Source: Thermomonas sp.
GTDB lineage: Bacteria > Pseudomonadota > Gammaproteobacteria > Xanthomonadales > Xanthomonadaceae
Assembly (NCBI RefSeq): GCF_019104945.1
Contig: NZ_JAHRWW010000018.1
Coordinates: 1 to 41,033 of the forward strand
DNA length: 41,033 bases
Direction of reading: 5' to 3'
The position numbers and the translations under genes are program-made. Shown one piece after another: positions 1 to 41,033 of the stretch (position 1 is the first letter of the stretch; each line of letters starts with the position of its first letter). The notes beneath the pieces were generated by a model. That model did not search any database. It was not told the DNA's origin and was given only the letters and a program-made list of their open reading frames with translations.

Positions 1-2
1 AG

Positions 3-812
3 AAAAACATCACCACCTACAACTTGGCACGCATGAACATGCTGCTGCACGGGGTGAAGGATTCCGAGTTCGAGATTTACCACGGCGATACGCTGACCAA
101 CGAATGGGACAGCCTGCGCGAAATGAACCCGGCCAAGCAGCCAAGGTTTGATGCCGTGGTGGCCAACCCGCCGTTCAGCTACCGCTGGGAGCCGACTGAG
201 GCGCTTGGCGAAGATATGCGCTTCAAGAATTACGGGCTGGCACCCAAGTCAGCCGCCGATTTCGCTTTCTTGCTGCACGGCTTCCACTATCTGAAGCCAG
301 ACGGCGTGATGGCCATCATCCTGCCGCACGGCGTGCTGTTCCGTGGTGGTGCGGAAGAGCGCATCCGCACCAAGCTGCTGAAGGATGGCCATATCGATAC
401 GGTGATTGGCCTACCCGCCAACCTGTTCTTCTCCACTGGTATTCCGGTGTGCATTCTGGTGCTGAAGAAATGCAAGAAGCCCGATGACGTGCTGTTCATC
501 AATGCTGCCCAGCACTTCGAGAAAGGCAAGCGGCAAAACAGGCTGCTGCCGGAACACATCGACAAAATTCTCGACACCTATCAGCACCGCCGCGAGGAAG
601 ACCGCTATTCGATGCGCGTATCGATGGAGCGCATCGAGAAGGAAGGCTACAACCTGAACATCTCGCGTTACGTGAGCACGGCGGAGATCGAGGAGGAAAT
701 TGACCTCGGCGCGATGCATTCGGAACTGGTTTCGCTGGAGCAGAAGATCAATGCAGCCACCTCGCGGCACAACGAGTTCCTCAAGGAACTTGGCTTGCCA
801 TTGCTACCGTGA
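3..812 (+). CDS. hsdM: Type I restriction-modification DNA methyltransferase subunit HsdM, C-terminal part (5' end outside window)
   Basis: The reading frame is open from the first complete codon, so only the C-terminal ~269 residues are visible. The motif VVANPPFS is the NPPF motif IV of N6-adenine methyltransferases. The following stretch (ADFAFLLHGFHYLKPDGVMAIILPHGVLFRGG) and the C-terminal tail with EEEIDLGAMHSELVSLEQKI and HNEFLKELGLP are typical of HsdM of type I systems. In such systems HsdM transfers methyl groups from S-adenosylmethionine to adenine in the sequence chosen by HsdS. The stop codon TGA overlaps the GTG/ATG start of the next gene, so the two are translationally coupled. 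No hsdS or hsdR lies downstream in the window; they would have to be upstream, or be missing. The family call is firm. Whether the system is active cannot be judged from here. Confidence 0.93.
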   Translation, partial: KNITTYNLARMNMLLHGVKDSEFEIYHGDTLTNEWDSLREMNPAKQPRFDAVVANPPFSYRWEPTEALGEDMRFKNYGLAPKSAADFAFLLHGFHYLKPDGVMAIILPHGVLFRGGAEERIRTKLLKDGHIDTVIGLPANLFFSTGIPVCILVLKKCKKPDDVLFINAAQHFEKGKRQNRLLPEHIDKILDTYQHRREEDRYSMRVSMERIEKEGYNLNISRYVSTAEIEEEIDLGAMHSELVSLEQKINAATSRHNEFLKELGLPLLP

Positions 813-2053
813 TGGGTACCTCTGTGAACGCCAATAGTTACTTCTCCAGCATCACGAGTGAGATGGCGCGGATAGACGCCGAGCGCGCTTCTTGGCGGAA
901 AGCACTGGCTCAAACCGACATCTTGACCCGGCAGATACGAGAGTTTTCGCAGATCAATTCGGCTTCGGAACAGATGGCCGAAGCGATAAAGGCGTTGCAG
1001 TCCCCTGCAATGACAATCGCGCAGCAGTACCAAGACCAGCTAACTGCATCTTCTTCAGCCATGCAAGCCATCAAGGCTTGGCAGGATGCCGAACGCGCCC
1101 AGAGTGAGCAAATGCGACGGATGCTCGATCCTCTGGATGCCATCCGTAAGGGATTTCTGGCAGACGACGCAACTCAGAAGCTCATCAAGGAATTGACAGC
1201 GGCCAGTTCAATCCAAGACCACATCAAGGAACTGGCAGATCAGACCTCTGGGATAGAGGCGGTGGCCAAAATGATTGCACGGCAGGCCGACGAGTCGCAG
1301 AAACAGCACCAGCGGCTACTCGATAGCGTGGCCGGTACCAGCGGCATCCAGCGCTACCTCAAAGAGTTTGAGGCCGTCAACAAGCAGTGGATGGTACCCA
1401 ACGAAGTGTTGGGCATTGTCGGTTCGTTCAAGGACATTCAAGAGCAGCTTGGCCGGGTGGCTCTGCCAACCATCGACTGGGGATCTGCGGGCGCATTGGC
1501 ACATCTGCTTGGACGCGATGGCATCCAAGAGCAGTTGACTCTGCTTGGCATCAGGCCAGATGGCACGATGCATATGCCTTCTGGGACACAGGAAAGAGGC
1601 ATCTTCAGTCGCAAGCAGGCCGATGCCGTGACTCTTGTGAGCCTGCTACTGACAATTTTGATCTTCATCTATCAAGAGGCGTCGAATCAGCAAGACAAGG
1701 CCAAGGATGAAGCATTCCGGGCGCAGACGACGACCACATTGCAGGTTCAAGCCCAGCAGATTCAAAGCCTGACAGTCCTCATTGGACAGGCGCTGGCGCA
1801 AGCCGCTCATCAACCCGCGGAACGTTTTGTTGTACGTGAGCGCCCAGCAACGGTCAGGGCAGCGCCTGAACACGGAGCCTCCGTGGAGGGAAAGCTGCTG
1901 CCCAATGAAGTGGTGCGCTTTATCGACCGCAAGGGGCGCTGGGTCGAGGTTGAGTATTACCATTGGCTGCACGAAGAGTACCGCACCGGCTGGGTGTTAA
2001 AGCATTACTTGGAGCGAGTCCCCGCAAGCCATTCGAAGCACGATAAGGAATAG
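812..2053 (+). CDS. Membrane-anchored coiled-coil protein with C-terminal SH3-like domain, coupled to hsdM
   Basis: Unrecognised as a named family. Residues ~1-265 are rich in Gln, Ala, Glu and Lys with a heptad-like pattern, suggesting long helices or coiled coil. Residues ~272-290 (AVTLVSLLLTILIFIYQEA) form one hydrophobic membrane segment. A second Gln/Ala-rich helix follows. The last ~65 residues (VVRERPATVRAAPEHGASVEGKLLPNE...WVEVEYY...GWVLKHYLERV) match the pattern of bacterial SH3 (SH3b) domains, with the closing GWVLKHYL. The start is ATG 812, or GTG 809 one codon earlier; both overlap the hsdM stop. The coupling suggests it belongs to the restriction operon as an accessory protein. 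The function is unknown; it might tether or sense something at the membrane. No signal peptide is evident. Confidence 0.75.
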   Translation: MGTSVNANSYFSSITSEMARIDAERASWRKALAQTDILTRQIREFSQINSASEQMAEAIKALQSPAMTIAQQYQDQLTASSSAMQAIKAWQDAERAQSEQMRRMLDPLDAIRKGFLADDATQKLIKELTAASSIQDHIKELADQTSGIEAVAKMIARQADESQKQHQRLLDSVAGTSGIQRYLKEFEAVNKQWMVPNEVLGIVGSFKDIQEQLGRVALPTIDWGSAGALAHLLGRDGIQEQLTLLGIRPDGTMHMPSGTQERGIFSRKQADAVTLVSLLLTILIFIYQEASNQQDKAKDEAFRAQTTTTLQVQAQQIQSLTVLIGQALAQAAHQPAERFVVRERPATVRAAPEHGASVEGKLLPNEVVRFIDRKGRWVEVEYYHWLHEEYRTGWVLKHYLERVPASHSKHDKE

Positions 2054-2232
2054 CGGCCAGTCTGCAAGACTTTTTGCACAAAGGCAGTGACAATAGCATT
2101 GTGCAACTGCGCAACGATATGGTTGATAGTGCAAGCAGTGGGGGGATTACCGTGGCCACAAACGTTTTCTCTAGCTCAAAGCCGATCCACTAGCCTCTAA
2201 GCTGGGCCACATTCCTACTCCACTTTCCAGCA
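2054..2232. other. Intergenic gap between the restriction operon and the giant-recombinase genes
   Basis: About 180 bp with no credible gene. It holds several copies of a TTGCAC/GTGCAA-like word (around 2075, 2099 and 2131) but no convincing -35/-10 pair or terminator. It is the probable junction between the hsdM cluster and the more AT-rich DNA to the right. I found no repeat matching the right side of the integrase region, so no attachment site can be proposed here. Confidence 0.4.
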
Positions 2233-3042
2233 ATGCCCCCGCCAATCCCCACATATCTACTAGACGCACTCGCGCCGCAGATGAAGGCGGGGCGCAAGAC
2301 GTTGCCGTGTGAGGTCCTGCGCAAGCTGCTATTGCAGCAGTCTGTTCACAGCTATAGCAAAGCCTCAATTGATGCTGCGCTTTTACTTGCTGCCACGTAC
2401 CGCAAAGTCTTGCTTGGAGCAAAACAATGGCTGCCTGAAGGAGAGATAGGGCTACCGGCGCGGGCAAAGTGGCAACGTGCTTGCATCAACAATACGCAGC
2501 TCCTTTATCCTGCGGCATTTTGTTTTGCACCGCCGCATAAAGCGCTCGCCGGGCGCCCAAGTTTCGAGCTTTACGCATTTCTTCAAGCCATCCCAGAAGC
2601 ATTTGTTGCACAACTTGTGGAATGGGCACCACCGATTGTGGCAATTGACCCGGTTTCAATTAAAAGCCCTACCCAAGGGATTACTGCAAACCGTCATGGT
2701 GCAAGCTCTGTGCCCGTCTTGGGCAATGTTCTATCGGCATTTCTTGCCAAGGAGGTGCTTCCCAAGACGTTAGTGCGCACGCGCGTCTTGAAAAAATACA
2801 CCAAGGCGCGATTTGGCCTACATGATTTTGTGCAATTGGCCTTGCCAGCGATAGACGCCATCGCGTTGGAAAATTGCAAGCAAATCGTGTGCACTGCACC
2901 GGTTGCAAACGCGCTTTCACTGGGTGTACTTCTGACTGACTGGAGCTTAAGTAACGTCAAGCAAATACGAAGTCGATCTTCACATGAATCATTGGTTTCA
3001 AAGGCTACACGAAGCAGCACAGCAAGCAGCCGGTCTAAGTGA
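2233..3042 (+). CDS. Unrecognised 269-residue protein encoded upstream of, and overlapping, the giant recombinase gene
   Basis: I do not recognise a family. The predicted protein is mostly helical and mixed in composition, without a signal peptide, membrane segment or clear metal-binding motif. It starts at ATG 2233 (MPPPIPTYLLDAL) with no strong ribosome-binding site; ATG 2281 is an alternative start. The last ~20 residues are low-complexity Ser/Arg/Lys and overlap the next gene's first 59 bases in another frame. The extent of the overlap argues for co-expression with the giant recombinase. By analogy with elements that encode a recombinase plus small partners (for example Tn554 TnpC), it could be a DNA-binding or directionality partner, but nothing in the sequence shows this. 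A sequencing frameshift joining the two was considered; frame 2 has a stop at 2948, so a simple fusion is not obvious. Confidence 0.6.
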   Translation: MPPPIPTYLLDALAPQMKAGRKTLPCEVLRKLLLQQSVHSYSKASIDAALLLAATYRKVLLGAKQWLPEGEIGLPARAKWQRACINNTQLLYPAAFCFAPPHKALAGRPSFELYAFLQAIPEAFVAQLVEWAPPIVAIDPVSIKSPTQGITANRHGASSVPVLGNVLSAFLAKEVLPKTLVRTRVLKKYTKARFGLHDFVQLALPAIDAIALENCKQIVCTAPVANALSLGVLLTDWSLSNVKQIRSRSSHESLVSKATRSSTASSRSK

Positions 3043-6000
3043 ATACGCGCTGCTAGACGCGCTGTTTTTAATACGTGCGCCTTATCACCTCAAAGGCATT
3101 CAAGAATGCTGCCGACGGTTAGATGCTCTTGCCCGTAAGCATCCAGCGATGCTGGAAGAGCCCGCTGTTGTAGATATTGCCAAGCACTTTGCAACCTATC
3201 GGGAGATTGCAGCTCTCGAAGGGCTTGATGCACATTTTTCGCAAAATATTGCACCCAGTGAGTCGTCGATACGCACACCGCTTCGGCCTTACACAGGAGA
3301 TAGCGGCATATGCGATTTGCTATTGCTTGATGTGGAAGACGATAACCCCATACAGCGCCAGCACTTTGAGCGCGTACTCGTCTGGTTTTTCTGGCAAGTA
3401 AGCCACCACCAAGCCTCACATCATAAGCGCCAGGACTACGCAAATTACCTTCATCAACGCGAAGATCAAAAACTGCGGCTCAATCAGGGCAGCAGCGTGC
3501 GGATATACAGCACGTTTAGCGCGCTATCGAAATTGGCGGATCCCTCCAATCAGGCACTAGCGCAACGTGTGGCTGCATTATTCGGCGAACCGAGCATTGC
3601 ATCTTCCAAGCAACTTGCACGTCTACTCAAAGGCTTTCTATCCGAACGCGGAGGTCAGACCAAGCCCTTTCCGCTGCGTGATCAGCTGATTGAAAAAGAA
3701 ACAATCCTTGCACTGAATCGAGCATTCCAAACACCTACCGGAACGCAGTTTGACCTACAAGACATCAAACGCCTTTTAAGCCTGATCTGGGGAAATAAAG
3801 AGACCCACACGCGTAGCGATGGCTATATATCCTCGTCTTACGGCAAAAAGCGGCTCGAACACATCCAAGCAAAGCGCTATAAAAGCGGCGTGTCGCTGGT
3901 CACGCAGCCGGTGGATGCAGAACATGAAGAGAAAGGCGCGCTCTCTGACATCTACCTTCAAGACCCAGATAAGGGGCAGACGCTAGGCCTAGAGCAAGAG
4001 GATGCAGAGACTGATGATGCTTTTGAACTTCCTGTCGAGCCAAGCTTTCAGATTTACCTAGGTACAGGTGACCCACTCGCAGCGTGGTATCAAGCTAAAT
4101 CTGCAGCGCACCACATTGAGCTCAACAATGCGCAACTGGCATGGCCCAAACACCGCCTTTCCAATACGGCTGTAAATGCCGTGCTGGCACTTGTTACATC
4201 GCCGGCGAGTAACGATGCCGACACCAATTGGGCGCGCCTTGCCCTTGGCGTGAGCTTGATCACAGGTCGTGCAATCGGTCAGTTTGAGATCACGCTATCG
4301 GGCGAAAGCGATGCGGCCATTCAGATTGACCCAGATAGCCGCGTGGTGACGATTAAGACCGCAAAACCTGCTCTCAAAGACGAAGCGTTCAAGCAACAAG
4401 CGTCTCGTCACTATTTTGAAGAATGGGTCGATGCCCTGCAGCAACGCCTTCCGGAAACGTGGTCCCCTTTGTTAGCACGCATTCCATCTGAAGCCAGATG
4501 CCCACAGGCCAAAACGCTCCGCTCAACGGCACAGTCGCTCCTAGACACTCTCCCTACATATCTTGAGGTTTCCTTAAATGCCGTTGCACGACATATGCAG
4601 CTGCGCTTATTAGCGGTGAGCCATGACGACCTCGCATTTGCCAAACTCATTTCAGATGCAGAGCTGGCCAACGCAACCAATATGTTGCATTACGCCTCGT
4701 TTCGTAAACAGGATGTAGAACGCCTGTGGCGTGAAGCGGCGTATCCGATTGAACTTGAAGCGGTGGATGATGCCGCACACATCCATGCGCGCACCGGAGC
4801 GGCTCAGGGAGTCAGCCCATACTGGATCGAAAAGCGTATTACGACGCTGAAAGAAGCCTTTACAGCCGCAGTTCAGCGTCAGGACTGGATCAAAGCCTAT
4901 AACGTCTCGTGCTTATACACCGCGCTGTGGATGGGTGTTGCAACAGCAGGGCGTGGCGTTTCGAACCCTGTTCCCAGTGTCATTACGTCGGAGGGCTGGG
5001 CCATCGTGCAAGACAAACGCCGCGCCGATGCATCGACCGACCGCTATGTGCCCTTGTCAGACGCGGTTTGTACGCAGCTGACAACCCATATGGCACTCAC
5101 TGAGGCGCTGCGCTTTGTACATCCCGAGTTTGAACAGCTCAGTGCAGGTAACCCTCAGTGCGTGCCGCTCTTCTTTTTTGAAAAGGGAACAACGAGCGCC
5201 ACGACATATCGTGTCAAACACCGCCGAGAGGCTGCTGAGATCAAAGATCTCGTGGGGAATTTTGGCCGCAAGTTGGTGCGGTCATGGCCCCATCAGCTTA
5301 AAGAAGCACCGCTTATTCCCGCACGCTTTAAGGATGCAGGCCTTGGCCATTGGACGCGTGGGCGACACGCATGGGCGCTGACATCAACGTTTCCGGTAAA
5401 TCAGTTTCGAGAGCAATGGCTTGCGCTACAAGGTAAGTTAGAGCAAGACCTTGGGCTGTTGCCTCTGCATTTAGACGATTACTTGCCACCTCAGATTGTC
5501 AGATCGCAATCGATGCGCTTTACGCGAGCATTGTCAGTAGGTGATGCCGCAAACACGTATGTCTTAACGAAAGCAAAGCCCCATGCTCCACCGTCGATAC
5601 CCAGTGAAGTGCTGGAAGCAGAACTGCGCGAGGCATCGGTTTATAAAACATACGAGGCCGTTTTTGAAGCCGAGCCACCCGAGCCGCAGGTGGCAAGAGA
5701 GCTTGTGTATTTGGCGTTAATGCGGCGGCAGATGCACAACCGGCCTGTCACCTTAGCCGTTACGCAGGCTTATTGCGATTTCATCCGGACAAAGACAGGA
5801 ATCCCTATCTTTGCCACAGCCCCTCGCGCGCGCTTTCAACATAATTGGATGGTAGATCAACGGGCGTTCTACGCACTCGCCTATATTGAGCAAGATCTGC
5901 TCGGTGCAATCGAACGTGATTTGAGTCACTTGCCTGATCCCGATCCGGATGTACTTATCAGCATTGGACGGCTACTTGCAGCGCTTAGCTTGCGCGGCGG

Positions 6001-8611
6001 CGTTCTATCGTCAAGACATTTGGATAGCCTGCTTCTCCACTTGGGCAAACCTGTCCCGATCGAGGGCATTGGCGCTGCCAGAGTCATCGCGTTTAAAGTG
6101 CGTTCCGAGCGTACACGTGCTTCGATGCGCAGAACGCTATTTCTCACGCCGTATTTATCGTCTCTGCTCTTGTGTGAGGCAGTCCGTGTTCAGCCATGGT
6201 TACAAGCGGCTTACTTAGCGAGACTCGCCCAACCCAGCCTGCGTGCAAAGCTACGGGAGCGTGCGTTCCGGCGCTATCTCCGCTCATTAGGCGTATCCAC
6301 CCAGCTCTCGCTAGCCCAGTGGCTGGCCGCATGTAGGCAGCGCTTGATGTTACACAGCACACCGTTACTGGCTGCCTATGCCAGTGGCGAACTGCAAACA
6401 GATGATCTCCCCATTACCGAATTGCGTCGTTTAGCCGGACTCAAGCCGGCCGCTGATGATGCGGGAGCAATTGGCATAGATGCAGATGCCCTTGTACGCA
6501 GCGAAGGCCAAGACGAAGACGAAGGGGAAGTAACGTTACCAAACGACTTAAGAAAACCAAACGTCAATTTTGTGCGGTTACTCTGCGGATTTCAATCATC
6601 GCTTGCATCTGAATGGGAAAGAAAAATCACCTTGGTCTTAAAGAAGCAGACTGCGCCGATCAAAGTGTTACTTTGCAATTTTGCACTGCACCTTGTGCAA
6701 ACCTACGCCCCTGAATCAACGGCCGGACACACGTACCGAGGAGACTTTAAGCTCAAAAAGCGCGAGCAGAAAAACATCCAAAAGCACCTGCACGTTGTGT
6801 GGGCTGGGTTGCTGTTGTATGCGGAGCAAGCGCCTGACTGGAGTCTCATTAACGACACGGTATTGATACGACTTGCGGATTTAACTGAAAGCCTTTTCAA
6901 GGCGCGCCAACATCACGGTGCCTGGGCAAGATTCAATCATTTCTTGCAAAGTAAGGCATTGCACGGCCCGTTTGAAGTGGGGGCGATTTCATCAGCCAAG
7001 AGCTCTGTTGTCAGTGCCAAAATTTTATCGGGCCAAGAAGTGGATCGTTTGGTTGCGCTGATTCCTTATGCACAATCTGGTATCTACAACCCACAGACGC
7101 GTCAATTTGCAAAAAATCTGTTTCAAATCGCCTATGCAACGGGCGCACGGCGTGCAGAAGTACAAGGGCTAAGAAGTATCGACTTCGATGGCGATATGCT
7201 GCGTATCCGAACATATGAAGGGCGCACGCTTAAAACGGCCGCCTCCGAACGCGTTGTGCCGCTTGCCATGATTCCAAAGGCACACTTGCAAGCGCTATAT
7301 GCGCAAGACCAAGTCAACAACGGCTCACTATTTGCACTCTCCAGTGATGATGCATTCTACGACAAGCTAGCAAAGGCGATGAAACTGGCGACGGGTGATC
7401 GTGATATTGGTCTTCACCACTTACGCCATACCAAGGCAAGCACGTTACTACTGCGCATGCTTGCAAATGTTGTTCCGCTTCACCTGCTTCAACACGAATT
7501 TCCTTGGCTAAGCAGTTCTCTTCCACCCGAACAAGAAGTTGAGCTATTGCTGGGCAAGGCCGGGCAAACGGGGCAATCCACCAAAGCGATAGCCGCGTTG
7601 CTGGGGCATCTGCATGAGACCACCACCATCAAGCACTACGTTCATACGTTGGGCATCGCATTACATGCACACTATCTAGGCGAATCGAACACCGATTTTG
7701 CCCTCGCTTTTCGTCGTCGCATGCGCGCAGCATCCACGCTTTACCGTCATCGAAAGGCCTATCAAGAAGAAGCACGGCCCGATTTTGAACAAGCTCAAAA
7801 CTATCGCGACATACTTGAATCGATGTTCCTCAAGGCCGCCAGCACGGTGGGAGTAGCCCCTGACACACTGTTGCATATTGACCCAACGCCTCATGAGCTA
7901 GCTCTGGATACAGCGATTGTGACGCCAAGTTCAGCACCGGAGAACCCACAGGGCTGGTCGGTCACTTATTTTGAAAAGCTGCAAGCCTGTTTTTTGGGTG
8001 AACGCACCGACATGCCTGAAGATATCAACAGCATCTCGCAGCGCCTTCACGCAATTGCGGCTATTCCAACACGCAAGCGGCGCCCGAACGTGGCGTCAAT
8101 GCATGTCGTGCCAGAAGGAAAGAAAACCCAATCCCAAAATGTGACCGAAGACAAACGGCACCACATGCCACTAAAAGGAAAAGACGGCACACCATTGCCA
8201 AAACTGCTGTTACCGGGCAAGCAGGTGGCCCATGCTGAAGCTGTTCTTGCATGGCTGGCGTGGATACACCAGCAAGATCCCAAATGTTTTACTTGGCTTA
8301 TGCATGCATGGCGACACACTAGCAATGCACGCTCAGGGAAAATGCCGCTTAAATCCGGTCGGGACGTAGAGATGGCAGCGCAGCTGCATGCGTTGACGCA
8401 CGTCTATCAGACGCAACATTCGCTCAAGCACGTCGATCACTTAGCCCCTCTGAACGAAGAGGCTTCTACCAACACACGCGAGCTTTTGATTTGGATTGAA
8501 GACATCCGGGGCAAGTCACCTGACGCCCAGCCAGCCCGAGGTGGGCGCAATGCTGGCGCGGTTCGCTGGGTGATGACGTGGGTGATGGCAATTGCAATGG
8601 TGAGCGAGTAG
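2984..8611 (+). CDS. Giant (1,875-residue) tyrosine recombinase with several recombinase-like modules
   Basis: The C-terminal third carries a full tyrosine-recombinase catalytic set: R1389 in YATGARRAEVQGL, K1417 in a beta-hairpin ending ERVVPL, H1478-x-x-R1481 in LHHLRHTKAS, G1541-H1542, and nucleophile candidate Y1552 in IKHYVHTLG. About 60 residues separate the HxxR box from GH, more than the ~25 usual in the family, so there is an insertion. Three earlier stretches resemble partial modules: LITGRAIGQF with R429; ATAGRGVSNP with R657, followed by KRRADASTDRYVPL and H789-W-T-R792; and LSLRGGVLSS with R1004, followed by TRASMRRTLFLTP. About 320 residues follow the catalytic Tyr. Ordinary family members have 300-450 residues. 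It presumably cuts and rejoins DNA in mobilising this region. ATG 2984 lies inside the preceding gene. GC content looks lower than in the core genes to the right. Confidence 0.85.
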   Translation: MNHWFQRLHEAAQQAAGLSEYALLDALFLIRAPYHLKGIQECCRRLDALARKHPAMLEEPAVVDIAKHFATYREIAALEGLDAHFSQNIAPSESSIRTPLRPYTGDSGICDLLLLDVEDDNPIQRQHFERVLVWFFWQVSHHQASHHKRQDYANYLHQREDQKLRLNQGSSVRIYSTFSALSKLADPSNQALAQRVAALFGEPSIASSKQLARLLKGFLSERGGQTKPFPLRDQLIEKETILALNRAFQTPTGTQFDLQDIKRLLSLIWGNKETHTRSDGYISSSYGKKRLEHIQAKRYKSGVSLVTQPVDAEHEEKGALSDIYLQDPDKGQTLGLEQEDAETDDAFELPVEPSFQIYLGTGDPLAAWYQAKSAAHHIELNNAQLAWPKHRLSNTAVNAVLALVTSPASNDADTNWARLALGVSLITGRAIGQFEITLSGESDAAIQIDPDSRVVTIKTAKPALKDEAFKQQASRHYFEEWVDALQQRLPETWSPLLARIPSEARCPQAKTLRSTAQSLLDTLPTYLEVSLNAVARHMQLRLLAVSHDDLAFAKLISDAELANATNMLHYASFRKQDVERLWREAAYPIELEAVDDAAHIHARTGAAQGVSPYWIEKRITTLKEAFTAAVQRQDWIKAYNVSCLYTALWMGVATAGRGVSNPVPSVITSEGWAIVQDKRRADASTDRYVPLSDAVCTQLTTHMALTEALRFVHPEFEQLSAGNPQCVPLFFFEKGTTSATTYRVKHRREAAEIKDLVGNFGRKLVRSWPHQLKEAPLIPARFKDAGLGHWTRGRHAWALTSTFPVNQFREQWLALQGKLEQDLGLLPLHLDDYLPPQIVRSQSMRFTRALSVGDAANTYVLTKAKPHAPPSIPSEVLEAELREASVYKTYEAVFEAEPPEPQVARELVYLALMRRQMHNRPVTLAVTQAYCDFIRTKTGIPIFATAPRARFQHNWMVDQRAFYALAYIEQDLLGAIERDLSHLPDPDPDVLISIGRLLAALSLRGGVLSSRHLDSLLLHLGKPVPIEGIGAARVIAFKVRSERTRASMRRTLFLTPYLSSLLLCEAVRVQPWLQAAYLARLAQPSLRAKLRERAFRRYLRSLGVSTQLSLAQWLAACRQRLMLHSTPLLAAYASGELQTDDLPITELRRLAGLKPAADDAGAIGIDADALVRSEGQDEDEGEVTLPNDLRKPNVNFVRLLCGFQSSLASEWERKITLVLKKQTAPIKVLLCNFALHLVQTYAPESTAGHTYRGDFKLKKREQKNIQKHLHVVWAGLLLYAEQAPDWSLINDTVLIRLADLTESLFKARQHHGAWARFNHFLQSKALHGPFEVGAISSAKSSVVSAKILSGQEVDRLVALIPYAQSGIYNPQTRQFAKNLFQIAYATGARRAEVQGLRSIDFDGDMLRIRTYEGRTLKTAASERVVPLAMIPKAHLQALYAQDQVNNGSLFALSSDDAFYDKLAKAMKLATGDRDIGLHHLRHTKASTLLLRMLANVVPLHLLQHEFPWLSSSLPPEQEVELLLGKAGQTGQSTKAIAALLGHLHETTTIKHYVHTLGIALHAHYLGESNTDFALAFRRRMRAASTLYRHRKAYQEEARPDFEQAQNYRDILESMFLKAASTVGVAPDTLLHIDPTPHELALDTAIVTPSSAPENPQGWSVTYFEKLQACFLGERTDMPEDINSISQRLHAIAAIPTRKRRPNVASMHVVPEGKKTQSQNVTEDKRHHMPLKGKDGTPLPKLLLPGKQVAHAEAVLAWLAWIHQQDPKCFTWLMHAWRHTSNARSGKMPLKSGRDVEMAAQLHALTHVYQTQHSLKHVDHLAPLNEEASTNTRELLIWIEDIRGKSPDAQPARGGRNAGAVRWVMTWVMAIAMVSE

Positions 8612-8634
8612 CTCTGGCAGTTGCAACGGCCGAA

Positions 8635-8928
8635 CTAAACACTGGCTGCACAGTAGTCCCGCCAGCGCACCAACACCCGCGCTGCCTGTTCGGCGCGCGC
8701 TCTACGATTCAGTTCCAGCATATTTTCAACGGCAATCGTGTTCAAATAAGTGGCGATCGCTTGCTCTGATGCGTTGGTGCGCAATAGCTTGAAGACTGCA
8801 TCGTGGTAAAGGTCGTATTCGTCGCGTGCATGAGGGAATTCCACAACATCAATCGGATCCCAAACGTAATACAGCACTTCACTAATAAGCTTGCGTAACG
8901 CCAAATCTTGTTGGCTGTAGGTGGCCAT
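8635..8928 (-). CDS. Small conserved protein with a YVWDPI motif (97 residues), last gene of the integrase operon
   Basis: Residues ALRKLISEVLYYVWDPIDVV...ARDEYDLYHDAVFKLL and the helical C-terminus match a pattern I have seen in many bacterial hypothetical proteins (a LRK...YVWDPI...ARDEY...LL signature). I know of no assigned function. I chose the start at 8928 because a good ribosome-binding site (GGGGAGAGG) lies nine bases upstream; longer starts at 8958 and 8985 lack one. The gene follows the OB-fold/HD gene by about 30 bases and ends 23 bases from the convergent giant recombinase gene, with no clear terminator between them. No signal peptide or membrane segment is seen. Confidence 0.7.
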   Translation of the reverse strand: MATYSQQDLALRKLISEVLYYVWDPIDVVEFPHARDEYDLYHDAVFKLLRTNASEQAIATYLNTIAVENMLELNRRARAEQAARVLVRWRDYCAASV

Positions 8929-8959
8929 CACGGTTGTCCTCTCCCCATGCTCTTCCATA

Positions 8960-9961
8960 TTAGAATCCGACTGCCGTTTTCCCAAACCCTTTTTGTTGCA
9001 GCCCTTGGTTGCGCTTGAAGGAGGAAGATGTTGGTTGGCTGGAATATGCGGGCAGCGTTTTGGCCAACAAATCCTCTAACCGTCGACCGTTGTTGAAGCC
9101 CGCACTCATGCGATCGGCAGCAGCCACCATATCAGCGGCAATAAACAGCGCATGGGAGCGGTCTGATGCTGGCTTGCTGAGGTATTCAAGAATATAGGAC
9201 AGCCCAGCCGCCACCTCCGGCGCCCGCGGTTTTAGCCAAGCCAAATGCGGCTCAAGTAGGCGAAGCGTGTGCTGTTCATGGCTTCCAAGCTTGTAGTGTT
9301 CGGGGCGTGTTTGTGTTGATCCCACGACGCGAAGCTTGCCTAAGTCATGGAAGAAGGCCCCCATTTGGGTAATCGCTAATTCAAGTGGGCTAAGCCTGTC
9401 CTTCGCCAGCTGCGTCACAATCTGTAAGACATCCATGCTGTGCATCAGGTGGCCACCTGGCACGTTATGGTGGCTCTTCATACTGCTTTTGCACGTAGTA
9501 AGGTTGTGCGCAATCTGTGCGTCAAGTAGAACGCGGTTCATAAAGCGGCGTAACGGAGTTTGGCATGTGCCCTCAAGTGCGCCAAGCTCTTCTACCCAGT
9601 GCACCAGTGCTAACAACGCTTCTTGTGCCGCTGCAGGGCAATCGTGCTGTGCAAGTAGCATGGCGGCGTTTTGCACCTCGTTATGGTCCAAGGTGTGAAT
9701 CCTGAGCACATCGGCAATCTTGCGATGGTTCAGCTCCCGCTCGCATAGCTGCACTTGTACGGCCACCGGATATTGATGTGGCAGCTGTTCCAGCAGACCA
9801 GTGCGTTCCCAAACGTAGGCTTTAATGCGCCCCTTGGCATCATCCAATGTCAGTTGCTTGTAGGGATCCCCCGCTTGTGTGAACCTAGATTCGATGTGAC
9901 TCAGGGTGTATTGCCTGGTGTCTTGGGGAGCTGCTGTATTCAAGTCTGTCATCCGTGTCAT
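8960..9961 (-). CDS. OB-fold / HD-domain phosphohydrolase (YhaM-like nuclease family)
   Basis: Residues ~15-100 fit an OB-fold nucleic-acid-binding domain (YTLSHIESRFTQAGDPYKQLTLDDAKGRIKAYVWE). Residues ~160-290 form an HD domain, with HHNVPGGHLMHSMDVL and the metal-binding pair in GAFFHDLGKLR, then HALFIAADMVAAADRM. OB plus HD in this order and size (333 residues) is the layout of the YhaM-type 3'-5' exoribonuclease family, which also degrades single-stranded DNA. Its start overlaps the integrase stop as ATGA, so the two are translationally coupled; ATG 9952 is a shorter alternative. A nuclease or nucleotide phosphohydrolase tied to an integrase is unusual. It may process element RNA or DNA, or serve as cargo. 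The C-terminal ~25 residues look disordered. Confidence 0.78.
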   Translation of the reverse strand: MTRMTDLNTAAPQDTRQYTLSHIESRFTQAGDPYKQLTLDDAKGRIKAYVWERTGLLEQLPHQYPVAVQVQLCERELNHRKIADVLRIHTLDHNEVQNAAMLLAQHDCPAAAQEALLALVHWVEELGALEGTCQTPLRRFMNRVLLDAQIAHNLTTCKSSMKSHHNVPGGHLMHSMDVLQIVTQLAKDRLSPLELAITQMGAFFHDLGKLRVVGSTQTRPEHYKLGSHEQHTLRLLEPHLAWLKPRAPEVAAGLSYILEYLSKPASDRSHALFIAADMVAAADRMSAGFNNGRRLEDLLAKTLPAYSSQPTSSSFKRNQGLQQKGFGKTAVGF

Positions 9962-11229
9962 GCCTGTACTCCATGGGGCTGCATCATGTGCGGTGCTTGT
10001 AAATCACGCTGGCGCAGTATCACAACTGGCGCCGAGTTGAGGTTGGCCGCTAGCAATCGATCCATCGCCGAACCATCTGTTCGGGTGACGTTAGGGACAT
10101 AGCGCGAGTAAGTCTTAAACAGCATCTCAGTATTGGTATGCCCCAGCTGCCTTGCGACCCATTCGGGGTTCTCGCCTGCGGCAAGCCAAAGTGTGGCTGC
10201 GGTATGACGCGTTTGATAGGGGCGCCGTGCATCCAGTTGAAGGTAACGTAACAACGGGTACCACACGCGGTTGGTGAAGTTGTCGAGATCAATTGGCTCA
10301 CCCGCCTGATTGCAGAACACAAATGGCGAGCGCGTCTCAATGCGCTGGCGCTGCGCTATAAGCGCTTCGTACACAGGTTGTGACATAGTGATGTCTCGCT
10401 GCGAGCCGTCGGTCTTGGTGTACTCCATTTGCCCACGCACGATGGCTTGACGTACTTGAATCACGCGGCGGTCGAAGTCCACATGCTTCCATTGCAGCCC
10501 ATTGATCTCGCCGGTACGCATTCCCGTAAAAAAGCGCACAACAAGGTAGTTGCGATAGTCCTCGCGTACAGCCGCCAAGATGGCCTGCACTTCCACTAGC
10601 GAGAACGGCGCGATATCAATCTTTTGTTGTTTGAGCCGCTTAATGCGCAACGTAGGGTTGGGAAAATTGAACCGTTCAGCGGCCTCGCTGAGCACCTGCC
10701 CGTGAATGGCCATCACGCGATTTATTGTTTTTGCTGCAAGTGAAGCCTTGCCATTGCGTCCTGGCAGCTTAGCCAGTTGCGCACGAAAGCTCAGACACTC
10801 TGCCTTCGTAATTTGGCCTACAGGCACATGGCCAAACGCAGGAATCAAATGATGTTCCAAAGTGGAGCGCACGGTTGCAAGGTGCGAACGCCGCCAGAGT
10901 GGTTCGTTCTCCATGAGCCACACGTCGGCAAAGGCTTGATATGAAGGCGTGTCGCTTTGGGGCTGAACATCCTCTGGCTTGTTCACCGAAGTTGGCGTGC
11001 TCTCAGCGCCGTTTTGCGCCTCAAACTTCATTGCCAGCTTGCTGCCAGGAAAGAAGTCGGAATAGCGGAAGCTGCCTAACGCAATTGCTGCCTCGATCTT
11101 CTCCAGCACCTTCTGCATGCGTTTGCGGTTGGATGCGTTGTCGGGAAGAGAAGTCTGTTCGCGACAGCGTTCACCACAAAAGCGGAAGTCAAAAAACAGC
11201 TTTCCATCACGTTGACGAATATTACCCAT
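9958..11229 (-). CDS. int: Tyrosine-type site-specific integrase (phage/island type, 423 residues)
   Basis: The N-terminal ~65 residues (MGNIRQRDGKLFFDFRF...CREQTSLPDNASNRKRMQKVLEKIE) are the arm-binding domain of the DUF3596 type. A SAM-like core-binding domain spans ~95-195. The catalytic domain has R in FFTGMRTGEINGLQW, K in EYTKTDGSQR, H-x-x-R in YQTRHTAA, the GH pair in RQLGHTN, and Tyr in KTYSRYV. It would insert and, with the excisionase, remove the element. It overlaps the upstream excisionase gene by 8 bases and the downstream OB/HD gene by 4 bases. All active-site residues are present, so the enzyme looks intact. Its own target is not identified. Confidence 0.95.
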   Translation of the reverse strand: MGNIRQRDGKLFFDFRFCGERCREQTSLPDNASNRKRMQKVLEKIEAAIALGSFRYSDFFPGSKLAMKFEAQNGAESTPTSVNKPEDVQPQSDTPSYQAFADVWLMENEPLWRRSHLATVRSTLEHHLIPAFGHVPVGQITKAECLSFRAQLAKLPGRNGKASLAAKTINRVMAIHGQVLSEAAERFNFPNPTLRIKRLKQQKIDIAPFSLVEVQAILAAVREDYRNYLVVRFFTGMRTGEINGLQWKHVDFDRRVIQVRQAIVRGQMEYTKTDGSQRDITMSQPVYEALIAQRQRIETRSPFVFCNQAGEPIDLDNFTNRVWYPLLRYLQLDARRPYQTRHTAATLWLAAGENPEWVARQLGHTNTEMLFKTYSRYVPNVTRTDGSAMDRLLAANLNSAPVVILRQRDLQAPHMMQPHGVQA

Positions 11230-11461
11230 GGCACACCCCGCCGTTGGCCATTGGGATCCCGGTAACCGACGGGCGATCTATTGCCGTCAGCATGTCTTGC
11301 TCAATCGCTTCCCAGATGTAGAGAATTTTGCGTCCGCCAAATGGGCGGAAGTAGTGTTTATTCTCAAGAAGCACTGAGTCCTTCAACCGTTCACGAATGG
11401 TTCGCGGGTCATATTTGATCCGATTGGACAGTTCTTCCGTAGTAAGGTACGTATGTGTCAT
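11222..11461 (-). CDS. xis: Excisionase-like DNA-binding protein (Xis)
   Basis: A 79-residue basic protein beginning TYLTTEELSNRIKYDPRTIRERLKD, a winged-helix or MerR-like segment that selects a binding site, followed by HYFRPFGGRKILYIWEAIEQDM. This pattern is seen in excisionases encoded just before DUF3596-type integrases. Such proteins bend DNA and steer the integrase toward excision. A strong ribosome-binding site (AAGGAG) lies just upstream of ATG 11461 on the minus strand. It is the first gene of the int operon and overlaps int. Its promoter region is shared with the divergent regulator at 11591 and contains two matching palindromes. Confidence 0.85.
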   Translation of the reverse strand: MTHTYLTTEELSNRIKYDPRTIRERLKDSVLLENKHYFRPFGGRKILYIWEAIEQDMLTAIDRPSVTGIPMANGGVCHG

Positions 11462-11493
11462 CTACAGCTCCTTTGATATAAATTACACCGACA

Positions 11494-11511
11494 TGAATCA
11501 CTTTCGATTCA
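11494..11511. promoter_or_regulatory. Candidate operator 1: 18-bp palindrome
   Basis: TGAATCACTTTCGATTCA has perfect 6-bp inverted arms (TGAATC / GATTCA). It lies 33 bp upstream of the xis start, where the xis promoter would be. It matches the second palindrome at 11559 in 15 of 18 positions. The pair suggests binding of a dimeric repressor, most simply the adjacent XRE-type protein. Confidence 0.55.
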
Positions 11512-11558
11512 ATTTATTTGTATCACATACGGTTTTTATTTCCAAAAAAGAAGAACTT

Positions 11559-11576
11559 TGAACCGCTTACGATTCA
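11559..11576. promoter_or_regulatory. Candidate operator 2: 18-bp imperfect palindrome
   Basis: TGAACCGCTTACGATTCA is a close copy of the palindrome at 11494, with one arm base differing from perfect symmetry. It ends 14 bp before the start codon of the divergent XRE-type regulator and just before its ribosome-binding site (AGGA), a position suited to autoregulation. The centres of the two sites are 65 bp apart. Confidence 0.5.
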
Positions 11577-11590
11577 ACAGGAATTCATAA

Positions 11591-11824
11591 ATGATCCGAT
11601 TTAAGCTTAAAGAGCAGATTGCAGAGCAGGAGTTCCGAGAGGGGCGCCGCATCACCCTGCTTGAGATCGCGGCGACAACCGGCATTGGGCGCATCACACT
11701 CTCACGCATGCTCAAGCCTGGTGCAGTGATGCGTAGCGACACCCTAGATGCGCTGTGCAAATACTTTCAGTGTCAGATTGAAGACTTAGCCGAATACGTC
11801 CCCGATGAGCTTGCTCGAAGTTAG
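11591..11824 (+). CDS. Small XRE/Cro-type helix-turn-helix transcriptional regulator
   Basis: A 77-residue protein that is essentially one helix-turn-helix domain: ITLLEIAATTGIGRITLSRMLKPGAVMRSDTLDALCKYFQCQIEDLAEYVPDE. The helix 2-turn-helix 3 portion lies around residues 25-45, and the closing LDALCKYFQCQIEDL is the usual C-terminal end of the small XRE/HTH_26 family. It starts at ATG 11591 with AGGA upstream. It diverges from the xis-int operon across ~130 bp that contain two near-identical palindromes. It most likely represses the integrase operon and itself; this is inferred from position. Confidence 0.88.
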   Translation: MIRFKLKEQIAEQEFREGRRITLLEIAATTGIGRITLSRMLKPGAVMRSDTLDALCKYFQCQIEDLAEYVPDELARS

Positions 11825-11884
11825 CCAGCAAACTGATGTGACGAAAATGCCCGACGGTCATTTTTGTGAAGTTGAAATTTTTGC

Positions 11885-11924
11885 TGGGCACGAAATGGGC
11901 ACCGTTTGGGCACGAAATGGGCAC
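11885..11924. repeat. Four TGGGCAC heptamers at exact 11-bp spacing (candidate arm-type recombinase sites)
   Basis: TGGGCAC begins at 11885, 11896, 11907 and 11918. Units 1-2 and 3-4 form two identical 18-bp blocks (TGGGCACGAAATGGGCAC) 22 bp apart. The 11-bp period puts all four on the same face of the helix. Comparable tandem GGGCAC/GGGGGCAC-type words are commonly found near the ends of integrase-encoded islands, so these are plausible arm sites for the integrase or binding sites for Xis. No coding function is seen here. Confidence 0.55.
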
Positions 11925-12047
11925 AGACCCTATTCATTGACGTAACAGCCGCCTTTGAAAACGCACTTCCTAGACAGCTTCAGGTAGCAGTTGTTCAATA
12001 GCATCCCCTCGAAACCCGCATAAAACAACGATTTTTGCCCTAGGGTA
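11925..12047. other. Non-coding gap between candidate arm sites and the tRNA promoter
   Basis: About 120 bp with no gene. If the heptamer array marks an element end, the crossover site should lie here or at the tRNA gene. I saw no duplicated core sequence within the window. Confidence 0.35.
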
Positions 12048-12076
12048 TTGCGCTGCAGCAACAAGCTCTATACAAT
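12048..12076 (+). promoter_or_regulatory. Promoter of the initiator tRNA gene
   Basis: A -35-like TTGCGC at 12048-12053 and a -10 TACAAT at 12071-12076 are separated by 17 bp. The mature tRNA starts 12 bp after the -10. The spacing and position suit a sigma-70 promoter giving a very short leader. Confidence 0.65.
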
Positions 12077-12088
12077 GCATGACTCTGC

Positions 12089-12165
<77 letters not shown>

Positions 12166-12177
12166 TATTCAGCAGTT

Positions 12178-12207
12178 AAAAAAGCGATCCTTCGGGTCGC
12201 TTTTTTT
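12178..12207 (+). terminator. Intrinsic terminator after tRNA-fMet
   Basis: Stem GCGATCC / GGGTCGC (one G-U pair) with loop TTC, preceded by six A and followed by seven T. It is a strong rho-independent terminator just after the tRNA, and could also work in the opposite direction. Confidence 0.85.
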
Positions 12208-12221
12208 CTATACACCCGACA

Positions 12222-12281
12222 CAGGCGCATAGAAAAAACCCAACCGAGAATGGTTGGGGCTTCGTTATTGGTGAAGGATGG
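12222..12281. repeat. Imperfect copy of the ssrA 3' end and terminator region (candidate attachment-site remnant)
   Basis: About 60 bp matching 13692-13752 at roughly 85% by eye, in the same orientation. The match covers CAGGCGC, an A-run, the hairpin around CCCAACCGAGAA, GTTATTGGTG and a degenerate version of the tmRNA 3'-terminal bases. The two copies flank the Fic gene. This is the structure left when an element integrates at the 3' end of ssrA and the original end is displaced. Confidence 0.6.
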
Positions 12282-12353
12282 TTGACCCTGCGGCGACTGG
12301 CCTCTCGAACTTGTAAGCACTGGAGCGGAGTGCTGCGGGCTTGCGGGTGTTTC

Positions 12354-13502
12354 TCACTGAGAGAGCAGTTCAACGTAGGCTTGGTAACTGTAACTCCGGT
12401 TTTTTTTCTGCCCGGTCATTTCCGTCACGATGCCCAACTCTTCCAGCACCTTGACCGCCGCCGTCGCCGTGGGGAAGCTGGTATCGAGATGCTGGCGAAC
12501 GCGCTCGATGGTGAAGCGCGGCATCATTGGCAGCATCTCAAACAGCCGGTAGCTGGCCGGGCCTGCTTTGACCGATTGCAAAAGGCGCCTGCGATCTGTA
12601 GCCACCAGACTGGCGACCTCGATGATGTTTTTTTCAGCGTCGCCCGCAGCGGTGGCGACACCTTCCAGAAAGAAAATCACCCAGGATTCCCAGTCGCCCT
12701 CCGTGCGGATGACCGACAAGCGACGGTAATACTCAGCTTGGTGTTGTTTGAGGTAGCCGCTGAGGTACATCAAAGGCTCCGACAGCAGTCCCCAGTGTTC
12801 AAACAGTGCCGCGATCAGGAGGCGGCCAATGCGTCCGTTGCCGTCAAGAAACGGATGGATGGTTTCAAACTGCGCGTGGATGAGCGCCACCTTGACCATC
12901 GGTGGCAGATCCGTCGCTTCGTCGTGGATGAAGCGCTCCATGTCGGCCAGCAGTGTGGGAACGTGCTCCGGCGGCGGTGGGACGAAAACCGCATTGCCGG
13001 GCCGTGTGCCACCAATCCAGTTTTGCGACCGACGCAACTCCCCGGGTTGTTTTCCTGCGCCGCGAGCCCCATCCAGAAGGCGTCGATGCGCCTCGCACAA
13101 CAGTCTCACGCTAATCGGCAGCCCATTCGGATCGCGCAGTTGCTCCTGCGTCCAGCGGAAAGCGCGCAGGTAGTTGGTGACTTCTTCCACGTCGTCGCTG
13201 TTGCTGACCTTGAAGCCAGCTTCCTCGTCGAACAGATCGGTCAGCGTGGCCTGCGTACCCTCGATCTGCGATGTGAGCAGGGCTTCCTTGCGGATGGCGC
13301 TGTACAAGAGCCAATCGACCGAAGGTACCAAGCCAGACACGCCCGCCAAACGTGCGAGCGCGAGCTCTGCCAGCCGATTGAGGTCAGTGAACACCTCGGG
13401 TGAGAGGGCTGGCTCAGCTGGCGGCAAGGTGTGGGGTACGAATGCGCGCACCGATTCGCCCAGTGTCGTGGAAATCGAATAGGTTCCGGTGGTGCGTGCC
13501 AT
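12354..13502 (-). CDS. Fic-family protein (class II, N-terminal inhibitory motif)
   Basis: The 382-residue protein has an N-terminal segment with TSQIEGTQAT (residues ~75-85), matching the (S/T)xxxE(G/N) inhibitory helix of class II Fic proteins. The catalytic motif HPFLDGNGRIGR follows at about residue 212, with all key residues present. The last ~100 residues look like a winged helix (TATAAVKVLEELGIVTEMTGQKKNRSYSY). Fic enzymes usually transfer AMP to a hydroxyl of a target protein and are held inactive by the Glu of the inhibitory motif. The target is unknown. The gene stands alone between tRNA-fMet and ssrA, flanked by a direct repeat, so it is probably acquired. AT-rich repeats just upstream (13530-13580, two AATTAAAG words) may hold its promoter and operator. 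Confidence 0.92.
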   Translation of the reverse strand: MARTTGTYSISTTLGESVRAFVPHTLPPAEPALSPEVFTDLNRLAELALARLAGVSGLVPSVDWLLYSAIRKEALLTSQIEGTQATLTDLFDEEAGFKVSNSDDVEEVTNYLRAFRWTQEQLRDPNGLPISVRLLCEAHRRLLDGARGAGKQPGELRRSQNWIGGTRPGNAVFVPPPPEHVPTLLADMERFIHDEATDLPPMVKVALIHAQFETIHPFLDGNGRIGRLLIAALFEHWGLLSEPLMYLSGYLKQHQAEYYRRLSVIRTEGDWESWVIFFLEGVATAAGDAEKNIIEVASLVATDRRRLLQSVKAGPASYRLFEMLPMMPRFTIERVRQHLDTSFPTATAAVKVLEELGIVTEMTGQKKNRSYSYQAYVELLSQ

Positions 13503-13631
13503 TGAATGTCGTCTTTAGTAGAGCGCCACCAAATTAAAGCATTATTTAATTTTAATGACAACAATTAAAGATAACTTTCATTGGTCATAATGCATCACCA
13601 AACCCGACCTCCGCCCAGAAATGGTCGAAGT

Positions 13632-13692
13632 GAACAGCCCCGAGACTCTAAAGATCGAGAGAATAAAGCCGCCTCGATACTCAGGGCTGTTC
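13632..13692. repeat. 9-bp perfect inverted repeat between the Fic gene and ssrA
   Basis: GAACAGCCC at 13632-13640 is repeated as GGGCTGTTC at 13684-13692, enclosing 43 bp. The right arm abuts the ssrA terminator repeat. It lies in the ~240-bp gap that also contains the AT-rich Fic promoter region. It could be a structured RNA end or an element terminus; no T-run follows it. Confidence 0.4.
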
Positions 13693-13752
13693 AGGCGCGA
13701 ATAAAAAACCCCAACCGAGAACGGTTGGGGTTTCATTATTGGTGGAGGTGGG
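13692..13752. repeat. ssrA-proximal copy of the direct repeat (contains the tmRNA 3' end)
   Basis: This is the intact partner of the repeat at 12222-12281. It covers the ssrA terminator and the last bases of tmRNA (GGTGGAGGTGGG on the plus strand). The 3' end of ssrA is a well-known integration target for tyrosine-recombinase elements. Confidence 0.6.
13703..13733 (-). terminator. Intrinsic terminator of ssrA
   Basis: On the minus strand the stem CCCCAACCG / CGGTTGGGG is followed by six T. It begins a few bases after the tmRNA 3' end. Confidence 0.85.
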
Positions 13753-14093
13753 CGGAATTGAACCGCCGTCCGAAGGCACTCCATGCCCGGCACTACATGC
13801 TTAGCTCGGTGTTTGATCTCGAATGTTGGCAACACACCGTGCGAAGCACACCAACACCCATACCCGCTAAGTTTCGAATCCGGTTGGCGGGTCGCCACCG
13901 GAACCTATCCTGTGATAATGACCCTACATCCACGAGCACAGGCACAAGTGGGTTCGGGGCTAGGCCTTAAGCGGCCAGAGCGTAGTTGTCGTCGTTGGCA
14001 ACTATAAGTTTTGCAGCTGGTTTTACGAGGAAAGCTACCCCCTCGGCATGCGCCGTGCGATTTCGCAACCCCCGTCGAAGCCAGTACACCCCC
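13740..14093 (-). ncRNA. ssrA: Transfer-messenger RNA (tmRNA)
   Basis: The 354-nt RNA has a 5' end GGGGGTG pairing with the 3' CACCTCC to form the tRNA-like acceptor stem (one G-U pair), an encoded CCA, and a T-arm read as GGTTCAATTCC near the 3' end. The 5' domain contains GGCTTCGACGGGGG, the conserved tmRNA start. The open reading frame at 13967-13999 encodes the tag ANDDNYALAA followed by TAA. tmRNA with SmpB rescues stalled ribosomes and marks the incomplete protein for proteolysis. The tag is the one I recall for Pseudomonas. A promoter and a terminator are both visible. Confidence 0.97.
13967..13999 (-). CDS. tmRNA proteolysis-tag open reading frame
   Basis: It encodes ANDDNYALAA and stops at TAA, starting with the resume codon GCC. 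The final ALAA is the signal recognised by ClpXP and related proteases. Confidence 0.93.
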   Translation of the reverse strand, partial: ANDDNYALAA

Positions 14094-14123
14094 GGGAAAT
14101 CTGTGTCGTCGCCGACTTCTTTC

Positions 14124-14151
14124 AGTATAGAGACGTTTCTGGGGTTATCAA
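14124..14151 (-). promoter_or_regulatory. Promoter of ssrA
   Basis: On the minus strand TTGATA (plus 14146-14151) and TATACT (plus 14124-14129) are separated by 16 bp. This is a near-consensus sigma-70 promoter about 30 bp upstream of the mature tmRNA 5' end. Confidence 0.75.
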
Positions 14152-14169
14152 GGGGCGCTTGGCGCCCCT
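14151..14169. other. GC-rich hairpin between ssrA promoter and ompA-like gene
   Basis: AGGGGCG / CGCCCCT inverted arms with a 5-nt loop follow the end of the OmpA-like gene and touch the ssrA -35 box. No T-run follows, so it is at best a weak terminator or an mRNA 3'-end stabiliser for the OmpA-like transcript. Confidence 0.45.
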
Positions 14170-14180
14170 ACCCGATCAGT

Positions 14181-14855
14181 TCAGGAGCGCAGCGGCAGCA
14201 AACGAATTTCCACGCGGCGGTTGAGCGAACGACCGTAGTCGGTGCTGTTGTCGGCCACCGGGAAGCGCTTACCAAGGCCTAGCACTTCAAACCGCTGCGA
14301 CTGCACGCCCTGCGCTTGCAGATAGCTCGCCACCGACTGCGCACGACGCTCGGACACCAACTGGTTGGCCGCATCGCTGCCGATGCTATCGGTATGCCCG
14401 CTCACTTCAACGATGGTCTGGTTGTACTGACGCAACGTGCCTGCCACGGTGTTCAGTGCCGGGTAGAACTGCGGCTTGATATCGGTTTTATTGAAGTCAA
14501 ACGTCACGCCGTCGGGCAGGTTGAGCTTGATCACGTCGCCGTCGCGGCTAACGTCGATACCCGTGCCTGCGGTGTCGCGACGCAGCTGGGCTTCTTGCTT
14601 GTCCTGATAGTTGCCCACCGCGCCACCGGCCAGTGCACCAATGCCCGCACCCACCATCGCGTGCTGGCGGCGTTCTACTGCGCTATCGCCAGTAAGCAAA
14701 CCCGCTGCGGTGCCAATAGCCGCACCGATCAGCGCGCCACGCTTGGCACGGGCGTGGTCGTCCACATTCCCTTGTGCATCGTAAGTGGCACAGCCAGACA
14801 CAAAGGCGGCCATGCACACGCCAAGAACAACGAACTTCAATGATGCAGTCTTCAT
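14181..14855 (-). CDS. OmpA-family outer-membrane lipoprotein (YiaD-like)
   Basis: The 224-residue protein starts with a lipoprotein signal peptide: basic MKTASLK, a hydrophobic core, and the lipobox VSGC with the lipidated Cys at ~22. Residues ~40-85 are a glycine-zipper segment (GALIGAAIGTAAGLL...GAGIGALAGGAVG). Residues ~115-220 are an OmpA C-terminal peptidoglycan-binding domain, with TFDFNKTDIKP, VSGHTDSIGSDAANQLVSERRAQSVASYL and NRRVEI. It would link the outer membrane to peptidoglycan by binding diaminopimelate through the conserved Asp and Arg. AGGAAG precedes ATG 14855. It is a single gene upstream of ssrA on the same strand. Confidence 0.93.
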   Translation of the reverse strand: MKTASLKFVVLGVCMAAFVSGCATYDAQGNVDDHARAKRGALIGAAIGTAAGLLTGDSAVERRQHAMVGAGIGALAGGAVGNYQDKQEAQLRRDTAGTGIDVSRDGDVIKLNLPDGVTFDFNKTDIKPQFYPALNTVAGTLRQYNQTIVEVSGHTDSIGSDAANQLVSERRAQSVASYLQAQGVQSQRFEVLGLGKRFPVADNSTDYGRSLNRRVEIRLLPLRS

Positions 14856-14940
14856 GCAAACTTCCTATTTACGCGATGAGGGTCACGTTTTGAGGTTAGC
14901 CAATGCTGGATGGCCTGAATATGAACGGCGGCGCTAGCGT

Positions 14941-16071
14941 TTAGCGCCGGTTGAGATATTCGCGCGGAATGCGCTCGTTCAGACGCGTGAGCAGCTCGTA
15001 GGCGATCGTATCGGAGCGCTGCGCCACGTCTTCGATACTGATGCGTTGACCGCCCTGCTCGCCTATCAACACCACATCATCGCCGTTATAAGCGGTGCCG
15101 TCTGCGCCAAGATCCACCATGAATTGGTCCATACACACGCGCCCCACGATGGGGTGGCGCTGGCCGCGAATGAGCACATCCCCTTTGTTTGAAAGTGCGC
15201 GTGGATAGCCGTCGCCGTAACCAATGGGGATGGTGACCACGCGGGTGTCGTGCGTGGGCGTCCAGGTTGCGCCGTAGCTCACCGAGTGTCCGGCGCGCAC
15301 CACTTTGAAATACACCACTTGCGAAAGCAGCGACAACGCGGGGCGCACCGCTACCGTGGCCTGCGCGGCGGGGTCTGGCAAGATGCCATAGAACAAGATG
15401 CCGGGCCGAACCATGTCCAGCCAAGTATCGGGGAAGTGCAGCACGCCGCCCGAATTAGCCAAATGGCGAATAGGCATGGGCGCGCCCAGCCGGGTGAAAT
15501 GCGCGCAGGCTTCGTGAAAACACTCTAGCTGCAGTGCAGTCATGGGCGAAGACGGATCATCGGCGCAGGCAAGATGCGAATAGATGCCTTTGATCTCGCA
15601 CCATTGCGACGTGATCGCCGCTTCGATCATCGACCCGCAGGAATAACTATGCACACCGATACGCTCCATGCCGGTGTCAATCTTGAGGTGGATTACCGCT
15701 TTGCGTCCCAGCGCCTGCGCAGCCTCTTCCACCTTACGCAGCTTATCGAGCGAAGACACGGTAATTTCAAGGTTGTGCTCAATCAGCTGCGCGGCTTGTC
15801 TGCCCAGGATACCGCCCAGCACTAGGATGGGTGTCGTGATCCCTGCTTGCCGCAGCGTGATGCCCTCTTCGACAAAGGCCACACCGATCTGCTGCACGCC
15901 CTGCCGCTGCATATGCTGCGCCACCGGCACAAGGCCGTGGCCGTAGGCATTAGCTTTCAGAATAGCCATGACCGGCACACCCACACGCTGGTGGATCGCG
16001 TTGAAGTTATCCGTCAGCGCGTCTAAATCCACCACGATGCGGGTGGGCCGCTGCTGCAGGGCGTCGTTCAT
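14941..16071 (-). CDS. alr: Alanine racemase
   Basis: A 376-residue fold-type III pyridoxal-phosphate enzyme that interconverts L- and D-alanine for peptidoglycan. The cofactor lysine is K39 in AILKANAYGHG, and the second catalytic base is the Tyr of HSVSYGATW at about residue 265. The C-terminal beta domain (RVCMDQFMVDLG, LLTRLNERIPREY) is intact. The gene starts 3 bases after the dnaB stop, so the two form one transcription unit, an arrangement common in gammaproteobacteria. Whether it is the biosynthetic (alr) or catabolic (dadX) paralogue is suggested only by the dnaB linkage. Confidence 0.96.
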   Translation of the reverse strand: MNDALQQRPTRIVVDLDALTDNFNAIHQRVGVPVMAILKANAYGHGLVPVAQHMQRQGVQQIGVAFVEEGITLRQAGITTPILVLGGILGRQAAQLIEHNLEITVSSLDKLRKVEEAAQALGRKAVIHLKIDTGMERIGVHSYSCGSMIEAAITSQWCEIKGIYSHLACADDPSSPMTALQLECFHEACAHFTRLGAPMPIRHLANSGGVLHFPDTWLDMVRPGILFYGILPDPAAQATVAVRPALSLLSQVVYFKVVRAGHSVSYGATWTPTHDTRVVTIPIGYGDGYPRALSNKGDVLIRGQRHPIVGRVCMDQFMVDLGADGTAYNGDDVVLIGEQGGQRISIEDVAQRSDTIAYELLTRLNERIPREYLNRR

Positions 16072-16074
16072 GGC

Positions 16075-17508
16075 TTACTCAAAGCTGCCGGTGGTGTCGT
16101 AGGCAAGATTATCGAAACGCGTGTATTCGCCAAAGAATTTCAGTTTGAAGCTGCCGGTGGGGCCGTTACGGTGCTTGCCGATAATAATCTCGGCGAGGCC
16201 TTTGTCCGGCGAGTTTTCTTTGTTGTAGTACTCGTCGCGGTAAATGAAGATGATCATGTCTGCGTCTTGTTCGATCGCGCCGGATTCGCGTAAGTCGGCC
16301 ATCACCGGGCGTTTGTCGGTGCGCGATTCCAACGAACGGTTGAGCTGCGACAGTGCAATCACCGGCACATTCAATTCTTTCGCAAGCCCTTTTAGCGAGC
16401 GGCTGATTTCCGAAATTTCGGTGGCGCGGTTTTCGTTATTACCCGGCACCGCCATCAGTTGTAGATAGTCGATCACGATCAGGCCAAGGTCGTGTTCGCG
16501 TTTCAGACGGCGCGCCTTGGCACGCAGCACTTCTGGCGACAGGCCGGGCGTGTCGTCGATAAAGACTTTGACTCCGTTCATTTGCCCAATGGCGCCCTGT
16601 ACGCGGCTCCAATCGTCGTCTTCCAGATCGCCGGTACGTAGGCGCGAAGCGTTGACACGGCCCAGCGATGAGATCAAACGCAGGGCCAGCTGCGAGGCCG
16701 ACATTTCCATCGAAAACACCGCTACGGCTTTCTTCGATTTCAGTGCGCCGTATTCGGCGATATTCAGTGCGAACGTGGTTTTACCCATCGCGGGACGCGC
16801 AGCCAAGATGATGAGATCGGTGGGCTGCAGGCCCGCGGTCATTTGATCGAATTCGTTATAACCGGTGGGCAGGCCGGTCACCCCGCTGCCGTTTTCGGCG
16901 CGTTTTTGTAGTACGTCGAAGGCTTCGGTAAGTGCGCGTTTGATCGGGGTGAAGTCTTGCTTGCCGCGTGAATGACTTTCGGCAATGGCGAATACTTCTT
17001 GCTCGGCCTTGGCCAGAAGTTCTAATGAGTCACGCCCCTCCGGCTGAAAGCCATCGTTGACAATCGCCGTGCCCACGTCAATCAGGCGGCGCTGCACCGC
17101 TTTGTCGCGCACGATATCGGCATAAGCCTTGATATTGGCGGCGCTGGGGGTACTGGAGGCCAGTTCCACCAAATAAGCACCACCCGCAACGATTTCAGAC
17201 TGGCCTTGTGAAGCAAACCACTCACCCACCGTCACCGCGTCGCAGGGGCGGCTTTTTTCCACCAGCTCGCGAATGGCACGGTAGATCAGTTGGTGATCGC
17301 GGCGGTAGAAGTCTTCTTCATTGAGCTGATCGGCCACGCGATCGAACGCTTCTTGCGTCAGCATCAGCCCGCCCAGCACCGATTGCTCGGCCTCGATCGA
17401 CTGCGGCGGCACGCGCAGCTGGTCGATGCGTTGGTCGTTGCGGGTTTGAAAGCTGGCGTCGGAACGCTGGCCGGGTCGGGCATTCTTGGGCAAATCAGGG
17501 CTCCACAC
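16075..17508 (-). CDS. dnaB: Replicative DNA helicase DnaB
   Basis: A 477-residue hexameric helicase. The N-terminal DnaB domain spans ~30-135 (PPQSIEAEQSVLGGLML). The RecA-like domain has Walker A ARPAMGKTT (~237-246), Walker B LIVIDYLQLM, ALSQLNRSLE and RPVMADLRESGAIEQDAD, with the arginine-finger region IGKHRNGPTG near the end. There is no intein. The listed start is GTG 17508; the first ~25 residues are poorly conserved in the family, so a later start is possible. A perfect DnaA-box 9-mer lies 95 bp upstream. It is followed by alr. Confidence 0.97.
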   Translation of the reverse strand: MWSPDLPKNARPGQRSDASFQTRNDQRIDQLRVPPQSIEAEQSVLGGLMLTQEAFDRVADQLNEEDFYRRDHQLIYRAIRELVEKSRPCDAVTVGEWFASQGQSEIVAGGAYLVELASSTPSAANIKAYADIVRDKAVQRRLIDVGTAIVNDGFQPEGRDSLELLAKAEQEVFAIAESHSRGKQDFTPIKRALTEAFDVLQKRAENGSGVTGLPTGYNEFDQMTAGLQPTDLIILAARPAMGKTTFALNIAEYGALKSKKAVAVFSMEMSASQLALRLISSLGRVNASRLRTGDLEDDDWSRVQGAIGQMNGVKVFIDDTPGLSPEVLRAKARRLKREHDLGLIVIDYLQLMAVPGNNENRATEISEISRSLKGLAKELNVPVIALSQLNRSLESRTDKRPVMADLRESGAIEQDADMIIFIYRDEYYNKENSPDKGLAEIIIGKHRNGPTGSFKLKFFGEYTRFDNLAYDTTGSFE

Positions 17509-17602
17509 CGACCCGTTATCAGGGGCCGGTGGTTAGTGTTTGAAGCCGTCTATCCTAGTGCGCATTGGGCCGAAGGTGTTGCAGACAAGTCTCGGGATAT
17601 CC

Positions 17603-17611
17603 TGTGGATAA
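17603..17611 (-). promoter_or_regulatory. Perfect DnaA-box 9-mer upstream of dnaB
   Basis: TGTGGATAA on the plus strand is TTATCCACA on the minus strand, the consensus DnaA box. It lies in the 137-bp gap between the 3' end of cysNC and dnaB, where the dnaB promoter should be. A single box does not make an origin; regulation of dnaB by DnaA is a possible reading. Confidence 0.4.
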
Positions 17612-17645
17612 CCCTCCGCATAGCGGCACCTAAGCCTGTGTTGGC

Positions 17646-19547
17646 TTATAAGCCGAAGTCGTGCACATCTAGCCCCAATGCTGTCAGCACTTGGTCGGCC
17701 AGCCCAGCGGGGTCGGCCTGTGCGGTGCGCAGATGCAGCTCGGGGTGCTCCGGTGCTTCGTAGGGCGAATCGATACCGGTAAAGTTGCGTAGTTCGCCCT
17801 TGCGCGCCTTGGCGTATAGCCCCTTGACGTCGCGGCGCTCGGCCTCCGCTAGGCTGGTGTCCACATAAATTTCAAGAAATTCACCCGGATCAAACAGCTC
17901 GCGTGCCAACTCACGCTCGGCGCGGAATGGGCTGATGAAGCTCACCAACACAATCAACCCGGCATCTGTCATCAGCTTGGCCACTTCGGCCACGCGGCGG
18001 ATATTTTCCACGCGGTCTTCGTCGGTAAAGCCGAGGTCTTTATTCAGCCCGTGGCGCACGTTGTCACCATCAAGCACATAGGTGTGCTTGCCTAGCACCT
18101 GCAGCTTCTTCTCCAAGACATTGGCAATGGTGGATTTGCCCGCGCCCGAAAGCCCTGTAAACCACAGGCAGCGCGGCCTTTGGTATTTGATCGCGGCGCG
18201 CGCGCGCTTATCTACATCGAGATGTTGCCAGTGGATATTCCCGGCGCGGCGCAGGGCAAATTCCAGCGTGCCCGCAGCGACGGTGGCATTGGTTTGCCGA
18301 TCGATCAAGATGAAGCCGCCCAGTGCGCGGCTTTCCGCGTAACTTGAGAACGGCACCGGTTGATCAAGATGCAGGTTGCAAAAACCCACTTCGTTCAAGG
18401 TGAGGTTCTTGGCCGCCAGCTGCTCTTGGGTATTGACGTCCACCTTATGCTTGATCTCGGTCACCGACGCACCCACGGTGCGGGTACCGATTTTGAGAAG
18501 GTAGGGCCGCCCCGGCAGCAAGTGCTCATCGCCCATCCACAAAAGATGCGCGGCGAATTGGTCAGCCACTTCCAAAGGCTGTTCGGAAGAGACGATGACA
18601 TCGCCACGGCTGGCGTCGATTTCATCGACCAAGGTTACGGTGATGGCCTGCCCTTCGCTGGCCTCTGCGAGGTCGCCGTCTGCGGTCACAAGGCGGGCGA
18701 TCTGCGAGCGCTGCCCGGAAGGCAACACCACAACGGTATCGCCTGGGCGTGCTTGCCCGGCCACCACAGTGCCTGCAAAACCGCGAAAATCTTGGTTGGG
18801 GCGGCACACCCACTGCACCGGCAAGCGGAATGCGGTGGCCGTGTCGTGATGGTCGGCGGGAACGGTTTCTAACCACTCCAGCAGCGCGGGGCCGGTGTAC
18901 CACGGAGTATGCGGCGAGCGCTCGATCATATTGTCGCCGCGCAGCGCCGATAGCGGCACGCAGTGTACGTGCTCAATTCCCAGATGCGCCGCCAGTTCGC
19001 GATATTGCGCAGCAATACCGTCAAAAACGGCCTGATCAAAATCGACCAGATCCATTTTATTGACCGCCAGTACCACGCGGTTGATCCCTAACAGTTTGAC
19101 GATATAGCTATGCCTGCGGGTTTGCGTGAGCAGGCCTTTGCGCGCATCCACCAGCACCACGGCGACGTCGGCAGTGGACGCACCGGTGGCCATATTGCGG
19201 GTGTATTGCTCATGACCGGGGCAATCGGCAACGATGAATTTGCGCCGGTCGGTGCCGAAGAAACGGTAGGCCACGTCGATGGTGATGCCTTGCTCGCGCT
19301 CAGCGGCGAGACCATCCACCAGCAGCGCGAAGTCGATTTCACCATTTTGCGTGCCGTGCTTGAGGCTATCGGCTTCAAGCGCGCTCACTTGGTCGTCGAG
19401 CAGCAATTTGGTGTCGTGCAGCAGGCGGCCAATCAGCGTGCTTTTACCATCGTCCACGCTGCCGCAGGTGATAAAGCGCAACAGGCCTTTGGTTTCGTGC
19501 TGCTGCAGGTAGGCGCTTACATGCGCCTCGGCGGTATTGGTTAGCAT
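17646..19547 (-). CDS. cysNC: Bifunctional sulfate adenylyltransferase subunit 1 / adenylylsulfate kinase (CysN-CysC fusion)
   Basis: The 633-residue fusion has an N-terminal EF-Tu-like GTPase: [12 protein letters not shown] (P loop, ~28-39), [15 protein letters not shown] and NKMDL. Beta-barrel domains follow. A C-terminal APS kinase begins at ~455 ([18 protein letters not shown] loop ~466-473; later [14 protein letters not shown]). CysN with CysD makes adenylyl sulfate from ATP and sulfate, driven by GTP hydrolysis; CysC phosphorylates it to PAPS. Its ATG shares one base with the cysD stop (TGATG), so it is translationally coupled. Both halves look complete. Confidence 0.97.
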
Positions 19548-20482
19548 CAGAAATAACCCTCCTGCTTTTTCTTCTCCATCGAAGCAGAAGGATCCTGGTC
19601 GATCACCCGCCCCTGCCGTTCTGATGTGGTGCTCACCAGCATTTCAGCAATAATTTTTTCCAAGGTATCGGCTTCGGATTCAATCGCGCCGGTAAGCGGA
19701 TAGCAGCCCAAGGTGCGGAAGCGCACGCGCTGCATTTTTGGCGTTTCGCCCGGATGCAGCGGCAGGCGATCGTCGTCCACCATAATTAGTGCACCATCGC
19801 GTTCCACCACCGGGCGTTCTTTGGCGAAATACAGCGAAGGCACTTCGATTTTTTCGCGGAAGATATACAGCCAAATATCCAGCTCGGTCCAGTTGGAGAG
19901 CGGGAATGCGCGCACCGATTCCCCCTTGTGGATGCGGGCGTTATACAGGTTCCACAGCTCAGGGCGCTGGTTCTTCGGGTCCCAGCGGTGTTGTTCGTTG
20001 CGGAAGCTGAAGATGCGCTCTTTTGCGCGCGATTTTTCTTCATCGCGACGCGCACCGCCAATGGCGGCATCAAACCCATACTTATCAAGCGCCTGCTTCA
20101 GCGCTTGGGTTTTCATCACATCGGTATGCACCGTTGCGCCATGGGAGATCGGGCCAATGCCCTGCGCAATACCGTCGGGGTTGCTGTACACGTGCAGAGT
20201 CACGCCGGTTTCCTGAGCACGGCGATCACGAAACCCGATCATTTCGTGAAACTTCCACGTGGTGTCCACATGCAGCAGCGGAATGGGCGGGCGCGCGGGA
20301 TAAAACGCTTTCAGCAGCAGATGCAGCAGCACCGAGCTGTCTTTGCCAACGGAATACAGCAGCACGGGGTTGCGGAACTCCGCCGCCACTTCGCGCAAGA
20401 TATGGATGCTTTCGGCTTCAAGCCGATCGAGATGAGACAGGGCGACGTTCAAGACTGCGAGCACATAAAAATGATGCTGCAC
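19547..20482 (-). CDS. cysD: Sulfate adenylyltransferase subunit 2
   Basis: A PP-loop ATP pyrophosphatase-family enzyme (about 300 residues). It has [14 protein letters not shown] (PP loop), [29 protein letters not shown] and [11 protein letters not shown], and ends in [11 protein letters not shown]. It adenylylates sulfate in partnership with the CysN GTPase. The start is uncertain. There is no good ATG; GTG 20482 is 4 bases after the upstream gene's stop, and TTG 20452 would give the length closest to E. coli CysD. It is the middle gene of a three-gene operon. Confidence 0.96.
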
Positions 20483-20488
20483 AGGCTA

Positions 20489-22114
20489 TCAGATCGACTT
20501 GCTGCTCCGTAGCTTTGCAACATGCGAAGGTGGAATAAAGGCATCACTGCGTGCCTCATGCCAAAACTCGCGGAAGACCGCATGTTCGGGCATATGTCCC
20601 TGTAGCAGGCTACCGGGCTTGATTTGGCGGTACAGCGTGGCCAGTGACCGGATCTCGGTGCCTGAGACGCGGCGCAGAATGTGCTCGGGCCCCAGCTCGT
20701 CTGGATGCGAAAGCCCAGCCGCACACAGTAGATCGCGCAATGCACGCAGGGTGTTGTCGTGAAACTCAAACACCCGCGTGGTTTTATCGGGCACGTCCAA
20801 ATGCTTCCAGCGTTTTGGGTCTTGCGTGGCAATGCCGGTGGGGCAACGGTTGGTATGGCAGCTCAGCGACTGGATGCAGCCCAACGCAAACATGAAACCG
20901 CGCGCAGCGTTACACCAGTCCGCACCTAGTGCCAGCGTGCGTGCAATATCAAACGCGCTCACCACCTTGCCGGCCGCGCCAATTTTGATGCGGTCGCGCA
21001 GCCCCAAGCCCACCAGCGTGTTGTGCACTAGCATTAGGCCTTCGTGCATTGGCACGCCTACGTGATCCACAAACTCCGCCGGTGCCGCCCCAGTGCCGCC
21101 CTCGCCCCCATCAACTACGATGAAATCCGGCAAGAGGTTGCTTTCTTGCATGGCCTTGGCAATACCAAACCATTCCCACGGGTGGCCAATAGCCAGTTTG
21201 AAGCCGGTGGGTTTGCCACCCGACACTTCACGCAAATGCGCAACAAACTGCAGCAGCTCCAACGGCGTGGAAAATGCCGAATGGCGGGCGGGGGATACGC
21301 AATCTTGCCCCATTGGTACGTCGCGCGTGGCCGCGATTTCTGCCGAAAGCTTCGCCGCTGGCAGCACCCCACCATGCCCAGGCTTAGCCCCTTGCGAGAG
21401 CTTCACTTCGATCATTTTGACCTGAGGGTCTTTGGCCTGCTCAGCAAAGCGCTGCTCGTTAAACGTGCCATCGTGATTGCGGCAGCCAAAATAACCCGAG
21501 CCTAATTCCCACACCAAGTCGCCACCGGCCTCGCGGTGATAGGGGGAGATCGAACCTTCGCCAGTGTCGTGATAGAAGCCACCGCGCTTAGCGCCACCAT
21601 TAAGCGCACGGATAGCCGCCGCCGACAGCGCACCAAAGCTCATTGCTGAAATATTGAACACGCTGGCCGAATACGGCTGTTTGCAGTGTTCGCCGATCAC
21701 AATACGAAAGTCGTGATCGCCAACTTCCGTAGGCGCAAGCGAATGGTTGATCCATTCGTAATCGTTTCGATAAACATCGCGCAGCGTGCCGAACGGACGC
21801 ACGTCGTTGACGTGTTTCGCACGCTGATACACCAAGGCGCGCTGGTCGCGCGAGAATGGCGCCTTGTCGGTATCGGCCTGAATGAAATACTGGCGAATTT
21901 CCGGGCCGATGGTTTCAAGCCCGTAGCGAAAATGCGCCAGTAGCGGGTAATTGCGCCGCAGCGTACTTTTGTGCTGAAGCAAATCAGCGGTGCCCAGCAA
22001 CATCAGGCCACCAAAAATAGCCACCAGCCACCACGCATGCGGGTGCCAAAAAACAAGAAGCAGTGATGCCGCCGTCAACAGAATGCTGGCGTAGTACGCG
22101 GAGTACCTAGACAT
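20489..22114 (-). CDS. FMN-binding glutamate synthase-family protein with N-terminal membrane segments
   Basis: The ~541-residue protein has two hydrophobic segments near the N-terminus (YASILLTAASLLLVFW and WWLVAIFGGLMLLGTADLL), then a domain of the GltB central/FMN type. Visible motifs are FNISAMSFGALSAAAIRALN, LSQGAKPGHGGVLP, FIVVDGGEGGTGAAP, KIGAAGKVVSAFDIARTLALGAD and CIQSLSCHTNRCPTGIATQ (glutamate synthase-type Cys cluster region). It lacks the glutamine amidotransferase domain, so it is not a complete glutamate synthase. The start at 22114 has AAGGGGGG just upstream; an earlier in-frame start would run into the tRNA. It ends 6 bases before cysD, so it is transcribed with the sulfate-activation genes. 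Substrate unknown. Confidence 0.85.
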   Translation of the reverse strand: MSRYSAYYASILLTAASLLLVFWHPHAWWLVAIFGGLMLLGTADLLQHKSTLRRNYPLLAHFRYGLETIGPEIRQYFIQADTDKAPFSRDQRALVYQRAKHVNDVRPFGTLRDVYRNDYEWINHSLAPTEVGDHDFRIVIGEHCKQPYSASVFNISAMSFGALSAAAIRALNGGAKRGGFYHDTGEGSISPYHREAGGDLVWELGSGYFGCRNHDGTFNEQRFAEQAKDPQVKMIEVKLSQGAKPGHGGVLPAAKLSAEIAATRDVPMGQDCVSPARHSAFSTPLELLQFVAHLREVSGGKPTGFKLAIGHPWEWFGIAKAMQESNLLPDFIVVDGGEGGTGAAPAEFVDHVGVPMHEGLMLVHNTLVGLGLRDRIKIGAAGKVVSAFDIARTLALGADWCNAARGFMFALGCIQSLSCHTNRCPTGIATQDPKRWKHLDVPDKTTRVFEFHDNTLRALRDLLCAAGLSHPDELGPEHILRRVSGTEIRSLATLYRQIKPGSLLQGHMPEHAVFREFWHEARSDAFIPPSHVAKLRSSKSI

Positions 22115-22135
22115 AACCCCCCTTCTGTCTGGAAG

Positions 22136-22222
22136 TGGTGCCCGGAGCCGGAATCGAACCGGCACGGTGTTTCCACCGAGGGATTTTAAGTCCCTTGCGT
22201 CTACCTATTTCGCCATCCGGGC
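22136..22222 (-). tRNA. tRNA-Leu (UAA)
   Basis: The 87-nt gene with encoded CCA has acceptor stem GCCCGGA / TCCGGGC and anticodon stem AGGGA / TCCCT, with loop CTTAAAA giving anticodon UAA. A long variable arm (CGGTGGAAACACCG) marks it as class II. The T arm is GCCGG TTCGATT CCGGC. The 3' end lies 21 bp upstream of the glutamate synthase-like gene start, so the tRNA may be cotranscribed with that operon. Confidence 0.96.
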
Positions 22223-22285
22223 AGCGGCGTAAGCTTACGCGATCTTGGGTGCTTTCGTCATGTAAAAATTTGCACTGCTTCTAGG

Positions 22286-23059
22286 TTATAGCGGCCACGG
22301 AAGCCCGAAGCGCTCTTGCAGGATGCTGGGCAGCATGTCGTCGCTGATGATGGTAAGCGTTACCTCACCTTGCTGATTACGCCGCCGCAGCTCATTTCCT
22401 AATAACGCTAAACGCCCGCCGTTTGGCAACGCACGCGCCAGCACGCGCTGCTGCATAAAGCTGGAATCTGGATGGGTACTGGTGTACCAACTGGCCACTT
22501 TGCAATCGGGCGGCAGCATCGGCTCGCCGGTAAATTCATACACGTCCACCCATTGTTCGTTTTGCCACGCTTGGTGAAACCAGCGGCCCTGCTCGTATTG
22601 TAGGCGGCGTTTTTCGTGCGGGGTGTCCTGTTCGATATCGGCCTGCCATAAAATCGCACCCGTCAGCGACAGCCCACCGATGCCCACATCGGTGAGCCAA
22701 GTTTGCCCATCCAGCTCAACTGCGATAAACAAATGCGTGCGCACGGGAATTTCGCTGCGATCTTTGGCGCGCAGGCGCACCCGCGCCGCTAAAGGCCTGG
22801 CGTGATAGCCAAGCTGTTGCAGCACCTGTAAAAACAGGCCGTTTTGCTCGAAACAATAGCCACCACGGCGTGCGTTCACGAGTTTTTCAAAAACCGCATC
22901 CAACTCCAAACGGATGGGGCGCTTGAGCAGCACGTCCAAGTTTTCGAACGGGATCGCCGACGTATGCGCCTGTGTAAGCGCGTGCAAAAGCGCGGCATTC
23001 GGCTGCAGCGGCCCGTCATAGCCAATACGGGCAAGATAACGGATAAGGTCGATACTCAT
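22286..23059 (-). CDS. Arylamine N-acetyltransferase
   Basis: A 257-residue acetyl-CoA-dependent enzyme of the NAT family. The catalytic triad is visible: C69 in [11 protein letters not shown]109 in PVRTHLF and D124 in WLTDVGIGG. The N-terminal [14 protein letters not shown] is also typical. These enzymes acetylate aromatic amines and hydrazines; the natural substrate in bacteria is mostly unclear. It diverges from tex (69 bp between starts) and is a single gene. Confidence 0.94.
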
Positions 23060-23128
23060 CTGTCAAGCTTACACAAGACGCTCGCTGCGGCGACAATGGG
23101 GGCTCTTGTTGTAACTATTTACCCCCGC

Positions 23129-25471
23129 ATGACCGAACTCTCCACCGCGCTTGCGCGCAAAATTGCCCACACCATCGCTACGGAAATTGCGGCGCAGCCC
23201 GCGCAGGTGCAGGCCGCTGTCGCACTGCTCGACGAAGGCGCCACCGTGCCCTTCATCGCCCGCTACCGTAAAGAAGTCACCGGCGGCCTAGATGACACGC
23301 AACTGCGTAATCTTGAAGTTCGCCTGACGTATCTGCGCGAGATGGAAGACCGTCGCGCCAGCATTCTTTCTAGCATTGCCGAGCAAGGAAAACTCACCGA
23401 CGAACTGCGCGCTGACATTGAAGCGGCCGATAGCAAATCGCGCCTTGAAGACCTGTATCTTCCCTATAAGCAGAAGCGCCGCACCCGTGCGCAAATTGCG
23501 CGTGAAGCTGGGCTTGAGCCACTGGCAGATGGCTTATTAGGCAATCCCAGCCTCGTTCCCGAGGAGTTTGCAGCAGGCTTTGTGGATGCAGAAAAGGGCG
23601 TCGCCGACGCGAAAGCGGCGCTGGAAGGCGCGCGCGCTATTTTGATCGAGCGTTGGGGTGAAGACGCGGCGCTACTTGGCGAATTGCGCGACTGGTTGCA
23701 CCAAAACGGCCTAATCCACGCCAAGGTGGTGGAAGGCAAAGAAACGGCGGGCGAAAAATACCGCGACTACTTCGACCACGCCGAAGCCATTTCCAAAATT
23801 CCTTCGCACCGGATGCTGGCCCTGCTGCGCGGCCGCCGCGAGGAGTTTTTACAACTTGAACTAGACCCCGGTGCCGACGTGGAAGCGGGCCATCTGTATG
23901 CCGAAGGCCGCATCGCCAAACAGGCAGGGATTGATGTGCAGGGCCGCGCGGCCGATGCATGGCTGCGTAACGCCTGCCGCCTCGCATGGCGCGCGAAAAT
24001 TCATCTGCACCTGCTGCTGGATCTTTTCAACCAAGCACGCGAGCAGGCCGAAGCCGAGGCGATTGCGGTCTTTGGCGATAACCTCAAAGACCTGCTACTG
24101 GCCGCTCCCGCAGGCCCGAAGGCAGTGCTGGGGCTGGACCCCGGCCTGCGTACCGGCGTGAAGGTGGCCGTAGTCGATGCCACTGGCAAGCTGGTAGCCA
24201 CCGACACGATCTATCCACACGAGCCCAAGCGGCAGTGGGATCAATCGCTAATTGCACTCAAAAAACTGTGCGCCGCCCACGGCGTGCAACTGATCGCCAT
24301 CGGCAACGGCACCGCCTCGCGTGAAACCGACAAGCTCGCAGGCGATCTACTGAAGTTCCTGCCCGAACAAAAAATGCAAAAGATCGTGGTCAGCGAAGCC
24401 GGTGCCTCGGTATATTCGGCTTCGGAGCTGGCCGCGAAAGAGTTTCCCAATCTCGACGTATCGCTACGCGGCGCAGTTTCCATTGCACGCCGCCTGCAAG
24501 ACCCGCTGGCCGAACTTGTCAAAATTGATCCCAAGGCGATTGGCGTGGGCCAGTATCAACACGATGTGGATCAGTATCGTTTGGCCAAGGCGCTCGATTC
24601 CAAGGTGGAAGACTGCGTGAACGCGGTGGGCGTTGATGTAAACACGGCGTCTAGTGCATTGCTGGCGCGGGTGTCCGGGCTTTCAACTACGGTGGCCGAA
24701 AACATCGTGGCGCACCGCGATGCTAACGGCGCGTTCAAGTCGCGCAAGGCGCTGCTGAAGGTACCGCGCCTAGGTGACAAAACGTTTGAACAATGCGCAG
24801 GGTTCTTGCGCATCATGGACGGCGAGCAGGCGCTGGACGCCTCTTCCGTTCACCCTGAAGCCTACCCTGTGGTGGAGCGCATTTTGGCGGCCGGCGGCAA
24901 ACAGGTGAAGCAAATCATTGGCGACGCCAGCTTTCTTCGTTCGATCAAGCCAGAGCAGTTTACCGACGAAAAATTCGGCGTTCCCACCATTCGCGATATT
25001 TTGAAAGAACTCGAAAAACCCGGCCGCGACCCTCGCCCTGAATTCAAAGCGGCGCAGTTTGCCGAGGGTGTTGAAGACATCAAAGATCTTCGCCCCGGTA
25101 TGGTGCTAGAAGGCGTGGTTAGCAACGTCGCTGCATTTGGGGCGTTTGTGGATATTGGCGTGCATCAAGACGGGTTGATCCACATTTCTGCACTGTCCGA
25201 CCGCTACGTTAAAGACCCGCGCGAGGTGGTCAAAGCGGGCGATATCGTGAAGGTGAAGGTGCTAGAAGTGGACGTGGCGCGCAAGCGTATTGCCCTTACC
25301 CGCCGCATGGATGACCCCATCGGTGATAGCCGCGATTTACCCGATCAACGTAGCAGTGCGCCCGCTGGACGCGGCCAACGCCCTGCCCCACGTGCTCCGC
25401 AGCAGATGCAGCAAAAAGCGCCGTTTAATAGCGCCATGGCCGATGCGTTAAAAGGGTTGAAGCGCAGTTAA
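23129..25471 (+). CDS. tex: Transcription accessory protein Tex (S1 RNA-binding)
   Basis: The 780-residue protein begins [20 protein letters not shown]. It has the N-terminal helical region with [17 protein letters not shown], the YqgF/RNase H-like domain from ~330 ([18 protein letters not shown]), a helix-hairpin-helix region from ~500 ([18 protein letters not shown]), and a C-terminal S1 domain at ~655-725 ([33 protein letters not shown]). The tail is Gln/Arg-rich. Tex binds RNA and affects transcription and RNA turnover. The open frame extends upstream to 22844, across the divergent NAT gene; I reject that extension because ATG 23129 matches the family start. Confidence 0.97.
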
Positions 25472-25481
25472 CGCGCCCATT

Positions 25482-25513
25482 AAAAAAGCCCGCAGCACAG
25501 ACGCTGCGGGCTT
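25482..25513 (-). terminator. Intrinsic terminator between tex and cspA
   Basis: Perfect 9-bp stem GCCCGCAGC / GCTGCGGGC with a 6-nt loop, followed on the minus strand by six T. It serves the cold-shock gene best and may also stop the convergent tex transcript. Confidence 0.85.
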
Positions 25514-25526
25514 CATCATCTAAGTC

Positions 25527-25733
25527 TTATGCAACCGGCTTAACGCCTGCTGCCTGTGCGCCCTTGGCGCCCTGCTGCACTTCATAGCTCACGCGCTGGC
25601 CTTCTTGCAGGCTGCGAAAGCCTTTCGAATCGATAGCAGAGAAGTGCACAAACACATCTGCGCTGCCGTCTTCCGGTGCAATAAAACCAAACCCCTTACC
25701 GTCGTTAAACCACTTCACAGTACCGTACTGCAT
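25527..25733 (-). CDS. Cold-shock domain protein (CspA family)
   Basis: A 68-residue OB-fold protein, [20 protein letters not shown], with RNP1 (KGFGFI) and RNP2 (VFVHF). Such proteins bind single-stranded nucleic acid and melt RNA structure. ATG 25733 matches the family start; the open frame 45 bases longer is not used. A promoter-like pair lies about 85 bp upstream, giving a leader of roughly 80 nt, as is usual for this family. Whether it is cold-induced cannot be told from the sequence. Confidence 0.96.
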
Positions 25734-25818
25734 GGATACATAAACCTCATACAAAGCGATGGATGGTGGAACAGGCATTGTGGCGCCTGTGTGCCGCTCC
25801 CCTCGGCGCCACCGCGCG

Positions 25819-25846
25819 AGTATGCAACAACTTACGGGATGTGCAA
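25819..25846 (-). promoter_or_regulatory. Candidate promoter of the cold-shock gene
   Basis: On the minus strand TTGCAC (plus 25841-25846) and CATACT (plus 25819-25824) are 16 bp apart. The predicted transcript has an ~80-nt leader before ATG 25733. Confidence 0.45.
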
Positions 25847-25873
25847 GCCCTTTAGCACTTGCAAATGTACCGT

Positions 25874-26623
25874 TTATCCTTCTAGTAACGTTTGCAATAG
25901 CTTGGGCACGCCATCCATTGCCGCCGCGACGTTATCCAACACGTCTTGTAGGGTGATGACTTCATCCACATCCGGCCCGGCCCCTGCGGCCCAATTGGCC
26001 ACGATCGCAAGGCAGGCATAATCCAGCCCCAACTCGCGCGCCAGCCCAGCTTCGGGCATGCCGGTCATACCCACCAAATCGCAGCCATCACGGCGCATCC
26101 GCGCAATTTCAGCCTTGGTTTCCAAACGTGGGCCTTGGGTGGCGCCATAGCAGCCGCCATCCACTAATGTGACGCCAGCGCGCTGCGCTGCTGCAAGCAC
26201 TTCGCGCCGCAGGGATGGTGTGTACGGATCACCAAAATCTACGTGCAGCACGTCACTGCCCGGTTCTTCGCACAGCGTTGAAACGCGCCCCCAGGTGTAA
26301 TCAATCAGCTGGTCTGGGCAGGCCAGCACCCGCGGGCCATAGGCTTTGGTAATGCCGCCCACGGTATTGAGCGCCAGCACGCGCGCCGCGCCCACCGCTT
26401 TTAATGCGGCCAAGTTTGCCCGGTAATTGATTTTATGCGGTGGTAGCGAGTGACCTTCGCCGTGCCGCGCTAAAAACGCTACGCGTTTGCCTGCAAAGCG
26501 ACCAATACGAATAGGGCCAGAAGGTGCGCCATAGGCGGTTTGTGGCTGCACGGTCTCAACGTCGGCCAGCTCTCCCAATGCATACACGCCGGTGCCGCCG
26601 ATAACGGCAAGATCAATCGTCAT
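25874..26623 (-). CDS. S-methyl-5'-thioinosine phosphorylase (MTAP/PNP family)
   Basis: The ~249-residue nucleoside phosphorylase has [12 protein letters not shown] (phosphate-binding GGTG), [72 protein letters not shown], and IVANWAAG near the end. The GMTGMPEA and ANWAAG region resembles the Pseudomonas methylthioinosine phosphorylase more than methylthioadenosine phosphorylase; the distinction is by eye only. It salvages the purine from the by-product of polyamine synthesis. The product hypoxanthine is a substrate of hpt, encoded just upstream. The start at 26623 has GGAAGAG seven bases upstream. Confidence 0.88.
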
Positions 26624-26656
26624 AGCAATGCTCTTCCTTACATTCACACAGGGCTA

Positions 26657-26752
26657 CCCTGGTGTTGTATTGACGGACTCTCGGCGGCAAGGATGCCGCC
26701 GAGAAGCCTACATGGATGTATTCACGGCGTGTCCGTCAATACAATGCCAGGG
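26657..26752. repeat. Inverted-repeat element with internal hairpin (REP/MITE-like)
   Basis: Outer arms of 22 bp at 26657-26678 and 26731-26752 are reverse complements except for two positions. Inside, CTCGGCGGC / GCCGCCGAG (26680-26688 and 26695-26703) forms a perfect 9-bp stem with loop AAGGAT. It is followed by CATGGATGTATTCACGGCGT, a word I associate with interspersed repeats of gammaproteobacteria. It fills the gap between hpt and the phosphorylase gene and would form a strong cruciform or RNA hairpin. No transposase is encoded in it. Confidence 0.75.
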
Positions 26753-26764
26753 CGGCCTACGGTA

Positions 26765-27322
26765 CTAGTCCGCCAGCGCGTAAATCGCCGGAAGATTGCG
26801 CCCCTGTTCGTAATAATCCATGCCGTAGCCAAATACAAACGCATCCGGCACTTGCACCCCCACATGCTGCGCTTGGATGCCGTCCACGCAGCGGTCGTGC
26901 ACTTTTTCCGCAAGCACGGCAATACGCACCTCTGCTGCGCCCTGATCCTCGCACCACTGCTTGACCGCCAGCAGAGTATGGCCTTCGTCCAAAATATCGT
27001 CGACCAATAGCACCTTGCGCCCCGCCATCGGCGTGGCCGGGCGATGCAGCCACGCCAAGCCCGAGCCGGTGGTCTGGCCGCGGTAGCGGGTAGCGTGTAG
27101 ATAGTCGTATTGCAAATCTAAGCCGCGCTCACCCAGCGCAAAACCCAGCTGCGCGGCAAACGGCAGGCCACCGTTCATCACGGTGATAAACAGCGGCACT
27201 TCGTCTTCTGCATAGGCTGCGCAGATTTCGTCTGCCATGCGCATGATTTCAGTTTCCAGCACATCGCGTTCAAACAGCACATGCGAAGACGGCAGCGCGT
27301 CCTTTAGCTTTGGCATCGTCAT
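26765..27322 (-). CDS. hpt: Hypoxanthine-guanine phosphoribosyltransferase
   Basis: The 185-residue purine-salvage enzyme has the PRPP-binding motif VLLVDDILDEGHTL at ~102-115, VMNGGLPFAAQLGFAL, and the C-terminal VPDAFVFGYGMDYYEQGRNLPAIYAL. It converts hypoxanthine or guanine to IMP or GMP. Its ATG overlaps the nagZ stop as ATGA. It precedes the methylthioinosine phosphorylase gene, whose product it can consume, so the two form a logical salvage pair. Confidence 0.95.
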   Translation of the reverse strand: MTMPKLKDALPSSHVLFERDVLETEIMRMADEICAAYAEDEVPLFITVMNGGLPFAAQLGFALGERGLDLQYDYLHATRYRGQTTGSGLAWLHRPATPMAGRKVLLVDDILDEGHTLLAVKQWCEDQGAAEVRIAVLAEKVHDRCVDGIQAQHVGVQVPDAFVFGYGMDYYEQGRNLPAIYALAD

Positions 27323-28371
27323 GCCACATCTCCAATATTGATCGCGCCGGATAGCGCATCGGTCTTTAATTCTGGCACCAAAACATCGGCGAGCTGCTGC
27401 TGTACACCTGCATGCCGCGTATTGGCAAGCAGGCTATCCCACGCCATCGGCCCGCGCCCAATGAGCCCTGTGAGCGCCAGCGTATTGAGGCTGCGGTGCT
27501 GCACCGCCTGCAACGCTTCTTCAGCCTGCGTGGGTTTGGACACTAAGACCACGTCGCAGCCTGCGTCCAAATGCGCGTCGATACAGGCTTTTATGCCGCC
27601 CACCGCGCCTGCCGCAGCCATGCCGATATCATCGGAAAACACCACGCCGCGAAAGCCCATTTCGCCGCGCAAAATGTCGTTGATCCAACGCGGCGCGCAG
27701 CCTGCGGGTTCTGGAGCAATGTTTGGGTAAATAACGTGCGCCATCATTACAGCATCGGCACCCGCGGCAATACCTGCAGAAAACGGAACAAGGTCAGTTT
27801 CGCGCATAACATCCAACGAGCGCGGATCCACCGCCGCATCAAAATGGGTGTCTTCCAAGACCGATCCATGCCCCGGGAAATGTTTGAGCGTGGCGGCCAT
27901 GCCTGCTTCGTGCATACCCTCGATATAGGCACACGTAAGCGCGGCCACTATCTGTGGGTCTTCGGCAAAAGCGCGGTCGCCAATGGCGCGGTTGCCGCGG
28001 GCCAGATCCACCACCGGCGCAAAGCTCAGGTCTAGGCCGCTGGCGCGCACCTCACTGGCCATGAGCCAAGCGTGTTCGCGGGCAGATTGCAGCGCCGTTT
28101 CCGGATCGCGCTGATACAGTGCTTCAAAACCATGTAGCGCAGGCAATTTGCTATAGCCGTCGCGAAAGCGCTGCACGCGGCCACCTTCTTGATCGACGCA
28201 GATCAGCAGTGGACGCGCTGCGGCTTCGCGAATCGCTTGGGTGAGTTCAAACACCTGCTGCTGTGACGCGAAATTACGCGCAAACAGGGTCAGCCCCGCG
28301 CAAGCGCTATGCTGCAACCAATCGCGCTCTTGTGCGGTGAGCTCAAGCCCGGCAACGCCAATTAACAGCAT
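27319..28371 (-). CDS. nagZ: Beta-N-acetylhexosaminidase NagZ
   Basis: A 350-residue glycoside hydrolase family 3 enzyme. It has ICVDQEGGRVQRFRDG, the substrate and general-acid loop KHFPGHGSVLEDTHFD (~160-175), VMMAHVIYPNI and GVVFSDDIGM, the last containing the nucleophile Asp. NagZ removes N-acetylglucosamine from cytosolic muropeptides during wall recycling. No signal peptide is present, as expected for a cytoplasmic enzyme. It lies in the minus-strand run rlmD, CYTH, nagZ, hpt, 11 bases after the CYTH gene. Confidence 0.97.
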   Translation of the reverse strand: MLLIGVAGLELTAQERDWLQHSACAGLTLFARNFASQQQVFELTQAIREAAARPLLICVDQEGGRVQRFRDGYSKLPALHGFEALYQRDPETALQSAREHAWLMASEVRASGLDLSFAPVVDLARGNRAIGDRAFAEDPQIVAALTCAYIEGMHEAGMAATLKHFPGHGSVLEDTHFDAAVDPRSLDVMRETDLVPFSAGIAAGADAVMMAHVIYPNIAPEPAGCAPRWINDILRGEMGFRGVVFSDDIGMAAAGAVGGIKACIDAHLDAGCDVVLVSKPTQAEEALQAVQHRSLNTLALTGLIGRGPMAWDSLLANTRHAGVQQQLADVLVPELKTDALSGAINIGDVA

Positions 28372-28382
28372 CTATGTGTCCT

Positions 28383-28898
28383 TTATAAGTCCAGCGCTTG
28401 CCGCTCGTCTTCGCGCCATTGCGAATATGGGCGATCGGCCAAAGCAAGATTGTAGTAGCGCGGCGCGTGCGTGGCTTCGGCGCCAAGCCAGCTTGGCCGT
28501 GAAAAAGTTTCGTTCTCACTTTGCAGCTCAATTTCAGCCACGACCAGCCCAGCGTTATCACCCAAAAACTCGTCAATTTCCCAAAGATGGCCTTCGTGCT
28601 GCACGTAGTGGCGATGCTTCTCCACGCGCCCGCCCACGCATAGCGCCAGCAATGCTTGAGCATCGCTCACGGGAATTGCATATTCAAATTCTTGACGGCT
28701 CGCGCCAAGCTCACGCGACTTGATATTGAGCCGCGCTTCATCGCCCTCTAAGCGCACGCGCACCGAAGCGCGCATCGCGCCGGTATTCACCAAGGCAAGG
28801 TCATTGAGATAGCCCTGCGCCATCGGCACGACCTTGTGCGCCAAGGCACGCCAGGCATCGCCTTGAACAAGAAACTTGCGCTCGATCTCAATACCCAT
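28383..28898 (-). CDS. CYTH-domain protein (inorganic triphosphatase-like)
   Basis: The 171-residue protein begins MGIEIERKFLV, the ExExK metal and triphosphate signature of the CYTH family. Later charged strands (SVRVRLEGDEARLNIKSRE, EFEYAIPVSDA, LWEIDEFLGDNAGLVVAEIEL) complete the tunnel. Small bacterial members usually hydrolyse inorganic triphosphate. It starts 3 bases after the rlmD stop and is followed by nagZ, so it is part of one operon. The precise substrate is unproven. Confidence 0.93.
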   Translation of the reverse strand: MGIEIERKFLVQGDAWRALAHKVVPMAQGYLNDLALVNTGAMRASVRVRLEGDEARLNIKSRELGASRQEFEYAIPVSDAQALLALCVGGRVEKHRHYVQHEGHLWEIDEFLGDNAGLVVAEIELQSENETFSRPSWLGAEATHAPRYYNLALADRPYSQWREDERQALDL

Positions 28899-28901
28899 GC
28901 G

Positions 28902-30260
28902 TTAGCCCTTCTTGGGTGGATCAAACACCGCGATCGACTCAACATGCGCCGTATGCGGAAACATGTCCATCACCCCCGCTTCGCGTAGCGCCCAGCCGCG
29001 TTCATTAACCAAATAGCCCGCATCGCGCGCGAGCGAGCCGGGGTGGCAGCTTACATACACGATACGCTTCAGCCCTTTTAGCGGCAGCTGATTTAACACC
29101 TCTAGCGCGCCTGCACGTGCCGGATCAAGCAAGAGTTTATCGAAACCAGCCTTCAGCCACGGCTGCCCGGCGAGGTCTTGGGCAAGGTCGGCGGTGTAAA
29201 ACTGCACATTGTTGAAGCCGTTATGCACGGCATTGGCACGCGCACGCGCCACTAGCCCGGCATCGCCTTCAACACCCACCACAGCACCTTCACCCGCTAC
29301 ACGCGCCAGTGGCAAGGTGAAATTGCCCAGCCCACAAAACAAGTCCAGAACGCGCTCGCCCGGCTGCACGTCAAGCAAGTCCAGCGCGCGCGCGATCATT
29401 GCATCATTGAGCTTGGCGTTGACTTGAATAAAATCTAGCGGACGGAAGTTCAGTTCAACATTCCACTGCTGCAAATGGAAAGACAGCACTGCTGGCTCGT
29501 CATTTAGCGGGTGTACTGAGTCAAGACCACCGGGCTGCAGAAAAATAGTGAACCCGTGCTCGCGGCCAAATGCGTCAAGCTTGACACGATCATGTTCCGA
29601 AAGTGGCTGCAGGTGGCGAAACACCAGCGCGGTGGCCGCGTCACCTGAAATAAACTCGATCTGCGGAATATCGCGACGGCCGTCCATGCCATCGACCAGC
29701 GTACCTAAGGCATTCAGCTTGAAGCCCAGCTGTGGAACGACGGTATGGCATTCGCGCAGATCGGCCACAAAGCGCGGGTCTTGTTCACGAAACCCCACCA
29801 GCGTTTTATCTTTCTTCTCGACGCGGCGCACCGATAGCCGCCCTTTGCGGCGGTAACCCCAACTCTCAGCCTGCAGCGGCGCGAGCACCGAAGCAGGCGC
29901 TACATGGCCGATGCGCTGCAAGTTATCCAGTAACACCTGCTGCTTATAGGTGATCTGTTTGCTTTCGTCTAAATGCTGCAGCACGCAGCCACCGCACACA
30001 CCGAAATGCGGGCAACGCGGCGTCACGCGATCGGGCGAGGCCTGCAGCACTTCCAGCGTTTTGGCTTCATCAAAATGCTTCGAGCGTGCGGTCTGCTGCA
30101 CCGACACGGTTTCACCGGGCAGCGCACCGGCAACAAAGACAGCCTTCCCCGCCTGTGCGTGGCCTTCTGGCCAATGTGCAACGCCACGGCCATCGTGGCT
30201 CAGGTCGGAAACGGTAAGAGTTTTAGGGGTTTGATCGAGGCGAGCCACGGCGAAAAACAC
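28902..30260 (-). CDS. rlmD: 23S rRNA (uracil-1939-C5)-methyltransferase RlmD
   Basis: The 452-residue protein has an N-terminal TRAM domain ([15 protein letters not shown]), an iron-sulfur cluster set C83, C89 and C92 in [10 protein letters not shown] plus C171 in LRECHTV, and a SAM-dependent methyltransferase domain with [28 protein letters not shown] and the catalytic Cys in [13 protein letters not shown] (~405). It methylates U1939 of 23S rRNA. The start is GTG 30260 or GTG 30248; there is no ATG. It heads the minus-strand operon and diverges from the carboxylase gene. Confidence 0.96.
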
Positions 30261-30349
30261 GACAAATGGCCCGCTATTGTCGCAGACTGGAGCCGGAAAG
30301 ATGGTGCAACGCGGTATCCTTATGGGCTAATTGGCCAAGGATGCACCGC

Positions 30350-31960
30350 ATGCCCGCTCTGATTTCCCAGATCGACCCGCGTTCGCAGGACTTTCTCGAC
30401 AATGCCGACTACCAGCGCACACTGGTAGCTGAATTAGATCGTCGCCTTGCCCGCGCGGCCGATGGTGGCGGTGAAAAAGCCCGCGCCAAGCACACCGCGC
30501 GCGGCAAACTGCTGCCGCGTGAGCGCATCGACGCCCTGCTCGATCCGGGTTCGCCGTTCCTTGAAATCGCCCCGCTGGCCGCCGAAGACATGTACGACGG
30601 CGCCGCACCTGCCGCCGGGATGATCTGCGGAATTGGCCGAGTGATGGGGCAAGAAGTGGTCATCGTGGCCAACGATGCCACCGTCAAAGGTGGCACCTAT
30701 TTCCCGATGACGGTAAAAAAACACCTGCGCGCGCAGGAAGTGGCGCGTGAAAACAACCTGCCCTGTGTCTATTTGGTGGATTCGGGCGGTGCGTTCTTGC
30801 CGCTGCAAGACGAAGTTTTTCCCGATAAAGAGCATTTTGGCCGCATCTTCTACAACCAAGCGCGGCTGAGCGCCGAGAACATCCCACAAATCGCGGTGGT
30901 GATGGGAAGCTGCACCGCTGGTGGCGCTTATGTTCCGGCGATGTGCGATGAGTCGGTGATCGTGAAAGAACAGGGCACGATCTTCCTCGGCGGCCCGCCC
31001 CTAGTGAAAGCCGCTACGGGCGAGGTGGTGGATGCCGAAACACTTGGCGGCGCTGACGTACACACCAGTATTTCTGGCGTGGCCGATCATTTTGCCGAAG
31101 ACGATCGCCACGCACTGGAAATTGCACGCAATATCGTGCGCAACCTCAACCGCAAGAAAGTATTGCCGGTAACCACGCAGCCAGCACGCGAACCGCTCTA
31201 CCCTGCCGAAGAGCTTTACGGCATCGTGCCGAAGGATGCACGCCGCCCGTTCGATATTCGTGAAGTCATTGCGCGCATCACCGACGGCAGCGATCTGCAG
31301 GAATTCAAAGCACGCTACGGCAAGACCCTTATCACTGGCTTTGCACATCTGCACGGCTACCCCGTTGGCATTATTGCCAACAACGGCATCTTATTTTCCG
31401 AGTCGGCGCTTAAAGGTGCGCATTTCATCGAACTGTGCAACCAACGCGGCATCCCGCTGGTGTTCTTGCAAAACATCACTGGCTTTATGGTGGGCAAAAA
31501 ATACGAACAGGCGGGCATCGCCAAAGATGGCGCCAAGATGGTGACGGCGGTGGCTTGCTCACACGTTCCTAAGTTCACCGTGGTGATTGGCGGTAGCTTC
31601 GGTGCGGGCAACTACGCCATGTGCGGCCGCGCTTATGGCGCGCGTTTTATGTGGATGTGGCCGAATGCGCGCATCAGCGTGATGGGGGGCGAACAGGCGG
31701 CCAGCGTACTGGCTACCGTTAAACGCGACGGGATCGAGGCTAAGGGTGGCATTTGGACACCGGAAGAAGAGGACGCGTTCAAGTCGCCCATTCGTCAGCA
31801 ATATGAAGACCAAGGCAACCCGTATTACGCCAGCGCAAGGCTGTGGGACGATGGCATCATCGACCCTGCCGATACCCGCCGTGTACTGGGCTTAGGGCTG
31901 TCGGCATCGCTCAATGCACCCATCGAAGAACGCACGCGGTTTGGCGTATTTCGCATGTAA
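30350..31960 (+). CDS. Acyl-CoA carboxylase carboxyltransferase subunit (methylcrotonyl-CoA carboxylase beta type)
   Basis: The 536-residue protein has [116 protein letters not shown] and [14 protein letters not shown]. This set and length match the beta subunit of methylcrotonyl-CoA carboxylase (leucine catabolism) better than the propionyl-CoA type. The start at 30350 has AAGG nine bases upstream; ATG 30341 is an alternative. The usual partners (biotin-carrying alpha subunit, isovaleryl-CoA dehydrogenase, enoyl-CoA hydratase) are not adjacent, so the gene is orphaned here. It converges with the HD-GYP gene, 5 bases apart. Confidence 0.9.
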
Positions 31961-31965
31961 GAGGG

Positions 31966-33930
31966 CTAGAGGTAGTCCTCGATCCGCACTTCATCAAGTT
32001 GTTCGGAATGCAAAAAGCGCTCGGCGTAGTCGTGATAGACACCCGAGCGCAAAAATAGCGCGAATAGATCGCGGTCGATATGTGCGGTATCGCGCATCTT
32101 CGCCATGATTCCCAACGCTTCGTGCAGTGTTTTGCCCGGCTTGTACGGGCGGTCACCCGCGGTGAGTGCTTCAAAAATATCGGCAATCGCCATCATCCGC
32201 GTTTCAAGACTGAGCTGCCCCGCATTGAGCTTGCGCGGATAGCCGGTGCCATCTAATTTTTCGTGATGCCCCCCGGCAATATCAGGAACAGCACGTAGAT
32301 ATTTCGGAAGAGGCAGCGCGCCCAGCATTTCGATGGTCAGCACGATGTGCTCGTTAATTTTATAGCGCTCTTCCGCCGTCAGCGTGCCGCGACTAATGCC
32401 AAGGTTATGCAGCTCGCCACGGTTATACAGCAGCTCGGGCACGTCCATTTGGAACCCCCAGCGCGCGTTATCGTGCACGTACTCGTTGGCTGCACGTGGA
32501 ATGCGCTGCTCGGGCTTATCGGACAACAACTGTTCCTCTGCCGGCAGCGTTGGCGCGGGTTGCACGCAGCGCTCCAGTTCATCGCGGGACAAGCCCAGCC
32601 GGTCGTCCAGCGTGCGTAACCAGCGCCGCTGCCCGATCAACTGCAGGCGCTCACGCGCCGCATTGGAAAGAAACTCACCGCCGATATTGCACTGTGCAAC
32701 AAACGCAAATTCCGCATCGAGCATTTGCACAAGCGCATCGCGCTGCGCCTGCAAAACGGTAGCATCGCCGCCTTCGGCAAGGCCGCGCCAGTAGGTGATC
32801 TCCGCATCACGTTTAAGTACCTCAAAACGGGTGCGCACTTCGTGGATTCGGTTATGGATCGTTTCGAGCTTAGTGGCCTTGTCCACCACATATTCCGGCG
32901 TAACCACCTTGCCGCAGTCGTGCAGCCAGCCCGCAATTTGCAACGCCTCCCACTCCTCTGCATTGAGCTGATAATTGGCAAACGGCCCCTCTTCTGCGTC
33001 ACAGGCCGCGCGCGCCAGCATGAAGGTTAGCTCCGGAACGCGCGAGCAGTGGCCACTGGTGTAAGGGCTTTTCGAGTCGATGGCATTGGCCACCATATGA
33101 ATGGTGGCTTCTACCAACGCCTTTTGGCTACGCAGTAATTCTTGAGTCTCTAGTGAGGTAGCAGCGCTGGCCGCAACCGCGGTAATAAAACTAATCGTTG
33201 CGTCGTCAATTTCATCGTCTTTGAATAGCAATAGCATGCCCAGCAATTGATCACTGCGATCCCGCAGCGGCATCGCTAGCGTGGACAGCACACTCAGCAC
33301 CGGGTCTAGGCCAAGCGTGTGCAGTTCCGCTTCGTGCAGCGTGCCGCTTAGCGGCAGCATCGTGGCATGCGCCTGCGCCATGAGGCTGGGCATTGCCTCT
33401 GGGCGAAGCAGGGGTAATTCTGGTGCGGGCTTGGCCCTCCCCCCTTCCACGTCGAAGGCCGTAGCGCGCAGGGCATCGGTTTCTGTGTCAATTAAATAAA
33501 GAACGCCCGCGCGCGCACTGGCAATGTCAACCAGCCGATCGAGCAGCCAAGGGCGTAGCGTTTCAAAATCGGTCTCCACAGCCAAGCGCCGGTTGATCCG
33601 CAAAAAGCGACGCAGTGTATCGCGCATCAAGTCAAACGCGGCCCCCAGCCCATCGATCTCGCGTACTTGCGAACGAATCATCGGGTGGTCGGTGAAGTCG
33701 AAGCGGCGAATCGCTTCGGCCTCATCTGCAAGTTGTGCCAGCGGTGCAACGATGCGCCTTGACACCAAAAGTGCGGTGATGCCCGCACCAAGCACTAATA
33801 GAAAAAATTCCAACTCGCCGGGGATGGCGTCGCCGTACCAGCGCAGCACTTCCCCTGTAATCACCACCAATGCCATCGACAGCAAGGTGATGTAGAGATA
33901 CAGCGGAACACTGAAGCGCTTGCCTGCCAT
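31966..33930 (-). CDS. HD-GYP domain signalling protein (membrane, HAMP-GAF-HD-GYP)
   Basis: The ~654-residue protein has two membrane helices near the N-terminus (YLYITLLSMALVVITGEVL and FFLLVLGAGITALLVSRRI), a HAMP-like segment (VAPLAQLADEAEAI), a GAF-type sensor at about 135-285, and a C-terminal HD-GYP domain. That domain has IAGWLHDCGKVVTPEYVVDKATKL and GGHHEKLDGTGYPRKL, with a long insert between. Such domains hydrolyse cyclic di-GMP. The HD and GYP residues are present, so activity is plausible. The start at 33930 has GGGGGG upstream. No partner gene is adjacent; another c-di-GMP enzyme lies 2.6 kb to the right. Confidence 0.9.
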   Translation of the reverse strand: MAGKRFSVPLYLYITLLSMALVVITGEVLRWYGDAIPGELEFFLLVLGAGITALLVSRRIVAPLAQLADEAEAIRRFDFTDHPMIRSQVREIDGLGAAFDLMRDTLRRFLRINRRLAVETDFETLRPWLLDRLVDIASARAGVLYLIDTETDALRATAFDVEGGRAKPAPELPLLRPEAMPSLMAQAHATMLPLSGTLHEAELHTLGLDPVLSVLSTLAMPLRDRSDQLLGMLLLFKDDEIDDATISFITAVAASAATSLETQELLRSQKALVEATIHMVANAIDSKSPYTSGHCSRVPELTFMLARAACDAEEGPFANYQLNAEEWEALQIAGWLHDCGKVVTPEYVVDKATKLETIHNRIHEVRTRFEVLKRDAEITYWRGLAEGGDATVLQAQRDALVQMLDAEFAFVAQCNIGGEFLSNAARERLQLIGQRRWLRTLDDRLGLSRDELERCVQPAPTLPAEEQLLSDKPEQRIPRAANEYVHDNARWGFQMDVPELLYNRGELHNLGISRGTLTAEERYKINEHIVLTIEMLGALPLPKYLRAVPDIAGGHHEKLDGTGYPRKLNAGQLSLETRMMAIADIFEALTAGDRPYKPGKTLHEALGIMAKMRDTAHIDRDLFALFLRSGVYHDYAERFLHSEQLDEVRIEDYL

Positions 33931-33989
33931 AGATGCCCCCCGACACCAACCTGACACTCTATATAACGCAGAAACGCCAGAAACTCGGA

Positions 33990-35264
<1,275 letters not shown>

Positions 35265-35303
35265 CCGCCTATTTTAGCGCTGCTAGGGCTTATGCTTGTA
35301 GCC

Positions 35304-36581
35304 ATGCCACGCCAAGACGCTATTTTGACCCCCAGCCAGCTCAATACGCTGGCCCGCGACCTGCTAGAAGGCAGTTTTCCCAATGTGTTGGTGGAGGGGG
35401 AAATTGGCAATCTGGCGCGGCCCGCTTCGGGACACCTGTATTTCACTTTGAAGGATGCACGCGCGCAGGTGCGCTGCGCTTTGTTCAAGCCTAAAAGCCA
35501 ATGGCTGACTTTTACCCCTCGCGAAGGTACAAAGGTCGTGGCGCGCGGCCGCTTAACGCTCTACGAAGCGCGCGGTGAATATCAAATGGTGTTAGACACC
35601 ATGGAAGAAGCGGGCGAAGGCGCACTGCGCCGCGCATATGAAGCCCTAAAAGCAAAATTGGCTGACGAAGGGCTGTTTGATGCGGCGCGCAAGCGCCCGC
35701 TGCCCGCGCTTCCGCGCCGAATCGCGGTACTCACTTCGCCGTCAGGTGCGGTCATTCGCGACATCGTCAGTGTGCTGCGTAGGCGCTTTCCGCTGGTGGA
35801 AGTGGAACTGCTGCCAGTGCCGGTGCAGGGTGATACCGCTGCGGCGCATATCCGTCAGCGGCTAGAACAGGCCGATCGCTGCGGCCGTTACGATGTGCTT
35901 GTGCTGGCGCGCGGTGGCGGCTCACTTGAAGACCTTTGGGCATTCAATGACGAAGCATTGGCGCGCGCGATTGCGGCCTGCCAAACCCCGGTAGTTTCTG
36001 CTGTGGGCCATGAAACTGATTTTTCGCTCAGCGACTATGCCGCCGACCTGCGCGCACCCACGCCTTCAGCAGCGGCCGAACTGCTTGTGCCCGATGCAGC
36101 AGCACTGCTCACGCGCCTGCACGCCCTGCACCGGCAGCTGCACACGCAGCAAGCCAATGCACAGCGGCAGCGCATGCAGCGCTTGGATCGCGCCTTTCTG
36201 CGCCTGCAGCCGCACCAGCCGCAGGCGCGGCTCGCGGCGTTGAACGACCGCGCAAAACGTGCACAGCAGCGTCTGCAGCAGGTGATCCAGCAGCACTTAC
36301 AAGGGCTGCGCTATCAGCTTCAAGGCTACGCAACGCGGCCACAAACACTGATGGCCCAGCGCCTGCAGCACGACACCCTGCACCTACGCGGGTTGGCACG
36401 CTCGCTACACGCGATCAGCCCATTGGCAACGGTGGCGCGCGGCTACAGTATCTTGCAGCGCGAGAGTGGCAGCGTGGTGCGCACAAGCAGCGACGTACAC
36501 ATAGGTGAAACGCTCACAGCCCGCATTAGCGATGGCCAGCTGCGTGTGCAGCTCATCGAAAAACTACCGGATGCGCCCTAA
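35304..36581 (+). CDS. xseA: Exodeoxyribonuclease VII large subunit
   Basis: The ~425-residue protein starts with an OB-fold ([31 protein letters not shown]...[20 protein letters not shown]), then the catalytic domain with [38 protein letters not shown] and [30 protein letters not shown], and a long Gln/Arg-rich coiled coil. With XseB it degrades single-stranded DNA. ATG 35304 (MPRQDA) fits the family; ATG 35292 is possible. The open frame further back to 35088 overlaps ispG and is rejected. No xseB follows. The stop overlaps that of the convergent GGDEF-EAL gene by 4 bases. Confidence 0.96.
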
Positions 36582-39418
36582 CCGAGCACCTGCGCCAACG
36601 GCAGCGGCGGGCTAAACAGGTAGCCCTGTGCATAAGGACAATGCAAGGCCAAAAGGCGCTCGCGCTGCTGCGGGGTTTCCACGCCTTCGGCAATCAGCCC
36701 AATGCCCAAACTCCCGGCCAAGGCCACAATCGCGCGGATCACCGCTTCACTTTCATTGCCTTTGTCTAGCGTCAAACCGGACACAAAGCTGCGGTCGATT
36801 TTCAAGCTAGCAATGGGGAACCGGTGCAGATACGACAGCGCAGAAAAGCCGGTACCAAAGTCATCAAGCTGTACCAAAATGCCGTTTGCACGCAGGGTGG
36901 CAAGAATATCGAGTGTTTTGGGCGCATCGTCCATTAGCGCCACTTCGGTAATTTCTACCCGCAAGCGCGAAGGATCGACGCCCGCAGAATGCAGCATGGC
37001 AAGCAGGCGCTCGGCGAAATCGTCATTGCGGAAATGGCGCGGCGATACGTTGATCGCCACATAACCAAGCGCTGGATGCGCGGCAAGGTCATCAATCACG
37101 CGCTGATACATCAGCCAATCGATATTTTCGATCAAACCGCTGTCTTCACCTACATCCAAAAACTCGCCAGGCGTCATCAGCCCATGTACCTCATGACGCC
37201 AGCGCAGCAGCGCCTCATAACCCACGACCTCAGCGCTATCCATGCATACAATGGGCTGATAATAGGGGATAAAGCGCTCTGCTTGGATGGCGCGACGCAT
37301 ATCCATTTCAAGATTCAGCGCACGCATCGCATCGCGGTGCATCTCTTCATCGAACAGCGTGCAGCGGTCGCGGCCATCGCCTTTGGCGCGGTACATTGCG
37401 GCGTCGGCATCGCGCAGCATGTCTTCGCCATTGCGATAACGCGGGTCCCACATTGCAATGCCAATGCTGGCACGTGGATACAGTTCGCGCCCTGCTACCC
37501 ACACCGGCATCGACAGCGCCGCCAGTACGCGCCGCCCCAAGTCTTCGGCCATCGATGGGCCATCCAAGCCTTCCGCCAAAATAGCGAACTCATCACCACC
37601 AAGGCGCGCCACCATATCGTCGGCGCGAACAGCCGCTGCAATTCTTCGCCCGGCCTCAACCAGCAGCTCATCTCCCACGGCATGGCCAACGCTATCATTC
37701 ACCAGTTTGAAGCGATCCAAATCCATAAACAAAACGGCAAAGCAGGTGTGCTTCCCCTCCCTAGCAATCGCGATCGCGTGCGATAAGCGATCCAAAAGCT
37801 GCGCGCGGTTAGGTAAGCCGGTAAGCGCATCGTGGGTAGCCTGATGCACCAGCTTGCGCTCCATGCGCACACGCTCACCAATTTGCTCCAGTAGTTCGAT
37901 ATTGGCGTCGGCAAGCTCGCGGGTACGCTCGGCAACGCGCTGCTCTAGGCTCGCGTGGGCCAGTTTTAACCGCTCCTGCGCCTGCTTGCGCGACAGGCTG
38001 CTGCCAATCTGCGTGGCCACAAAGCTCAATAGTTCTTGGTCTTGCGGGTTAAACAAAATATCCGGTGAATAGCTCTGCACGGCCAGCACGCCAATCACGC
38101 GGTCGTTGTCTGCAAGCGGCACGCCCAGCCAGCATTCGGCCACAGTTCCATAGCCAAGTGCGTGCCCTTTTTGGCGGAATGTCATTACCGAATCTTTATT
38201 GATCAGCAATGGACGCCCTGTTTTCAAGACGTGCTCAGTAAGCCCCGTTGATAACGAGCGGGCTTGGCGATTCGGATCGAATTCATCGACCGAATACGGA
38301 AACTCCAGCATGCGACCGTCCGTCGACAACATCGCAATATAGAAATTATTGGCGTACAGAAGCTCGCTGACAGCGGTGTGAATTTCCGCATAGAAATGCT
38401 GCAGGCTGTCGCTACTCGTGGATAGCTCCGCAATTTTGAACAGCACGCGCTGCACTTCCTGCATGCGTTTGCGTTCAAACACCTCGGATTGTAAAACCTC
38501 GTTTGCCAGCTGCAGTTCGGAAGTGCGCTCGGTAACACGCTGCTCCAATCGGCGGCGGCTTTCCCTTCGATCCAAGGCCACCATCACATGCTGGGCGATG
38601 TAGCCCAGCAGCACCCGGTCGTCTTCGTCATACATATTGGCCTGGCTGTAGTGCTGCACCACCAGCGCCCCAACGGCCCGACCATCACGCAGCATAGGCA
38701 CGCCAAGCCAATCAGCACTGTCTGGCCCCCACTCGTCGGATAAGGGCAGACCAAACTGCTCGCACAAGTCGGCGGACGCCCCCTGCAGCACTTTCCCACC
38801 GCGCACCAACTGAAGGGTCAGCGAACTATCTGTCTCTGAGACATCGTAATTATGGTCAAGCTCAGGCTTAAACGTGTCTTGCTGATCTATGTAATACAAA
38901 AACCGCAGTGTCTCTTGCAGCGGATCGTAAAGGGCCACGTAAAAATTTTCGGCAAACATAAGTTCGCCAACAATCACATGTACTCGGCGCAAGAAGGTGG
39001 CCACATCTAGGTTGCTGGCCGCCAAATCGGAAATTTCATACAGTGCTTGTCGCACCTTCTCCGAACGCTGTATCGCGGTGATTTTTTGCTCCGAAAACTC
39101 TGCCTGCACGGCTTGATCGATGCGCTGTATCGCACTTGCCAGCCAATAGCGGCTAAACGTGTCGTCTATCGACATACCACTGACCGATAAGCTCAGCAGC
39201 ACGCCTTCCGGCCCCGTCCACGACTGACTCAGTGCTGGTACAACCGGCTCAACTAGGTGCGCAGCGGTTTCAGCCGAGAACACACGGCCTTCGCCCAGCA
39301 TCAAATGATGCCAGCCCACCTGTACGCACGCGCCATCCGGCAGTGTTTCTGCTAGCTGCGCTGCGATTCCGGAAAGGATGCCCTTTCCGCGGTGCTGTTT
39401 CGTATTCCCCAAAGACAT
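36578..39418 (-). CDS. GAF-GAF-GGDEF-EAL cyclic di-GMP turnover protein
   Basis: The 946-residue soluble protein has two GAF domains (about 130-300 and 330-490), each followed by a coiled-coil linker ([36 protein letters not shown]). The GGDEF domain (about 530-690) has [10 protein letters not shown] and an upstream RADD matching the RxxD inhibitory site. The EAL domain (from ~720) keeps [41 protein letters not shown] and IAEGVET. Both the diguanylate cyclase and phosphodiesterase motifs therefore look intact. No membrane segment or signal peptide is seen. The N-terminal ~120 residues are unassigned. Confidence 0.94.
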
Positions 39419-39437
39419 CTCAGCCAGTCAAAACCAC

Positions 39438-39446
39438 TTATCCACA
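39438..39446 (+). promoter_or_regulatory. Perfect DnaA-box 9-mer in the divergent gap
   Basis: TTATCCACA lies 20 bp upstream of the GGDEF-EAL start, in the 165-bp gap shared with the ABC transporter gene. It is the second perfect box in the window. It could be a regulatory DnaA site or chance. Confidence 0.3.
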
Positions 39447-39559
39447 GCGTATTTTGCCTGCATTCCAACGCCAACACCACGCCGCTCGTCGCTGCGCCCA
39501 TAACCTATTGGAATTTAAGCCAATTGCAAGTGGAGCCGATCCAGATCAGCGCGGGCCTC

Positions 39560-39583
39560 ACGCGTAGCCGTTAAACTACGCGT
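39560..39583. promoter_or_regulatory. 8-bp inverted repeat touching the ABC transporter start codon
   Basis: ACGCGTAG and CTACGCGT are perfect inverted arms with an 8-nt spacer, and the right arm ends directly at the ATG (39584). No ribosome-binding site is seen between. It could be an operator or a leader hairpin that controls translation. Confidence 0.5.
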
Positions 39584-41033
39584 ATGAATGCTTCTGACCC
39601 GGTTTCACCCAAAGCGCGCGTCGGTTCCCTGCAAGCCCTCTGGCCCTTTATGCGGCGGCATACGGGGCTATTTACTGCGTGGCTGATTGCGCTTGCCTGT
39701 TCTTCAACGGCCACACTTAGCCTGCCGGTGGCGTTTCGGCAAATGATCGACCACGGCTTCAAGAGCGGCAGCAATATCGATCAGACCTTTGGGTTTGTGC
39801 TGATCGTTATTTTGGCCCTCGCGCTTGCCACGGGCGCACGCTACTTCTTCGTCACCTTGCTGGGTGAAAAAGTGGTGGCCGATTTACGCACCCGCCTTTA
39901 TGCGCATCTGCTTGGGCTAGATGCCGGGTTTTACGACCGCAGCCGCAGCGGCGAGCTGGTTTCGCGCCTTACCGCCGATGCGGAGCTGCTGCGCAGCGTG
40001 ATTGCATCAAGCATGTCGGTGGCCTTGCGCAGTAGCGTGACGGTCATTGGCTCACTGGTGATGATGTTTGTCACCAGCCCCAAGCTGGCCGCGTGGGCGC
40101 TGCTGGGCATTCCTATGGCGGTTATCCCCATTATTCTTGGCGCGCGGCGCATCAAGAAAACCTCACGCGCCAGCCAAGACCGCATCGCCGACGCCAACAC
40201 GCTGGCAACCGAGGCCTTAGGTGCTGTGCGCACGGTGCAGGCACACGCACGCGAGGGCTACGAGCGCAGCCGCTACGACAGCGCGATGACAGCCGCCGTG
40301 GGCACGGCGCAAAAGCGCATCGGTGCCCAAGCCATCGTAACGGTGGTGGCCATTTCGCTGATTTTTGGCGCAGTAATCGTGGTGCTTTGGTCCGGTGCAC
40401 ACGATGTCATCGGCGGCAAACTCAGCGCGGGCGCGCTTGGGCAATTTGTCATGTATGCCATGATCGGCGGCGGCTCGGTGGGCGCGCTGGCCGAGGTGTG
40501 GAACGAACTGCAAAAGGCCGCAGGCGGCATGGGCCGCATCCACGAGCTGATGGAAGAGCAGCCAGCCATTACCGCACCGACGCACCCGCGCCAACTACCT
40601 GCCCCCGTACACGGCGAAATCCATTTCGATAACGTAACCTTTCACTACCCACAACGCCCGGACGCACCGGCTCTGGAAGGTTTTTCGCTGCACGTCAAAC
40701 CCGGTGAAACTGTTGCACTGGTGGGGCCATCGGGGGCCGGAAAAAGCACCGTCATTTCAATGTTGCTGCGCTTTCACGACCCAGACACTGGCCGCATTTT
40801 GCTGGATGGTGAAACAATCACCGACTTGGATCCGTCTGATCTGCGCAGCGCCATCGCCATCGTGCCGCAAGCGCCCGTCATTTTTGCCAGCAGCGCGGCC
40901 GACAACATCCGCTATGGCAAGCTGGAAGCAACCGATGCCGAAGTGCGCCGTGCAGCCGATTCGGCCAAAGCGAGCGAGTTTCTTGACGCCCTTCCCGATG
41001 GCTTTGCCAGCGAACTGGGCGAACGCGGCGCGC
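39584..41033 (+). CDS. MsbA-like ABC exporter, fused membrane and ATPase domains (3' end outside window)
   Basis: The frame stays open from ATG 39584 to the window end (483 codons). Residues ~20-310 are an ABC exporter membrane domain with about six hydrophobic segments and the coupling-helix region FYDRSRSGELVSRLTADAELL. The ATPase begins at ~345, with Walker A GPSGAGKST at 381-389 and Q loop VPQAPVIFASS. The signature motif and Walker B lie beyond the edge. It works as a homodimer or heterodimer exporting lipids, drugs or peptides; the substrate is not evident. The start lacks a ribosome-binding site and directly follows an inverted repeat. Confidence 0.93.
   Translation, partial: MNASDPVSPKARVGSLQALWPFMRRHTGLFTAWLIALACSSTATLSLPVAFRQMIDHGFKSGSNIDQTFGFVLIVILALALATGARYFFVTLLGEKVVADLRTRLYAHLLGLDAGFYDRSRSGELVSRLTADAELLRSVIASSMSVALRSSVTVIGSLVMMFVTSPKLAAWALLGIPMAVIPIILGARRIKKTSRASQDRIADANTLATEALGAVRTVQAHAREGYERSRYDSAMTAAVGTAQKRIGAQAIVTVVAISLIFGAVIVVLWSGAHDVIGGKLSAGALGQFVMYAMIGGGSVGALAEVWNELQKAAGGMGRIHELMEEQPAITAPTHPRQLPAPVHGEIHFDNVTFHYPQRPDAPALEGFSLHVKPGETVALVGPSGAGKSTVISMLLRFHDPDTGRILLDGETITDLDPSDLRSAIAIVPQAPVIFASSAADNIRYGKLEATDAEVRRAADSAKASEFLDALPDGFASELGERGA

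Follow-up and report, generated by a model that had tools for sequence, protein, structure and literature searches.

Flp delivers its tyrosine in trans, its identical protomers each keeping the full catalytic set, and islands of the Gamma-Mobile-Trio rely on recombinases and carry defence genes. Sets of two or three recombinase genes cooperate in Tn554, compared here by description, and in RIT elements; the latter have three genes encoding proteins of 315-410 aa, each with a catalytic Tyr (PMC10214605). In GInt islands (ginABCD; PMC5385486), ginD lies 3' of three integrase genes, one operon encodes several proteins related to recombinases together with a small protein, one protein lacks part of the catalytic set (GinC, without the first Arg), and variable cargo and site-specific insertion are found. 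SE elements (intA-tfp-intB-srap) are described (PMC10214605) as four-gene elements in which Tfp, a recombinase-fold partner without the full set, accompanies a large IntB; a role without catalysis has been proposed for Tfp. Here we compare with these systems, and with recombinases of the Xer type (XerC, XerD, XerA, XerH; PF00589), a giant gene carried by a stretch of 41,033 nucleotides of Thermomonas sp. DNA (the window).

An earlier note, made from the letters of the window, had read one very long frame as a fused set of recombinases with one intact and three partial modules. The frame is indeed single and uninterrupted (Table 1), and homologues of similar length, which the note had suggested looking for, were found: a genome-encoded frame of 1832 aa aligns to residues 18-1871, 37 of the 43 plasmid records matching the giant cover at least 80% of its length at ~30% identity, and full-length relatives are present in several gammaproteobacterial groups, the fused chains spanning about 1680-2000 aa. 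No relatives were found in the viral contigs and phages searched. The pooled dN/dS is 0.35 (seven Acinetobacter copies, 21 pairs), with 0.35, 0.29 and 0.24 for modules 1, 2 and 4, respectively. Given these long relatives and this pooled dN/dS, the giant frame is a real, maintained gene; most of its protein has no match in Pfam, NCBIfam or PHROG.

Table 1. Positions of the giant gene, its parts and neighbouring features in the window.
Feature	Position	Strand	Basis or remark
Gene U (269 aa), small upstream partner of the giant	2233..3042	+	homologues at related loci
Giant fused recombinase gene, 1875 aa	2984..8611	+	uninterrupted frame; full-length relatives
N-terminal helical region of the N-half, residues 1-379	2984..4120	+	predicted secondary structure, low confidence in parts
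Module 1, residues 380-597, probable degenerate recombinase catalytic domain with tyrosine	4121..4774	+	profile A9
Y570 codon, invariant 63/63	4691..4693	+	aligned to the IYT-motif tyrosine of four Xer-type chains
Module 2, residues 600-835, probable recombinase domain keeping R657, K678, N759xxR762, H789	4781..5488	+	profile A10
So-called module 3, residues 955-1160, putative	5846..6463	+	R1004 region, predicted helix-strand order
Module 4, residues 1320-1580, complete catalytic domain	6941..7723	+	PF00589, conservation, Foldseek
C-terminal tail, residues 1581-1875	7724..8608	+	frame lengths, profile ends
Intact tRNA-Met gene, CTCATAA anticodon loop	12089..12165	+	3.5 kb beyond the giant

The C-terminal part of the chain (C-half) bears out the full catalytic set proposed in the note. 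PF00589 matches module 4 over the cut-off (E 5.8e-11), R1389, K1417, H1478, R1481 (the H-x-x-R box) and H1542 are invariant in all 64 C-half rows, and Y1552 is Tyr in each of the 63 rows having a letter there. A Foldseek search with the C-half model gave six matches at E <=0.001, all of them XerH (E 5.7e-5). Having both the Arg-Lys-His-Arg-His-Tyr set and the catalytic-domain fold, the C-half belongs to the tyrosine recombinases; module 4 is like the Xer type in whole catalytic set, sequence and fold, and holds a complete, presumably ordinary and active, active site. The tail that follows varies in length among relatives with split genes.

The N-terminal part (N-half) is less readily recognized: its representatives had no match in Pfam (three scanned) or PHROGs (two scanned), and 23 scanned against NCBIfam gave three weak XerA matches (best E 0.0083) and two single chance-level ones. 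Its structure model, with a mean pLDDT of 64.5, is too weak for a verdict on the fold, and this low-confidence model gave no Foldseek match at E <=0.001, XerH ranking 21st (E 6.5). The 63 aligned N-halves have a median identity of 15.6%; of their alignment, in which 505 columns have a fill of 95% or more, only eight columns are invariant, Y570, G605, R657, K678, R687, R762, G788 and H789. Five of them make up the Y, R, K, R, H set that a single active site should contain. These five do not lie within one domain in canonical order, Y570 preceding the pocket.

By sequence profile, modules 1 and 2 are recombinase-like, each matching parts of the Xer type. With the module 2 profile, recombinases made up all seven PDB matches (XerD, whole-chain E 2.8e-6). 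The XerD alignment runs from the Arg I helix through the LGH box and places R657-H789 on the Arg/Lys/Arg/His pocket, with N759-x-x-R762 as box II and H789 as the LGH box. The box II His is replaced by Asn in 61/63 N-halves and a Tyr at H789+9 or H789+10 is absent in all 63; a Tyr besides Y570 occurs near the usual place, at H789+8, in eight (L018 and fused clade 2), and Tyr is found at H789+11 in 15 and at H789+6 in six. The H789-x-x-R792 motif, which had been taken for an HxxR box, was rejected because R792, conserved almost without exception in the 12 closest N-halves, varies in the larger set and because the XerD alignment makes N759xxR762 box II.

The matches of the module 1 profile are modest, one of four Xer chains being under E 0.001: XerC-like 4a8e gave a whole-chain E of 1.2e-4 (best single stretch 0.032), XerA 0.035, XerH 0.07 and XerD 0.2. 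In an alignment of module 1 only (42 rows), Y570 is the sole invariant column. Profile-profile comparison with module 4 gave weak scores, with probabilities of 8.5% for module 1 and 57% for module 2, or 41% and 30% with smaller alignments. At the sequence level, module 1 has kept the nucleophile and lost the pocket, and module 2 has kept the pocket and lost the tyrosine, the two losses being complementary.

The remaining upstream module of the note, built on R1004, is without sequence support. R1004 is R in only 15/64 rows and was rejected as a recombinase arginine, the module 3 alignment (45 rows) contains zero invariant columns, and a search of stretch 955-1160 against the PDB, up to E 10, returned no recombinase, the sole match being CREB-binding protein (E 0.93). 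The predicted succession of helices, three strands and helices is compatible with the fold and is not proof of it. Among the three upstream repeats that had been claimed, R657 and H789 proved invariant (63/63), R429 is kept in 41/63, the R1004 repeat is unsupported and the H789xxR792 box did not stand. That three modules had lost their catalytic residues and become DNA-binding modules was too simple, as R, K, R and H persist in module 2, and the tyrosine in module 1, in 63/63.

The organization of related loci shows that the giant unites in one chain two parts, N-half and C-half, for which many relatives have separate neighbouring genes. Among 69 loci, the halves are separate adjacent genes in 41, one frame in 25 (in three of these, the N-half is represented only by its end) and cut off in three. 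Split loci have the two large genes in the same order as in the fused form, usually with a small gene before them, and the boundary lies near residue 830-880. Homologues ending near residue 1330, which the note had named as speaking against its proposal, were not seen; C-half sequence follows in 66/69 loci, and L021, L039 and L114 run out of sequence. The proposed fusion therefore matches separately encoded genes, but these are two large genes and not a trio. Trees show two fused clades, starred branches forcing two changes in one tree and only one in the other, and the AU test does not reject a single fused clade (p 0.152, 46 rows).

The loci differ from each of the described systems. Compared to the Xer type, the giant is a fused chain with N-half and C-half together, and the putative catalytic residues of its N-half are divided between two domains. 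The GInt likeness lies in the mix of recombinase-related proteins and a small one in an operon, one of them lacking part of the catalytic set, in the variable cargo and in site-specific insertion. However, here there are two large genes, and the small gene is 5' where seen, so that the GInt gene order is not found; L154, the only locus with an ordinary recombinase frame (350 aa) directly before the N-half, is an exception. Module 2, unlike GinC, keeps the first Arg (63/63); the comparison with GInt proteins is by description. RIT elements differ in gene sizes and number. The SE elements, close in having Tfp beside IntB, differ in gene order and in having four genes (PMC10214605). For these, two operons on pSEA1, taken as SE-like from size and order only, were compared: the IntA-like frame aligns with module 4 (E 6e-5), and the N-half and C-half profiles gave nothing significant against the Tfp- and IntB-like frames, the best being 9.3 bits for module 1 on a 723-aa frame. 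SE membership was rejected on these unmatched frames and the gene order. A relation to the Gamma-Mobile-Trio, raised by the note, was rejected too, the GmtY model being unmatched at giant-family loci. That model (NF040693, 441 positions) gave one match among 25 C-halves (E 0.086), and in ten genomes with the giant family none of the matches listed lies at giant-family loci; genome G152 has a GmtY match above cut-off on another contig than its giant-family locus. No match at E 1 was obtained for 23 N-halves against the Gmt models included in NCBIfam.

Our preferred reading, with a probability of about 0.5, is that of an island recombinase joining N-half and C-half, in which complementary degeneration of modules 1 and 2 has left a composite site in the N-half. 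The invariant Y570 on the Xer tyrosine, combined with R657-H789 on the XerD pocket, leads us to infer such a site, and the two damaged domain copies may work as one. In four relatives the element entered a tRNA-Met gene at the anticodon loop, the left junction being seen. Module 4 would supply one complete active site, and Tyr570 would reach the module 2 pocket (Arg657/Lys678/Arg762/His789) from the same chain or from a second one, the two together forming a composite active site. This would be like Flp in that the tyrosine comes from a domain other than the pocket domain; in contrast to Flp, the catalytic set would be divided between two domains of one chain. With two active sites per chain, a synapse could be built from two chains instead of four. 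Counting against the composite site, no structure puts Y570 near R657, R762 or H789, and Y570 could be structural; the modest matches of module 1, the Asn in box II, the Tyr at H789+8 in eight N-halves and the weak scores against module 4 count against it too. More speculative, and rather doubtful, is the view that the N-half represents a novel type of tyrosine recombinase active site, split for good between two domains in tandem by complementary loss, and that the giant chain, together with module 4, amounts to a preformed half synapse whose two sites differ, two chains doing the work of four protomers. Should Y570 act as the nucleophile in the module 2 pocket, the giant would have a naturally divided active site whose parts lie in separate domains and can be mutated independently, the coupling of active and inactive protomers in the synapse would become directly testable, and a widespread family left unnamed by standard libraries would gain a role.

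The same residues could be explained otherwise. The N-half might be a pair of recombinase domains without catalytic activity that serves in DNA binding or in holding the synapse together, cleavage being left to module 4, with R, K, R and H gripping a phosphate and Y570 being structural. The loss of the box II His and of a Tyr at the expected positions would fit, as would the completeness of module 4 alone, and Tfp and GinC are published recombinase-fold partners without the full catalytic set (PMC10214605, PMC5385486). However, Y570 shows the same invariance as the catalytic residues and is aligned to the Xer tyrosine, retention of exactly the missing member of the set would not be expected of a dead module, and Y1132, compared with Y570 by eye, is Y in only 29/64. 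We give this explanation a real but minority chance; it is close to the view of the earlier note. An improbable variant makes the N-half one circularly permuted catalytic domain, its tyrosine helix placed before the Arg I helix and module 1 being no second domain. The residue order Y570 - R657 - K678 - R762 - H789 in 63/63 is what it predicts, but where module 1 is aligned with Xer chains, the match covers not only the Tyr but also the box II helix before it and, very weakly, reaches the Arg I region (4a8e domain 2, 4.9 bits), G428 is G in 53/63 and R429 is R in 41/63, and residues 394-585 are predicted to follow a helix-TGR-strands-helices order.

Very unlikely, in turn, is the proposal of the note that three or four recombinases were fused and that three of the modules are dead. 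Two upstream modules are recombinase-like, and the ordinary frame of L154 right before the N-half would suit it, but the remaining separate-gene loci show two large genes, a gene order that largely refutes it; moreover, the R1004 module lacks sequence support and upstream catalytic residues have been selectively kept, not randomly lost. A spurious or decaying frame ending in a real integrase domain, which the scarcity of library matches might suggest, can be dismissed, being already refuted by the full-length relatives, the pooled dN/dS and the invariant catalytic columns. What stood of the note's interpretation is the origin from separate genes, two recombinase-derived modules and mobility; the fused trio and the third module are unsupported.

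That the giant belongs to an integrating mobile element, as had been proposed, is seen from the ends. The Acinetobacter copies have a common sharp left end, ~820 bases before the giant, with differing flanks, and the uvrA site is also found without the element; a pattern search for pdif/XerCD sites as this left end found none at the boundary. In four relatives (L019, L026, L034, L036), one of which also has an intact sister copy that serves as control, the element starts inside a tRNA-Met gene, at the anticodon loop. The 7-mer junction was found in 4/14 window-clade rows and 4/12 clade 2 rows, and the anticodon loop of the tRNA-Met gene of the window is identical to the junction sequence of the four relatives; the copy in the window itself lacks a tRNA junction. 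The right end was looked for and not found, and no excision or circle was seen. BREX lies behind the giant in 4/11 plasmid copies read. The elements can thus carry defence genes and can enter tRNA-Met genes.

Homologues of U lie directly upstream of the giant in 15/15 window-clade loci searched, that of L019 being found only after iteration and that of L017 being in two pieces, and the small upstream protein would act as an accessory factor. The small protein of split operons has a motif that is ParB-like by eye; against Pfam, ParB_N was matched by 2/17 small proteins (best E 0.0086), the window protein being without any family, and the alignment between the two groups of small proteins reaches no better than E 0.0076, with a probability of 5%. 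In the window, U overlaps the giant by 59 bases, and the overlap is 4 bases in the Acinetobacter copies compared.

The 1875-aa product of the giant gene carries a single Pfam match above cut-off, PF00589 at residues 1350-1506 (E 5.8e-11). The catalytic set that the earlier note had read in this part of the chain (R1389, K1417, H1478-x-x-R1481, H1542, Y1552) is present and is invariant across 64 aligned C-halves, two C-halves shorter than 600 aa having been excluded. In a Foldseek search, the predicted model of the C-half matched XerH, which accounted for all six matches at E <=0.001. The pooled dN/dS was 0.35 over the entire gene and 0.24-0.49 over its separate parts (21 pairs from 7 Acinetobacter copies). 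The giant is a real recombinase that joins what many relatives hold as a two-gene system, and it remains within the tyrosine recombinases.

Coordinates of the features in the window and in loci of relatives
Feature	Sequence	Position	Strand	Remark
HsdM (type I methylase) gene	window	24-812	+	contig starts inside the gene
SH3-domain protein	window	809-2053	+	414 aa; after the HsdM gene
Giant recombinase	window	2984-8611	+	1875 aa
HD-domain protein	window	8960-9961	-	weakly similar to exoribonuclease YhaM, under the model's cut-off
Arm-type integrase	window	9958-11229	-	ordinary; close to tRNA-Met, few kb from the giant
tRNA-Met	window	12089-12165	+	intact, without junction
Fic-family protein	window	12354-13502	-	adjoins the tmRNA gene
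tmRNA	window	13740-14093	-	adjoins the Fic-family gene
Ordinary recombinase	L154	1714-2763	+	350 aa; directly ahead of the N-half gene
tRNA-Val	L021	3783-3859		
tRNA-Val	L065	6350-6426		
tRNA-Met	L073	6752-6826		

N-half and C-half profiles were run against the frames of the fetched loci, near-copies being counted in all tallies. C-half sequence adjoins the N-half in 66 of 69 N-half loci; L021, L039 and L114 have none and each stops at a contig or locus edge. The two halves are separate frames on one strand at 41 loci, where the C-half frame, taken from stop to stop, opens 7-346 bases ahead of the N-half stop (the script tally of 44 split loci adds the three cut-off ones). Both halves lie within one frame at 25 loci, a count that includes L151, which starts at a contig end, and L023, L070 and L149, whose frame holds just the end of the N-half. 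L039 is 80-85% identical to most Acinetobacter copies and is more likely a cut fused copy than a split one. Fused frames form two clades in trees of 64 and 46 rows, and a single origin was not rejected (p 0.152). One split copy, L116, is in decay, with several stops within its N-half.

The first half of the giant holds complementary degenerate domains. After exclusion of six N-halves below 600 aa, the remaining 63 share a median pairwise identity of 15.6%. Their alignment has 505 columns with an occupancy of 95% or more and eight that are invariant: Y570, G605, R657, K678, R687, R762, G788 and H789; D677 (62/63), N759 (61/63) and S801 (56/63) are nearly so. Y570 is the only invariant column of module 1 (residues 380-597) aligned alone (42 rows), module 2 (residues 600-835; 40 rows) keeps the other seven, and module 3, the R1004 stretch (45 rows), has zero. 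Against PDB sequences, all seven matches of the module 2 profile up to E 10 were recombinases, the best being XerD (E 2.8e-6 for the chain, 2.8e-5 for the best stretch) in an alignment that spans the Arg I helix, the strand Lys region and N759xxR762, up to the LGH box. The module 1 profile gave five matches, the top four being Xer proteins; the best had a chain E of 1.2e-4, whereas its best stretch reached 0.032. In all four Xer alignments Y570 falls on the IYT-motif tyrosine, the catalytic one. The module 3 profile gave no recombinase match in the PDB sequences. From the invariant columns and the PDB profile alignments, it follows that the tyrosine was kept in module 1 and the pocket in module 2. 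This exact complementarity, together with the invariance of Y570, is surprising, and the residue pattern suggests that the module 1 tyrosine and the module 2 pocket may act as a composite site. Against such a site, the predicted model of the N-half (mean pLDDT 64.5) gave nothing at E <=0.001 in Foldseek, XerH ranking 21 with an E of 6.5, module-to-module profile-profile scores were weak, and some N-halves carry a tyrosine near H789 (+8 in eight, +11 in 15, +6 in six).

Relatives were found by tblastn in 43 plasmid records (42 Acinetobacter and one Sphingobium), 37 of which cover 80% or more of the protein with an identity near 30%, and there was no match in phage records. The genome scan gave 14 loci, including those of Hydrocarboniphaga effusa AP103, a Rhodanobacteraceae MAG and a gammaproteobacterial MAG. 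Within the class, 11 of 369 genomes match, own genome counted, mostly along part of the chain; the match is full-length in the own genome and one other. The N-half profile was positive in 17 of 398 genomes of the phylum (counting the own genome and one 311-aa frame), and in 17/74 and 39/201 genomes of two families, of which 8 and at least 3, respectively, are false members as judged by frame length (about 290-420 aa, plus one 91-aa fragment).

Upstream of the N-half there is often a small gene: the automatic search gave some upstream frame at 54 loci, several of them clearly unrelated, and a homologue of the small gene upstream of the giant was present at 15 of 15 loci searched in the window's clade. 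The upstream gene is different in L147 and L150 of fused clade 2 (294-308 aa) and by eye unlike the small partner. The recombinase frame ahead of the L154 N-half is the sole such case seen.

A blastn comparison of 15 Acinetobacter copies places a common boundary at roughly -820, counted from the start of the giant; in L017 this stretch is interrupted and displaced. The flanks are of about 11 different kinds, some shared between copies, and the left terminus is approximately ATTTAGTATAAAAATAAAGTTAGTAAATAA, varying between copies. A plasmid site behind uvrA is occupied in L032 and L173 and empty in L171 and L172, though the L171 record carries a copy elsewhere. The right end of the element was looked for and not found. 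L015 has the left terminus twice, at 4991 and 7190, 2.2 kb apart, perhaps as the remnant of a second insertion.

In the window's clade, the 5' half of a tRNA-Met gene of the initiator type ends at the element start in L019 (= L037), L026, L034 and L036, and the element starts there with the anticodon-loop 7-mer CTCATAA; the tRNA half is shorter in L026. An intact tRNA copy is present as well in genome G152, the source of the L019 relative; its upstream sequence and 5' half match, and comparison with it reveals the junction and the absence of two stem bases there. In fused clade 2, the same 7-mer adjoins an inverted tRNA 3' half in L144 and L145, lies at a similar distance with no clear tRNA half in L146 and L018, and is missing from L070, which does have a 3' half. 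The 7-mer junction thus occurs in 4/14 rows of the window's clade and 4/12 of clade 2, the chance level of the 7-mer being a mean of 0.13 per random 1360-base stretch (345 stretches); it is absent from the window, L039 and eight Acinetobacter rows. Seven of the 44 split rows by script have the 7-mer upstream, with no tRNA half seen alongside in the sequence context examined. The tRNA genes of L021, L065 and L073 lie within about 700 bases of one split-operon end and are perhaps further attachment sites.

The literature drawn on comprised PMC5385486, PMC10214605, PMC8138268, PMC9455709 and PMC6863613. Among the papers listed by searches of open-licence literature, which mostly leaves subscription journals outside, none was recognised as covering this family or a divided active site. 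Around the giant, the integrase gene and tRNA-Met look like a second island integrated at that tRNA, and the HsdM and SH3-domain genes are possible defence cargo. In G152 (L075), GmtY is above its cut-off on a different contig. Of 11 annotated plasmid copies, read for about 5-20 kb beyond the giant, four (L014, L015, L017 and L080) have a BREX gene cluster behind it and the other seven carry other genes.
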